DNA from: Rhodothermus sp.
Lineage (GTDB): Bacteria; Bacteroidota; Rhodothermia; Rhodothermales; Rhodothermaceae
Length of the DNA: 46,539 nt
NCBI GenBank assembly: GCA_030950375.1
Contig: JAUZRN010000050.1
Span: 1-46,539 of the forward strand
Reading direction: 5' to 3'
Shown here: piece after piece, positions 1-46,539 of the stretch
Layout of the letters: every line of letters starts with the position of its first letter
How positions within the stretch are numbered: the stretch's first letter is position 1
The notes under the pieces: generated by a model
Databases searched by the model: none
What the model was told of the DNA's origin: nothing
What the model saw: only the letters and a program-made list of their open reading frames with translations
Made by a program: the position numbers and the translations under genes

Positions 1-100
1 ACTCACTTTAACAGCACTATGCCTTCGTCGTGCTAAAAGTACAGCGGTTTTGATCCCTGCCAGTATCTGTTCGCCTGCCAAGCCATGCCTTCGGGAGACC

Positions 101-595
101 TCAGAGGCGGCCCAACCGTATCACCAGACCTATGTTAGGCAGCCAATCCACCCGAAGCACGCGTCGTCGGGAGAATCCGCGTTCCCCTATGCCTGCTACC
201 CGTTCCTCCCACCGAGGAGCAGCTATGCCCCCCCCTTCTATAGCCAGCCATCGTCCCGGAAGCCATAGCCGAACCCCCGGCTCCAGTCCCCAGACAATCA
301 CGCTACCCCCAAGAAGTGGATTGGCCATCCCTAGCAAATGCATCCGCCCAAAGACGTCAAGAGGACTCCCGGTATGAGTCACAATCCCAGCAAATCCATC
401 GATCACCAGCAGCAAGTAACCGGCCCCAAGTGTTCCATGCACACCCGGGCTGAGCTCCGCTTCGGCCACCACGCCTAATCCACCGATTATTTTTCCCTGT
501 CCGCCCCACCAGGGCGCCTCCTGTCCATAACTCACCCACGCTGTTTTTCCCACCAATAGGCCCAGTACGACGAGCAGCGTCCTTTTTCCAGGCAT
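101..595 (-). CDS. Small exported protein, possible outer-membrane protein, function unknown
   Basis: A 164-residue protein that I do not recognise. The N-terminus has a basic start followed by a hydrophobic stretch (about residues 5-22) and then the polar sequence YGQEAPWW, which fits a Sec signal peptide cleaved near residue 24. The rest is rich in Gly, Leu, Val and Trp with alternating hydrophobic and polar residues, and it ends in a basic, hydrophobic segment. This is compatible with a small outer-membrane beta barrel, but I see no family motif. It is divergent from the radical SAM gene, with an 88-bp gap between the two starts. The ATG at 595 is the only start that keeps the signal peptide. 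Coding status rests on the signal peptide and the lack of a better frame, so confidence is moderate. Confidence 0.55.
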   Translation of the reverse strand: MPGKRTLLVVLGLLVGKTAWVSYGQEAPWWGGQGKIIGGLGVVAEAELSPGVHGTLGAGYLLLVIDGFAGIVTHTGSPLDVFGRMHLLGMANPLLGGSVIVWGLEPGVRLWLPGRWLAIEGGGIAAPRWEERVAGIGERGFSRRRVLRVDWLPNIGLVIRLGRL

Positions 596-642
596 TGCTC
601 CGACCCGCTCTCAGCCTGGCTGGAACCTTTACTCCGAGAAAA

Positions 643-670
643 TAAAATTACAAAAATCAGGCCCGATCAA
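643..670 (-). promoter_or_regulatory. Possible promoter of the small exported protein gene
   Basis: On the minus strand TTG (670-668) is followed after 17 nt by TAATTTTA (650-643), one base off the Bacteroidota -7 motif TAnnTTTG. The spacing is shorter than the usual 19-20 nt, so this is a weak call. The ATG lies about 48 nt downstream. Confidence 0.3.
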
Positions 671-683
671 TCCCTTATTTCTG

Positions 684-1772
684 ATGCGCATTTACACCGA
701 GACAAAATACTGGCAGCCGCTGAAAGATGGGCGTGTCCAGTGCGATCTGTGCCCGCGGCACTGCAAGCTGCATGAAGGCCAGCGCGGCTTTTGTTTTGTT
801 CGGATGAACCAGGACGGACAGATTGTGCTCACCACCTATGGCCGTTCCAGCGGCTTTTGCATCGATCCCATAGAGAAAAAACCCCTGAATCACTTTCTAC
901 CGGGTACGGCGGTCCTTTCGTTTGGAACCGCCGGCTGCAACCTGGGCTGCCGGTTCTGCCAGAACTGGGACATTAGCAAATCACGCGAAATGGATACGCT
1001 GGCCGATGAGGCCGCGCCCGAAACGATCGCACGTGCGGCCAAAGCGCTGGGCTGCCAGAGCGTCGCCTTCACCTACAACGACCCGGTCATCTTTCACGAG
1101 TATGCCATTGAGGTAGCCCGGGCCTGCCACGCACACGGTCTTCGAACGGTAGCTGTCACGGCCGGCTACGTCTGCCCTGAGCCTCGGGCCGAATTCTACG
1201 TCCACATGGATGCGGCCAATGTCGATCTGAAGGCCTTTTCCGAAAGCTTCTATCGGAAGATCTGCGCCGGTGCTCTGGCGCCCGTACTCGACACGCTCCG
1301 CTACATTTATCATGAAACGAACACCTGGTTGGAGATCACCACGTTGCTCATTCCCGGAGAAAACGACAGCAACGCCGAGTTGCACGCGCTCACCGAATGG
1401 ATCGTCACCCAACTGGGCCCGGACGTTCCCCTGCACTTCACGGCGTTCCATCCGGACTGGAAAATGCGGGACCGACCGCCCACGCCACCTGCAACGCTGC
1501 GCCGTGCTCGTGCCATTGCTCTGAAAAACGGCCTTCGGTATGTGTACGTCGGTAACATCCTGGATCCGGAAGGCCAGAGTACCTATTGTCATGTCTGTGG
1601 TGCGCTGTTGATCGGTCGCACCGGCTACCGGATTACCGCCTGGCACCTTGATGCGCGGGGTCGCTGTCCGGATTGCGGGACTCCTTGCGCCGGCGTCTTC
1701 GAAGCGCAACCTGGACACTGGGGGCCCCGCCGCCAGCCTGTGTGGCTGAAGGCCTTTGCGTCCACGCAATAA
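684..1772 (+). CDS. amrS: Radical SAM enzyme, AmmeMemoRadiSam (AmrS-like) family
   Basis: A 362-residue radical SAM protein related to pyruvate formate-lyase activating enzymes. The cluster motif is GCNLGCRFCQNW, with Cys85, Cys89 and Cys92 in the CxxxCxxC spacing that binds the SAM-ligated 4Fe-4S cluster. An N-terminal CxxCxxxC group (Cys20, 23, 27) plus Cys37 is typical of this family. The C-terminus carries two CxxC-like pairs (near residues 298-301 and 330-336) that look like a zinc ribbon. In the AmmeMemoRadiSam system this enzyme is associated with AMMECR1 and Memo-type proteins; neither is encoded here, so the substrate stays unknown. The ATG at 684 precedes the first Cys group at the expected distance. 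No Shine-Dalgarno is evident. It converges with the ribonucleotide reductase gene, and a shared hairpin lies between them. Confidence 0.88.
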   Translation: MRIYTETKYWQPLKDGRVQCDLCPRHCKLHEGQRGFCFVRMNQDGQIVLTTYGRSSGFCIDPIEKKPLNHFLPGTAVLSFGTAGCNLGCRFCQNWDISKSREMDTLADEAAPETIARAAKALGCQSVAFTYNDPVIFHEYAIEVARACHAHGLRTVAVTAGYVCPEPRAEFYVHMDAANVDLKAFSESFYRKICAGALAPVLDTLRYIYHETNTWLEITTLLIPGENDSNAELHALTEWIVTQLGPDVPLHFTAFHPDWKMRDRPPTPPATLRRARAIALKNGLRYVYVGNILDPEGQSTYCHVCGALLIGRTGYRITAWHLDARGRCPDCGTPCAGVFEAQPGHWGPRRQPVWLKAFASTQ

Positions 1773-1810
1773 AAAGAGCGCCCGGTCCGAACATCGGAGC
1801 CGGGCGCTCT
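1770..1810 (-). terminator. Rho-independent terminator of the ribonucleotide reductase gene
   Basis: AGAGCGCCCGG (1775-1785) pairs perfectly with CCGGGCGCTCT (1800-1810), an 11-bp stem with a 14-nt loop. Read on the minus strand the stem is followed by a T tract (TTTTTATTG), so it terminates the ribonucleotide reductase transcript. It begins only 2 bp after the radical SAM stop codon but has no T run in the plus direction, so it may only partly terminate that gene. Confidence 0.85.
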
Positions 1811-1833
1811 GTCCCGCGCAAGCAAACCGCCGA

Positions 1834-4800
1834 TCAACCGCAGCCACTCGAGCTACCGCAGTTCGGACAGACGTAGCAGGCACCCGAGCGCACCGTGATC
1901 GATCCACAGTTCGAGCATGCTGGCGCATCTTCCTGGTTCGGGAAAGAGGTGGCCGCTATCGAGGTAGCCTCCGAGGCAGGCGTCTTGCTTTTTTGCTGCG
2001 TCTGCAGGAAGGTTTCGATCGTCTGGCCCACCAGCGGCGTTACTTTACCGGTCGGTTGCACGTCGAACCCCAGCTCCAGTTGCTGCTCGTCGCGTGCCGG
2101 TCCCTTCTGCTTCACTTCGGCTTCCACGCCACCCCGCGGACTTTCCGATTGCTCCTCCTGGGGTCGTCCCAGGAATTTGAGTGACAGGTAACGGAAGATA
2201 TAGTCCATGATGGACTTGGCAATCGGAATCTGGGGATTGTTTGTAAAGCCGGCCGGTTCGAAGCGCATGTGGCTGAACTTGTTACACAGATCTTCCAACG
2301 GCACGCCGTACTGGAGCGCGATCGAAATGGCCGTCGCAAAGGCATCCATCAACCCCGAAATGGTCGATCCCTGCTTGGCCATGGTGATAAAGATCTCGCC
2401 CGGCATGCCGGTATCCGGGTAGAGGCCGATGTGCAGATACCCCTCGTGGCCAGCCACCGAGAACTTGTGCGTGATTGACGGCCGTTCGTCGGGCAGTCGC
2501 TTACGCACCGGCTTGTACACAACCTTTTCGACCACCTTTTCGATCACCTGGGGCTCGCCGGTCGCCATGCCATCGCCACTCGAATCAGCCTTCCGGTCTT
2601 CCTTGCGCGTCGAAAGCGGCTGGCTCCGCTTGGAGTTTTCCCGGTAGATGGCCAGCGCCTTCAGTCCCAGTTTCCAGCCCTGCAGGTAAGCATCCATGAT
2701 CTCCTCGACCGTCACATGCTCGGGCATGTTGACCGTCTTAGAGATCGCCCCACTGATGAAGGGCTGGCAGGCCGCCATCATCTTGATATGGCCCATGTAG
2801 TGAATGAACCGCTGTCCCTTGTAGGGCTTAAAGGCACAGTCGAACACCGGCAGATGCGCTTCCTTCAGATGCGGGGCCCCTTCAATCGTGTCATTTTCTT
2901 CAATGTAGGCGAGGATCTCTTTAATCTGTTCTTCGCTATAGCCCAGGCGGCGCAGGGCAATGGGCACCGTGTGGTTGACGATCTTAAACATGCCATCGCC
3001 CTTGCCTGCCAGCAGCTTGTACTTCACCAGCGCAATGTCCGGCTCAATGCCCGTAGTATCGCAATCCATCATAAAGCTGATGGTCCCCGTGGGCGCGAGT
3101 ACCGTCGCCTGCGCGTTGCGGTAGCCGTAGCGTTCACCCAGCGTGACCATGCGCGCCATGCTCTCACGGGCAGCCTCCTTCAGGTAGGCCGGGCAGCTCG
3201 GATGAATATCCTCGACGGCCGCCTGGTGCAGGCGCATCACTTCCAGCATGGGCTCCCGGTTTTTCTCGAAGCCCGGGAACGGCCCGATACGCTCAATGGC
3301 CGCGATCTCTGCGCTCCGGGCATAGGCCTCTGCATGCATGATGGCCGTAATGGCACCGGCTACCGCCCGCCCCTCATCGCTGTCGTAAGGCAGACCCATC
3401 GCCATCAGCATTGCCCCCAGGTTGGCGAAGCCCAGCCCCAGCGGCCGGTAGTCGTGGCTGTTTTGCGCGATCTTTTCCGAGGGATAGCCGGCATTGTCGA
3501 CCAGGATTTCCATGGCCGTGATGAAAATCCGGACGGCCGCCCGGAAGCGCTCGACGTCAAACGACCCATCCTCCCGCTGGAACTTGCGCAGGTTCAGCGA
3601 GGCCAGGTTGCACGCCGAGTTGTCGAGAAACATGTACTCGGAGCAGTTGTGGACGGCGATCCCGTTCGCCACGAAGTGATCCGTAACCGGCTCCGTCAGA
3701 TCGTAGACTGGTTCTTCGCCCAGAAGCTCAAGCGAGACAACCTGATCAACCAGCGTATCTTCGTAGGCCGAGACCGTAGCGTTCAGCGCGCGCAATGCTG
3801 CTGCCTTTGGACTCTCCGGAAGGAACCCGATTTCGCGCTCAAAGCGCACCCGACTCGACCGACTGATACGCAGACTATACATGGGCTGCACGCGATACTC
3901 CTGCACCCCCCCTTTACCGTCCGGCAGCAGCGCGCGATCGGCCAACCGCCGATTTTCATACAATTTGCTCTTGATGCCAAACCCCAGCAGCAACAGCTGA
4001 ACCTGCTTCAGTAATTCCTGAGAACTCGAATCCAGACTGATGTACTGGCTCTTTCTGCCGTAGTTGGCTACCGTACCATCAGCGGTGAACAGGCCGCGCA
4101 GCAGCGCAGCAACACTCTGTCGATCCAGCTGGAAAACCTCGTCAGTGAACCGTTTAGCCGCGGCCCCTTTGTCCAGTACAGCAAACTGCTTCAACACTGC
4201 CTGCACTGTCCGGGCACCGGTAGCAACGGCGACACTGGTAGGCCGCTCGGCGACCTGCACGCCTTTACGATGCGTCTGCCGGTCAAACTGATTGACCATC
4301 CGGGCCATTTTTTCGGCCACAGCCCTTTCCCGTCGATCCAGCGTCAGGATGGCCACTTCATGCGAAAGGCATCCGTCCCCCACCATCAGCCCGATATATT
4401 CGGCCACCTCCGGATCCAGATGCTTCCGGCCAAACCGCGGTGGCACTAGGCGCACGACGTCGTCACGGGTTAACTCAGCGGCCGGCACGTCGCCCCGGTT
4501 CTCTGTCCACACCCGATGATCGGCCGTCAGCTTCACCTCGTAGCCACACCGGGTGCGCAGCCGGTAGACCGGCTTGATACCCGTTTCGATCACCCGGGTG
4601 GTGCGGTGCAGGCGGCCGTCCAGCCCCACCACGCGTGGCGTTTCCCCTACCAGACTGTCGATGCGGCGTAGCCCGTCCTCGGTAGCCACCAGCGTATCGC
4701 CTGTCACACACGGATTACTCGAGTTGATCGGGCCGCTGCGCTTGCAGGTGTGCCACTTTTGAATGGTATCCTCGTATTGCAGCCCCGGGTCGCCACAGAT

Positions 4801-5898
4801 CCACGTGCCTTCGGCCACCTTGTAAAGCAGCTCGTAGGCATCGATTTCATCGATCACCTCCCCGGTCGTTACGGCCCGAAGCGGGTATTTCTTGCGGGCC
4901 AGCACAGCTTCCATGAAGTCGTCCGTGACGCGCACGGACTGATTCACGTTCTGAAAGGCGACCGAATTATAGGCCTCCCCGTTGAAGGATCCGTCGTAGC
5001 CCTGCTCAATCAGCGCCCAGGCTTTCTTTTCCTCTTTGGCCTTGGCCGTCACAAACTCCATGACGTCGGGGTGCCAGACCTTCAGCGTCTGCATGATGGC
5101 AGCCCGGCGCGTCTTGCCCCCGGACTTGATCGTGGCGCCCGTCGCATCCTGCACCCGCATGAAGGAGACCGGTCCCGAAGGCCGCCCACCACCGGAAAGT
5201 TTCTCCTTCGTGGAGCGCAGTTTGGACCAGTCGGCGCCCACGCCCGAGCCAAACTTGAACAGGCGGGCGCTCTCGGCCATGAGCTGCCAGATGTCGTCGA
5301 TCGAATCCTCTACGGAAATGATAAAACAGGCCGAGGCCTGCGGCCGCTCGTACGGATCGACGGGCACCACCCGCTGCTTTTCAAAATCCCAGCCGTAAAT
5401 GGTCTTGCCCCCCGTATCGCGCACCCCGTACTGATGATACAGCCCCACATTGAACCAGACCGGCGAATTGAAGGCCCCGTACTGGTGCAGGCAAAGCCAG
5501 GTCAGCTCATCGTAGAAGCGTTCGGCATCTTCGGGCGTTGCGAAATACCCCTGCGCCTTGCCCCAGTCGGTGATAGTGCGGGTCACCCGGTGAATGAGTT
5601 GCTTCAGGCTATACTCGCGCTTGCCCTGCCGGGGATCCCCATTGCCAGCTGCCAGATCGCCATAGAAGTACTTGGACGCAACCACGTTCGTGGCAAGCTG
5701 GCTCCACGTGGAGGGGAACTCCACGTCTTTCTGTTCAAAAACCGCTTCGCCTTTGCTGTTGTAAATGGCAGCCGTCCGGCGTTCCCAGGTGACCGTGTCA
5801 AACGGATGCACGCCTTCCTGCGAAAACACACGCGTGATGCGTAGACCACGACGGAGCACCTGTGCGTCTGCCGATGACTTGCGGGAGGACTTTGCCAT
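1834..5898 (-). CDS. nrdJ: Adenosylcobalamin-dependent (class II) ribonucleotide reductase with intein
   Basis: A 1354-residue precursor. It reduces ribonucleotides to deoxyribonucleotides with adenosylcobalamin as radical source, supplying dNTPs for replication. After removal of a 355-residue intein (residues 397-751) the mature protein is about 999 residues, normal for long class II enzymes. The exteins join as SSNP/CSEYMFLDN, giving the active-site NxCxE pattern in which Cys752 corresponds to the thiyl-radical cysteine and Glu754 to the catalytic acid. The motif ATVLAPTGTISFMMDCD and a C-terminal Cys-rich tail (CSNCG, CPNCG, ending SGCG) match the family; the tail carries the redox and zinc cysteines. 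The ATG at 5898 starts a Ser/Lys-rich leader before conserved sequence. I see no cobalamin riboswitch upstream. A strong terminator lies downstream, so the gene is monocistronic. Confidence 0.95.
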   Translation of the reverse strand: MAKSSRKSSADAQVLRRGLRITRVFSQEGVHPFDTVTWERRTAAIYNSKGEAVFEQKDVEFPSTWSQLATNVVASKYFYGDLAAGNGDPRQGKREYSLKQLIHRVTRTITDWGKAQGYFATPEDAERFYDELTWLCLHQYGAFNSPVWFNVGLYHQYGVRDTGGKTIYGWDFEKQRVVPVDPYERPQASACFIISVEDSIDDIWQLMAESARLFKFGSGVGADWSKLRSTKEKLSGGGRPSGPVSFMRVQDATGATIKSGGKTRRAAIMQTLKVWHPDVMEFVTAKAKEEKKAWALIEQGYDGSFNGEAYNSVAFQNVNQSVRVTDDFMEAVLARKKYPLRAVTTGEVIDEIDAYELLYKVAEGTWICGDPGLQYEDTIQKWHTCKRSGPINSSNPCVTGDTLVATEDGLRRIDSLVGETPRVVGLDGRLHRTTRVIETGIKPVYRLRTRCGYEVKLTADHRVWTENRGDVPAAELTRDDVVRLVPPRFGRKHLDPEVAEYIGLMVGDGCLSHEVAILTLDRRERAVAEKMARMVNQFDRQTHRKGVQVAERPTSVAVATGARTVQAVLKQFAVLDKGAAAKRFTDEVFQLDRQSVAALLRGLFTADGTVANYGRKSQYISLDSSSQELLKQVQLLLLGFGIKSKLYENRRLADRALLPDGKGGVQEYRVQPMYSLRISRSSRVRFEREIGFLPESPKAAALRALNATVSAYEDTLVDQVVSLELLGEEPVYDLTEPVTDHFVANGIAVHNCSEYMFLDNSACNLASLNLRKFQREDGSFDVERFRAAVRIFITAMEILVDNAGYPSEKIAQNSHDYRPLGLGFANLGAMLMAMGLPYDSDEGRAVAGAITAIMHAEAYARSAEIAAIERIGPFPGFEKNREPMLEVMRLHQAAVEDIHPSCPAYLKEAARESMARMVTLGERYGYRNAQATVLAPTGTISFMMDCDTTGIEPDIALVKYKLLAGKGDGMFKIVNHTVPIALRRLGYSEEQIKEILAYIEENDTIEGAPHLKEAHLPVFDCAFKPYKGQRFIHYMGHIKMMAACQPFISGAISKTVNMPEHVTVEEIMDAYLQGWKLGLKALAIYRENSKRSQPLSTRKEDRKADSSGDGMATGEPQVIEKVVEKVVYKPVRKRLPDERPSITHKFSVAGHEGYLHIGLYPDTGMPGEIFITMAKQGSTISGLMDAFATAISIALQYGVPLEDLCNKFSHMRFEPAGFTNNPQIPIAKSIMDYIFRYLSLKFLGRPQEEQSESPRGGVEAEVKQKGPARDEQQLELGFDVQPTGKVTPLVGQTIETFLQTQQKSKTPASEATSIAATSFPNQEDAPACSNCGSITVRSGACYVCPNCGSSSGCG
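3646..4710 (-). other. Intein with LAGLIDADG homing endonuclease inside nrdJ
   Basis: In-frame protein-splicing element, precursor residues 397-751. It begins with Cys397 in CVTGDTLVATEDG (block A). Block B has the TADH motif (LTADHRVWT). Two LAGLIDADG-like helices, YIGLMVGDG and LLRGLFTADG, mark a homing endonuclease. It ends FVANGIAVHN (blocks F/G, with penultimate His and terminal Asn) followed by Cys+1. All splicing residues are present, so it should be active. Insertion is immediately before the catalytic thiyl-radical cysteine, so that cysteine is also the +1 splicing nucleophile. Inteins are common in ribonucleotide reductases (established knowledge). Confidence 0.95.
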
Positions 5899-5996
5899 AG
5901 CGGTCTCTACAGTGGATATATCTAACGCTTGATGAAGAACACCGCACCTTTAGAGCAATAACAGCATATACCCTGCCACTCACCAGCACAGATGCG

Positions 5997-6013
5997 GTTC
6001 TTTAATAAAGAAC
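5997..6013. promoter_or_regulatory. Perfect 17-bp palindrome upstream of nrdJ
   Basis: GTTCTTTAATAAAGAAC is perfectly symmetric about its central base. It lies about 100 bp upstream of the nrdJ start codon, a typical operator position. I cannot assign a regulator; it does not look like a clear NrdR box. Confidence 0.5.
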
Positions 6014-6080
6014 GCCAAGGCCCGTTTTGCAAGGACGAGTTAATCACAACTTTTCCACATCAGCCCAAGCGACTGAGGAC

Positions 6081-6113
6081 ATAACAGCCATTAGATGATC
6101 TAATAGCCGTTAT
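6081..6113. promoter_or_regulatory. 33-bp near-perfect palindrome, operator-like
   Basis: The left arm ATAACAGCCATTAGAT (6081-6096) and right arm ATCTAATAGCCGTTAT (6098-6113) are inverted repeats around a single G at 6097, with only two mismatched pairs out of 16. The inner ATTAGAT/ATCTAAT and outer ATAAC/GTTAT arms match perfectly. This size and symmetry fit a dimeric or tetrameric repressor operator. It sits about 180 bp upstream of nrdJ. Confidence 0.5.
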
Positions 6114-6188
6114 GCACCAAAACCTTCTAAAGCTGTGAAGAAACAAGCGGAAAGGTTAGTAAAAGGAAAAGCTATGCCGCATAACGGC
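6106..6188. repeat. Long-range inverted repeat, possible structured RNA
   Basis: GCCGTTATGC (6106-6115) is the exact reverse complement of GCATAACGGC (6179-6188). Inside the 63-nt loop AACCTT (6121-6126) can pair with AAGGTT (6152-6157). The left arm overlaps the 6081-6113 palindrome, so alternative folds compete. Nothing else identifies an RNA gene. Confidence 0.35.
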
Positions 6189-6195
6189 AATCAAA

Positions 6196-6229
6196 TGAAA
6201 AAACCCTGACACCCACCCGCGTGTCAGGG
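6196..6229 (-). terminator. Rho-independent terminator of the acidic protein gene
   Basis: CCCTGACAC (6204-6212) pairs with GTGTCAGGG (6221-6229) with an 8-nt loop. On the minus strand it is followed by a run of six T (6203-6198). It lies 28 bp past the stop codon of the minus-strand acidic protein gene, which supports that strand as the coding one. Confidence 0.85.
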
Positions 6230-6256
6230 ACACCGCTGCGTATGACCGCAGGGCGC

Positions 6257-6508
6257 TCAAAACGCTTCCTCGTCGTCAAAATCGTCTTCAAAGTCAAAAT
6301 CTTCCTCGTCGAAATCTTCAAAGTCGTCAAAATCCTCCTCTTCAAAATCATCCTCAAAGTCGTCGAAGTCCTCCTCAAAATCTTCTTCCTCAAAGTCCTC
6401 AAAGTCTTCCTCGTCGAAATCTTCTTCTTCAAACTCATCAAAGTCCTCTTCGTACGCCCAGGGAGACTGCAACGGCAGCCGATCCGGCGCAAATGCAGCG
6501 CTACGCAT
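6257..6508 (-). CDS. Extremely acidic D/E/F low-complexity protein
   Basis: An 83-residue protein that I do not recognise. About 19 ordinary residues (MRSAAFAPDRLPLQSPWAY) are followed by a 64-residue tail made of 47 Asp/Glu, 16 Phe and one Ala. Phe recurs every 2 to 6 residues, mostly after Asp in an (E/D)nDF pattern. The tail should be intrinsically disordered, carry a charge near -47 and present regularly spaced aromatic stickers. I chose the ATG at 6508 because a promoter motif at 6598-6569 predicts transcription starting near 6561, downstream of the other in-frame ATG codons (6913, 6646, 6619), which would also run into the neighbouring gene. A terminator follows directly. Function unknown; DNA mimicry, cation binding or condensate formation are only guesses. 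There is no signal peptide, so it should be cytoplasmic. Confidence 0.65.
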   Translation of the reverse strand: MRSAAFAPDRLPLQSPWAYEEDFDEFEEEDFDEEDFEDFEEEDFEEDFDDFEDDFEEEDFDDFEDFDEEDFDFEDDFDDEEAF

Positions 6509-6568
6509 GGTCGGAAAAGACGATCGTTTTGGTGGAAAGTGTTTCGGCCGACGTATCCGGCCACTTTC

Positions 6569-6598
6569 CAAAAATACGCAACACCTGCATGAAAGCAA
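6569..6598 (-). promoter_or_regulatory. Bacteroidota-type promoter of the acidic protein gene
   Basis: On the minus strand TTG (6598-6596) is separated by 19 nt from TATTTTTG (6576-6569), an exact match to TAnnTTTG. Transcription should begin near 6561, leaving a leader of about 53 nt before the ATG at 6508. Confidence 0.6.
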
Positions 6599-6712
6599 GC
6601 CCTCTGGATGATCCGACATTATGAAAATTCGTACTGTCGCTTTCATTGAACCGAATCGGTCTGAGCGAGTACATGCTTCTTTGCAGTAGCCTATGAACAA
6701 ACAGGATGGACG

Positions 6713-7120
6713 ATGTACGACACGGACCGTAGTGCGTATCCGCACCCTGACGAATTCAAAGTGAAACGGCCGGAATACACGCAGTTGGAAGACGGATACT
6801 ATCGGGCTACCATAGAGATCGCACCCTTTAAAGTCATAGGAGAAAGTCGGACCAAGGCGGGTGCCCGGCGGGTGGCCCTGTACCGGGCCGCTTTGACCTA
6901 CCGTTCCTATCACCCGTCCTACCGGGTGGAGAATCCCTATCCGGACGAGTTTGTCGATCAGGAAGGCACACGCTGGCGCCGGCTTCCTCCCTCACAGCGT
7001 GAACTGGGCGATTATGCCTTTGTCGGACCCGATGGCGACGAAGATTACGCTACCATCGAACAGATGCTGATGTGGGATATCCGGCCGGTCTCTACCCTGA
7101 AAGTTGAAGAAGCCTCCTGA
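6713..7120 (+). CDS. Hypothetical protein, conserved-looking, function unknown
   Basis: A 135-residue protein with no family I recognise. It is rich in Tyr, Arg, Pro and acidic residues and has no signal peptide or membrane segment, so it is probably cytoplasmic. A central part (about residues 24-65: YYRATIEIAPFKVIGESRTKAGARRVALYRAAL, shown here only as its pattern of alternating strand then basic helix) could be a small alpha-beta fold. A second Tyr/Pro-rich segment follows, then an acidic stretch GPDGDEDY near residue 105. AGGA about 6 nt before the ATG at 6713 may be a weak ribosome binding site. It diverges from the acidic protein gene and is closed by a strong terminator, so it is transcribed alone. 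Confidence 0.65.
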   Translation: MYDTDRSAYPHPDEFKVKRPEYTQLEDGYYRATIEIAPFKVIGESRTKAGARRVALYRAALTYRSYHPSYRVENPYPDEFVDQEGTRWRRLPPSQRELGDYAFVGPDGDEDYATIEQMLMWDIRPVSTLKVEEAS

Positions 7121-7133
7121 ATCCTGACGTGCG

Positions 7134-7162
7134 GGGCGCTCCATGGCCGAGCGCCCTTTTTT
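7134..7162 (+). terminator. Rho-independent terminator
   Basis: GGGCGCTC (7134-7141) pairs perfectly with GAGCGCCC (7149-7156) around a 7-nt loop, followed by six T residues (7157-7162). It ends the hypothetical gene at 6713-7120. Confidence 0.92.
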
Positions 7163-7250
7163 ATGCAGCGCGGCCAGCATACGTATGATCACGTAAATCT
7201 TTTTTTACTTAACTTCAATCATTCCCTCTGGATACCTTCTGGAAACCGCA

Positions 7251-8516
7251 ATGAGGCAGAGGCAGGCGCTGCTTCCTCCTCCCTTTGATCGGCTGGCCGT
7301 CCATCCCCAGGGTTTTGTTGGCTGGATCGCTGAGCTGTTGCGCGGACCGCTGGCCTATCAGCACACCTTGCTGGCTGTCTGCCCCAACTCGGAAGCTGTA
7401 ACACGCGCCGCCCTGGAAGCTGCTCAGGAAGCCAATGCACCTTTGCTTTTTGCGGCCACCTTGAACCAGGTAGATCTCGATGGTGGCTATACGGGCTGGA
7501 CGCCTGCAGCGCTGGCTCATTTCGTGGCAGCGGTGCAGGCTCGCCAGCGCCTGCGCATTCCAATCGTGCTTGGTCTGGATCATGGCGGTCCCTGGAAAAA
7601 GGATGTGCATGCCCGGCGTCGTCTGCCTTTTGAGGCAACCTTTCAGGCCACGCTTCGAGCGATAGAAGCCTGTCTGGATGCAGGTTATGGCTTGCTTCAT
7701 CTGGACCCAACCGTAGATCTGGAGCTGCCACCTGGCACGCCGGTTCCCATCCCTCGCATTGTCGAACGCACCGTAGCGCTCTTACGGCATGCCGAGACGT
7801 ACCGGCAACGACACAACCTGTCCCCGGTCGCCTACGAGGTCGGTACGGAAGAAGTGGGCGGCGGCTTACAGGCTGAAGCCCGCATGGCTGAATTTCTGGA
7901 TCGTCTCTGGACTGTGCTGGATCGCGAAGGATTACCTCATCCGGTATTCGTGGTAGGAGATATTGGCACCCGGCTCGATACCCGTACGTTCGACTTTGAA
8001 CGAGCGCGTCGTCTGGACACGCTGGTGCGTCGCCATGGAGCGCTTATCAAGGGCCACTATACCGACGACGTGGAACGGCTGGACCTGTATCCACCAGCAG
8101 GTATCGGCGGGGCCAATGTGGGGCCTGGACTGACCGCCGTCGAGTTTGAAGCCCTGGAAGCGCTGGTGGCCGAAGCGCGTCGTCGCAAACTCCCGGTCAC
8201 GTTTGACCAGGCCCTCCGCCAGGCGGTCGTCGAGAGTGGACGCTGGAAGAAATGGCTCCTCCCTGAAGAGAAAGGGCAACCGTTCGATACCCTGAAGCCT
8301 GAACGGCAGCGCTGGCTGGTGGCTACCGGCAGCCGCTACGTATGGACGCATCCAGCCGTTCTACAGGCACGGCGCGAACTATACCAGACACTCTCGCCCT
8401 GGTGCGACGCCGAAGCCTTTGTTCACGCTCGCCTCAAAGCGCGGCTGTTGGGCTACTTTCGCGCTTTCAACCTGATCGATTTCAACAACCGTCTGCAGGA
8501 TTTCTTGCCCGACTGA
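7251..8516 (+). CDS. GatZ/KbaZ-like tagatose-bisphosphate aldolase non-catalytic subunit family
   Basis: A 421-residue protein of the GatZ/KbaZ family. In enterobacteria these subunits support the class II D-tagatose-1,6-bisphosphate aldolase GatY/KbaY. Family features are the N-terminal AVCPNSEAVTRAALEAA segment, VLGLDHGGPW near residue 105, LHLDPTVD near residue 148 and YEVGTEEVGGG near residue 204, which resembles the YxxGTE motif of the family. The fold is a TIM-barrel-like class II aldolase relative. No catalytic GatY/KbaY partner or sugar kinase is present in the window, so the protein may act alone on another sugar phosphate. The stop lies 6 bp from the stop of the convergent CCA nucleotidyltransferase gene, with only a short ACCGG/CCGGT hairpin between them. 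The ATG at 7251 has no clear ribosome binding site. Confidence 0.8.
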   Translation: MRQRQALLPPPFDRLAVHPQGFVGWIAELLRGPLAYQHTLLAVCPNSEAVTRAALEAAQEANAPLLFAATLNQVDLDGGYTGWTPAALAHFVAAVQARQRLRIPIVLGLDHGGPWKKDVHARRRLPFEATFQATLRAIEACLDAGYGLLHLDPTVDLELPPGTPVPIPRIVERTVALLRHAETYRQRHNLSPVAYEVGTEEVGGGLQAEARMAEFLDRLWTVLDREGLPHPVFVVGDIGTRLDTRTFDFERARRLDTLVRRHGALIKGHYTDDVERLDLYPPAGIGGANVGPGLTAVEFEALEALVAEARRRKLPVTFDQALRQAVVESGRWKKWLLPEEKGQPFDTLKPERQRWLVATGSRYVWTHPAVLQARRELYQTLSPWCDAEAFVHARLKARLLGYFRAFNLIDFNNRLQDFLPD

Positions 8517-8522
8517 CCGGCT

Positions 8523-10175
8523 TTATACCGGTTCGTCGGCTGTTGCCAGGGCCTCCTCTTTGACCCGGTGCAGGTAGGCCCATGCCTCCTCCCGATCGGC
8601 CGGGAGTTCCCCTTTAAAGATTACCTCCTTGATCGCTCCCAGCGCTCGTCGCTCTGGTCCCCGAAGCGAGGCAGCCATTGCTTCAAACAGCGCCGCACGT
8701 CGCAAGGCTTCGTCTTTGATCTGCATCATGTACTGAAAAGCCGCATCGTGCTCGTTGGGAATCCGCCCTTCCAGAATGGCTTCTTTAATCGCCTCCTTGA
8801 TGATGCCCACGGCTACCCCCTCCTCAAGGCCCAGCGTCCGCATGATTTCCTCTCCATCAACAGGGGGCTGGAAGTTGCGAATACGATCTTTTTCTTCCAC
8901 CTCGGCCATGCGGGCCTCCAGCCGATCGAATGCTTCCAGGTAGCGACGCACGCGCCGGGGATTTTTGGAAGTGATGTCGGCCCGCACCAGTAGCATCAGA
9001 TCTTCCAGCTCGTTACCGGCTTCAAAGAGCAACCGCCGAATGGCCGAATCAGTTACCTGCTCATCGACCAGGGCAACAGGACGATGATGCAGCCGAACCA
9101 GTTTTTGCACGTAGGCCATGCGCTCATCCATGGGCAGCTTAAGCCGGCGGAAAATCCGGGGGACCATACGCGCGCCCAGCTCCTCGTGCCCGTGGAAGGT
9201 CCAGCCCGTTCCCTGCACAAAGCGTTTGGTGGCCGGCTTGGCAATATCGTGCAGCAGGGCGGCCCAGCGGAGCCAGATAGCGTCGTCCTCGCAGGAGCGG
9301 CTGGCCGTCATACGGGCCACGTTGTCCACCACCTGAAGCGTGTGGTAAAAGTTGTCTTTGTGGCGGTGCCCCTCAATGGTTTCGACCCCTTTGAGTGCCA
9401 CCAGCTCAGGAAAAATGTGCGCCAGAATGCCGGTAGACTCCAGGATTTTAAAGCCAATGGATGGCTGTGGCGCGCACAGAATCTTCTGCAATTCGTCGGT
9501 GATCCGCTCCTGACTGAGAATTTCGACACGATGGGCCTTTGCGCGCATAGCCGCGAATGTGTCAGGCTCCACGCGAAAGTTCAGTTGCGCGGCAAACCGG
9601 GCGGCCCGGATCATGCGCAGGGGATCATCTTCAAAGGTCTGACGCGGATCGAGTGGTGTGCGCAGCAGTCGCCGTAGGAGGTCGCGTCGCCCCTGAAAAG
9701 GGTCGATCAGGGTGCCCCAGCGCATGGGCCACAGGTCGAGCGCCATGGCGTTGATGGTGAAGTCGCGACGGCGCAGGTCATCGTCGAGCGTTCCATCTTC
9801 GACGATGGGTTTACGAGAGTTTTTGCGATAGCTTTCTCGGCGAGCCGCTACGAACTCCAGTACAAAGACGCCTGTACGATCCGGCGTAGGCACCCGAATG
9901 GCGGCTGTGCCAAAGTTTTCGTAGACGTGCACGGTGCGTCCACCCAGGGCCCGGGCCGCCAGCCGGGCCAGTCGGATGCCCGTTCCCGCGCCCACGGTCA
10001 CAAAGTCGATGTCAGTCGTTGGCCGATCCAGAAACAGATCGCGCACAACGCCGCCTACAGCATAGACCGGAATGTCGTGCTGCTGCCCCAGCTCGCCGAT
10101 GCATCGCAGCAGCGGCGCGAACGGGCGGGCTTCCAGACGTTCCTGGATGCGCAAAGGTAAAAGCCGGGTTGTCAC
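8523..10175 (-). CDS. CCA tRNA nucleotidyltransferase / poly(A) polymerase family with HD domain
   Basis: A 550-residue class II nucleotidyltransferase. It should build or repair the 3' CCA end of tRNAs. The head domain has GGVVRDLFLDRPTTDIDFV (residues 41-59) with the metal-binding Asp55 and Asp57. The conserved RRDFTINAMAL follows near residue 135, then the RNA-binding segment EDDPLRMIRAARFAAQL near residue 182. An HD-type phosphohydrolase motif, LLHDIAKPATKRF, lies near residue 308. The C-terminal 150 residues are helical and charged. The family also includes poly(A) polymerases, and sequence alone does not separate the two. It is the last gene of a minus-strand operon: the oxidoreductase gene upstream stops at 10208, 32 bp before this ATG. 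Confidence 0.9.
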   Translation of the reverse strand: MTTRLLPLRIQERLEARPFAPLLRCIGELGQQHDIPVYAVGGVVRDLFLDRPTTDIDFVTVGAGTGIRLARLAARALGGRTVHVYENFGTAAIRVPTPDRTGVFVLEFVAARRESYRKNSRKPIVEDGTLDDDLRRRDFTINAMALDLWPMRWGTLIDPFQGRRDLLRRLLRTPLDPRQTFEDDPLRMIRAARFAAQLNFRVEPDTFAAMRAKAHRVEILSQERITDELQKILCAPQPSIGFKILESTGILAHIFPELVALKGVETIEGHRHKDNFYHTLQVVDNVARMTASRSCEDDAIWLRWAALLHDIAKPATKRFVQGTGWTFHGHEELGARMVPRIFRRLKLPMDERMAYVQKLVRLHHRPVALVDEQVTDSAIRRLLFEAGNELEDLMLLVRADITSKNPRRVRRYLEAFDRLEARMAEVEEKDRIRNFQPPVDGEEIMRTLGLEEGVAVGIIKEAIKEAILEGRIPNEHDAAFQYMMQIKDEALRRAALFEAMAASLRGPERRALGAIKEVIFKGELPADREEAWAYLHRVKEEALATADEPV

Positions 10176-10207
10176 CGCGATTACTGGCTGGTTCCGGGGG
10201 GAAATAC

Positions 10208-11038
10208 TTAACGCAGGCGACTCATCAAACGTTCGACGATATGAAGTACCTGAATCGTCTCCAGCAACGACACTGGCGCGGGCTGACGGGCCTCCAGCGC
10301 CTTCAGAAAGGCAGCCACCTCTGCTTGCTGTAGCCGGTTATGGGTAGCCTCTAACCGGATCTGACGGTGCCAGCCGGTACGGGCCAGATATAGCTCGGGG
10401 GTTGTACCTTCACCGTCCCGCCACATCAGTACCTGCGCATACGTACCACTGTGAAAACGAAGGCCAAAGGCGACGGCCTCGAGCCAGGTAGGCCCTCCTC
10501 GGACGGCTTCTCCCTCGATACGAAGCACACTGCTGGAATGAGCCAGGGCACAACACAGATCAATCGCCTCGGCCAATCGGGCATGCCAGGGCACTACGCC
10601 CTGACCACCTACCTGCTGTCGATAGACCAGCAGAACCGGCGGCATTTTTTGCTGGAGGCCTTGAAGGACCGGATGAAAGCGAAGCGGCCGGCTGACACCC
10701 ACTTCCACACGCGCCTCTTCAGCCAGGCGGTTCAGCCGCTCCAGATCCTGCAGTGCCGGTGCCGGCGGCCAGGCTACGAAACAGTGTACGCCCTGGCGCA
10801 GTGCGATCTCCGTCACGCGAAAGCGCTCAGCCGGCGGCGTCGCAATGAACACCACGTCCAGCGCCTGTAGCCAGGCTGCCAGTTGCGTGTCGGACACCTC
10901 CAGCGTACTTTTCGTAAATCGGAGAAAGGAACGGTCCGGGCGCAGCGTGCGCAAGGTGGCCGCCAGGCCACGCGCTTCTCGACCTCCGCCGATCAGGCCA
11001 ATCTGAAAAGGCTGCTCAGTAGCCTGCGGCGTGTCCAT
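10208..11038 (-). CDS. Gfo/Idh/MocA-family oxidoreductase
   Basis: A 276-residue predicted NAD(P)-dependent dehydrogenase. The N-terminus QIGLIGGGREARGLAATLR is a Rossmann dinucleotide-binding loop, though the usual GxGxxG is the variant GGGREA. ALDVVFIATPPAERFRVTEIALRQGVHCFVAWPPA matches the second half of the Rossmann domain of this family, where the usual catalytic EKP is here AWPP. The missing Lys of that motif raises doubt about ordinary dehydrogenase activity. I placed the start at ATG 11038 because the coding sequence upstream shows no homology and lies inside the gamma-glutamyltransferase gene. With this start the overlap with that gene is 23 bp, consistent with translational coupling. 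At 276 residues it is shorter than typical members (330-390). Confidence 0.75.
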   Translation of the reverse strand: MDTPQATEQPFQIGLIGGGREARGLAATLRTLRPDRSFLRFTKSTLEVSDTQLAAWLQALDVVFIATPPAERFRVTEIALRQGVHCFVAWPPAPALQDLERLNRLAEEARVEVGVSRPLRFHPVLQGLQQKMPPVLLVYRQQVGGQGVVPWHARLAEAIDLCCALAHSSSVLRIEGEAVRGGPTWLEAVAFGLRFHSGTYAQVLMWRDGEGTTPELYLARTGWHRQIRLEATHNRLQQAEVAAFLKALEARQPAPVSLLETIQVLHIVERLMSRLR

Positions 11039-12797
11039 CCTTGCGCATCTCCGAAGCTCCGTGATAGACGCCCAGCGTATCGCGCAGGATGGCCTGATAG
11101 CCCCCGAAAGCTCCGCGTGTAAATCGAACGCGATGGCCACGGCGTTCCAGCTCACGCACCACAGCCGGATCAAAGCCACTCTCGAGCAGCAGCATCCCAC
11201 GGCCTTCGTTCGTCCCCAGGGGTGTGCGTCCGCCAATATGCCGCCAGCGAGCCGCATCGCCCGCTTCCTGCACGTTCATGCCAAAGTCGATCAGATTCGT
11301 CAGGATCTGCACATGCCCCTGGGGTTGCATATCACCTCCCATTACGCCAAAGCTCAGCCAGGGCCGGCCATCCTTCATTACAAAACCCGGGATAATGGTA
11401 TGGAAAGGCCGTTTAGCAGGTGCATAAGCATTGGGGTGGTCGGGCACCAGAGCAAAGAGGGCACCCCGATTTTGCAGCATAAAGCCCAGACCGTCGGGGA
11501 CCAGACCGCTTCCCATGCCGATGTAGTTACTCTGGATAAGCGATACCATCATCCCCGATGCGTCGGCCACCGTCAGATAGATGGTATCCCCATCCGGCAA
11601 GGGTTCTTCCAGTCCGGGTCCCACTTCAGCCCGCACCGTATCCATGCGAATCAGACGACGCCGTTCGGCGGCATAGGCTTTGGAAAGCAGCCGCTCAAGC
11701 GGCACCTGGTAAAAGTCCGGATCGGCATAAAAACGAGCGCGATCCTCGAAAGCCAGCCGTTTGGCCTCGGCCATGACATGCAGATAGTCAGCGCTCCCCC
11801 AGCCCATGGCCCTGAGATCGAACCCTTCCAGGATATTGAGCATCTGCAATACGGCGATCCCCTGGCCATTAGGAGGCAGCTCGTAAACTTCGTAGCCGCG
11901 ATAGTTGACCGAGACGGGTTCGACCCATTCGCTTCGATGAGCGCTCAGGTCCTCCTTACGCAGGTAGCCGCCAATACGGCGCATGTAGGCATCAATCGTC
12001 TCAGCGATCGCCCCCTGGTAAAAGGCCTCCCGGCCCTGCTCGGCCAGCAACTCGTAGGTACGGGCCAGATCCGGATTGCGAAAGATGGTTCCCTCACGAG
12101 GCGCCTGACCGCCGGGGAAGAAGGTTTGTAATGCATTGTCAAATTCGGGAATCAGGTGACGGTTCTCCTGAAATCGCTCCAGATTCTGCGCCCAGTAGTA
12201 GGCAATCACCTGGGAGATCGGAAAACCCTCCCGGGCATAGCGAATGGCGGGAGCCAGTACTTCACCCATGGGCAGACGGCCAAAGCGGGCATGCAACGCA
12301 AACCAACCATCTACCGCACCGGGAACCGTCACTGGCAATACGCCCCAGCGGGGTATCGTTGGGGGCGCACCGGGCTCCGGAGGCTGCAACCGCTTCGCTT
12401 CGGCCACCATGACCTCAAATGAAAGGCCCTGAGGAGAACGACCGCTGGCGTTCAGGCCATAAAGCTGCTGCGTTGCGGGATCCCATACCAGGGCAAACAG
12501 GTCTCCTCCGATACCGCATCCGGTAGGTTCCATCAGACCCAGCACCGCATTGGCCGCAATGGCAGCGTCCACGGCCGAGCCTCCCTTTTTCAGGATATCC
12601 AGGGCGACCTGCGTGGCCAGCGGATGACTGGTAGCTGCCATGCCATGACGCGCCAGCACCGGGCTCCGGGTGGCAAAAGGAGCCCCAATAATTCGATCAC
12701 CTCCCCCGTGTCCGAAGACCTGGTCCTGAGCGTGTGTCTGTGGGATCCACATGCAGAAAGCCAGCAGGCAGGTTTGCAAAAGCACATATCGGATCAT
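11016..12797 (-). CDS. Gamma-glutamyltransferase-family protein, exported
   Basis: A 593-residue N-terminal nucleophile hydrolase related to gamma-glutamyltranspeptidase, which cleaves gamma-glutamyl bonds such as those of glutathione and self-processes into two subunits. Residues 1-23 form a signal peptide ending THAQD, so the enzyme should be periplasmic. The segment EPTGCGIGGDLFALVW near residue 90 is a family signature. The predicted autocleavage and catalytic site is Asp404/Thr405 in GDTIYLTVADASG. Thr405 is kept, but the following TH of the E. coli enzyme is IY, as in YwrD-like members, so the substrate may differ. SLIQSNYIGMGSGLVPDGLGF near residue 419 completes the small-subunit signature. 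Its ATG overlaps the macrodomain gene stop by 4 bp (ATGA). Confidence 0.88.
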   Translation of the reverse strand: MIRYVLLQTCLLAFCMWIPQTHAQDQVFGHGGGDRIIGAPFATRSPVLARHGMAATSHPLATQVALDILKKGGSAVDAAIAANAVLGLMEPTGCGIGGDLFALVWDPATQQLYGLNASGRSPQGLSFEVMVAEAKRLQPPEPGAPPTIPRWGVLPVTVPGAVDGWFALHARFGRLPMGEVLAPAIRYAREGFPISQVIAYYWAQNLERFQENRHLIPEFDNALQTFFPGGQAPREGTIFRNPDLARTYELLAEQGREAFYQGAIAETIDAYMRRIGGYLRKEDLSAHRSEWVEPVSVNYRGYEVYELPPNGQGIAVLQMLNILEGFDLRAMGWGSADYLHVMAEAKRLAFEDRARFYADPDFYQVPLERLLSKAYAAERRRLIRMDTVRAEVGPGLEEPLPDGDTIYLTVADASGMMVSLIQSNYIGMGSGLVPDGLGFMLQNRGALFALVPDHPNAYAPAKRPFHTIIPGFVMKDGRPWLSFGVMGGDMQPQGHVQILTNLIDFGMNVQEAGDAARWRHIGGRTPLGTNEGRGMLLLESGFDPAVVRELERRGHRVRFTRGAFGGYQAILRDTLGVYHGASEMRKDGHAAGY

Positions 12798-13339
12798 GAT
12801 TCCTCGGGCTGTTGCAGACGGGTAAGTACTTCCTCATGAACCGTTCGCGCACGTTCGTCAAAAAGTACAAAGCGCACATGGCGCACGTGCCTGCATCGGG
12901 GGCCTTCTTCCAGGACCGTGCGCAGAGCCACCTGCGCGGCCTCCTCCAGAGGATAACCAAACACGCCGGTGGAAATAGCCGGAAAGGCCATCGAGCGCAC
13001 GCCATGCGCATCGGCCACCTTCAGGGCGTTTCGGTAGGCTTCGGCCAGGATCTGATCCGAAGGGATATCGCGCCCATAGACAGGCCCCAGGACGTGGATC
13101 ACGTACCGGTTGGGTAGACGAAAGCCTGGCGTAATCACCGCCTGGCCGGGACGGATCGGGGCCAGCGGACGACAGGCTTCAGCCAGCTCGGGCCCCGCTG
13201 CCCGATGGATGGCCCCGGCTACGCCACCTCCGGGCATCAGCTGCGCATTAGCAGCGTTGACTATAGCCTCCATGTCAGGCTGTCTGGTAATATCGCCCTG
13301 AACGATCTCCAGCGTCCAATCTCCCTGTTGCACACGCAT
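12794..13339 (-). CDS. Macrodomain protein, probable O-acetyl-ADP-ribose or ADP-ribosyl hydrolase
   Basis: A 181-residue single macrodomain, the usual length of YmdB-type proteins. It binds ADP-ribose and probably removes it or its acetyl ester. Motifs are QGDITRQPDMEAIVNAANAQLMPGGGVAGAIHRAAG (residues 14-49 region), with the INAAN-type VNAAN core and the following Gly-rich loop, and PAISTGVFGYPLEEAAQVA near residue 139, which is the second ligand loop. The fold should be cytoplasmic. It is first in the minus-strand operon and overlaps the gamma-glutamyltransferase gene by 4 bp. A TAnnTTTG motif (TATCTTTG) lies 37-44 bp upstream of the ATG. Confidence 0.92.
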   Translation of the reverse strand: MRVQQGDWTLEIVQGDITRQPDMEAIVNAANAQLMPGGGVAGAIHRAAGPELAEACRPLAPIRPGQAVITPGFRLPNRYVIHVLGPVYGRDIPSDQILAEAYRNALKVADAHGVRSMAFPAISTGVFGYPLEEAAQVALRTVLEEGPRCRHVRHVRFVLFDERARTVHEEVLTRLQQPEES

Positions 13340-13375
13340 AACGGCGTCTCACAATGGCCTGCAGGGTTCTCTTTG

Positions 13376-13383
13376 CAAAGATA
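13376..13383 (-). promoter_or_regulatory. Likely -7 element of the macrodomain operon
   Basis: On the minus strand TATCTTTG (13383-13376) exactly matches TAnnTTTG and lies 37 bp before the ATG at 13339. No good TTG element sits 19-20 nt upstream, so this is a partial promoter call. Confidence 0.4.
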
Positions 13384-13528
13384 AGATGTCTGCTTGCAAA
13401 GTGCAGCGCTTGCTACCAGCTGACTTTTATCCGACTTTTTTGTTTTTTAGGCAACAGAAGAAGACGAAAGTCTTGCTTGTGACGTACAAACGTCCATCGT
13501 CCTACCAACCGAACATGCTGAATCTGCG

Positions 13529-14800
13529 ATGAAGCCTACCCATACTGTTACACCCCGACGCGTTGTCGTAACCGGTCTGGGCGCCATTACCCCGATCGGC
13601 CTTTCGCCGCAGGCGTTCTGGGAAGCCATGATGCGCGGCGAAAGTGGTGCCGGGTCGATTACCCGTTTCGATGCTTCCTGTTTTGACACACGCTTTGCCT
13701 GTGAGCTTAAAGGATTCGACCCCCTCAACTACATGGACCGCAAGCTGGCCCGCCGATTGGATCCCTATGCCCAGTATGCGCTGGCAGCGGCCCGGCAGGC
13801 GCTCAGCGATGCAGGGATCGATACAAGCACGCTGTCCGATAAAGCCCGAGAGCGCTTTGGCGTGGTGTTCGGCTCAGGCATCGGGGGCCTGCGGCTTTTT
13901 GAAGAGCAGACGGCCCGGTATCTGCGTGAAGGACCGCAACGCCTGTCACCTTTCTTCGTGCCCATGATGATCTCAAATATGGCGGCCGGACTGATTGCGA
14001 TCGAACATGATCTGCGGGGGCCGAACTATTCCGTGGTCTCGGCCTGTGCGACGGGCAACCATGCCCTGATTGATGCCACCATGCTCCTGCGGCACGGCCA
14101 TGCCGACATCGTGCTGTGCGGCGGCAGCGAAGCTCCCATCACGCCACTGGGTATCGGTGGCTTCAATGCCATGCGCGCCCTCTCGACACGCAACGAGGAT
14201 CCCAAGACGGCCAGCCGGCCGTTCGACAAAAACCGGGACGGCTTCGTAGTAGGTGAAGGTGCCGGTGCCCTGGTATTGGAGACGCTGGAGCATGCCCTGG
14301 CGCGGGGCGCCCGCATCTATGCCGAGTTGATCGGCTTTGGGATGTCGGACGATGCCTATCATTTTGCGGCGCCAGAGCCAACCGGTCGCGGTGCCTGTCA
14401 ATCCATGCAGCATGCCCTCGAAGATGCCGGCATTACTCCAGAAGAGGTGGACTATATCAACATGCACGCTACCTCAACACCGGTAGGCGATCCCATTGAG
14501 TCGGAGGCGATTAAAGAGGTCTTTGGCGAACATGCCTATCGGCTGAGCTGCTCAGCTACCAAGAGTATGACCGGCCATCTGCTGGGCGCCGCCGGTGCCA
14601 TCGAGGCGATAGCCACCGTGCTGGCTATCTGGCATCAGACCGTGCCCCCTACCATCAACGTCGAGGAGCTGGATCCAACCTGCGATCTGGACTATACGTT
14701 GCACAAGCCTCGCCCGCGAACAATTCGCGTAGCGCTTTCCAACGGCTTCGGCTTTGGAGGCCACAACGCAACCGTAGCCTTCCGACGTTATGAAACGTGA
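13529..14800 (+). CDS. fabF: 3-oxoacyl-[acyl-carrier-protein] synthase II
   Basis: A 423-residue condensing enzyme of type II fatty acid synthesis; it elongates acyl-ACP with malonyl-ACP in the cytoplasm. The catalytic triad is complete: Cys173 in VVSACATGNHAL, His313 in INMHATSTPVGDP and His350 in SATKSMTGHLLGAAGA, with Lys345 in the same motif. GFGFGGHNATV closes the C-terminus as in FabF. Length is normal (about 410-425). It overlaps the downstream fmt gene by 11 bp, so the two are translationally linked. The region 13340-13528 upstream is non-coding and holds the promoters of both this gene and the divergent macrodomain operon; I could not define the fabF promoter. No acpP gene is adjacent, unlike in many bacteria. 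Confidence 0.96.
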   Translation: MKPTHTVTPRRVVVTGLGAITPIGLSPQAFWEAMMRGESGAGSITRFDASCFDTRFACELKGFDPLNYMDRKLARRLDPYAQYALAAARQALSDAGIDTSTLSDKARERFGVVFGSGIGGLRLFEEQTARYLREGPQRLSPFFVPMMISNMAAGLIAIEHDLRGPNYSVVSACATGNHALIDATMLLRHGHADIVLCGGSEAPITPLGIGGFNAMRALSTRNEDPKTASRPFDKNRDGFVVGEGAGALVLETLEHALARGARIYAELIGFGMSDDAYHFAAPEPTGRGACQSMQHALEDAGITPEEVDYINMHATSTPVGDPIESEAIKEVFGEHAYRLSCSATKSMTGHLLGAAGAIEAIATVLAIWHQTVPPTINVEELDPTCDLDYTLHKPRPRTIRVALSNGFGFGGHNATVAFRRYET

Positions 14801-15749
14801 AACGTCTCAGCGTGAGGGGGCTTCCTCACTGCGTATCGTTTTCATGGGCACTCCGGAGTTTGCCGTTCCTTCACTGGAGCAGCTCGTCGAGGCCGGTTAT
14901 CGTCCGGTAGCGGTGGTAACCGGCCCCGATCGTCCGCGTGGACGCGGGCAGCGTGTGCAACCTACGCCTGTCAAGGCGGCCGCCGAACGCCTGGGGCTAT
15001 CTCCTATTCTCCAGCCAGCATCTGTACGAGATCCGGCCTTTGCCGCAGCCATTGCGGCCCTGCGCCCCGACGTTATTGTAGTGGTCGCTTTCAAGATTTT
15101 GCCTCCCGAAGTATACACGCAGGCCCGTCGGGGCGCCTTTAACCTGCATGCCTCCCTGTTGCCTCGCTATCGCGGGGCGGCTCCGATCCATCGGGCTATC
15201 ATGGCCGGTGAGACCGAAACAGGGGTCACCACCTTCTTTCTGCAACCTCAGGTGGACACCGGCGATATCATTCTCCAGAAACGCACGCCCATTGGCCCTG
15301 AAGAGACAGCCGGCGAATTACACGATCGCCTCATGCAACTGGGCGCCGAGGCAGTACTTGAGACGGTCCGACTGATCGAGCGTGGCGAGGTGCACGCGCG
15401 TCCGCAAGATGACCGTCAGGCTACCCAGGCTCCTAAGCTCACCCGTGAGGAAGCTCGCGTGCCTTGGAACCGTCCGGCACCGACTGTACACAACCATATC
15501 CGAGGGCTATCGCCGCATCCGGGCGCCTGGACAATGCATGGCGATCGGCGGCTCAAGCTCTATCGCTCCCGGCAGGCCGAAGGCGAAGGGCCTCCGGGTA
15601 CTGTGCTGGAAGCCAACGATCGACTGGTGGTGGCCTGCGGTGAAGGTGCTGTGGAGATCCTGGAGTTGCAGCAGGAAGGACGTCGCATACTCCCGGCTCC
15701 TGCGTTTCTGCGCGGCTACCCGCTGCGCCCCGGCGACCGGTTGACCTGA
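14790..15749 (+). CDS. fmt: Methionyl-tRNA formyltransferase
   Basis: A 319-residue enzyme that formylates initiator Met-tRNA with 10-formyltetrahydrofolate. The formyltransferase core starts at RIVFMGTPEFAVPSLEQL. The catalytic set is Asn118, His120 and Asp156, in NLHASLLPRYRGAAPIHRAI and QPQVDTGDI; these equal E. coli Asn108, His110 and Asp146. The C-terminal OB-fold domain that grips tRNA runs from about residue 215. The ATG at 14790 lies inside fabF (11-bp overlap) and adds about 13 residues before the core. No other ATG fits better, so I keep it. The usual neighbour def is absent here. Confidence 0.95.
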   Translation: MKRETSQREGASSLRIVFMGTPEFAVPSLEQLVEAGYRPVAVVTGPDRPRGRGQRVQPTPVKAAAERLGLSPILQPASVRDPAFAAAIAALRPDVIVVVAFKILPPEVYTQARRGAFNLHASLLPRYRGAAPIHRAIMAGETETGVTTFFLQPQVDTGDIILQKRTPIGPEETAGELHDRLMQLGAEAVLETVRLIERGEVHARPQDDRQATQAPKLTREEARVPWNRPAPTVHNHIRGLSPHPGAWTMHGDRRLKLYRSRQAEGEGPPGTVLEANDRLVVACGEGAVEILELQQEGRRILPAPAFLRGYPLRPGDRLT

Positions 15750-15848
15750 ATACCTACGGCCCCCTGAACCGTCTGGTATGCAAGAACGTATGCAAAACAA
15801 GAGCGCCTCCCGCTGAACCTGCACACCCATTGCATTCCATACGTATCT

Positions 15849-17063
15849 ATGGATCTTCCGCCCACCAACGGTACCAGTAGCCCACTGTTGCGCATCTATC
15901 AAGAGGCACTTACCCGCCTGGAAGCCAAAGCGCCTCCCACGCCCCAGGGACATCGGGAGCGATGCCAGGCTTTACTCCAGCAGTTGGATCCGAGCGATGC
16001 TGGTACCCCGCACATCGCGTTTGTACACGGAACGCCGGCCTTACTGGCGGCTCATACGCATTACTTCGACGGGTTTGCCCTGTTGCTGGCCGTTGCGCAC
16101 GGGACCGCCGTGGCTGTTCGTCCGAGTCGAAGGGCCACCAGCCGCCTTTTGCTCTGGCCAGACGAAACAATCTGGACCTTGCAATCCGGCGCCTCTGTAC
16201 CGCTGGATTGGCCTCTTGAAGTAGTGCTGGCCTTTTCCGTACTGCGTCATAGCTGTCCCGAAACGCATTTTGACGTAGCGGTATTCAGCTCTGTACCGCC
16301 ATTTGCCCGCGAAATACGGCTGGCCACGCTGGCTGTCACGCTGGCCCAAGCCCTGAAGAAGCCGCTGACGCCCCCTGAGCAGCTACGCGCACTGACCGCA
16401 GTAGTTGAACGCTGCACCGGCTTCCCCTTCAGCCTTGCCTACCTGCTGGCCGCTGCGGTAGCCCGTCCGGGGGCTTTTGTGCTGATCGATACTGCCTCGC
16501 TGGAACACCTGGAGCTGGCAGCCCCTCCCCCGGAAGTGTTGCGCTGGCTGCTGATTGATGCGGGATGTACCTTGTTACCCCCTCCCGAATATCATCGTCG
16601 GCAACGGGCTCTGGGACAGCAGATTGTCGAAATCCTGCAACGGCGCGGGTTCCGTGAACTTACCTCCTTGCGCGACCTGGTCTATCAGGATCTCCCTCGC
16701 GCACAGGCGTTGCTGCCCCGTCGGCTGCATCCTGTACTGCGTTATCTGATCACTGAAAATCACCGGGTACACCACATGGTAGTGGCTATTCGGCAGCAGG
16801 ACTGGCAGAAATTGGGATCGTTGCTGCTCATGTCGCATGCTGCGCTCCGACACGACTGGCAAGCTTCCTGTGCCGAGGCCGATCTGATCGTCGAAGTCGC
16901 CGAAACCATGAGCCTGGAAGGCATCTTCGGCGCCAGCATGAACGGCTATGGCAATGGCGTATTGGTAGCCGGTCGGCCTTTCCAGCTTCCCCGCTATCTG
17001 GAACGTCTGCATCCGACGTTTGAAACCCAGTTTGGTCGCTCACCAGAAGTCCTGTTGCTCTGA
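15849..17063 (+). CDS. Galactokinase homologue lacking catalytic motifs (GHMP pseudokinase)
   Basis: A 404-residue protein clearly related to galactokinase but unlikely to be one. Matches include HTHYFDGF (residues 69-76, against HTDYNGG), VLIDTASLE (211-219, against LLIDCRSLE), the helical block LLLMSHAALRHDWQASCAEADLIVEVA (325-351, against [26 protein letters not shown]) and GASMNGYGNG (361-370, against GARMTGGGFGG). The catalytic parts are lost. Motif-1 PGR is HGT (residues 60-62), removing the catalytic Arg; the sugar-binding Asp is His71. The phosphate loop GLSSSAA is replaced by ARE-IRLAT-like sequence (153-160). GIMDQ is SLAYL (195-199), so the catalytic Asp is Tyr. Codon use and length are intact, so it is a maintained gene, perhaps a sensor or regulator. 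Downstream are moxR and hprK. Confidence 0.8.
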   Translation: MDLPPTNGTSSPLLRIYQEALTRLEAKAPPTPQGHRERCQALLQQLDPSDAGTPHIAFVHGTPALLAAHTHYFDGFALLLAVAHGTAVAVRPSRRATSRLLLWPDETIWTLQSGASVPLDWPLEVVLAFSVLRHSCPETHFDVAVFSSVPPFAREIRLATLAVTLAQALKKPLTPPEQLRALTAVVERCTGFPFSLAYLLAAAVARPGAFVLIDTASLEHLELAAPPPEVLRWLLIDAGCTLLPPPEYHRRQRALGQQIVEILQRRGFRELTSLRDLVYQDLPRAQALLPRRLHPVLRYLITENHRVHHMVVAIRQQDWQKLGSLLLMSHAALRHDWQASCAEADLIVEVAETMSLEGIFGASMNGYGNGVLVAGRPFQLPRYLERLHPTFETQFGRSPEVLLL

Positions 17064-17124
17064 TGGGAACCCCTGGCGTTGCCGAGACTTCGAGAAGGCG
17101 ATTCCCAATGAATTTGCCTTCAAG

Positions 17125-18120
17125 ATGTCTTCGTTCGATCTGGCCCGCATCAATGCGCGTATTGAAGCAGACAGCGCCTTTCTGGACGTCCTGCGAACAG
17201 AAATAGGACGGGTCATTATCGGGCAGCACTACCTGATTGATCGCCTGTTGATCGGGCTGCTCTGCGGAGGGCACGTGCTACTGGAAGGCGTGCCGGGACT
17301 GGCCAAAACGTTGACGGTCAGCACGCTGGCGCGTGTGCTGGGCGTTCAGTTCCAGCGGATTCAGTTCACGCCCGATCTGTTGCCGGCCGATCTGCTCGGC
17401 ACGCTCTATTTCAATCAAAAGGAAGGGACCTTTTCGATCCGTAAAGGCCCGATCTTCGCCAACCTGATCCTGGCCGACGAAATCAACCGGGCCCCGGCCA
17501 AAGTGCAAAGCGCCCTGCTTGAGAGTATGCAGGAGCGCCAGGTGACACTGGGCGACACGACGTTTCGGCTACCCGAGCCGTTCCTGGTGCTGGCTACCCA
17601 GAATCCCATCGAACAGGAAGGCACCTATCCCTTACCGGAGGCTCAGCTTGACCGGTTCATGCTCAAGCTGCAGGTGAACTACCCCTCCCGCGAAGAAGAG
17701 TTGGCCATTATGCGCCGGATGGCACGCACCGACGGGCTCCCGGAAGTGCGTCCGGTGGCCACAAGCGCCGACATCCTTCGGGCACGCCAGGCACTCAACG
17801 AGCTGTATGTGGACGAACGCGTTGAGCAGTACATTGTGGACCTGGTAGTGGCTACGCGTACGCCCGAGGCATACGGGCTTGAGGCCCTGCGCCCCTACCT
17901 GGAATTTGGAGCTTCCCCCCGGGCCACCATCTACCTGAATCTGGCCGCACGGGCGCATGCTTTTCTGGAGCATCGTCCTTACGTGACTCCCGACGATGTA
18001 CGTGCCGTAGCCCCCGACGTACTCCGCCACCGTCTGATTCTCAGCTACGAAGCCGAAGCAGAAGCTGTCACCAGCGATCTGCTCATTGAACAACTACTTG
18101 CCCATATTCCTGTACCTTAA
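17125..18120 (+). CDS. MoxR-family AAA+ ATPase
   Basis: A 331-residue AAA+ ATPase of the MoxR family, generally a chaperone-like factor that matures or activates partner proteins. Walker A is GVPGLAKT (residues 55-62), Walker B LILADE (114-119), and sensor 1 is Asn160 in LATQNPIEQEGTYPLPEAQLDRF, a MoxR signature. The C-terminal lid domain runs to YEAEAEAVTSD. I chose ATG 17125 because upstream in-frame codons lie within the galactokinase-like gene or in sequence without homology. That leaves a 61-bp gap after the previous stop. MoxR genes usually sit beside DUF58 and von Willebrand A genes; none is here. Instead hprK follows after 17 bp. Confidence 0.92.
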   Translation: MSSFDLARINARIEADSAFLDVLRTEIGRVIIGQHYLIDRLLIGLLCGGHVLLEGVPGLAKTLTVSTLARVLGVQFQRIQFTPDLLPADLLGTLYFNQKEGTFSIRKGPIFANLILADEINRAPAKVQSALLESMQERQVTLGDTTFRLPEPFLVLATQNPIEQEGTYPLPEAQLDRFMLKLQVNYPSREEELAIMRRMARTDGLPEVRPVATSADILRARQALNELYVDERVEQYIVDLVVATRTPEAYGLEALRPYLEFGASPRATIYLNLAARAHAFLEHRPYVTPDDVRAVAPDVLRHRLILSYEAEAEAVTSDLLIEQLLAHIPVP

Positions 18121-18137
18121 AACCGCCACGACCGGCC

Positions 18138-19157
18138 ATGCCCTACCAGCCTAACCGCGTCTACCGCAAAGAGTCGATCACGGTCGCCTTTATGGTAGAG
18201 CAGCTTCAGCAGACCGTCGGTCTTCCCGTAGAGCGTGTCAATCAGGTCGATGACACGCTCCGCCTGGTCGTCGAAAGCGAGCTGAACCGCCCCGGGCTTG
18301 TCCTGGCCGGCTATACCGAACTGTTTACCTATCAACGTGTCCAGATTCTGGGCAACACGGAAAACCGCTACCTGCGTCATCTGCCACCCGAAGCGCGTCG
18401 TCAGGCATTCCACAACCTGTTACAGTTTCCCATTCCCTGTATCTTTTTGACCGACAACAATGAGCTGGAGCCTGAGCTGGTCCGGATGGCTACCGAAGCC
18501 GGCGTGCCCCTCTACCGGACACCGGTACCTTCGACCCGCTTTATGGCGCTACTACGCGACTTTCTCAACGATCAATTTGCGCCCCAGATGACCGTCCACG
18601 GTTCGCTGGTAGATGTCTATGGTATTGGCCTGCTGCTGATCGGCAAACCCGGCATTGGTAAAAGCGAGGTCGCTCTTGATCTGGTCGAACGCGGCCATCG
18701 CCTGGTGGCCGACGACGTGGTGATCGTTACGCGTAAAGAAGAAACCGTGCTGATGGGCACAGGCACCGACCTGGTACAGCACTTCATGGAGGTACGTGGC
18801 CTGGGGCTGATCGATGTGCGTGCCATGTTCGGTGTACGCGCCATCCGTTTTCAGAAACGCATCGAGGTCGTGGTCAAAATGGAGCCGTGGGACGCCCAGG
18901 AGGAGTACACCCGGCTGGATATGGTCGAGGATACCTATCGGCTGCTCGACGTCGAACTCCCCATGGTCAAGGTGCCCATCACGCCCGGCAAAAACATCAC
19001 GGTGCTCTGCGAAGTCATCGCCATGAACCACCTGCTCCGTCACTACGGCTATGATCCTGCCGATGTCTTTGCGCGGCGGCTGAGTGAACGTATCCGCCAG
19101 AAAGCCTCCTCCGTCCCCCTGCGCGGCACCGAATACTTTGAGCAGGATTACGAATAA
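18138..19157 (+). CDS. hprK: HPr kinase/phosphorylase
   Basis: A 339-residue bifunctional enzyme that phosphorylates and dephosphorylates Ser46 of HPr or an HPr-like protein. The N-terminal DRTGG-like regulatory domain covers about residues 1-130. The catalytic domain has His154 in VHGSLVDVYG, Walker A GKPGIGKS (169-176) and the acidic pair in VADDVV (190-195). The HPrK signature EVRGLGLIDVRAMFG starts at residue 218. The C-terminal KVPITPGKN and the charged tail are normal. Length is slightly above the usual 310-325. No HPr, EI or other PTS gene is in the window, so the target is unknown here. Spacing of 17 bp after moxR suggests one transcript. Confidence 0.95.
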   Translation: MPYQPNRVYRKESITVAFMVEQLQQTVGLPVERVNQVDDTLRLVVESELNRPGLVLAGYTELFTYQRVQILGNTENRYLRHLPPEARRQAFHNLLQFPIPCIFLTDNNELEPELVRMATEAGVPLYRTPVPSTRFMALLRDFLNDQFAPQMTVHGSLVDVYGIGLLLIGKPGIGKSEVALDLVERGHRLVADDVVIVTRKEETVLMGTGTDLVQHFMEVRGLGLIDVRAMFGVRAIRFQKRIEVVVKMEPWDAQEEYTRLDMVEDTYRLLDVELPMVKVPITPGKNITVLCEVIAMNHLLRHYGYDPADVFARRLSERIRQKASSVPLRGTEYFEQDYE

Positions 19158-19212
19158 GCCGTTGGCGCGTAAAAAAGAAACCAAACCTACCCTTTTGTTC
19201 AGCCTTTCTCCA

Positions 19213-19241
19213 TTGACACAAGAAAGACCACCTTGTATTTT
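19213..19241 (+). promoter_or_regulatory. Likely promoter of the M23 peptidase gene
   Basis: TTGACA (19213-19218) and TATTTT (19236-19241) are separated by exactly 17 bp, close to a textbook sigma-70 promoter. Counted the Bacteroidota way it is TTG-N20-TATTTTCC. It lies 135 bp before the ATG, in the 218-bp gap after hprK, leaving a leader of roughly 130 nt. Confidence 0.55.
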
Positions 19242-19375
19242 CCTATGCGTTTTGGTTAAAATGGAAGGCCCCACCTGTTTGTAGACCATCGGATATTGAA
19301 GGGGGACAAGCCGGGCACGATTTTTAACCGGGTGGGGTTCGGTGTGAAATTTCGGTATACGGAAGGGGTGGTATC

Positions 19376-20347
19376 ATGCCGAAGAACCGGTACTACTATT
19401 TTGACCACGAGACGTGTTCGTTTGTAGAGGTACAGCCGCATCCGATGCGGCGGCTGTTGCTGTTCGTCAGCCTGGGCGTCGTGCTGCTTGGCGTCGGAGG
19501 ATTGCTTTTCTGGTATTACACCGGTCGGCTGGCCACCCCCCGCGAGCTGGCTCTGGAAGCTGAAAACGAGGCCTTACGAGCACAGTTAAGCCGCCTGAAT
19601 CAAAAGCTGGATCAGTTCACTATTCGACTCAACGAGCTGGCTGCCCACGACCAGTCGTTGTATCGCACCTTACTCCAGGCGGATCCGATTTCGGAGGACG
19701 TATGGCAGATGGGTGTAGGCGGCACCGATACCTATGCCGCATTTGACCGCTTCAGCAAACCGACGGCAACGTTATTGCGGGAAACGGCTCAAAAGCTGGA
19801 TGCCCTGGAGCGTCGGATTGCCCTGCAAAATGCCAGCTATCGGGAGCTGGTGAAGCTGGCCGAAGCGCGGGAGAGCTGGCGTCGACAGATGCCGGCCGTG
19901 TTGCCGGCCGATGGGGTTATTGTATCAGGCTTCGGGATGCGTCTGCATCCCATCCTGCGGGTACGCAAAATGCACGAGGGGATCGACATCCTGCTGCCCT
20001 ATGGCTCGCCCGTCTACGCCCCGGGCGACGGGGTTGTGCGAAAGACCGGCCGCAGCGCTGGCTATGGCCTCTACATCATTCTGGAGCATCCAGCTACGGG
20101 CTACCGTACACTCTATGCGCATCTGTCTAAGGTCCTGGTACGCCGAGGCCAGAAAGTCCAACGAGGCGACTTGATCGCGCGCAGCGGTAACTCGGGACGC
20201 TCCACAGGGCCCCATCTGCACTACGAAGTGCGCGATCGCCGAGGACGCGCGCTCAACCCGCTCCAGTTTGTAGCCCCGAGTATGACGCCCCATCAGTATC
20301 AGCAATTGCTTGAAGCCGCAGAAAATTCCAGAATTTCTCTGGACTGA
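19376..20347 (+). CDS. Membrane-anchored M23-family metallopeptidase
   Basis: A 323-residue cell-wall peptidase homologue. The N-terminal 23 residues are cytoplasmic and tyrosine-rich, followed by one membrane segment (about 26-48). A periplasmic coiled-coil region covers about residues 55-165. The C-terminal LytM domain keeps all zinc and catalytic residues: HPILRVRKMHEGIDI with His200 and Asp204, YAHLSK with His249, and HLHYEV with His280 and His282. It should therefore be an active endopeptidase on peptidoglycan cross-links. Such proteins with an aromatic N-terminus and coiled coil are common in Bacteroidota relatives. The purine-rich AAGGGGTGG a few bases before the ATG at 19376 may act as ribosome binding site. 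Confidence 0.93.
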   Translation: MPKNRYYYFDHETCSFVEVQPHPMRRLLLFVSLGVVLLGVGGLLFWYYTGRLATPRELALEAENEALRAQLSRLNQKLDQFTIRLNELAAHDQSLYRTLLQADPISEDVWQMGVGGTDTYAAFDRFSKPTATLLRETAQKLDALERRIALQNASYRELVKLAEARESWRRQMPAVLPADGVIVSGFGMRLHPILRVRKMHEGIDILLPYGSPVYAPGDGVVRKTGRSAGYGLYIILEHPATGYRTLYAHLSKVLVRRGQKVQRGDLIARSGNSGRSTGPHLHYEVRDRRGRALNPLQFVAPSMTPHQYQQLLEAAENSRISLD

Positions 20348-20432
20348 AAACGCACGGCTGCCTCCTCTGCCGGGAACACTTGGCGCCTTTCACTGATAGG
20401 GAAAAAAAGCCGATATATTAGAGCGTTACCTC

Positions 20433-20462
20433 TTGCATTTTTCGGGTCGGTGTGCTATTGTG
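20433..20462 (+). promoter_or_regulatory. Possible promoter of the DUF2795 gene
   Basis: TTG (20433-20435) is followed after 20 nt by TATTGTG (20456-20462), close to TAnnTTTG but not exact. It sits 56 bp before the ATG at 20518, in the 170-bp gap after the M23 peptidase gene. Confidence 0.35.
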
Positions 20463-20517
20463 CCGGCCCATAAAGGGGAAACAAAGAGATTGTGTTAACC
20501 AAACCTGTGTGCCGACG

Positions 20518-20739
20518 ATGGGGTACTGGACGCTTGAGCTGGCTTCCTACCTGGAAGATGCACCCTGGCCGGCCACCCGTGACGAGTTGATCGACTATGC
20601 GGAGCGCACGGGTGCACCCATTGAGGTGATTGAAAACCTCAAAGAGCTGGAAGACGACGGGGAGCCCTACGAGAGCATCGAAGAAATATGGCCGGACTAT
20701 CCAACGGCCGACGACGACTTCTACTACGAAGAAGAGTAA
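20518..20739 (+). CDS. Small DUF2795-family protein
   Basis: A 73-residue protein. The sequence SYLEDAPWPATRDELIDYAERTGAPIEVIENLKEL fits the DUF2795 pattern (L-x-x-x-x-xP-A-x-x-x-E-L-x-x-x-A-x-x-x-G-A-P-x-x-V), a small helical domain of unknown function. The tail is strongly acidic and ends DDDFYYEEE. No signal peptide. I start at ATG 20518 because the domain begins there; the extra residues possible upstream match nothing. The last 52 bp overlap the longest reading of the outer-membrane protein gene in another frame. Confidence 0.8.
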   Translation: MGYWTLELASYLEDAPWPATRDELIDYAERTGAPIEVIENLKELEDDGEPYESIEEIWPDYPTADDDFYYEEE

Positions 20740-23204
20740 GCCGTACAATCGCTTCAGTCGGCCGTCCGGCCACTCCCCATTTGCTTAAGGGATTGCTGTG
20801 CTGGTTGATCGGCTGGGGGCTGCTGGGTGGGCTTCCGGTGCGGGGGCAAGCCCAGCAGCAATTTTTTTCAACGCCCTGGCTGGTCCGTGAAGTTCGTCTG
20901 GAAGGCAACCACACCTTCTCTGACGAAGTCCTCCGTCCTTACCTCCATACGGTTGCCAATCGGCGCTTTCTGGGTATCCCTGGCCTTACCTGGTGGTTGT
21001 GGCTCTACCGGCTGGGGGCCTCTGGCAGCCTGGGCGGACTACTGAGCCGTGCGCTGATGGCCAGCGGCGAACCGCCCGCTTATTACGAACCGACAGTGGT
21101 CCAGGCCGATGCGGAGCGCCTCACCCTGTTCTATCGCCAAGAAGGATTCCCCCATGCCCGGGTAGCAGCCCGATTGGATACCCTGCGCCCGGGCCACCTG
21201 CGGGTCATTTTTCACATTGAAGAAGGTCCCCCTACCTATTTGCGGCACATTCGTTACCACGGTATCGAAACACTTCCACCCGCCTTACAACGAGCCCTCG
21301 TACAAAACTCCCGACTGCGTCATGCACCGCTGCCCGATACATCGTTACAGCTCCAGGCGCGCCATCAGCGCTATTCAGAGCTGACGCTGCTGGAAGAGCG
21401 CCAGCGCCTCATGGAATTTCTATGGAACGCGGGCTATGCAGCCATCACGCGCGACTCTATCCAGGCCATCGTTATTCCTGTACGCCCTGATTCTTTCGAC
21501 GTGGTTTTTCGGATTCGTCCCGGACCACGTTTTCGCTTTGGGGATCTGTATGTTGAAATCGAAGGCCCAGAGCCCGAGCTGTTCTTCCAACACGACACGC
21601 TCCGGCTACCTCCGGCCGCCGATACCCTCCAACCTGGACGCCTGCTCGTCACCCGTTCCCGAGAACGTCGCCTGAAGCTTGCTTTTCTGGCGCGTATGTT
21701 GCGCTTCCGGCCGGGCGACTGGTACAATCGCTCCCTGCTTTTAAACACCCGACGTCGGTTGGAAGCTACGGGCCTGTTTTCCTACGTTCGCATCGAACCC
21801 CGCTGGCGCGACACGTTGCACATCCCCGGTGAGGCAGCCCCTCGCCTGCCTCATCAATTCGTGCTGACTACCCGTCCCCGCCATCGCATACGGGTAGAGA
21901 CTTTCATGCTGCAGCGTAACGGTTTACTCACCGGTAGCGAGAATGAACTGGGTACAGGCATGGCCCTCACTTACGAAAATGCCAACCTGCTGGGTCGTGC
22001 CGAAACGTTCAGCCTGCGCACAGCCGGCTCCATTTCGGGAAACTTTGAAGAAGGCCTGTTGACCTCAGCACAGCTCGAAATCACGGCTTCGCTGGTCTAT
22101 CCTTATGCCGTCCGCCCCTTTGGTGCGCTCGAACGCTGGCTCCAGCTCTACGATGCCCGCACACGCCTTTCCCTCAGCCTGCTTACGGCCCGTCGGGACA
22201 TACTCCGGCTGGTTATCCGGGGACGTGGCACCGCCCGTTTCCGCCTTGAGCTCCAGCATACGCCAACACTCACGTCGTTTGTGGACCTGCTCGATCTGAG
22301 CCTGAGCAATCCGGACACATTGCATGGTTTTCGGGCCACCTTCCTTGAGGAAGTGCTGCGTCCCATTGAAGACCCGGTGCAGCGAGCTCAGATCCTTGAC
22401 GACTACACGGTGCCCCAGATCAATGACGTGGTTCGCTACACGTTGCAGGCTGCCCGCTTCCATCCGTTACACCGCACCCGTGGCTATGCCCACGAACTGT
22501 CTGTCGAAGTGGGCGGAATGCTATCTGACCTGCTGGACCGTGCTGTGTTTACGCCAGGCCGGCACGAAGGCACGCTGCCGGGACTGCCCCTCTTCCGCCG
22601 CGGACCATCTGGTAACCGGCTGCTCTACCGTCCGTATGTACGCATTAGCCTGGACGTTCGTCGATATTATCCGCTTCGTTCAGGCACCGTGCTGGCCACC
22701 AAGCTCCAGGCTGGCCTGGCCCATCCCATCGGTGTGCCCGACGTGATTCCTTTTGACCGGCGTTTCTACAGCGGCGGCGCCACCAGCGTCCGGGGATGGC
22801 CACTGCGCGGACTGGGTCCTGGTCGCCTTCAACTTCAGGAAAACGTAGAAGGCGCCAACCTGCTGGGCGGCGAGATCAAACTGGAGGCCAGCCTGGAGCT
22901 GCGTCAGCGTCTGTTGCGGCGGGTACTGGCCGCCGACTGGATCGGCGCATTCTTTACCGACACAGGAAACGTCTGGCTCGGTCCCCGCAACCCGGGTGCC
23001 GCGGCCGGACACTTCCGGCTCGCCCGTTTCGTTCAGGATCTGGGCTGGAGCGCAGGCATAGGCTTGCGCCTGGCCTGGGAATACCTCATCCTTCGACTGG
23101 ATATGGCCTATCGGTTACACGACCCGGCCCGTCCGATGGCCGGGTTGTTACCCGATGGGCTGCGTCGCCCCATGCTTCATTTTGGCATCGGCCACACCTT
23201 TTAA
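20688..23204 (+). CDS. BamA/TamA-family outer-membrane protein
   Basis: An Omp85-superfamily protein of up to 838 residues. These proteins insert or translocate outer-membrane proteins. After the signal region, LVREVRLEGNHTFSDEVLRPYL is the first POTRA domain; a second POTRA-like block has VIFHIEEGPPTYLRHIRYHGIETLP near residue 185. The C-terminal half is a beta barrel with the Omp85 loop-6 motif VRGW in GGATSVRGWPLRGLGPG near residue 700 and ends in HFGIGHTF, an aromatic-terminated strand. The start is uncertain. ATG 20688 overlaps the DUF2795 gene by 52 bp and gives a long basic leader before the hydrophobic signal (LLCWLIGWGLLGGLPVRGQAQ). TTG 20781 would give a compact signal peptide and no overlap. 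Whether it is the essential BamA or a TamA-like paralogue is unresolved. Confidence 0.88.
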   Translation: MAGLSNGRRRLLLRRRVSRTIASVGRPATPHLLKGLLCWLIGWGLLGGLPVRGQAQQQFFSTPWLVREVRLEGNHTFSDEVLRPYLHTVANRRFLGIPGLTWWLWLYRLGASGSLGGLLSRALMASGEPPAYYEPTVVQADAERLTLFYRQEGFPHARVAARLDTLRPGHLRVIFHIEEGPPTYLRHIRYHGIETLPPALQRALVQNSRLRHAPLPDTSLQLQARHQRYSELTLLEERQRLMEFLWNAGYAAITRDSIQAIVIPVRPDSFDVVFRIRPGPRFRFGDLYVEIEGPEPELFFQHDTLRLPPAADTLQPGRLLVTRSRERRLKLAFLARMLRFRPGDWYNRSLLLNTRRRLEATGLFSYVRIEPRWRDTLHIPGEAAPRLPHQFVLTTRPRHRIRVETFMLQRNGLLTGSENELGTGMALTYENANLLGRAETFSLRTAGSISGNFEEGLLTSAQLEITASLVYPYAVRPFGALERWLQLYDARTRLSLSLLTARRDILRLVIRGRGTARFRLELQHTPTLTSFVDLLDLSLSNPDTLHGFRATFLEEVLRPIEDPVQRAQILDDYTVPQINDVVRYTLQAARFHPLHRTRGYAHELSVEVGGMLSDLLDRAVFTPGRHEGTLPGLPLFRRGPSGNRLLYRPYVRISLDVRRYYPLRSGTVLATKLQAGLAHPIGVPDVIPFDRRFYSGGATSVRGWPLRGLGPGRLQLQENVEGANLLGGEIKLEASLELRQRLLRRVLAADWIGAFFTDTGNVWLGPRNPGAAAGHFRLARFVQDLGWSAGIGLRLAWEYLILRLDMAYRLHDPARPMAGLLPDGLRRPMLHFGIGHTF

Positions 23205-23217
23205 CCTCTACAGAACC

Positions 23218-23802
23218 ATGCAAGCCCTGCAACGCTTCTATCGGCGCCTGTTCCGCCTACAGGAAGACGCCCACACCCGTGAGTTGCTGCACGTATTACG
23301 CCACGTCTCCATCTTTCAGCACTTACCCCGGCGCGTCTTAAAGACGCTGCTCCCCTACCTGCATGTCCGTACCTATCGTCGTCATGAAGTGATCTACTTC
23401 GAAGGCGATCCCGGGCTGGGCCTGTATATCATTACACGAGGCACCGTGCGCCTGCTTATGGAAAACGAAAACGGTCAGTTTGAAGAGCTGGCCCGGTTAA
23501 GCGAATACGACACCTGCGGTCATCTGGCGCTGCTGGGAGAATTTCGTCGGCTGGAGACGGCACAGGCAGCCACCGAGGTTCAGGTCCTGGGCTTCTTCCG
23601 TCCGGACCTTAAGCTACTGCTCCGACGCCATCCCGCCGTTGGCGCCGCTGTGCTCCAGGCAGTAGCCCGCTACGTAGCCGCTCGACAAGTCGCGCTTATT
23701 GAATTGCTGGGCCAGAGCGCCGATCGTCGGCAGGCACTGATCTGGCTACAGGAGGCCGGTCGCCACGCCGAACATCGCCTGCCTTCCCTCCATGCAGAAT
23801 GA
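23218..23802 (+). CDS. Cyclic nucleotide-binding-domain protein without HTH
   Basis: A 194-residue protein. Residues about 30-140 form a cNMP-binding (Crp-type) beta roll: LPYLHVRTYRRHEVIYFEGDPGLGLYIITRGTVRLLMENENG, then DTCGHLALLGEFRRLETAQAATEVQVLGFFRPDL. A helix and a short tail follow, but there is no winged-helix DNA-binding domain. The phosphate-binding cassette usually reads GELAL...RxA; here GHLALLGEFRRLETAQAATE has the shape but lacks the exact Arg-Ala pair, so ligand binding is uncertain. It starts 13 bp after the outer-membrane protein gene, and its stop overlaps the methyltransferase start by 4 bp, so the three form one operon. I chose ATG 23218 because upstream codons belong to the previous gene. 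Confidence 0.85.
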   Translation: MQALQRFYRRLFRLQEDAHTRELLHVLRHVSIFQHLPRRVLKTLLPYLHVRTYRRHEVIYFEGDPGLGLYIITRGTVRLLMENENGQFEELARLSEYDTCGHLALLGEFRRLETAQAATEVQVLGFFRPDLKLLLRRHPAVGAAVLQAVARYVAARQVALIELLGQSADRRQALIWLQEAGRHAEHRLPSLHAE

Positions 23803-25271
23803 TAGCGACCGAACCCTTTCACCCTCTTGGTGGTTTGTTGAGCCCGACCGCGTTCCCACCCGAAACGGCTGTGCTGAAAAAAGGAGCTGAGCTGGAACTG
23901 ATTGTCGAGAAATTTGCCGATCGCGGGAAATCGCTGACCCGCGTGGATGGGTACGTACTGTTCATCGACGGCGGCGTACCCGGCGACCGGGCCCGCGTAC
24001 GCATCGTCCGGCGCAAGAAAAACTATGCGGAAGGCCGCCTTGTCGAACTGCTTGAACCAAGCCCGCTCCGCACCGAACCACGCTGCCGTTACTTTGGCAC
24101 GTGCGGTGGCTGCAAATGGCAACACGTGCGCTATGAAGCACAACTCGAAGCCAAGCAACAGCGGGTCTACGAGGCGCTCGTCCACCATGGCGGCTTTGAG
24201 GACGTTGACGTTCGTCCTACCCTGCCCGCCCCTCGGCTGTACGGCTATCGCAACAAGATGGAGTTTTCCTTCAGCGCTGATCGCTGGCTGACCGCTGACG
24301 AGATCGCCAGCGGCCAACCACTCGAGCGCCATTTCGCTGTGGGTCTGCACGTGCCGGGCAACTTTTACAAAGTAATCGATCTGGAAGAATGCCACCTGCC
24401 TGAGCCGATCACGGTACACCTGCTCAATGAGCTGCGGGCGTTTTTCAAAACGCGTGGCTGGGAACCATGGGATATTCGAGAGCACCGGGGATACCTGCGC
24501 CACCTGGTCATCCGCACTGGCACACGCACCGGCGAAGTAATGGTGAACCTGGTCACCAGCCGTTACGACGAGGCACGCATGGCTGAGCTGGGCGCCTTTC
24601 TGCAGCAGTACTTTCCGGAAGTTACCACCCTGGTCAACACGATCAACACGCGGCCGGCCCAGGTGTCCTACGGGGAAGCTGTCTACACGATCTTCGGGCC
24701 GGGCGTTATCCACGACTGCATCGGGCCGTTTCGCTTTGAGATTGCGCCTGACGCCTTCTTCCAGACCAACACGGAGCAGGCCGAACGGCTTTATGAAGTG
24801 GCACGTGAGCTGGCGGCGCTGCGTCCGGACGACCTGGTGTATGACCTGTACTGCGGCACCGGAACAATCTCCATTTTTATGGCGCCGCATGTGCGACACG
24901 TCGTGGGAGTGGAGCTGGTAGCCTCGGCCGTAGAGAATGCCCGCGCCAACGCGGCCGCCAACGGCATCACGAACTGTACGTTCGTGGCCGGCGATCTGTT
25001 GAAGGTGCTCACGCCGACGTTTGTGCAAACGCACGGCCGCCCCGACGTGGTCATCGTCGATCCCCCACGCGGCGGTATGCATCCCCGGGTGGTTCGTCGC
25101 ATCGGCCAGCTCCGTCCGGAGCGGTTCGTTTATGTGAGCTGCAATCCGCAAACGCAGGCGCGTGATCTGAAGCTGCTCCGCGAGCAATACCGAATCGAGG
25201 CCGTACAGCCCGTCGATCTGTTTCCGCATACCGACCATGTGGAATGCGTCGTTGCCCTGCGGGCCTGTTAA
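23799..25271 (+). CDS. rlmD: 23S rRNA (uracil-5-)-methyltransferase, RlmD-type
   Basis: A 490-residue SAM-dependent RNA uracil C5 methyltransferase (RumA/TrmA superfamily). An N-terminal TRAM domain covers about residues 28-85. The iron-sulfur cysteines are Cys96, Cys102 and Cys105 (CRYFGTCGGCKWQ), with a fourth in EECHLPEP near residue 200. The SAM-binding site is LYCGTGTISIFMAP and the catalytic cysteine is Cys448 in YVSCNPQTQARDL. Whether U1939 or another rRNA or tRNA uracil is the target cannot be told from sequence. The ATG at 23799 overlaps the preceding stop by 4 bp, which supports it, although the first 25 residues do not match the family and a GTG at 23871 would also fit. Confidence 0.92.
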   Translation: MIATEPFHPLGGLLSPTAFPPETAVLKKGAELELIVEKFADRGKSLTRVDGYVLFIDGGVPGDRARVRIVRRKKNYAEGRLVELLEPSPLRTEPRCRYFGTCGGCKWQHVRYEAQLEAKQQRVYEALVHHGGFEDVDVRPTLPAPRLYGYRNKMEFSFSADRWLTADEIASGQPLERHFAVGLHVPGNFYKVIDLEECHLPEPITVHLLNELRAFFKTRGWEPWDIREHRGYLRHLVIRTGTRTGEVMVNLVTSRYDEARMAELGAFLQQYFPEVTTLVNTINTRPAQVSYGEAVYTIFGPGVIHDCIGPFRFEIAPDAFFQTNTEQAERLYEVARELAALRPDDLVYDLYCGTGTISIFMAPHVRHVVGVELVASAVENARANAAANGITNCTFVAGDLLKVLTPTFVQTHGRPDVVIVDPPRGGMHPRVVRRIGQLRPERFVYVSCNPQTQARDLKLLREQYRIEAVQPVDLFPHTDHVECVVALRAC

Positions 25272-25283
25272 CCTTTTCGAGCC

Positions 25284-26291
25284 ATGACCCGAGGCATTGC
25301 CTTTGTTACCGGCGGAACCGGCTTTATCGGAAGCCACCTGGTCGAAGAGCTGCTACGCCGGGGCTACCGTGAAGTGCGTTGCCTGGTGCGCAGGGAGTTG
25401 CGCTGGCTGAAAGGGCTCGACATTGTACCTGTGCGCGGCGACTTCTCCCGGATCGAAGTGCTCTGGGAGGCCGTGCGCGATGCGGATGTGGTCTTTCACG
25501 TAGCAGGTGTGACGCGCGCCCGCGACTGGGCCACCTTCGAACGGGGCAACATCACGGCTACTCTCAACCTGCTGGGCGCTGTACTGGAGGCCAACCCGAA
25601 CGTCCACAAGGTGCTCATCACCAGTAGCCTGGCAGCCGTAGGCTACTGCCCGGGCGGCGTGGCCACCGAGGCATCGCCCCTGCGTCCCATCAGTGCCTAT
25701 GGCCGCAGTAAAGCTCTGATGGAACAGGCCCTGTGGGCCCCCCGTGCCGAAGGTCCTCCCTTTGCCGAACAGCTACCGATCGTGGTGGTGCGCCCACCGG
25801 CCGTCTACGGCCCTCGCGAAGCCGACATCTACACGTTCTTCCGAACCGTCAGCCGTGGCCTGTGCCCCATCGTCGGGAGCGGCCAACACCCGGAACTGAG
25901 CCTCGTGCACGTACGCGACCTGGTACGTGGCATGGTGGACGCCGCCGAGTCGGACGCCACCACCGGGCAAACCTACTTCATCGGTAGCGAACAGTTCTAC
26001 TCCTGGCGCGAAATTCGAGACGCCGCGCTGCGTGCCCTGGGCCGCCGGGCCCTGACCGTCCACATTCCACCGTTTCTGGTGGAGCCCATCGGTGCGCTGG
26101 TAGAACTGGCCGGACGCCTGACCGGCACTTATCCCCCCCTCAACCGCGAAAAAGCCCGCGAAATCCGGCGCGCCTGCAAAATGTGCGCGGTGGACAAAGC
26201 CCGCCGCGACTTCGGCTACCGCCAGCAGATCGGCCTCGAAGAGGGCCTCCAGGAAACCATCACCTGGTACCGCCAGCAGGGCTGGCTGTAG
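25284..26291 (+). CDS. NAD-dependent epimerase/dehydratase (extended SDR)
   Basis: A 335-residue extended short-chain dehydrogenase/reductase. The NAD(P)-binding motif is TGGTGFIGS (residues 9-17). Catalytic Tyr139 and Lys143 lie in SAYGRSKALME, with the catalytic Ser in LITSSLAAVG (114-115). HVAGVTRA near residue 72 is the usual NAD-contact segment. The substrate is probably a nucleotide sugar or a similar hydroxy compound, but no neighbouring sugar gene helps. It follows the methyltransferase gene after 12 bp and is last in the run before a new promoter. Confidence 0.92.
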   Translation: MTRGIAFVTGGTGFIGSHLVEELLRRGYREVRCLVRRELRWLKGLDIVPVRGDFSRIEVLWEAVRDADVVFHVAGVTRARDWATFERGNITATLNLLGAVLEANPNVHKVLITSSLAAVGYCPGGVATEASPLRPISAYGRSKALMEQALWAPRAEGPPFAEQLPIVVVRPPAVYGPREADIYTFFRTVSRGLCPIVGSGQHPELSLVHVRDLVRGMVDAAESDATTGQTYFIGSEQFYSWREIRDAALRALGRRALTVHIPPFLVEPIGALVELAGRLTGTYPPLNREKAREIRRACKMCAVDKARRDFGYRQQIGLEEGLQETITWYRQQGWL

Positions 26292-26295
26292 CCCC

Positions 26296-26322
26296 TTGAC
26301 ATTGTTTTTTTGCTTAGCTTTG
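26296..26322 (+). promoter_or_regulatory. Promoter of the Cys-rich peptide / beta-propeller pair
   Basis: TTGACA (26296-26301) precedes TAGCTTTG (26315-26322), an exact TAnnTTTG match, with a T-rich spacer. The spacing from TTG to TA is 16 nt, shorter than usual. Transcription should start near 26329, about 30 nt before the ATG at 26360. Confidence 0.55.
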
Positions 26323-26359
26323 CAAAAAGCTGATCCCCTTTAACCAACTCCTTCCAGCC

Positions 26360-26569
26360 ATGCGTGTACTTCGTCGCATCCTGTTTGCCGGCCTCGCTGC
26401 CATGGCCCTGCTGCTCTCAGGGGCCCAGTTTACCGGCCGCATCACCACACAAGCCGCCTGTGCCTCCGGAGGGACCTGTACCGATGCGGGGTGTATAGGC
26501 GGATGGATTCCGTGTTATATTCCGCCGGACGGAGGCCTCTGTCTGACCGAACGAACCAATCCCAGGTAA
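26360..26569 (+). CDS. Small secreted Cys-rich peptide, unknown function
   Basis: A 69-residue precursor. Residues 1-24 are a basic then hydrophobic signal peptide (RRILFAGLAAMALLLSGAQ). The mature part contains five cysteines (34, 40, 45, 52, 61) in a Gly/Pro-rich context: CASGGTC, DAGC, WIPC and GGLC. The odd cysteine number leaves one free or allows dimer formation. The stop codon overlaps the ATG of the propeller gene (TAATG), which indicates coupled translation. In Bacteroidota, small exported peptides of the NVEALA type often precede six-bladed propeller genes; this is an analogous arrangement, but the peptide has no NVEALA motif. It has its own promoter. Confidence 0.75.
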   Translation: MRVLRRILFAGLAAMALLLSGAQFTGRITTQAACASGGTCTDAGCIGGWIPCYIPPDGGLCLTERTNPR

Positions 26570-27587
26570 TGGGAAGGGGACGTACGCTGCTGTTCAGATG
26601 GGTGGTATGGGCATACCTGGGGCGTGGCTTTTTGCCACTCCTCGGGTATGCCCAGGAGCCTATACCTCAAAAGCTTCTCTCCCGTACTTTTCGGGAGGGT
26701 GTTTTTCAGCAAATGGAACAGCTGGGTACAGATGAACTGTCGGAACTGCCATTCTATCAGGCCATCGCGCTCCAGGTGCTGCCTCAACGATTGAACGAAG
26801 TATATGTGCTCGATTTTGACGCTGCTGCCGTGCGTCTTATTCAGTTCAATCCGCCTCGTATCATTCGTACATTCGGCCTTGGCAAAGGTCAAGGACCTGG
26901 AGAGCTCGCTAATCCTACCGACTTTAAAGTAGACGACTCATTGCACATCTGGATATGCGATCTGGCAAATAGTCGAATTACTATTTTTGCCCCTGATGGT
27001 TCACTGAAGCGCACCCTCCCGGTACAACATCCTCCTCTACGCATTGCACTTCAACCTGAGCACTTCGTCGTCCATAGCATTCCCTCGATAAATGGGCAGT
27101 TATATCAATACACCCGAAATGGTCAGTTTGTACAATCTTTCGGCAAATTCTCAAATGATTTATTAAACGCAATGGCTTACATGGGATGGATTAATTCCGC
27201 AAAAGATGGTTATGTGTTTTTTGCAGGTTATTGGACAGGAATATTAGCAAAATTTAATCCTAATGGAACATGGATATTTTATCGAATGAATATCGATCAA
27301 ACACCACCTCCACGTGTAAAAACGGACGAAAGGGGAGGCGCTTTGTTGACCGCAGGGCCCCTGTGACAACCTATACATTTAACGTATGGGGCAATTATTT
27401 GTATTTACACACAATAAAAGATAAAACCAATATCTTAGACGTATACGACACACAAAGTGGAGATTATCTGTTCTCCTATCGTATACCTGACCGCTTGACC
27501 CTGCCCTTCATGACAGACACCTTACTGTATGGCATTTACCAGGACACGCTCCTGACACGATGGCGTTGGATACCTGCGCGCCCTTGA
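26569..27587 (+). pseudogene. Six-bladed beta-propeller protein, frameshifted
   Basis: A secreted protein of the six-bladed beta-propeller family found widely in Bacteroidota. The start ATG 26569 overlaps the peptide gene stop (TAATG). Residues 1-29 are a signal peptide (LLGYAQ end). NHL-like blades follow: YVLDFDAAAVRLIQF, then GKGQGPGELANPTDFKVDDSLHIWICDLANSRITIFAPDGSLKRTL. The first frame stops at 27366 after an unrelated tail (LLTAGPL). The following 220 bp in the frame shifted by -1 continue the propeller pattern (WGNYLYLHTIKDKTNILDVYDTQSGDYLF) and end at 27587. The switch probably occurs near 27330-27345 (GGGGAGGCGC), implying loss of one base, a sequencing error or a recoding site. The second half is markedly more A/T-rich than the surroundings. 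It ends 5 bp from the convergent transporter gene. Confidence 0.75.
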
Positions 27588-27592
27588 AGGAA

Positions 27593-28804
27593 CTACTCGT
27601 CTACCGCTGAAGCTTTCAGGGCAGGTTCAGGCAGGCCGTAGCCTACCACCAGCGCCATGACCAGCAGCGCCAGCGCGCCCAGCAGGGCAGTGCTCAGATA
27701 ACCGAACTGCGCGTAAAGCCAGCCAGCAGCTACGCCACTGATCCCGATGCCGAGCTGTCCCAGCGCGATCGACAGGCTCATGAGCGAGCCGCGCTGCGCT
27801 CCCGGCACCAGTGCCGTCAAAAGCGACTGGAGCGGGCTCATCCGCATGCCCACCAAGGCCATCGCCAGGGCAAACATTCCGTAAATCACCGGACCGCTAC
27901 GCATGAGCAGCGGAGCACCGGCCATCAGCACAGCCAGGCCGAGCGTGGCGCTTACAATGAGGGGCTTGCGTCCAACGCGATCCGAAAGCCATCCGGCCAG
28001 CGGACCGGCCACGACGTTCGCCAGCCCGCCGACCAGAAAAAGCAGGGCTATCTCCTGGGTACGGAATCCGCGCATGCGCTCCAGCCAGGTCGGCAGGTAG
28101 ATCAGAAAAAGTCCGATGCTGAAAAACATCAGAAAATACACAAGCGGTGAACGTGATGTGGTTGGCTGCCGCAGCAATCCACGATAGCGCCGAAGCGCCT
28201 CGCATAGCGAAAGGGGTGCCTCGGAGCGCACACCGGGCGGCTGCGGCACATAGCGCCAGATCAGCATGGTAGCCAGCGCCATGGTCAGCCCGAACATCAA
28301 AAACGGCCAGCGGAAGTCGGCCCAGCCGGCCAGCAGCGTTCCGGTCGGAATGCCCACGATCTGCCCGAAAGCCACCCCGCTCATCACCCATCCGTTAGCC
28401 CAGCCACGCCGCTCGTACGGAAAGTAGTCTCCCACGTAACTGACAGCCGCGCCGCTGAGCAGGCCGCCGGCCATGCCAGCCATTGCCCGCACAACAAGCA
28501 GGGCACCGTAGCTGGAGGCCAAGCCATGTAGTAGCAGGGCACCTGTCATGGCACCGCTTCCAACCAGCAGCATCAGTCGCCGTCCCAGCCGATCCGAAAC
28601 AGGCCCCGCTACCAGCGCCATCACGCTGAGCATTACCGCATAAGCCGTAATCAAGCTACCCTGCGCGACTTCCCCAATACCCAGCGTGGCACCAATGCGC
28701 GGCAGGATGGGCACCATAATGATTACCTGACTGCTGGCCGAAAGAACCATCAGCCAGAGCGCCAGCAGGATGCGCCATTCCGACCGAAGCGCCATGCCGT
28801 ACAA
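27593..28804 (-). CDS. MFS transporter
   Basis: A 403-residue major facilitator with about 12 membrane segments, the standard length. Motif A appears twice: GPVSDRLGRRLMLL near residue 66 and GPLAGWLSDRVGRKPLI near residue 271, one in each half. The first half contains GGLLSGAAVSYVGDYF and a conserved GWVMSGVAFGQIVG segment. It is probably a proton-coupled exporter of small molecules; the substrate cannot be named. It is convergent with the propeller gene (5-bp gap) and divergent from the TonB-dependent receptor, with 217 non-coding bp between the starts. I found no clear promoter in that gap. Confidence 0.9.
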   Translation of the reverse strand: MYGMALRSEWRILLALWLMVLSASSQVIIMVPILPRIGATLGIGEVAQGSLITAYAVMLSVMALVAGPVSDRLGRRLMLLVGSGAMTGALLLHGLASSYGALLVVRAMAGMAGGLLSGAAVSYVGDYFPYERRGWANGWVMSGVAFGQIVGIPTGTLLAGWADFRWPFLMFGLTMALATMLIWRYVPQPPGVRSEAPLSLCEALRRYRGLLRQPTTSRSPLVYFLMFFSIGLFLIYLPTWLERMRGFRTQEIALLFLVGGLANVVAGPLAGWLSDRVGRKPLIVSATLGLAVLMAGAPLLMRSGPVIYGMFALAMALVGMRMSPLQSLLTALVPGAQRGSLMSLSIALGQLGIGISGVAAGWLYAQFGYLSTALLGALALLVMALVVGYGLPEPALKASAVDE

Positions 28805-29021
28805 GCCAACGTTTGCTGGCCCAACCGCACCCCCAACCCTTTGTTTCGACAGCTGTGAAAGCTTCGGTGCTATCGAGGAAAAACAAGACTGTTCAACAGA
28901 TTCACCCTTTCAAAAGAACACGTACACCATTAACAATTCGCTAACGGTGCGATAATCACCAGATAACAGGCCACAGCTACTTTGGCAGGCGATCTCAGCA
29001 AGGGCATCGTGCCTGCCGCGT

Positions 29022-31895
29022 ATGAAACACCTGCTGCTATGGACTTTTCTGCTGCCGACAGTCTGTCTGGCTCAGGTCCAGACAGGACGCGTTGTAGGAA
29101 GGGTGGTCGATGCTGAAACGGGCGAGCCGCTTATCGGCGTGAACGTGCTTGTGATAGCAAAGGGCACCGGCGCTGCCACCGACCTGGAGGGTCGCTATGA
29201 AATTGTCAATCTCGCTCCGGGCACCTATACGCTGCGCTTCTCCTACGTGGGCTATGTAAACCAGATCGTCCAGGGCGTTGTGGTGCGTCCCGGGAAAACA
29301 ACCCGTCTTGACCTCAGCCTCGTTCCGGAATCGGTAGGCCTCGAAGCGGTGGTAGTCGAAGCGCGTCTGCTGCGTAACACCGAAGCGGCCCTGCTGGCCG
29401 AACGGCAGAAGGCAGCCGCTGTGAGCGACGCGATCAGCGCCGAAAGGATCAGCCGCACCGGCAGTAACAATGCAGCTGATGCCCTGGAAAAGGTAACAGG
29501 CGCTTCGGTGCTCGACGGCAGGTATGTCTACGTGCGTGGCCTGGGCGAACGCTACATGAATGCCCGGCTCAACGGACTGGACCTTCCCAGCGCTGACCCT
29601 GACCGCAAGGCGGTACCCTTCGACCTGTTTCCCGCTTCCCTGCTGGACCATATTGTGACCGTCAAAACGTTCACACCCGATCAGCCAGGCAGCTTCACCG
29701 GTGGCAGCGTTAACCTGAGCACGCGAGCCTTTCCTGAGGCCTTATCCATCAGCTTTTCTACCTCAATCACCTATCGTCCTCAGATGGTCGGCTTTGGCAA
29801 TCCGATCCCGGCCGTACCCGGAGCCAATCCAGGCACCTGGGGCCTTCGCGCTGATCGCCTCGACGTGCCTTCGCTTTTGAAAACGTACCGATTCGAACGC
29901 ATTCCCTCACTCAGCCAGGCTATCCTGAATGCCGAAAAAGCTCGGCTACTGGACCAGCTCTCACGGGCCCTTGCGCCCGAGATGACGCCCGTTTATCGGC
30001 CGGCTCCGCTTAACCGGAGCTATACGCTCTCGGCAGGCAATCGCTTCGAGCTGGGCGGCGACCGGCTGCTGGGGGTTGTAGCCAGCTTTAGCTACCGACG
30101 ACAAGCTACGGCCTATGACGACGGCATCTGGGCCCGTTATCGGCTAACCGGACGCGATGAAGCGGTTCTTTCCGAAGATAACTATCTGCGCACCCTTTCA
30201 GGCACCGATGAGGTCATCTGGGGCAGCCTGATCCACGCCTCGCTTCGCTTGCATCGACACCATGAACTGGGCCTTAGCCTCATCCAGAACCACAGTGCTG
30301 AAAGCACCGCCCGCTATCAATGGGGGCGCTTTTTATCCCAGTTCCGCCCCGAAGATATCTACGAAACGCGCTCGCTCATCTACATCGAGCGTGACCTGCG
30401 CACCTATCAGGTCCGCGGCAAGCATGTCCTGGGCAGCCCATTTCAGTCCGCCATATTGCGTTGGGACTTCGCCACTACCCGCACCTGGCAGAATGAGCCC
30501 GACCGCCGCTTCTTCACAGATCATTACCGTCTCCGTCCTCGCAACGATGGCACGGTTGATACCCTCTACATCATCCGGGCCACCACCCCCCCTCAGCGCT
30601 ATTTTCGCTACCTGGAGGAATCCAACCAGGTAGGCAATCTGGCACTGGAAGTGCCCTTTGCGACCAACTTTCGCCTCAAAGTGGGGGGCTACCTGGAGCA
30701 CAAAACCCGCACCTATCGTGAGCGCAAATTCGTACTGCGCCAGCATCGAGGCCTTCGCTACGACGGCGACCCGGCCACCTACTTTAGCCCGAATAATCTG
30801 GGCATCATTCAGGAGCGCGATCTAAATGGCGATGGCTCCCCCGATCTGTTCACCTTCGGTCTTTATCTGCAGGAAGACACACAGCCTTCGTCCAATTACG
30901 ACGGGAGTCAGCACATAGGGGCAGGCTTTGCCATGATCGATTGGATGCCTGTGCGCCGGTTGCGTGTCATCACGGGTCTGCGTTACGAGACCACCGACAT
31001 CGAGGTGGTCAGTCACGACACCACGAAGGATGTCGGCCGCCTGCAGCATGCCGACTGGCTCCCGGCTGCCACCTTCATTTATCAACTGGCCAACAACATG
31101 AACCTGCGTCTGGCGTACGGTCGCACGCTGGCCCGACCGGTCTTTCGGGAGCTGGCGCCCTACTCGACCTTCGAGTATGTAGGCGGCTATCTGCTCACGG
31201 GCAATCCCAACCTGCGCCGCACGCTTGTGGACAATTTCGACCTGCGCTGGGAATGGTTCATCCGTCCCGGTGAGTTACTGGCCGCCAGCCTTTTCTTCAA
31301 GTACTTCGACGATCCGATTGAGGTTGTCTATCAACCTTTTGCCCCCAACGATAGCCCCGAGGTGCAGTATCGCAATGTGGAAGATGCCACCCTCTACGGG
31401 TTAGAGCTGGAGGTGCGCAAGCGGTTGGACTTTCTAAGCAGGACCCTGCGCCACTTTGAATTTAGCGCCAACGTGACGCTGGTGCACTCGACAGTACGGG
31501 TACCTGCCGAGGAGTTGCAATCGATTCGGGAGTTGCGGCCTAACGCTCCGGCCACACGCTCGCTACAGGGCCAGTCGCCTTACCTCCTCAACGCCGACCT
31601 GAGCTACGTGCACGAGCAACGCGGAACGGCCGTGAGCCTTTACTACAACGTGTTTGGTCCGCGCCTGAAGGAAGTCGGGTTGGGCGGTACACCCGACACC
31701 TACGAGCAGCCACGTCACACGTTGGATCTAAATATTAGTCAGCGGCTGCTAACCAACCTGTCGCTCAACGTATCGGCGAAGAACCTGCTGAACGCTCGCT
31801 ACCGGGTCGCTCATTTCTACAGAGGGCGAGAGTATGTAACACGCGATTATGGAAGCGGGCGATCGTTTTCCGTTGGGCTACGCTTTCAATACTGA
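29022..31895 (+). CDS. TonB-dependent receptor with carboxypeptidase-regulatory-like domain
   Basis: A 957-residue outer-membrane transporter energised by TonB. Signal peptide residues 1-18 (ending LAQ). Residues about 22-105 form a CarboxypepD-reg-like beta domain (GRVVGRVVDAETGEPLIGVNVLV ... YEIVNLAPGTYTLRFSYVGY), typical for Bacteroidota-lineage receptors. The plug follows with VTGASVLDGRYVYVRGLGERYMNARLNGLDL and SFTGGSVNLSTR. The rest is a 22-strand-type barrel ending in the aromatic strand SFSVGLRFQY. The Ca/Asp loop NLGIIQERDLNGDGSPDLF near residue 595 is extracellular. The substrate is unknown; there is no SusD partner. A T9SS cargo gene follows 100 bp downstream after a strong hairpin, suggesting the two are co-expressed. 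Confidence 0.92.
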   Translation: MKHLLLWTFLLPTVCLAQVQTGRVVGRVVDAETGEPLIGVNVLVIAKGTGAATDLEGRYEIVNLAPGTYTLRFSYVGYVNQIVQGVVVRPGKTTRLDLSLVPESVGLEAVVVEARLLRNTEAALLAERQKAAAVSDAISAERISRTGSNNAADALEKVTGASVLDGRYVYVRGLGERYMNARLNGLDLPSADPDRKAVPFDLFPASLLDHIVTVKTFTPDQPGSFTGGSVNLSTRAFPEALSISFSTSITYRPQMVGFGNPIPAVPGANPGTWGLRADRLDVPSLLKTYRFERIPSLSQAILNAEKARLLDQLSRALAPEMTPVYRPAPLNRSYTLSAGNRFELGGDRLLGVVASFSYRRQATAYDDGIWARYRLTGRDEAVLSEDNYLRTLSGTDEVIWGSLIHASLRLHRHHELGLSLIQNHSAESTARYQWGRFLSQFRPEDIYETRSLIYIERDLRTYQVRGKHVLGSPFQSAILRWDFATTRTWQNEPDRRFFTDHYRLRPRNDGTVDTLYIIRATTPPQRYFRYLEESNQVGNLALEVPFATNFRLKVGGYLEHKTRTYRERKFVLRQHRGLRYDGDPATYFSPNNLGIIQERDLNGDGSPDLFTFGLYLQEDTQPSSNYDGSQHIGAGFAMIDWMPVRRLRVITGLRYETTDIEVVSHDTTKDVGRLQHADWLPAATFIYQLANNMNLRLAYGRTLARPVFRELAPYSTFEYVGGYLLTGNPNLRRTLVDNFDLRWEWFIRPGELLAASLFFKYFDDPIEVVYQPFAPNDSPEVQYRNVEDATLYGLELEVRKRLDFLSRTLRHFEFSANVTLVHSTVRVPAEELQSIRELRPNAPATRSLQGQSPYLLNADLSYVHEQRGTAVSLYYNVFGPRLKEVGLGGTPDTYEQPRHTLDLNISQRLLTNLSLNVSAKNLLNARYRVAHFYRGREYVTRDYGSGRSFSVGLRFQY

Positions 31896-31917
31896 GCGAA
31901 AACAATCCCTGAAGATA

Positions 31918-31949
31918 GCGAAGCGGCGGCCTTCGGGCCGCCGCTTCGC
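31918..31949 (+). terminator. Perfect 14-bp hairpin with TTCG loop between receptor and cargo genes
   Basis: GCGAAGCGGCGGCC (31918-31931) pairs with GGCCGCCGCTTCGC (31936-31949) around a TTCG tetraloop. It begins 22 bp after the receptor stop codon. No T run follows, so it may be a partial terminator, a processing or stability element that sets the ratio of the two genes, rather than a full terminator. Confidence 0.6.
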
Positions 31950-31995
31950 ATAAGCACTCGCCGTTAACAAACCATAAACCCAACGTAATCTCACT

Positions 31996-33660
31996 ATGAA
32001 GCCACGTTTTACCACGCTGGTGTTTCTGCTGATGTGGCCTCTCCTGAGCCACGCGCAGCCTGTGGTGATCGTCACCGATGCCGACATCGGTCCGGGCGAT
32101 CAGGTCACCTGGACCAGCGATAACATCTATGTGCTGGACGGCTTTGTCTTCGTCGAAGAAGGGGCCACGCTTACCATTGAGCCCGGCACCATCATCAAGG
32201 GAAAACCCGGTACCGGCGAAAACGCCTCAGCCCTCATTATCACACGCGGCGCACGCATCTATGCTGAGGGGACCCCTGATCGTCCTATCATCTTTACCGC
32301 CGAAGCTGACCCGCTCGACGGTAGCTTCGACGCTTCCATCCGCGGCCAATGGGGCGGTCTGATTCTCCTCGGACGCGCCCGCACCAACCTGGCTAATGGC
32401 GAAGCCAACATCGAGGGCATTCCTTCCACTGAAACCCGTGCCCGCTATGGATGCGTGCCGCACAATACGACACCTACCACCGTCGACGACTGCGATGACA
32501 ACGACAATTCCGGGGTGCTCCGCTACGTCTCCATTCGCCATGGCGGCTCCAACATTGGTGCCGACAATGAAATCAATGGGTTGACGCTCGGCGCTGTCGG
32601 CCGCGGCACCACCATTGAATACGTTGAAGTCTTTGCGAACGAAGACGACGGCTTTGAATTCTTCGGCGGTACCGTCAACACCCGCTATCTGGTAGCCGCC
32701 TTTTGTGGCGACGACGCCTTCGACTACGACGAAGGATTCCGTGGCAAAGGGCAGTTCTGGTTCGCTATCATGTCGTCCGACGTAGGCAACCGGGCTGGTG
32801 AGCACGATGGTGGTCGCGATCCCGAAGACGGACAGCCCTTCGCCATCCCCCTCATCTACAACGCCACCTACATCGGGGCAGGCGCCAGCTCCGGCAACGC
32901 CGACAACGATACCTTCGTCTTCCGCGACAACGCAGGCGGTAAATACTTCAATTCCATCTTTACCGACTTCGGTAACATCGGCATTGAGGTGGAAGATGTA
33001 GCCAACGTCAACGTCGATAGTCGTCAGCGCCTCGAACAGGGGGATCTGGTGCTGGCCAACAATATCTGGTGGGGTTTCGGTGCCGGCAACAACCTGGCCG
33101 ATTTTGCACCACAGGACTTTGTACAGCAACACCTGCAGGCCAACCACAACGTCGTCGAAGATCCCATGCTACGCAGCATCAGCCGCATACCTGATGGCGG
33201 TCTGGATCCACGGCCGCGTCCGGGCTCCCCGGCCCTGACGCTTCCCCGAGCCCCCTACCCCGAAAATGATACTTTCTTCACGCCCGTAGCCTATATCGGC
33301 GCCTTTGGCCCCGACACCCTCTGGATCAAAGGCTGGACGAAACTTGCGCAACTGGGCATTCTGACGGGCCTGACGCCCCCTACCCGAACACGCCCGACTA
33401 CCATCATCCTGGGGGCTGGATACCCCAACCCCTTTCGCTCCAAGACAACCCTGACCCTTGTGTTGCATCAAACGCAACCTGTGCGCCTGGCCGTTTACGA
33501 TCTGCTGGGACGTGAAGTCGCGCGCCTTGTCGAGGGCGTCCGCCCATCTGGCACCTACCGGTTTACCTTCGACGGCACCCACCTGGCAGCCGGCACCTAT
33601 CTGGTCCGCCTTGAAACTCCATCGGGCGTACAGGTTCGAACGCTGACGCGCCTACCCTGA
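31996..33660 (+). CDS. Exported T9SS cargo protein with C-terminal sorting domain
   Basis: A 554-residue surface or secreted protein. Signal peptide residues 1-21 (ending SHAQP). The N-terminal two thirds look like a right-handed parallel beta-helix: VEEGATLTIEPGTIIKG, PDRPIIFTAEADP and repeated Asp/Asn-rich turns such as DDCDDNDNSG that could bind calcium. A conserved FFTPVAYIGAFGPDTLWIKGWT segment near residue 425 precedes the C-terminal part. Residues about 475-554 are a type A T9SS sorting domain: YPNPFRSKTTL, VYDLLGREVARLVEG, YRFTFDGTHLAAGTYLVRLET, ending VRTLTRLP. The sorting domain is normally removed on export and the protein anchored to the surface. It follows the TonB-dependent receptor, so the two may bind and import the same nutrient. 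Confidence 0.9.
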   Translation: MKPRFTTLVFLLMWPLLSHAQPVVIVTDADIGPGDQVTWTSDNIYVLDGFVFVEEGATLTIEPGTIIKGKPGTGENASALIITRGARIYAEGTPDRPIIFTAEADPLDGSFDASIRGQWGGLILLGRARTNLANGEANIEGIPSTETRARYGCVPHNTTPTTVDDCDDNDNSGVLRYVSIRHGGSNIGADNEINGLTLGAVGRGTTIEYVEVFANEDDGFEFFGGTVNTRYLVAAFCGDDAFDYDEGFRGKGQFWFAIMSSDVGNRAGEHDGGRDPEDGQPFAIPLIYNATYIGAGASSGNADNDTFVFRDNAGGKYFNSIFTDFGNIGIEVEDVANVNVDSRQRLEQGDLVLANNIWWGFGAGNNLADFAPQDFVQQHLQANHNVVEDPMLRSISRIPDGGLDPRPRPGSPALTLPRAPYPENDTFFTPVAYIGAFGPDTLWIKGWTKLAQLGILTGLTPPTRTRPTTIILGAGYPNPFRSKTTLTLVLHQTQPVRLAVYDLLGREVARLVEGVRPSGTYRFTFDGTHLAAGTYLVRLETPSGVQVRTLTRLP

Positions 33661-33675
33661 CGCTCAACACGCTTG

Positions 33676-33717
33676 AGCCAGGAAGGAGGCATGTGTCCAC
33701 CCCCTTCCTGGCTTTTT
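33676..33717 (+). terminator. Rho-independent terminator of the T9SS cargo gene
   Basis: AGCCAGGAAGG (33676-33686) pairs with CCTTCCTGGCT (33703-33713), an 11-bp stem with a 16-nt loop, followed by TTTTT (33713-33717). It lies 15 bp after the stop codon. The remaining 226 bp before recJ are non-coding and contain only the recJ promoter. Confidence 0.9.
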
Positions 33718-33878
33718 GCGAACTCCCCTTCGCAGACAGCCTGCGTAACGGTCATCGGCGCAAGCTTCTTCGGCATGCTCCGCAGCGTTCCTGAAGTGCT
33801 CCGCCCGCCTTTCGTTGCCGCATAACCCGAATCCTCCATAAAATGCAATCCCCCCGCTGGTTGCGGCCCGTCGCCCCA

Positions 33879-33909
33879 TTGCGTAAGCCCAGGCCCGCCG
33901 GTATCTTTG
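33879..33909 (+). promoter_or_regulatory. Bacteroidota-type promoter of recJ
   Basis: TTG (33879-33881) is followed after 20 nt by TATCTTTG (33902-33909), an exact TAnnTTTG match. Transcription should start near 33915, giving a leader of about 29 nt before the ATG at 33944. Confidence 0.7.
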
Positions 33910-33943
33910 GCGTTGCGTATCTGCATGGAGAACGCTGCACGCT

Positions 33944-35713
33944 ATGCGCAAATATCGGTGGGTTCGCCGGCCGCTGGCCGATCCGGACGCCGTGGCCACG
34001 TTAATGGCGGCGGCGCGTTATCTTCCTGAACCGCTGGCCCGTGTGCTGGTGGCGCGCGGTATTACGACGGTGGAGGCTGCCCGTGCGTTCTTTCGTCCAC
34101 GCCTGGATCAGTTGCACGATCCCTTCCTGATGGCCGACATGGAGGCGGCCGCCCGTCGCCTGGCCCGGGCGATTGAACACCGGGAGCATGTGTTGGTCTA
34201 TGGTGACTACGACGTGGACGGCACCACAGCTACGGCGCTCATGACCTCGTTTCTAAAAGCGCGTGGCGTGCCCGTCCGCTTCTTTGTACCCCATCGCTTC
34301 CGGCATGGCTACGGCCTTACCCGGAAAGCGCTTGAAGAAGCCCTGGAGGCCGGCACCCGGTTGTTAATCGCGCTGGACTGCGGCATCACGGCCGCCGAAG
34401 AAGCTGCCTATGCCCGCACACGAGGCGTCGATCTGATCATCTGTGATCACCATACGGCCGGCGCGTCCTTGCCAGAAGCCGTGGCGGTGCTCGATCCCAA
34501 ACGCCCGGACTGCCCTTATCCGTTTCCCGAACTTTCGGGCTGTGCGGTAGCTTTCAAGCTGGTACAGGCAACGCTCCAGGTACTGGGCGAATCGCCTGAA
34601 TCGGCCTATACCTATCTCGACCTGGTGGCCCTCTCGACGGCAGCCGACATCGTGCCGTTGACCGGCGAAAACCGCGTGCTCATGGCCGAAGGACTGCGCT
34701 ATCTGCGCCAGAGTCCCCGTCCGGGCCTGCAGCAACTGGCCACTCGGGCCCGATGGCCGCTGGAGCAGCTCACCATGCATGGCATCGTGTTTGGGCTGGC
34801 TCCACGTATCAACGCAGCCGGACGCCTGGGCGACGCCAACCGGGCCGTGGCCCTGCTGCTGGCCGAAGACCCGACCGTGGCCGAAGCCCTGGCAGCCGAA
34901 CTGGACATGGCCAACCGCGAACGCCAGCAACTTGACCGTCAGACGCTCGAAGAAGCGATCGCCCAGGCTGAACGCCAGATCTCGGCCCGTGACGACCGCT
35001 ATGCCCTGGTGCTCTACCGCCCTGACTGGCACCTGGGCGTCATCGGAATCGTAGCCAGCCGAATCGTCGAACGCTTTTACCGCCCCACAATCCTGCTCTG
35101 CGCCGTCGATTCCATTCTTAAAGGTTCAGCCCGCTCAATCGCCGGTGTCAACATCTACGACGCTCTCCGCGACTGCGAAGACCTACTACTGCAATTCGGC
35201 GGGCATACGTATGCGGCCGGGCTGGCCCTGGAAGAAGCCCGACTCGAAGCCTTCCGCGAACGCTTCAACGAAGCCGTAAGCGCCCGACTGACCCCTGAAC
35301 TACTGATTCCCCGCCTGGAAATCGATGCGCTGCTTGATCTGCACATGCTTGACGCGCGCTTCTGGCGTCTGCTCCAGCGTTTCGGACCGCACGGCCCTGA
35401 AAACGAAGAACCTCTGTTTATGGCCCGCGATCTGGAAGTGGTGAACGAACCCCAACTGGTAGGCAGTGAGGGCAAACACCTGAAGTTTTTCGTGCGCCAG
35501 CGCGCCCACCCCGATGATCCCCCCTGCGAGGTCATTGGCTTCGGGCTACAACGACTCCTGCCGATTGTACAGCACAGCCGCCGCACCGGCCAACCGCTTG
35601 CGCTGGCTTTTACACTCCAGGAAAACTCCTGGCAGGGACAGACCCGCCTCCAGCTCCGACTACGCGATCTGAAACTGCAACGCGTCGAAGCTCCGGCCAA
35701 CAAAATTTCTTGA
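33944..35713 (+). CDS. recJ: Single-stranded-DNA-specific exonuclease RecJ
   Basis: A 589-residue DHH-family 5'-3' single-strand DNA exonuclease involved in recombination and mismatch repair. Motif I is VLVYGDYDVDGTTATALM near residue 84. DCGITAAEEA follows, then the DHH motif LIICDHH near residue 163 and GCAVAFKLVQ. DHHA1 has QFGGHTYAAGLALEE near residue 416, the conserved GGH motif. The C-terminal OB-like domain ends LQLRLRDLKLQ. All metal-binding residues of the family appear present. It has its own promoter. The feoA operon follows after a further 93 bp. Confidence 0.95.
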   Translation: MRKYRWVRRPLADPDAVATLMAAARYLPEPLARVLVARGITTVEAARAFFRPRLDQLHDPFLMADMEAAARRLARAIEHREHVLVYGDYDVDGTTATALMTSFLKARGVPVRFFVPHRFRHGYGLTRKALEEALEAGTRLLIALDCGITAAEEAAYARTRGVDLIICDHHTAGASLPEAVAVLDPKRPDCPYPFPELSGCAVAFKLVQATLQVLGESPESAYTYLDLVALSTAADIVPLTGENRVLMAEGLRYLRQSPRPGLQQLATRARWPLEQLTMHGIVFGLAPRINAAGRLGDANRAVALLLAEDPTVAEALAAELDMANRERQQLDRQTLEEAIAQAERQISARDDRYALVLYRPDWHLGVIGIVASRIVERFYRPTILLCAVDSILKGSARSIAGVNIYDALRDCEDLLLQFGGHTYAAGLALEEARLEAFRERFNEAVSARLTPELLIPRLEIDALLDLHMLDARFWRLLQRFGPHGPENEEPLFMARDLEVVNEPQLVGSEGKHLKFFVRQRAHPDDPPCEVIGFGLQRLLPIVQHSRRTGQPLALAFTLQENSWQGQTRLQLRLRDLKLQRVEAPANKIS

Positions 35714-35761
35714 AGAGGAAACCCTGACAACGACAGGCGTTGCATTTTCGCGTAGAAACAT

Positions 35762-35776
35762 TTAGACTATGTCTAA
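35762..35776 (+). promoter_or_regulatory. Palindromic operator of the feo operon, DtxR/MntR-like
   Basis: TTAGAC (35762-35767) and GTCTAA (35771-35776) form a perfect 6-bp inverted repeat with a 3-bp spacer. The size and TTAG..CTAA ends resemble DtxR-family metalloregulator boxes. It lies 31-45 bp upstream of the first feoA start, over the expected promoter core. Repression by iron-loaded regulator is inference from family knowledge; no regulator gene is in the window. Confidence 0.6.
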
Positions 35777-35806
35777 GCAAAAGTCATCGGCCGGAGGTTG
35801 AAAGCC

Positions 35807-36037
35807 ATGCGGAGTGATGCGGCCCCGCTGACCTGTTTCCAGAAAGGGCAACATGTGCAGATCGAATGGCTGGCCCTGGAGGAGGAGCATGCGCAACGGC
35901 TTCGAGAGCTGGGCGTGCGCGAAGGCTGCCGGGTCTGCGTCATGCTCAACGCCGACAAATGCATCCTCGGGATCGGTGCCTGTCGGCTGGCCCTGCAACG
36001 TGAAGTAGCCATGCGGCTGTTTGCTGTGCCTGCCTGA
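35807..36037 (+). CDS. feoA: FeoA-family protein (first copy)
   Basis: A 76-residue SH3-like cytosolic protein that supports the FeoB iron(II) transporter. The family core is visible: RLRELGVREGCRVCVMLNADKCILGIGACRLALQREVAMRLFAV, matching the FeoA pattern LxxLGLxxGxxVxVL...SRLALRRExA. It is Cys-richer than usual (positions in LTCF, GCRVCV, KCIL and GACR). I chose ATG 35807 over the TTG at 35798 because a strong Shine-Dalgarno GGAGG (35793-35797) sits 9 nt upstream of the ATG. The second feoA follows after 3 bp. Confidence 0.88.
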   Translation: MRSDAAPLTCFQKGQHVQIEWLALEEEHAQRLRELGVREGCRVCVMLNADKCILGIGACRLALQREVAMRLFAVPA

Positions 36038-36040
36038 GCG

Positions 36041-36265
36041 ATGATAACCCTGCGCGATCTCCGGCCGGGCGAACGGGGCCGTGTGACAGGTTACGTCAGC
36101 GACCGCCTCCCTCCCCGCATCTTTGAAATGGGTCTGTTGCCCGGTACTGAAATCGAAGTGGTCCGGCTGGCCCCTCTGGGTGACCCTATTGATCTAAAAG
36201 TCCGTGGCTTTCACCTCTCCATTCGTAAGCAGGATGCGGAGTTGATCCAGGTGGAACGGCTATGA
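36041..36265 (+). CDS. feoA: FeoA-family protein (second copy)
   Basis: A 74-residue FeoA protein, closer to the consensus than the first copy: TLRDLRPGERGRVTGYVSD, then RIFEMGLLPGTEIEVVRLAPLGDPIDLKVRGFHLSIRKQDAELI. The conserved GDPIxxxVRGxxLSLRxxDA segment is nearly exact. Its last codons overlap the feoB start by 4 bp (ATGA), so it is translationally coupled to feoB. Two FeoA domains ahead of one FeoB is a known arrangement, and the two copies may play different roles in the transporter complex. Confidence 0.92.
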   Translation: MITLRDLRPGERGRVTGYVSDRLPPRIFEMGLLPGTEIEVVRLAPLGDPIDLKVRGFHLSIRKQDAELIQVERL

Positions 36266-38523
36266 GTGGAAGCTGCCACGAGCCAACTGCTGCGCTTGAA
36301 ACACTCCGAGCGCCAGTCATTGTCCAGCGCATCGCGTTGGCCGGCAATCCCAACGTGGGCAAAACCACGTTATTCAATCTACTGACGGGACTGCGCCAGA
36401 AGGTGGCGAATTATCCGGGCGTAACGGTCGAACGCAAAAGCGGCCGGCTGGTCGGGCATGAAAGCATTGAGGTGATCGACCTACCGGGCACCTATAGCCT
36501 GAATCCTCGCTCCATTGATGAACGCGTCGCCTACGACGTGCTGGTCGGGCGTATGCCGGGCGAGCCGGCCCCCGACATCGTCGTGTGCGTGGTCGATGCC
36601 ACCAATCTGGAGCGCAACCTCTACCTGGTGACCCAACTCATGGACCTGGGGTTGCCGGTCGTGGTGGCTCTCAACATGATGGACGCGCTGGCCGAAAATG
36701 GTCTGGAGCTGGACGTCAACGGACTGGCGCGGCGCCTGGGCGTACCGGTAGTGCCCATGGTAGCCCGCAAGGGACAGGGCGTCGATCAGCTAAAGAAAAT
36801 CCTGCTGCGTGGCGTGCCGTCTCCGCCAGCCGAGCGGCGTTGGACACTCATGCCGGCCGTGGCTGCGGTCGTCGAAGATCTGGCCCGGCGCCTGGGCGAA
36901 GAGGTTCCGGACGTGCCCGAACGCCAGCGCTTCTTCGAGGCACTCAGTGCCTTGACCAGCGATACGCTGCTGGAAGTCTGGAAACGCCGGGCGCCCCGCT
37001 TCTACGAAGCCGTACACGCAGCCCGTCAGGATCTGGAAACCCGCAAGGTGCCGTATCGCCAGGCCGAGATGATCGGCCGCTACGGCTGGCTGAGCCCGCT
37101 CGTGGCCGAAGTGCTGCGACGGCGGCCGGACGCTCAGGAGCGTACGCTTTCGGACCGTATCGATGCGGTACTGACGCATCGCATAGCCGGCCCGCTGATC
37201 TTCTTCGGCCTGCTGCTGCTCATCTTCCAGGCTATCTTCTCCTGGGCAGTGCCGTTCATGGACGCCATCGAGGAAGCCGTGGCCTGGGCCGGTGAGCAGG
37301 TGCGTGCCGTCATGCCCGATGGCTTTCTGGAAGACCTGATCGTCGATGGGGCCATCACCGGTGTCGGCAATGTGCTGGTCTTTCTACCCCAGATCCTGCT
37401 TCTGTTTTTCTTCCTGGGAATTATGGAAGACACCGGCTATATGGCCCGTACGGCGTTCATCATGGATCGCTTGATGCGAAGGATGGGGCTGAGCGGCGCC
37501 TCAGTGGTCCCCCTCCTGAGCGGTTATGCCTGCGCCGTACCGGCCATTATGGCTGCCCGCACACTCGACAACGAACGCGACCGGATCATCACCATCATGG
37601 TCACGCCGTTAATGAGCTGCTCAGCCCGCCTCCCTGTCTACACGCTGTTCATCGCGGCCTTTATTCCAAACACACCGGTAATCGGTCCGCTGAATGCCCA
37701 GGGACTGGCTATGTTCAGTCTTTACCTGCTGGGTACGAGCATGGCGTTTGTGGCTGCCTGGGTGCTCAAGACATTTGTCTTCAAGGGCGAAAGTGCCTAC
37801 TTCGTCATGGAGCTTCCCCCCTACCGGGCGCCTCAGTTCAAGCAGATCCTCTATCGGATGATCGACCGCGCCAAGGCGTTTGTCACCCGAGCTGGCAAAA
37901 TTATCTTCAGCCTGAGCATTGTGATCTGGTTTCTGGCCAGCTTTCCCCGTGCCGAACTGGACCCGGAGCTCGTAGCGCAGCGCCAGACGCTGGAAACCTG
38001 GTATGCACACGCTCGGGATAGTCTGGAGGCGGCTGGCGCTTCGGCCGCGGCATTTGCCGAACTGGCAGCGACCTACGAAGCACGCCTGGCTTCTATCGCC
38101 GACGCCGAGGCAGCCCGCCAGATCAGCCAAAGCTTCATCGGACGCCTTGGCTATGCGCTGGAACCCCTGATGCGACCGCTGGGCTTTGACTGGAAAATCA
38201 CGGCGGGGATCATTTCTTCCTTCCCGGCCCGCGAAGTAATCGTAGGCACCATGGCCACTATTTATGGCGTAGCGCATGCCGGCGAAGACGAAATCATCCT
38301 GCGCCAGGTGTTGCGGGCCGATCCGGCGTTCTCTCCGCTGGTAGCTGTCAGCCTGATGGTCTTTTACGTGTTCGCACTGCAGTGCATGAGCACGCTTGCC
38401 ATTGCACGCCGCGAGCTGGGTACCTGGAAATGGCCGGCCGTCATGTGGCTGTACATGTTCGTACTGGCCTACCTGTTTTCCCTTCTGGTTTACCAGGGGG
38501 GACGCTGGCTGGGAATCGGATAA
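36262..38523 (+). CDS. feoB: Ferrous iron transporter FeoB
   Basis: A 753-residue inner-membrane iron(II) transporter with an N-terminal G domain. G1 is GNPNVGKT (residues 28-35), G3 is DLPG (73-76) in VIDLPGTYSLNPRS, and G4 is NMMD. The helical spacer follows to about residue 285. The membrane part has two gate repeats: GFLEDLIVDGAITGVGNVLVFLPQILLLFFFLGIMEDTGYMARTAFIMDRLMRRMGLSG, and the second with FPAREVIVGTMATIYG. The conserved SGYACAVPAIMAARTL segment contains the Cys linked to iron passage in this family. An insert rich in Ala/Glu (about residues 565-620) lies before the second gate. All features are intact. It is the last gene of the feo operon. Confidence 0.96.
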   Translation: MSGSCHEPTAALETLRAPVIVQRIALAGNPNVGKTTLFNLLTGLRQKVANYPGVTVERKSGRLVGHESIEVIDLPGTYSLNPRSIDERVAYDVLVGRMPGEPAPDIVVCVVDATNLERNLYLVTQLMDLGLPVVVALNMMDALAENGLELDVNGLARRLGVPVVPMVARKGQGVDQLKKILLRGVPSPPAERRWTLMPAVAAVVEDLARRLGEEVPDVPERQRFFEALSALTSDTLLEVWKRRAPRFYEAVHAARQDLETRKVPYRQAEMIGRYGWLSPLVAEVLRRRPDAQERTLSDRIDAVLTHRIAGPLIFFGLLLLIFQAIFSWAVPFMDAIEEAVAWAGEQVRAVMPDGFLEDLIVDGAITGVGNVLVFLPQILLLFFFLGIMEDTGYMARTAFIMDRLMRRMGLSGASVVPLLSGYACAVPAIMAARTLDNERDRIITIMVTPLMSCSARLPVYTLFIAAFIPNTPVIGPLNAQGLAMFSLYLLGTSMAFVAAWVLKTFVFKGESAYFVMELPPYRAPQFKQILYRMIDRAKAFVTRAGKIIFSLSIVIWFLASFPRAELDPELVAQRQTLETWYAHARDSLEAAGASAAAFAELAATYEARLASIADAEAARQISQSFIGRLGYALEPLMRPLGFDWKITAGIISSFPAREVIVGTMATIYGVAHAGEDEIILRQVLRADPAFSPLVAVSLMVFYVFALQCMSTLAIARRELGTWKWPAVMWLYMFVLAYLFSLLVYQGGRWLGIG

Positions 38524-38619
38524 GGCGTCTTCGATACGGGTACTTAACTATGGGCAGCCCTTAGTCGATTTTTTGCAAAACTTCACCTGGGCCTTCCGGT
38601 AAACAGGGTAGCCACCGGG

Positions 38620-39102
38620 ATGATCATGACCCGCATCCGCGCCCATATCGCCCCGTCCGTTAGCCGGCTCATGCTCGGCCTGCTGGTGCTTTTCCCGCTG
38701 GGGCCGCATACGCTGACCGGCCTGCTGCTGTGCATCGAAGCCGGCGGGCGGGTTCATGTCGAAGGGGTGACCGATAGTGATTGTGCCGCTATCGAGCTGC
38801 TGGCTTCCTGGGAAGGCCATCCCGTCTTCCCGGCTGTATTCTCGACGCAACCCATAAAATGGCAACGTGTCGATTCCTCAGTAGCATGCATTGATGTGCC
38901 CTTCCTTCTCAGTCCTACCGATGGTTATGGTCAGGTGGCGCGTGGACAGGCCGTTGTGCAGGTGGTGGCAGCGGCTGTAAGCATATTGTGGATTTCATGG
39001 GATCTGGTTTCAGGCTGGACTCCTCCGTTTCATCTGACATCGTCATCTTTCTTCTTTACGCACCCTTTCACTTCGCTTCGTACTGTCATCCTGCTCCTCT
39101 GA
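38620..39102 (+). CDS. Small exported protein at head of metal efflux operon
   Basis: A 160-residue protein of unknown function. The N-terminus MIMTRIRAHIAPSVSRLMLGLLVLFPLGPHTLTGLLLC is a signal peptide or membrane anchor. Next come LLCIEAGGRVHVEG and SDC, then VACIDVPFLL near residue 88. This CI..GG.V.VE ... C.DIPL layout resembles, from memory, small periplasmic proteins that precede czc-type efflux genes in other phyla. A second hydrophobic segment (about residues 112-128) is followed by a Phe/Ser-rich tail SSSFFFTHPF ending VILLL. Its Cys and His residues could bind metal. The stop codon lies 3 nt before a long stem that covers the ribosome binding site of the next gene, so its translation may control the efflux genes. 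Start ATG 38620 or 38626. Confidence 0.7.
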   Translation: MIMTRIRAHIAPSVSRLMLGLLVLFPLGPHTLTGLLLCIEAGGRVHVEGVTDSDCAAIELLASWEGHPVFPAVFSTQPIKWQRVDSSVACIDVPFLLSPTDGYGQVARGQAVVQVVAAAVSILWISWDLVSGWTPPFHLTSSSFFFTHPFTSLRTVILLL

Positions 39103-39104
39103 TT

Positions 39105-39208
39105 CCCTCCAGAAACGGCGCACTACCCGAGCTTTAAACGTGCGCCTTGCCTTACCGACCTTCCGTCAAGGGATGGTTTCGGATCTGTCTGTCAATGTTT
39201 CTGGAGGG
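39105..39208 (+). promoter_or_regulatory. Three-helix mRNA leader sequestering the SD of the TolC-like gene
   Basis: P1: CCCTCCAGAAAC (39105-39116) pairs perfectly over 12 bp with GTTTCTGGAGGG (39197-39208). The right arm contains the whole Shine-Dalgarno GGAGGG (39203-39208), 5 nt before the ATG at 39214. P2 abuts P1: GGCGCAC (39117-39123) with GTGCGCC (39140-39146). A weaker P3 is CCTT/AAGG (39159-39162 with 39168-39171), extended by ACC/GGT. The result is a three-way-junction-like RNA. The left arm starts 3 nt after the stop of the upstream gene, so a terminating ribosome would cover it and free the SD. Confidence 0.65.
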
Positions 39209-39213
39209 TTCCT

Positions 39214-40575
39214 ATGGTTTATACTATCCGTTTGTACCTGTGGATTGGTGTACTTTTGCTGTTGGGATTGGGCTGTGCAGCGCCGCGTGATCTGGCCTGG
39301 CAACCGCCTCGTCCTCTGGCCGCAGACCAGCTGGCCTATCGGCCGCCCAAGCGTCCAGTTTTCGACGCCGCAGCCGATACCAGTCGCACCGTAGCTCAGC
39401 TTACCCTCGAAGCAGCGCTCCGCTACACGCTGCGCTTTAATCCCGAACTGCAGGCCGCCGCCTGGGAAGTACGTGCTCGCGAGGCCCGTGTATTACAGGC
39501 CGGACTGTGGCCCAATCCGGAACTTGAATCAGACATAGATGGAGCAGGCGCGACAGGCCCGGGGCTGGATCCGCAGGACCGGGAAATGAGCCTGGTCCTC
39601 ACCCAGGAGTTACCGCTGGGCGGGGACCAGGGAGCGGCCCGCCGGCAGGCTATGCAGGAAGCGCGGCTGGCCGGCTGGAACTATGAAGCGGTGCGTCTGG
39701 AACTGGTGGCACGTACCCGTCAGGCGTTTATCGAAGTGCTCACGGCCCAGGAGCGGCTGCGCCTCGCCGATAGCCTGTTACAGCTTGCCAGGCGCTTTGA
39801 GGCGGCCGTCCAGGCACGCGTATCGGCCGGCAAGGCCCCGCCGTTTGAGGCACGCCGTGCCATGGTAGTGCGGGCCAATGCGGAGCTGGCAGCCCGGGAA
39901 GCAGCCCAGATGCTGAAAGCTGCTCGCCGCCAACTACGCAGTCTCTGGGGACCCGCAGGTCCGCGCTTCGATCGCGTGATAGGCACCCTGGGCGAAATCG
40001 AACCGGTGCCTTCATTTGCCATGCTCCGCCCACTACTTGCCCAACATCCAGCGCTGGCGCAGTTTGTAGCCCGCCGTGCCTTACAGCAATCGGCCCTGCA
40101 ACTGGCTCAGGCCCGACGGATTCCCAATTTGAATCTGGTAGCCGGCCTGGTCCGCTACGGAAACACAGGGACCCAGGCCTTTCGCCTGGGACTACGACTT
40201 CCGCTCCCGCTGTTCGACCGACAGCAGGGCAACATCCAGGAAGTCCGCTACCGTCTGCTGCAGACCGAAACCGAAGCAGAAGCGGTGCGCCAGGCCCTGC
40301 TCCGACGTCTGGCGCTGGCGCATGCGCGCCTGCTCACTTCCTACCAGGCCGTCCAACAACTGCAACAGGAGGTGCTACCTGCCGCCCGAGAAATCTTTGC
40401 TGTCATCGAGCAGGGGTATCGCGAAGGCAAATTTGACCTGCTGACCGTGCTGGATGCACAGCGCACCCTGCTGGAAACGACCAATCAGTATCTCGATGCA
40501 CTGCGGGATTATCACCAGGCGCGAGCTGAGGTCGAGGCGTTAATCGCCCAACCGTTGAATCGTCTGTCCCACTAA
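39214..40575 (+). CDS. TolC-family outer-membrane efflux lipoprotein, CzcC-like
   Basis: A 453-residue outer-membrane channel of the TolC/CzcC type. The signal peptide ends in lipobox LGLGC with Cys21, so it should be a lipoprotein. Two repeats of the outer-membrane-factor fold are visible: LTLEAALRYTLRFNPELQAAAWEVRAREARVLQAGLWPNPELES and, in the second half, LRYLGLRLPLPLFDRQQGNIQEVRYRLLQTE-like sequence with helix FDLLTVLDAQRTLLETTNQYLDALRDYHQARAEVEAL. Gene order with the fusion protein and pump confirms the role. GGAGGG 5 nt before the ATG is a strong ribosome binding site, but it lies in the predicted P1 stem of the leader. The next gene starts 21 bp after the stop. Confidence 0.92.
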   Translation: MVYTIRLYLWIGVLLLLGLGCAAPRDLAWQPPRPLAADQLAYRPPKRPVFDAAADTSRTVAQLTLEAALRYTLRFNPELQAAAWEVRAREARVLQAGLWPNPELESDIDGAGATGPGLDPQDREMSLVLTQELPLGGDQGAARRQAMQEARLAGWNYEAVRLELVARTRQAFIEVLTAQERLRLADSLLQLARRFEAAVQARVSAGKAPPFEARRAMVVRANAELAAREAAQMLKAARRQLRSLWGPAGPRFDRVIGTLGEIEPVPSFAMLRPLLAQHPALAQFVARRALQQSALQLAQARRIPNLNLVAGLVRYGNTGTQAFRLGLRLPLPLFDRQQGNIQEVRYRLLQTETEAEAVRQALLRRLALAHARLLTSYQAVQQLQQEVLPAAREIFAVIEQGYREGKFDLLTVLDAQRTLLETTNQYLDALRDYHQARAEVEALIAQPLNRLSH

Positions 40576-40596
40576 AACGAAGCCGAGAAAAGTACC

Positions 40597-41793
40597 ATGT
40601 GGATCGATAAAGCCTATGTGCTGGCGTTTCTGAGTGCCGGGTTGCTGTTGATCGCTACCGGCTGTCAATCTGGCGACGCGGACCCTCCACCGGAGAGTAC
40701 CACGGAGGCAAACCATTCAGAGGCCGAGGCTGACCATCTCGAAGCGGTCAGCCTGGAACAGATTGATCTGGAAGACTTTGCGATCGAAATCGATACCGCA
40801 GGCCCTGGAACGCTGGCCTTTACCAAAACCTTCCCGGGGGAGGTACGCGTCAACGAGGATCAATTCGCGCACGTGGTCCCTCGGCTGTCCGGGATCGTAC
40901 GTGAGGTTTATGTAACGCTGGGCGACCATGTGGAGGCAGGCCAGCTCATGGCCGTCCTGGAAAGCCGCGAGCTGGCCGAACTGAAGGCCAACTATCTGGA
41001 TGCGCTGGCTCGCCTGGAACTGGCCCAGGCCACCTATGAACGGGAAGCCCGCCTGTACCGGGAGAAGGTTTCCTCGGAGCAAGAATATCTGGAAGCCCGT
41101 CAGGCGCTGGCAGAAGCCCAGATTGCATTACGTTCGGCTGCGCAAAAACTGCTTGCGTTAGGATTCTCTCAGCGCTATATCGAAGCCCTCCCTGACCAGC
41201 CTGACAGCCTGCTGCGCCTCTATCAGTTGCGTGCGCCTATCCGGGGTACGGTAGTCGCCAAACACATCGTTCAGGGAGAAGCCGTCGAAGCCTTTACCAC
41301 CGTTTTCACGGTGGCCGACCTGTCCACCGTCTGGGTCGATCTGTCAATCTATCAGCAGGATCTGGCCCGTATCCGTGAAGGCCAACGGGTCACTATCCTG
41401 GGCCTGAATCATCAAGAAGAAGGCATCATCTCCTATGTTCAACCGCTGGTTGAAGAAGACCGGCGCACCGGACTGGCCCGCGTGGTGCTACCTAACCCCC
41501 ACGGCCTCTGGAAGCCGGGCCTGTTCGTCACCGGTCAGATCGTAATCGGACGACAGCGCTACGAGGTAGTCGTGCCACGGGGTGCCATTCAGACGATGGA
41601 TGATGCGCCCATTGTCTTCGTCCCAACCCCGGAAGGTTTCGTGCCGCGACGCGTCCAGATCGCAGCTGAAACCGACAGCCTGATCGCCCTCGCCGATGGA
41701 TTGGCTGCCGGCGAACCCTATGTCGTACAGGGGGCCTTTACCCTGAAAGCCGAACTGGAAAAAGAAGAAATCGGCGAGGGTCACGGCCATTAA
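40597..41793 (+). CDS. Efflux RND periplasmic adaptor (membrane fusion protein), CzcB/CusB-like
   Basis: A 398-residue lipoprotein adaptor (Cys23 in LIATGCQSG). It links the inner-membrane pump to the outer-membrane channel. After an acidic, His-containing leader (EANHSEAEADHLEAVSL, possible metal contact) the domains run: beta barrel and lipoyl half VPRLSGIVREVYVTLGDHVEAGQLMAVLES near residue 90, alpha hairpin LARLELAQATYEREARLYREKVSSEQEYLEARQALAEAQ, lipoyl second half YQLRAPIRGTVVAKHIVQGEAVE and the beta-barrel and membrane-proximal parts to the end. The C-terminus finishes EEIGEGHGH, a small His cluster typical for metal efflux systems. It starts 21 bp after the channel gene and is followed by the pump after 36 bp. 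Confidence 0.93.
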   Translation: MWIDKAYVLAFLSAGLLLIATGCQSGDADPPPESTTEANHSEAEADHLEAVSLEQIDLEDFAIEIDTAGPGTLAFTKTFPGEVRVNEDQFAHVVPRLSGIVREVYVTLGDHVEAGQLMAVLESRELAELKANYLDALARLELAQATYEREARLYREKVSSEQEYLEARQALAEAQIALRSAAQKLLALGFSQRYIEALPDQPDSLLRLYQLRAPIRGTVVAKHIVQGEAVEAFTTVFTVADLSTVWVDLSIYQQDLARIREGQRVTILGLNHQEEGIISYVQPLVEEDRRTGLARVVLPNPHGLWKPGLFVTGQIVIGRQRYEVVVPRGAIQTMDDAPIVFVPTPEGFVPRRVQIAAETDSLIALADGLAAGEPYVVQGAFTLKAELEKEEIGEGHGH

Positions 41794-41829
41794 CGCTCCA
41801 CCCCGTTAAACTTCCGACTCGGACAAGCT

Positions 41830-44800
41830 ATGCGTAAGCTGATAGATTTTGCCCTGCGGAATCGTCTGCTGGTGCTCTCGCTGGGCCTGCTGGTGATGGG
41901 CGCTGGATGGTATGCGTACACGCGCCTGCCCGTTGATGCTTTCCCGGATGTTTCGCCTTCGCTGGTCCAGGTGTTCACGGTAACACGCGGGCTGGCCCCC
42001 CAGGAAGTTGAACAGTACGTCACCTATCCGATTGAGCGGGCTATGAGCGGACTGCCTCGACTGAAGCAGATCCGCTCGGTCTCTAACTTTGGCCTGTCGG
42101 TCGTCAACATCTACTTTGAAGATGGCACCGACATTTACTTTGCCCGACAGGTGGTCGGAGAACGCCTGCAAGAAGTGCGTGAACAGATCCCGCCCGGCTT
42201 TGGTGAACCCCAGATGGGGCCTATCTCCACGGGCATGGGTCTGGTCCTGTTCTACTATCTGGAGGACACCACGGGCCGCTATTCCCTGGAGGAGCTGCGC
42301 ACCATCCAGGACTGGGTCGTCAAACCCATGCTCGAATCGGTGCCGGGGGTGACCGAGGTGCTTGGCATCGGCGGTTTTGAACGTCAGTTCCAGGTCAACG
42401 TCGATCCGAACGCTCTGCTGCGCTATGGCGTCACAATGGCCGAGCTCGTCGAGGCCATCGAAGCTAACAACCTGAACGTAGGCGCCCAGTTCATCGAACA
42501 GCACGGCGAACAGTTCGTCATTCGCTCCGAAGGACTGGCCACTGGCATCTCGGATATTGAAAACATTGTAGTCAAAACCGTCGATGGCACACCGATCTAT
42601 GTACGGGACCTGGCCCGGGTAGAAATCGGTGGTGCAATTCGTCGAGGACTGCAAACGCGCAATGGCATAGAGGAAGTCGTCGCGGGCATGGTGATCAAGC
42701 TCTATGGGACCAATGCCTCGACCGTCATTGCCCGCGTCGAAGAAAAACTGGCCCAGATAGAAGACGTACTGCCACCAGGTATTCGCATTGTCCCCTACTA
42801 TGAACAAAAGACGCTGGTTGAGGCTGCCGTTTCCACCGTGACCAATGCGCTCTGGCAGGGCATCCTGCTGGTGATCCTGGTGCTGGTCGCGTTTCTGGGG
42901 TCCTGGCGGCCCAGCGTGGTGGTGGCCCTTTCCATTCCTTTCTCGGTGTTGCTGTCTACGCTGTTCATGGGGCAGCTGGACATCTCGGCCAATTTGATGT
43001 CGCTGGGTGGGCTGGCCATCGCCATCGGGATGATGGTCGACGGTGCCATTGTGATGGTGGAAAACGTGGATCGCCATCTCCGCAATGCAGCGCCCGACGA
43101 ACCACGACTCCATGTTGTCGCCCGGGCCTGCTTGGAAGTAGCTCGGCCGGTCGCGTTTGCCATTGCGATCATCGTGATCGTCTTCCTACCGTTGTTTACC
43201 CTGCAGGGTGTCGAGGGCAAAACGTTCCGGCCGCTGGCCTATACCACCGCGCTGGCCATGTTCGGCTCGCTGGTCTTTGCGCTGGTGGTGGCCCCCGTGC
43301 TCTCCAGTCTCGTCATGCGTCGGTCCTCTTCAAACCGCACGCCCATTGGAGAACGCGTCATTCAGCGACTGTTGCACTTTTACCGGCCGCTGGTCACGTT
43401 CTTTGTGCAGCGTCGCACCTGGGCTATTGCCCTGGCTGGGGGGCTACTGTTACTGGGCGCTACGGCCTTTCCATTTCTGGGCAGTGAATTTACGCCGACC
43501 CTACAGGAGGGCACCATCGTGCTTCGTCTGACCATGGCGCCTTCCATTTCACTCACCGAGGCTAAGGCCACCACGCAGCGCGTCGAACGTCGCCTCATGC
43601 AGATTCCGGAGGTCATTGGGGTCGTTACTCGAATCGGCCGCGGCGAAGTTGGCGCGCACAGCGATCCCATCAACTCTGCCGAGATGTATATCCTGCTGAA
43701 AGAACGCGACGAATGGCGCGTAGACAACCAGGAGGAGCTACTCGCGCTCATTCGGCGGGAGCTGGGCACCCTCCCGGGCGTGCTGACCAACTTTACGCAG
43801 CCCATCCAGATGACCGTCGATGAACTGCTTGAAGGCGTGCGGGCGGAGCTGGCCGTCAAGCTCTTTGGCGACGATCTGGAAACGCTCAAGCAAAAGGCGG
43901 ACGAGATCGTGGCCGTACTTCAGACCATCGAGGGCGCCCGCGATGTGCAGGCCGACCAGATCACCGGCACGCCTCAGATCCGCATCGTGGTCGACCGAGC
44001 TGCTATTGCCCGCTATGGGATCAATGTGGCTGACGTGCAACGTACCATTGAAGCGGCCATTGGAGGCGTAGAAGCGGGGCTGGTCTTCGAGGGGGTACGC
44101 CGCTTCCCCATCTACGTACGCTATCAGGCCCCCTATCGGTCGACCCCGGAGCAGATTCGTCAACTGCTTATTCCGGCGCCCGGTGGCATCCACGTCCCCC
44201 TGGCAGAGCTGGCCAGCGTGGAGGAAGTCATTGGCCCGCGCCAGATCACACGCGAAGACCTCCAACGTTTTATCACCATCCAGCTTAATGTAGAAGGCCG
44301 AGATATCGGCTCGTTCGTGGCCGAAGCTCAGCGGGCCATCCGTGAACGCATCGAACTACCCCCGGGCTATTTCATCACCTGGGGAGGCCAGTTCGAGCTG
44401 CAACAGCAGGCCAACCGGCGGTTGATGCTGGTGATTCCCATTACGTTGCTGATCGTGCTGGTACTTCTTTACAGCACATTCAACTCCGTGCGCAATGCGG
44501 CCCTGATCATCCTGAACATTCCCCTGGCGCTGGTGGGTGGCATTTTGGGGCTATGGCTCACCGGTCAACACCTGTCGGTTCCTGCCTCCGTAGGCTTCAT
44601 TGCGCTCTTTGGCATTGCCCTGGAAAATGGCCTGGTGCTGGTATCTTACATCAATCAGCTCATTCGCGATGGCTGGAGCATCGATCGCGCAGCCATTCAG
44701 GGCGCCTTACTCCGACTCCGCCCCGTACTCATGACCGCCCTTACCACCTCACTGGGCCTCTTTCCCCTGCTATTCTCTCAGGGGACCGGTGCGGAAGTGC

Positions 44801-44931
44801 AGCGACCCCTGGCCACCGTGGTGGTTGGAGGCCTGTTTACCTCCACCATCCTGACCCTGCTGGTCCTACCGGCCCTTTACAAATGGTTTGCGATTCGTCT
44901 GCCCTATGACCAACCTCCGAGGTCCTCATGA
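41830..44931 (+). CDS. HME-RND heavy metal efflux pump, CzcA/CusA family
   Basis: A 1033-residue inner-membrane proton-driven metal exporter with twelve membrane segments and two large periplasmic loops. The start MRKLIDFALRNRLLVLSLGLLVMGAGWYAY is typical. The TM4 signature reads GGLAIAIGMMVDGAIVMVENVDRHL. The two central residues Asp and Glu (VDG and VEN) are present, but the DFG Asp of CzcA is replaced (AIG), as in CusA-type copper/silver pumps. FTQPIQMTVDELLEGVRAELAVKLFGDDLE, near residue 655, is the opposite: it resembles the CzcA/CnrA group. The metal therefore cannot be assigned from sequence. Its stop overlaps the PII-like gene by 4 bp (ATGA), so both are translated together. Confidence 0.95.
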   Translation: MRKLIDFALRNRLLVLSLGLLVMGAGWYAYTRLPVDAFPDVSPSLVQVFTVTRGLAPQEVEQYVTYPIERAMSGLPRLKQIRSVSNFGLSVVNIYFEDGTDIYFARQVVGERLQEVREQIPPGFGEPQMGPISTGMGLVLFYYLEDTTGRYSLEELRTIQDWVVKPMLESVPGVTEVLGIGGFERQFQVNVDPNALLRYGVTMAELVEAIEANNLNVGAQFIEQHGEQFVIRSEGLATGISDIENIVVKTVDGTPIYVRDLARVEIGGAIRRGLQTRNGIEEVVAGMVIKLYGTNASTVIARVEEKLAQIEDVLPPGIRIVPYYEQKTLVEAAVSTVTNALWQGILLVILVLVAFLGSWRPSVVVALSIPFSVLLSTLFMGQLDISANLMSLGGLAIAIGMMVDGAIVMVENVDRHLRNAAPDEPRLHVVARACLEVARPVAFAIAIIVIVFLPLFTLQGVEGKTFRPLAYTTALAMFGSLVFALVVAPVLSSLVMRRSSSNRTPIGERVIQRLLHFYRPLVTFFVQRRTWAIALAGGLLLLGATAFPFLGSEFTPTLQEGTIVLRLTMAPSISLTEAKATTQRVERRLMQIPEVIGVVTRIGRGEVGAHSDPINSAEMYILLKERDEWRVDNQEELLALIRRELGTLPGVLTNFTQPIQMTVDELLEGVRAELAVKLFGDDLETLKQKADEIVAVLQTIEGARDVQADQITGTPQIRIVVDRAAIARYGINVADVQRTIEAAIGGVEAGLVFEGVRRFPIYVRYQAPYRSTPEQIRQLLIPAPGGIHVPLAELASVEEVIGPRQITREDLQRFITIQLNVEGRDIGSFVAEAQRAIRERIELPPGYFITWGGQFELQQQANRRLMLVIPITLLIVLVLLYSTFNSVRNAALIILNIPLALVGGILGLWLTGQHLSVPASVGFIALFGIALENGLVLVSYINQLIRDGWSIDRAAIQGALLRLRPVLMTALTTSLGLFPLLFSQGTGAEVQRPLATVVVGGLFTSTILTLLVLPALYKWFAIRLPYDQPPRSS

Positions 44932-45272
44932 AGCTGGTGTATGCCTACATCAAACCTCACAAACTGCAGGCCGTCGTCCTGGCTCTGCACCGCGTGCGCG
45001 GCCTCACGGGCCTGAGCGTCAGCAACGTGGAAGGATTCGGCCGGGGATGGTTCAAAAAGGATACGCCGCCCGCCTCCCCGGCTGAAGTGGTCGATTTCAT
45101 CCGGCACGTTCGTCTCGAAATTTTCTGTCGGGATGAACTGGCCGAACAGGTCGTGCAAACCATCCAGCAGGCCGCCCACACCGGTCTCCGGGGCGACGGC
45201 AAAATCTTTGTACTTCCGGTAGAAGACGCCGTGCGCATTTCCACCGGAGAACGAGGCCAGGCTGCCCTGTAG
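44928..45272 (+). CDS. PII-family signalling protein of a metal efflux operon
   Basis: A 114-residue PII-superfamily protein. Conserved parts: KLVYAYIKPHKLQAVVLALHRVRGLTGLSVSNVEGFGRG at the start, VVDFIRHVRLEIFCRDELAEQVVQTIQQAAHTGLRGDGKIFVLPVEDAVRISTGERGQAAL at the end. The B loop (TGLRGDGKIF) and C loop (RISTGERG) that bind nucleotides are intact. The T loop is altered: the family YRGAEY segment with the uridylylated Tyr51 is replaced by PPASPAEV, so it should not be uridylylated as in nitrogen control. It is the last gene of the efflux operon. PII-like proteins beside HME-RND pumps are a known, poorly understood group, probably gating transport by nucleotide or metal level. Confidence 0.9.
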   Translation: MKLVYAYIKPHKLQAVVLALHRVRGLTGLSVSNVEGFGRGWFKKDTPPASPAEVVDFIRHVRLEIFCRDELAEQVVQTIQQAAHTGLRGDGKIFVLPVEDAVRISTGERGQAAL

Positions 45273-45299
45273 AGGCTTCCCCGCTTTTTAGCCGCTTTG

Positions 45300-45307
45300 T
45301 ATCTTTG
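45300..45307 (+). promoter_or_regulatory. -7 element of the S9 peptidase gene
   Basis: TATCTTTG matches TAnnTTTG exactly, 42 bp before the ATG at 45349. The -33 region has only TTC at the expected distance. The position in a 76-bp gap after the efflux operon supports a new transcription unit. Confidence 0.5.
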
Positions 45308-45348
45308 GGGGCACTGTATGTTTTCCAACGCGGACCCCCTGCTACGCC

Positions 45349-46539
45349 ATGCTGGGAATGAGTATCCGACGCCTGGTGGTCGGCAGCCTTGTCCTGGGCC
45401 TGCTGACACCTTCTGCGGTGGCCCAAAACGGTGACGAACCGATCACAGTCACCGACCTGCTTCGCATTCGTCAGCTTGAAAGTCCAACGGTCTCCCCTGA
45501 CGGCCGCTGGCTGGCCTACATCGTGCGCCAGATCGATACGATCGAAACCGAACCGGAGGTGCGCTATGCCTACCGCACGCACCTGTACCTGGTGCCTACC
45601 GATGGGAGTGCACCACCCCGAGCCTACACGCACGGAGATCGAACGGCCAGTCAGCCGGCCTGGCATCCAGAAAGCGACCGCCTTGCGTTCGTCCGACCGG
45701 TCAACGGCAAACCACAGCTTTTTCTGATGCCGCTCTTTGGAGGCGAAGCTGTGCAGCTTACCGACTTTCGCTACGGCGCCAGCCGACCACGCTGGCGCCC
45801 TGACGGTTCGCTTCTGCTCTTTACGGCTTCGCTTCCGGAAAAAGACGTGCGTCAGACGGGAATCACGCCGCCCTGGCCGGACGAACGACCGGCCCGTACG
45901 GCAGCCGACACAGCCGGCGCCCAGCCGAACCCCGACGGATCACTGGCCGAAATCCGCGCCTGGCTGGCCCGAAACGAAGCCCAGGGCAACCCGCGTGTCT
46001 TCTACCGGCTCGACTTCCAGGGAGAGCTGACTCTGCAGCCGCAACTGCGCTTCCAGCATCTGTACGTCGTCGAACCACGCCCGGGCGCAAAGCCCCGGGC
46101 CCTGACTTCTGGTTTTTTCTCGTTCTCCGGTGCCGCATGGCTACCTCATGGCCAGCAGATCGTGGCAGCCGCCCGACTCGACTCCACCCGTCACCCCGAC
46201 CGCGCCCGCGGCAGCGACCTCTATCTGATCGATGTTGATACCAGCCGCATCCGTCTACTCCTGCACATTGACGGCTACGCCCTTTTTGCCCCTACCCCTT
46301 CGCCCGATGGTCAGTGGATCGCTTTCCTCGCTTCGCCACTGGCCGATTCGGGCTACGCGCAGACCGAAATCGGCCTCTTTCGTCTGGACGGTCGGCGCCC
46401 ACCTGAACTGCTCACGCTGCACTTCGACCGCTCGGTGCGCAATCTGCAATGGTCTCCGGACATGCGCTATCTCTACTTCGTGGCCCCCTCCAACGGTGGC
46501 TTCCCCCTTTACCGCATCGCGTTCTTCGACCTGCATCCG
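45349..46539 (+). CDS. Exported S9-family (prolyl oligopeptidase-like) peptidase, 3' end outside window
   Basis: 397 residues of an incomplete gene that runs off the right edge. Signal peptide residues 1-26 (RRLVVGSLVLGLLTPSAVAQ). The following PITVTDLLRIRQLESPTVSPDGRWLAYIVRQID is the standard entry into the beta-propeller of dipeptidyl-peptidase or acylaminoacyl-peptidase-like S9 enzymes. Further blades have WHPESDRLAFVRPVNGKPQLFLMPLFGGEAVQLT, WRPDGSLLLFT, PSPDGQWIAFLAS and WSPDMRYLYFVAP. The catalytic Ser-Asp-His domain would follow beyond the window and cannot be confirmed. The start is ATG 45349 or 45358. Its location is probably periplasmic. Confidence 0.88.
   Translation, partial: MLGMSIRRLVVGSLVLGLLTPSAVAQNGDEPITVTDLLRIRQLESPTVSPDGRWLAYIVRQIDTIETEPEVRYAYRTHLYLVPTDGSAPPRAYTHGDRTASQPAWHPESDRLAFVRPVNGKPQLFLMPLFGGEAVQLTDFRYGASRPRWRPDGSLLLFTASLPEKDVRQTGITPPWPDERPARTAADTAGAQPNPDGSLAEIRAWLARNEAQGNPRVFYRLDFQGELTLQPQLRFQHLYVVEPRPGAKPRALTSGFFSFSGAAWLPHGQQIVAAARLDSTRHPDRARGSDLYLIDVDTSRIRLLLHIDGYALFAPTPSPDGQWIAFLASPLADSGYAQTEIGLFRLDGRRPPELLTLHFDRSVRNLQWSPDMRYLYFVAPSNGGFPLYRIAFFDLHP

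Follow-up and report, generated by a model that had tools for sequence, protein, structure and literature searches.

Acidic chains that carry aromatic stickers are well studied as pieces of larger proteins. In acidic activation-type chains, the acids keep the stickers exposed. Eukaryotic acidic activation domains and the acidic segments of histone chaperones share this architecture, with acids set among aromatic or leucine stickers in a disordered chain, and clusters of acidic and hydrophobic residues are established as a binding grammar of activation domains (PMC10550315). In bacteria, the acidic region of the RNA polymerase delta subunit (83 residues, net charge -47) displaces RNA or DNA from the polymerase when present in excess (PMC7749165). 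A much shorter acidic element is the tip of E. coli SSB, DFDDDIPF, in which Phe2 and Phe8 lie six residues apart and touch two hot spots (PMC10143822).

What, then, would such a chain do as an entire protein? The window analysed here spans positions 1 to 46,539 of contig JAUZRN010000050.1 from Rhodothermus sp. (assembly GCA_030950375.1). On its minus strand lies a coding sequence of 83 amino acids followed by TGA (6257..6508), assigned from its translation and from third-position selection. The eukaryotic acidic segments belong to larger proteins, whereas in this bacterial case acids and stickers make up nearly the entire protein. An N-terminal segment of 19 residues (MRSAAFAPDRLPLQSPWAY; 6452..6508, minus strand), whose core LP...A(Y/F)E is seen again in other families, leads into an acidic tail of 64 residues (6260..6451, minus strand) made up of 23 Asp, 24 Glu, 16 Phe and a single Ala. 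The tail ends in FDDEEAF and the C-terminal Phe is invariant across the genus. Successive Phe residues are separated by 3, 5, 5, 3, 5, 4, 3, 4, 5, 3, 3, 5, 2, 4 and 6 positions, an evenness that 2000 shuffles of this tail never reached. Translation thus bears out the composition given in the earlier note, which counted 47 acidic residues and 16 Phe at intervals of 2 to 6. The net charge is approximately -46. AlphaFold2, run with a shallow alignment of seven sequences, returned no tertiary structure (mean pLDDT 58, pTM 0.11) and the chain is predicted to be intrinsically disordered. Comparison with Pfam, NCBIfam and PDB sequences gave no matches even at permissive E-values, in searches whose power is limited by low-complexity bias correction, and Rfam gave one sub-threshold match near the locus.

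The signals around the coding sequence are those of a separate transcription unit. A Bacteroidota-type promoter is read on the minus strand at 6598-6569, comprising a possible -33 element TTG (6596..6598), a spacer of 19 nt and the -7 element TATTTTTG (TAnnTTTG; 6569..6576), which appears on the forward strand as CAAAAATA and lies some 60 nt ahead of the ATG. A terminator-like hairpin followed by a T run (6204..6229, minus strand) separates the gene from nrdJ. Throughout the genus (seven genomes) the start is shared, an exact TATTTTTG begins 67-72 nt 5' of the ATG and a terminator hairpin stands 3' of the gene. The earlier note had remarked that the gene looks expressed; the conservation of promoter, start, frame and terminator throughout the genus, together with selection on the encoded residues, strengthens that view at the level of sequence. 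The locus is best explained as a genuine, monocistronic gene.

Selection is most clearly seen in comparisons between species. The gene is present upstream of nrdJ in all seven genomes of the genus. The earlier note had proposed that free variation of tail length and frame among strains would mark an unselected repeat; instead, the tails span 61-68 residues, their length differences are whole codons and the frame is always kept. In the closest pair (G000 and G006), the tails differ at 15 nucleotides, every one of them at codon position 3; ten codons are altered without effect on the residue and five exchange Asp and Glu. In a second pair (G002 and G005), 22 of 24 differences are at position 3 and the remaining two change Phe to Tyr. 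Random mutation of the same codons (2000 simulations) predicts a mean of 9.4 out-of-class residue changes for the first pair and 14.4 for the second, with simulated minima of 3 and 7, respectively; none was observed in either. Two out-of-class columns between G005 and G006 look like alignment shifts at an indel. These patterns strongly indicate that selection holds "acidic" at the acidic positions and "aromatic" at the sticker positions, with Asp and Glu hardly distinguished, and that this is almost certainly a selected, protein-coding gene. Conservation of the Phe spacing, which the earlier note had suggested checking, is exact only in near relatives (G000 and G006 are identical and G001 is alike); elsewhere the spacing rule is kept but the register is not.

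How far does the gene extend beyond the genus? The seven genus members are essentially all that such searches retrieve when run with profiles, and profile and single-sequence searches of 113-114 genomes of the order and 394 of the phylum found nothing convincing outside it. This boundary is likely set by bias correction acting on the low-complexity tails, and a profile built from a mixed alignment (A2) found again only some of the sequences in that alignment, along with their near relatives. No relatives were found by a related-locus search of genome and viral contigs or by tblastn against phages. One match (G108, E=1.6e-4) was rejected as an acidic stretch within a reading frame of 339 amino acids that is DivIVA-like by eye. 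Reading the conserved neighbourhood, 5' of nrdJ and beside the divergent geneY, revealed genes matched in position and composition in six further families: f2 (G021, G031), f6 (G011, G024), f7 (G012), f8 (G025), f9 (G014, G026, G035) and f12 (G036, G058, G060, G062). An acidic gene is thereby present in 20 of the 50 genomes in the NrdJ tree. That tree was built on the part of the protein ahead of the intein, an earlier tree having been distorted by inteins. Presence clusters on it, requiring seven changes against 15.9 for shuffled labels, with no shuffle among 500 as low.

The members share more than their location. Several families have a short N-terminal motif (LPIAPVAYE, MPLAYE, MPVAYE, TPLAYE or LPLAF), with LPLQxxWAYEE as the genus counterpart. 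Lys, Arg and His are missing from the tails of all 19 full-length members, the G024 protein being cut at a contig edge. Hydrophobic residues are more evenly spaced than in shuffles in most full-length members, and Leu often takes the place of Phe in f8, f9 and f12. The last residue is hydrophobic in all 20 (Phe in 16, Tyr in two and, in f2, Ile or Val in two). A pattern of similar style to the tail, [DE]3-[LF]-[DE]3-[LF]-[DE]2, has no match in 29 of 30 genomes of the order, and in the 30th it occurs only within the matching gene, which speaks against chance. Absence elsewhere in a genome was assessed with this one acidic/leucine pattern and with bias-prone profile searches. Common descent across families is likely, with the caution that low-complexity tails can converge; the case for homology is drawn from shared position, composition and the short N-terminal motif, independent alignment being not significant. 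Many genomes of the order have no acidic gene at this locus, which suggests that the microprotein is dispensable or replaceable.

The acidic genes adjoin nrdJ, geneY or both. In the window, nrdJ (1834..5898, minus strand) encodes a class II ribonucleotide reductase with an intein and lies downstream of the microprotein gene in the same direction. The intein is of the LAGLIDADG type, and intein-bearing and intein-free NrdJ proteins across the order split a naive NrdJ tree. On the other side lies the divergent geneY (6713..7120, plus strand; 135 aa), an order-wide neighbour found in 58 of 60 genomes; it has no Pfam or NCBIfam matches, and a dsRBD-like core is predicted from weak Foldseek matches (best E 0.015). 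In 19 of the 20 genomes the acidic gene is upstream of and co-directional with nrdJ, and it remains beside nrdJ in G001 and G024, where geneY is elsewhere. The exception is G025, in which it sits beside geneY some 14 kb from nrdJ, carries a strong hairpin and T-rich tail of its own and faces a gene that, read by eye, we take to encode a type II 3-dehydroquinate dehydratase. As nrdJ and geneY also stay neighbours in many genomes that have no acidic gene, linkage leaves the function unsettled.

A further conserved feature of this region is the heptamer CCGTTAT/ATAACGG, which occurs 131 times in 40 nrdJ-upstream regions (L012-L085) against 2.6 expected from mononucleotide shuffling. It is often arranged as direct pairs 23 bp apart, together with a DnaA-box-like TGTGGATAA or TGTGGAAAA, and lies in the window at 6051-6059, 6107-6113 and 6181-6187. 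The cluster looks like an order-wide nrdJ regulatory module, and the heptamer does not resemble the NrdR box. In the literature we found neither an nrdJ-linked small acidic protein nor a bacterial family of such proteins.

We tentatively propose, at somewhat less than even confidence, that the microprotein is a disordered polyanion that competes with nucleic acid for basic surfaces. In such a mechanism the acids would keep the hydrophobic and aromatic stickers of a free-standing chain exposed to solvent, and the chain would bind a nucleic-acid-binding protein, in a multivalent and fuzzy manner, at the basic patch where DNA or RNA is normally held. The chain would act as a nucleic-acid competitor or chaperone, much as the Bacillus delta subunit uses its acidic tail to displace DNA and RNA. 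Specificity might come from the two ends, with a short motif at the N-terminus and a hydrophobic residue at the C-terminus, and candidate partners include the adjacent dsRBD-like geneY protein, RNA polymerase and replication proteins. The free exchange of Asp and Glu argues for a charge-driven, non-folded interface. The earlier note had named condensate formation, nucleic-acid mimicry and cation buffering as candidate roles; the acidic chains that have been characterised point rather towards competition with nucleic acid. The AlphaFold2 model, from its alignment of seven sequences, shows none of the folded scaffold with rows of acids typical of DNA mimics.

Delta (RpoE) of the Firmicutes is close to the microprotein in being a disordered acidic chain of similar length and charge; by composition the microprotein has a delta-type long acidic region, its disorder being taken from a low-confidence AlphaFold2 model. 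However, delta attaches to RNA polymerase through a folded domain at its N-terminus, HARE-HTH, whereas the microprotein has only its N-terminal segment of 19 residues. HARE-HTH (PF05066) was not found in the window's genome by a search whose control matched in Bacillus subtilis, nor did the microprotein match it in Pfam. Identity with the delta subunit was rejected on these grounds.

An unlikely alternative is that the chain is a ligand or decoy of the SSB-tip type, its free C-terminal Phe and the Phe six residues upstream docking into the pockets of SSB partners such as RecO, ExoI, PriA and primase. The tip encoded in the window, DFDDEEAF, does resemble that of E. coli SSB: both have acidic residues running up to a free C-terminal Phe, the final two hydrophobic residues are six positions apart in 6/7 genus members and Phe is the final residue in 16/20 members overall. 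The SSB of the same genome ends in DDDLPF. However, members of the family end in EAF, ETF, EEF, DDF, DDY and similar, those of f2 end in Ile or Val, and the Ile/Leu-Pro that precedes the last Phe of SSB is missing from every one. Tips of this kind are also likely to arise from composition alone, and docking by two residues, as in SSB, would leave 14 of the 16 stickers unexplained. The microprotein has no OB-fold (PF00436) match in Pfam, and the one SSB match in the genome lies elsewhere.

The same extreme charge, free exchange of Asp and Glu and variable register could equally belong to a bulk polyanion with no dedicated partner, serving to buffer cations or polyamines or as a scaffold that coacervates with basic proteins. 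We consider this improbable, since a pure buffer would not need conserved stickers and spacing, an N-terminal motif or a hydrophobic C-terminus, and a single-copy gene of 83 residues would add little to the ion balance.

Position beside a ribonucleotide reductase gene invites comparison with Sml1 and Hug1 of yeast and Spd1 of fission yeast, as small disordered inhibitors of ribonucleotide reductase exist in yeasts (PMC4245953). The microprotein is likewise small and predicted to be disordered, and a role as a regulator of NrdJ would accord with its co-directional placement in 19/20 genomes and with its staying beside nrdJ in the two genomes where geneY has moved. However, it has no demonstrated sequence relation to the yeast proteins, and NrdJ belongs to class II and lacks an R2 subunit. 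The distant gene of G025, the many nrdJ genes that have no acidic partner and the separate promoter and terminator also count against such a role, and the synteny of the region is conserved in any case. We regard it as distinctly unlikely.

Still less probable, to a marked degree, is a leader peptide that controls nrdJ. Runs of acidic residues destabilise ribosomes, an effect exploited by MgtL (PMC11282234), and the reading frame does precede nrdJ. However, terminators lie 3' of it throughout the genus, nrdJ has its own conserved cluster of upstream motifs and conserved Phe/Tyr would be unnecessary for an effect on the ribosome. As the G025 gene lies apart from nrdJ and has its own terminator, the microprotein gene is probably not an nrdJ leader. 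A chance reading frame or unselected repeat, to which the low-complexity GAN/TTY codons might point, is scarcely credible given the conserved gene signals, the between-species substitution pattern, which excludes an unselected repeat, and the same position-3 pattern in look-alikes from other lineages.

These look-alikes came from a pattern scan of genome contigs, in which the matches listed include at least two other groups of stand-alone short proteins of acids and Phe. Two archaeal contigs among them, labelled Caldarchaeum and Pelearchaeum, encode E/F proteins of 39-40 aa that end in EEEEEF (L155, 5920-6043; L197, 2049-2169), in matching gene order downstream of a moeA-like gene; 15 of the 17 nucleotide differences over the compared tail are at codon position 3. 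Also among the matches listed, Algoriphagus and its relatives have a D/E/F-rich family of 62-69 aa (L159, L160, L167, L172, L174, L182, L210, L213, L217, L220 and L227), with neighbours shared in the loci read and, for one pair, 18 of 19 differences at position 3. Both groups resemble the Rhodothermales microprotein in standing alone, in being short, in combining acids with Phe and in differing mostly at position 3, but their gene neighbourhoods are different, and the likeness may reflect convergence on one kind of solution.

The matches listed also include small proteins of other layouts. Lachnospiraceae-type loci (L152, L158, L162, L177, L207 and others) encode proteins in which a probable transmembrane helix precedes an acidic-Phe tail (..YLEDFDDDFDDFDDDFFED..), a layout that recurs in these bacteria. 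At L179, L201, L219 and L226 lie proteins of 65-66 aa whose N-terminus is basic and whose other end is acidic-Phe (..DDEDEFELPIDEIDEFEDDFDEFEDDDF); in the two loci read they adjoin an scpB-like gene.

The findings suggest that the Rhodothermales microprotein is a binding chain that is negatively charged and free-standing, a type of chain so far not described as a protein in its own right. A broader class of stand-alone "acidic-exposure" microproteins, combining acids with evenly spaced aromatic or leucine stickers and competing in trans with nucleic acid in both bacteria and thermophilic archaea, is conceivable but doubtful; its members would have been missed by homology searches because their sequences are of low complexity. 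Genes of this sort almost entirely escape profile searches and have to be traced, as here, through neighbourhood, composition and substitution pattern. In the Rhodothermales an acidic-sticker chain is kept as an entire protein that has diverged across families and has few other residues, and it is a naturally occurring minimal system for testing how function is encoded in charge and sticker spacing.

Follow-up and report, generated by a model that had tools for sequence, protein, structure and literature searches.

The locus examined here raises the question of why the SD of a metal-pump gene is buried in an mRNA stem that begins just after the stop codon of a small upstream gene, and whether the ribosome on that small gene sets the translation of the pump. 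The window, that is, the whole 46,539-nt stretch of Rhodothermus sp. DNA that was analysed, carries on its plus strand a gene for an OEP/TolC-like outer-membrane channel of the CzcC/CusC type (39214–40575; PF02321, E 5.7e-44), followed by a membrane-fusion protein gene of the CusB/CzcB type (40597–41793; PF16576, E 3.6e-45) and an RND pump gene (41830–44931; PF00873), whose end is overlapped by a P-II-like gene (PF00543; 44928–45272). The best-scoring solved structures for the RND pump are ZneA (697 bits) and CusA (677 bits), so it is assigned to the heavy-metal type; since the two scores are close, they do not single out the metal. Ahead of the OEP gene, and on the same strand, lies a small gene (38620–39102) matched by a family profile, which encodes a probably exported protein of 160 residues, or 158 if translation starts at the ATG at 38626, the start codon being uncertain. 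The genes further upstream encode FeoA, FeoA and FeoB, with the tandem FeoA genes at 35798–36265 ahead of FeoB. Elsewhere in the window, a 14-bp perfect inverted repeat with a 4-nt loop (31918–31949) is found upstream of the gene at 31996.

The P1 stem and its position

P1 is a perfect 12-bp match between the left arm CCCTCCAGAAAC (anti-SD; 39105–39116, plus strand) and the right arm GTTTCTGGAGGG (39197–39208, plus strand), and both arms were recovered by folding and by a repeat search. The right arm contains the full SD GGAGGG (39203–39208), which stands 5 nt ahead of the OEP ATG at 39214, and the left arm begins at the third nucleotide past the TGA of the small gene (39100–39102), where we propose that the ribosome would pause; in both respects the initial annotation had read the sequence correctly. 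The fold that it called for, on 39095–39225, gave an MFE of -45.9 kcal/mol (z -3.86), a stability that none of 200 shuffles equalled, with P1 and the second helix P2 both in the MFE structure, and the predicted probability that the SD is unpaired in the window leader is 0.00.

How often such a repeat arises by chance depends on where it is sought. Within the 111-nt gap between the two genes, a 12-bp inverted repeat appeared at a frequency of 0.0002 in 5000 dinucleotide shuffles, in line with the earlier estimate of less than about 1 in 1000, and a 10-bp repeat anchored at the ends was seen in 0 of 20,000 gap shuffles. Across the whole window, 12-bp inverted repeats with a loop of at most 150 nt were seen twice against 0.57 expected from 30 first-order Markov sequences, so repeat length alone cannot carry the claim, which rests in addition on position and conservation. 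As to position, 46 co-directional gene pairs with gaps of 60–300 nt were drawn from the window and 15 other stretches of its genome, genes being called by a simple longest-ORF rule; a stop/start helix of at least 9 bp was found solely at the target, and one of at least 8 (G-U counted as 0.5) at two of the 46 pairs, the target being one of them. The second-best stop/start arm pairing of the control stretches lies on the minus strand of L061 (oriented 12053–12164; -21.2 kcal/mol, 111-nt gap).

A further reading places control at the level of transcription, where pausing at the end of the upstream ORF would shield the RNA from Rho or set an attenuator and P1 would be secondary. It has been reported that CruR works through Rho-dependent termination (PMC9426467), and in three Balneolales-type regions (L105, L137, L138) a terminator-like hairpin with a T-rich run was seen by eye before the RND gene. 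In the window, the SD itself sits in the right arm of P1, no T-run follows the helix on its 3' side, and a scan of 38400–39400 for promoters (sigma-70 consensus only) and terminators found no site in the leader; its single minus-strand promoter-like site and its only terminator-like site (38808–38833) both lie within the small ORF. Transcription-level control is accordingly considered improbable for this operon. In L105, L137 and L138 the small ORF precedes the RND gene, and attenuation, rather than concealment of an SD, may be how the leader works in these loci.

Conservation and covariation of P1

OEP orthologues were collected by a protein search in 60 related genomes. Three genus members and numerous loci further away share one anatomy ahead of the OEP gene: the small ORF, hydrophobic at its N-terminus, is followed at its stop codon by a left arm, and a right arm comes shortly before the OEP start. 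The near set comprised the stop-to-start sequence of 24 loci in 22 genomes, with the window included and a decayed copy in genome G025 left out. If the arms have been kept as partners, each left arm should pair better with its own right arm than with those of other loci, and this is what was found: the summed duplex energy of the own arms was -508 kcal/mol, against a mean of -327 (sd 18) for permuted right arms, and 0 of 20,000 permutations reached the observed value. With 12 clade representatives of our choosing, 0 of 100,000 permutations did so, and a helix of 9 was formed by 8 of the 12 own pairs as against 3 of the 132 swapped pairs. Own and swapped arms were both left free to find their best register, and neither test depends on the hand-registered rows of the alignment described below. 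The own right arm was the best partner of its left arm among all 24 in only 8 loci, because near-copies and a shared CTCC/GGAG core compete.

In 20 of the 24 loci no more than 5% of 500 shuffles equalled the own duplex; the others were G055 (29 of 500), G095 (44), G053 (154) and G037 (486). A helix of at least 8, with G-U counted as 0.5, is present in 20 loci and one of at least 9 in 14, and the first pair of the best duplex falls 0–5 nt past the stop in all 24, the duplex being weak in G037 and G053. Exceptions to P1 amount to four loci, namely G037, which has a 346-nt gap and no stem, G053 with a weak one, G005 with 6 bp, and G103, where the stem is interrupted.

The nature of the changes was followed in an alignment of 21 hand-registered loci, which left out the near-copies G016, G026b and G026c, the loci with no, weak or interrupted P1 (G037, G053, G103), other Balneolales-type loci and all nine loci of the most distant type. 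Double-sided changes occur at all 12 P1 pairs in these chosen loci; the covariation score was 0.673, compared with 0.225 after shuffling and at most 0.175 when the arms were slid, and paired cells made up 82.5%, compared with 58.3% in shuffles, the 82.5% being a figure for the chosen rows because the loci were registered by hand and rows were left out. The arm sequences themselves diverge widely, from CCCTCCAGAAAC in the window to TTCTCCGG, CTCCTGATC, CTCTGATCAG and GATTCAGGACC elsewhere. Similarly, G002, a member of the same genus, has a second, distant pump operon whose OEP is 36% identical and which bears a 13-bp stem of its own. The initial annotation had made conservation or covariation of the arms in relatives a test of the stem, and the permutations and the compensatory changes together bear the stem out.

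These results decide against a chance inverted repeat or a DNA dyad such as an operator in place of an RNA element: 12-bp inverted repeats are not rare window-wide, as noted above, but arms that covary across clades and are tied to the stop and start codons make such a reading scarcely credible. Plain chance was rejected by the own-versus-swapped tests, the covariation and the control gene pairs.

Conservation of the stem has its bounds. Among more distant loci, 36 of 40 regions had a usable intergenic stretch, those left out being L106 (start unclear), L108 (broken frame), L124 (contig end) and L126 (apparent chance hit); a helix of at least 7 was found in 14 of the 36 and a shorter one in 22, including 9 of 9 loci of the most distant type, the branch that keeps the protein motif described below without a P1 stem. 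In three regions of the Melioribacteraceae type (L121, L122, L123), P1 is replaced by a small local hairpin, AAAACT..AGTTTT, around the GGAG ahead of the OEP start, and the small protein retains a YTTVSLII-stop tail.

The interior of the stem

Two possible roles had been proposed for the leader, a riboswitch-like metal sensor or translational coupling, and the RNA enclosed by P1 bears on the first. In the window, P2 is a perfect 7-bp helix (39117–39123 with 39140–39146, plus strand) stacked on P1 and present in the MFE fold, just as described earlier; the third helix was recovered as a weak local hairpin, P3, which the MFE fold and the genus consensus place at 39155–39182 (plus strand) instead of the 39154–39177 first given. 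P2 is kept in four genus members, with some pairs changed on both sides, others broken and a small covariation term (-0.19).

In a metal riboswitch, the RNA within P1 would bind the metal directly, and the nested P1–P3 helices of the window count in favour of such a reading. Across the 12 representatives, the interior ranges from 19 to 193 nt and shares no 6–8-mers beyond shuffled expectation, several P2 and P3 pairs are broken among the four genus members, and a search of the whole window against Rfam at gathering thresholds, which covered the suggested covariance-model search of the leader, returned no match. Since interior length varies, no motif is shared and Rfam gives no match, a riboswitch is very improbable, and the interior, as far as examined, is unlikely to be an aptamer.

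Accessibility of the SD

The second proposed role, translational coupling, fared better. Given its footprint, a ribosome whose A site holds the stop codon should overlap the first nucleotides of the P1 left arm. Termination was therefore modelled by keeping the first 14 nt past the stop unpaired, with the accessibility of positions -18 to -4 as the readout. Under this block the mean accessibility rose from 0.26 to 0.47, with a gain of more than 0.1 in 20 of the 24 loci, and under a control block in the middle of the interior it stayed at 0.26. The window leader behaves otherwise in the prediction: with the left arm blocked, accessibility at 37 °C falls from 0.17 to 0.06, because GACCTTCC (39157–39164, plus strand), an alternative anti-SD predicted from constrained folds, takes over the pairing of the SD, and at 65 °C the increase is limited (0.20 to 0.35). 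This may point to a second lock in the window species, or to an error in the prediction.

The initial view that a ribosome finishing the small gene opens the stem thus agrees with the position of P1, the hiding of the SD, the covariation and the gain in 20 of 24 loci, and disagrees with the model of the window leader at 37 °C. P1 sequesters the SD in the predicted fold and begins at the stop of the small gene, and compensatory changes preserve it in relatives; a ribosome arriving at that stop should therefore open it, and coupling of OEP translation through P1 to the ribosome at the stop of the small gene is regarded as very probable.

The small leader protein and its family

Such coupling leaves the question of what the small protein itself contributes. 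Its family is unnamed: searches of Pfam and NCBIfam with the window protein and 25 relatives gave nothing convincing. Profile matches were obtained in 23 of 114 genomes of the order, one of them being the decayed copy, in 51 of 244 genomes of the class and in 46 of 394 genomes drawn from the phylum, where the weakest matches (G418, G302, G175) look spurious or fragmentary; the most distant branch is mostly from Melioribacteraceae/Ignavibacteria. Of five other genus members searched, G001 and G004 are without the small protein. The decayed copy of G025 (L054), with in-frame stops, lies upstream of an OEP-like gene. In two of the three G026 copies, both of those examined, an ArsR-type regulator gene (HTH_5) is found directly upstream of the small ORF (L044:1044-1370, L059:1018-1359).

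In an alignment of 29 members chosen from all branches found, C36, E46 and D90 are invariant, and 7 of the 29 have His or Gln at the position of C88. The only cysteines of the window protein are C36, C53 and C88, the middle one being lost in the genus member G005. A CxxxC/CxxC metal motif is absent from the window protein; the family is mixed in this respect, several relatives having CxxC where C88 lies. The alignment shows a hydrophobic stretch at the N-terminus, where an AlphaFold2 model built on 29 sequences has a helix, followed by three short strands and one short helix, with most of the tail from residue 100 (100–128 and 136–158) below a pLDDT of 50; with a mean pLDDT of 60.6 on so few sequences, the model is weak. 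Taken together with the variable interior of P1, the invariant residues suggest that the sensor-like part conserved at this locus is the small protein rather than the RNA.

At the other end of the protein, 27 of the 29 members finish with the pattern [TS][VIL][VILSE][LI][LRI][INLV] directly before the stop, and the other two end in TVVRILYN. The motif can be summarised as TVVLL[I/N]-stop; the window protein ends in TVILLL, the codons of the conserved LRTVILLL running from 39076 to 39099 (plus strand) up to the stop. The pattern was drawn up after the family had been viewed; among 519 long open frames of the control stretches, the target alone has it. This background consists of six-frame, stop-to-stop frames of at least 150 codons, not of called genes. 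Across 21 loci the amino acids of the tail are kept while the codons vary, which marks it as a protein-level motif, and it also ends six members whose profile match stops short of the C-terminus (G290, G337, G293, G267, G296, G532).

Between D90 and the C-terminus lies a stretch of 63–72 residues in 27 of the 29 members (median 67; outliers 76 and 87), and its length is kept more closely than its sequence: identity is 14% in this spacer, compared with 51% around C36–E46 and 49% in the last eight residues. The distance from the N-terminus to C36 is fairly constant (sd 3.1), that from C36 to D90 is 19–55 residues (sd 6.8), and the last cysteine lies at least 50 residues from the end in 26 of the 29. 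A near-constant length with a free sequence resembles a ruler, which would span the translocon and the ribosome tunnel.

The main rival to control by the nascent chain is plain translational coupling, in which P1 does no more than tie OEP translation to freshly made small protein. That protein would have a task of its own as a metal-binding helper in the periplasm, and its C-terminus would serve as a signal of the protease or PDZ type. P1 and its position fit this reading, the conserved Cys, Glu and Asp could form a metal site of the mature protein, and the conserved hydrophobic C-terminus could be a protease signal, a C-terminal nonpolar degradation signal having been suggested for CruR (PMC9426467). 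On the other hand, a helper has no obvious need for a spacer of 63–72 residues at 14% identity, the weak AlphaFold2 model has no large folded domain, and the motif runs right up to the stop codon, beside the P1 arm. Because of the conserved Cys/Glu/Asp, the near-constant spacer and the motif at the stop, nascent-chain control is favoured, and plain coupling is considered rather unlikely.

Comparison with known systems

Known regulators offer several precedents for control by a nascent exported chain. It has been reported that CutF of Rhodobacter capsulatus is exported co-translationally, binds Cu and is slowed at a C-terminal proline-rich motif, upon which the stem over the cutO SD opens, and that OEP genes were the commonest downstream neighbours in a survey of CutF-like proteins (both from PMC9973294). 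The window system shares with CutF–cutO a small, probably exported protein just upstream of metal-handling genes, a cysteine motif, a C-terminal motif and an mRNA stem over the downstream SD. As in leaders of the DUF2946 type, a same-strand metal-homeostasis gene lies directly downstream in the window, with a stem covering its SD. The proteins themselves differ: hmmscan against Pfam and NCBIfam (E up to 1; 16 + 10 members) found no DUF2946 match in the 26 members searched, and 27 of 29 members, the window protein included, lack PP within the last 15 residues, which is present in L011 and L120. Unlike in CutF-like leaders, the motif TVVLL[I/N] stands at the stop itself and the window protein has no CxxC. 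The CutF survey, by the criteria given in PMC9973294, admitted proteins of less than 150 residues with PP within the last 15; the window protein would escape it, having 158–160 residues and no PP.

CruR of Bordetella pertussis, upstream of bfrG, is similarly an upstream ORF with a Cys motif and a conserved C-terminal motif, and it is metal-responsive; as described in PMC9426467, CruR has CXXC and RAPP, and copper relieves its arrest and triggers Rho termination, whereas the window system has a covarying stem over the SD. SecM–secA, VemP and MifM are likewise upstream ORFs with a localization signal and conserved C-terminal residues (PMC10987492), and the sequences of 27 of the 29 members here end in such conserved residues. 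PMC10987492 also describes arrest peptides that end in NSP-stop, NAP-stop or DGMK-stop, some of which arrest only when the stop codon is present, a precedent for pausing at termination; those peptides lie upstream of Sec/YidC genes, not of a metal pump, and the tail found here is unlike their motifs. CzcI, a small protein upstream of czcCBA in Cupriavidus metallidurans, has been suggested to be a metal-sensing regulator and is described as being without a C-terminal proline motif (PMC9973294); by that description it resembles the small protein in preceding a czcCBA-type operon and in lacking that motif. By analogy with these systems, the arrangement fits the SecM/CutF type, in which a nascent exported chain would gate pump translation.

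Proposed mechanism

The following mechanism is proposed, in which the small protein would be a cis-acting regulatory leader of a CzcCBA/CusCBA-type pump operon. Its N-terminal signal would feed it into the Sec channel as it is being made. Once the ribosome stands at the stop codon, the spacer of about 67 residues would place the Cys/Glu/Asp part beyond the membrane, in reach of metal, and at the same moment the T-V-V-L-L-[I/N] motif would lie at the peptidyl-transferase centre. Metal binding would slow or hold the chain, so that the ribosome would linger at the stop codon and cover the left arm of P1; P1 would open, the OEP SD would be exposed and the pump would be made. With metal absent, the ribosome would depart, P1 would close and the pump would stay low. 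That metal is the signal is suggested by the pump type and the conserved Cys, Glu and Asp, and we infer export, pausing at the stop codon and the direction in which metal acts. Taken as a whole, this model of a nascent exported sensor is judged somewhat probable.

It is about evenly balanced whether the family represents a new class of extracytoplasmic metal sensor, in which the TVVLL[I/N] tail would hold the ribosome at the stop and a ruler of about 67 residues would reach to a Cys/Glu/Asp site, with no detectable sequence relation to CutF or CruR. Such a class would occur in Rhodothermales- and Balneolales-type bacteria and in Ignavibacteria; in one branch a covarying stem over the SD would couple it to pump translation, and outside that branch a different switch would do so. 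Literature searches found no reports of arrest peptides in Bacteroidota linked to efflux, nor any on the HYC_CC_PP family, and the literature from 2024 on combining CruR and CutF gave nothing relevant beyond the arrest-peptide survey.

Biological significance

If the mechanism is correct, the family would be a second solution for metal sensing by a nascent exported chain, in a group of the Bacteroidota and unrelated in sequence, as far as can be detected, to the first, and its end motif would differ from the arrest motifs described in the accessible part of PMC10987492. The locus is a compact test system, with one stem, one six-residue tail and one spacer length. If true, the proposal would also give a function to an unannotated protein family and explain how extracytoplasmic metal can set pumps of this kind when no sensor kinase is involved.
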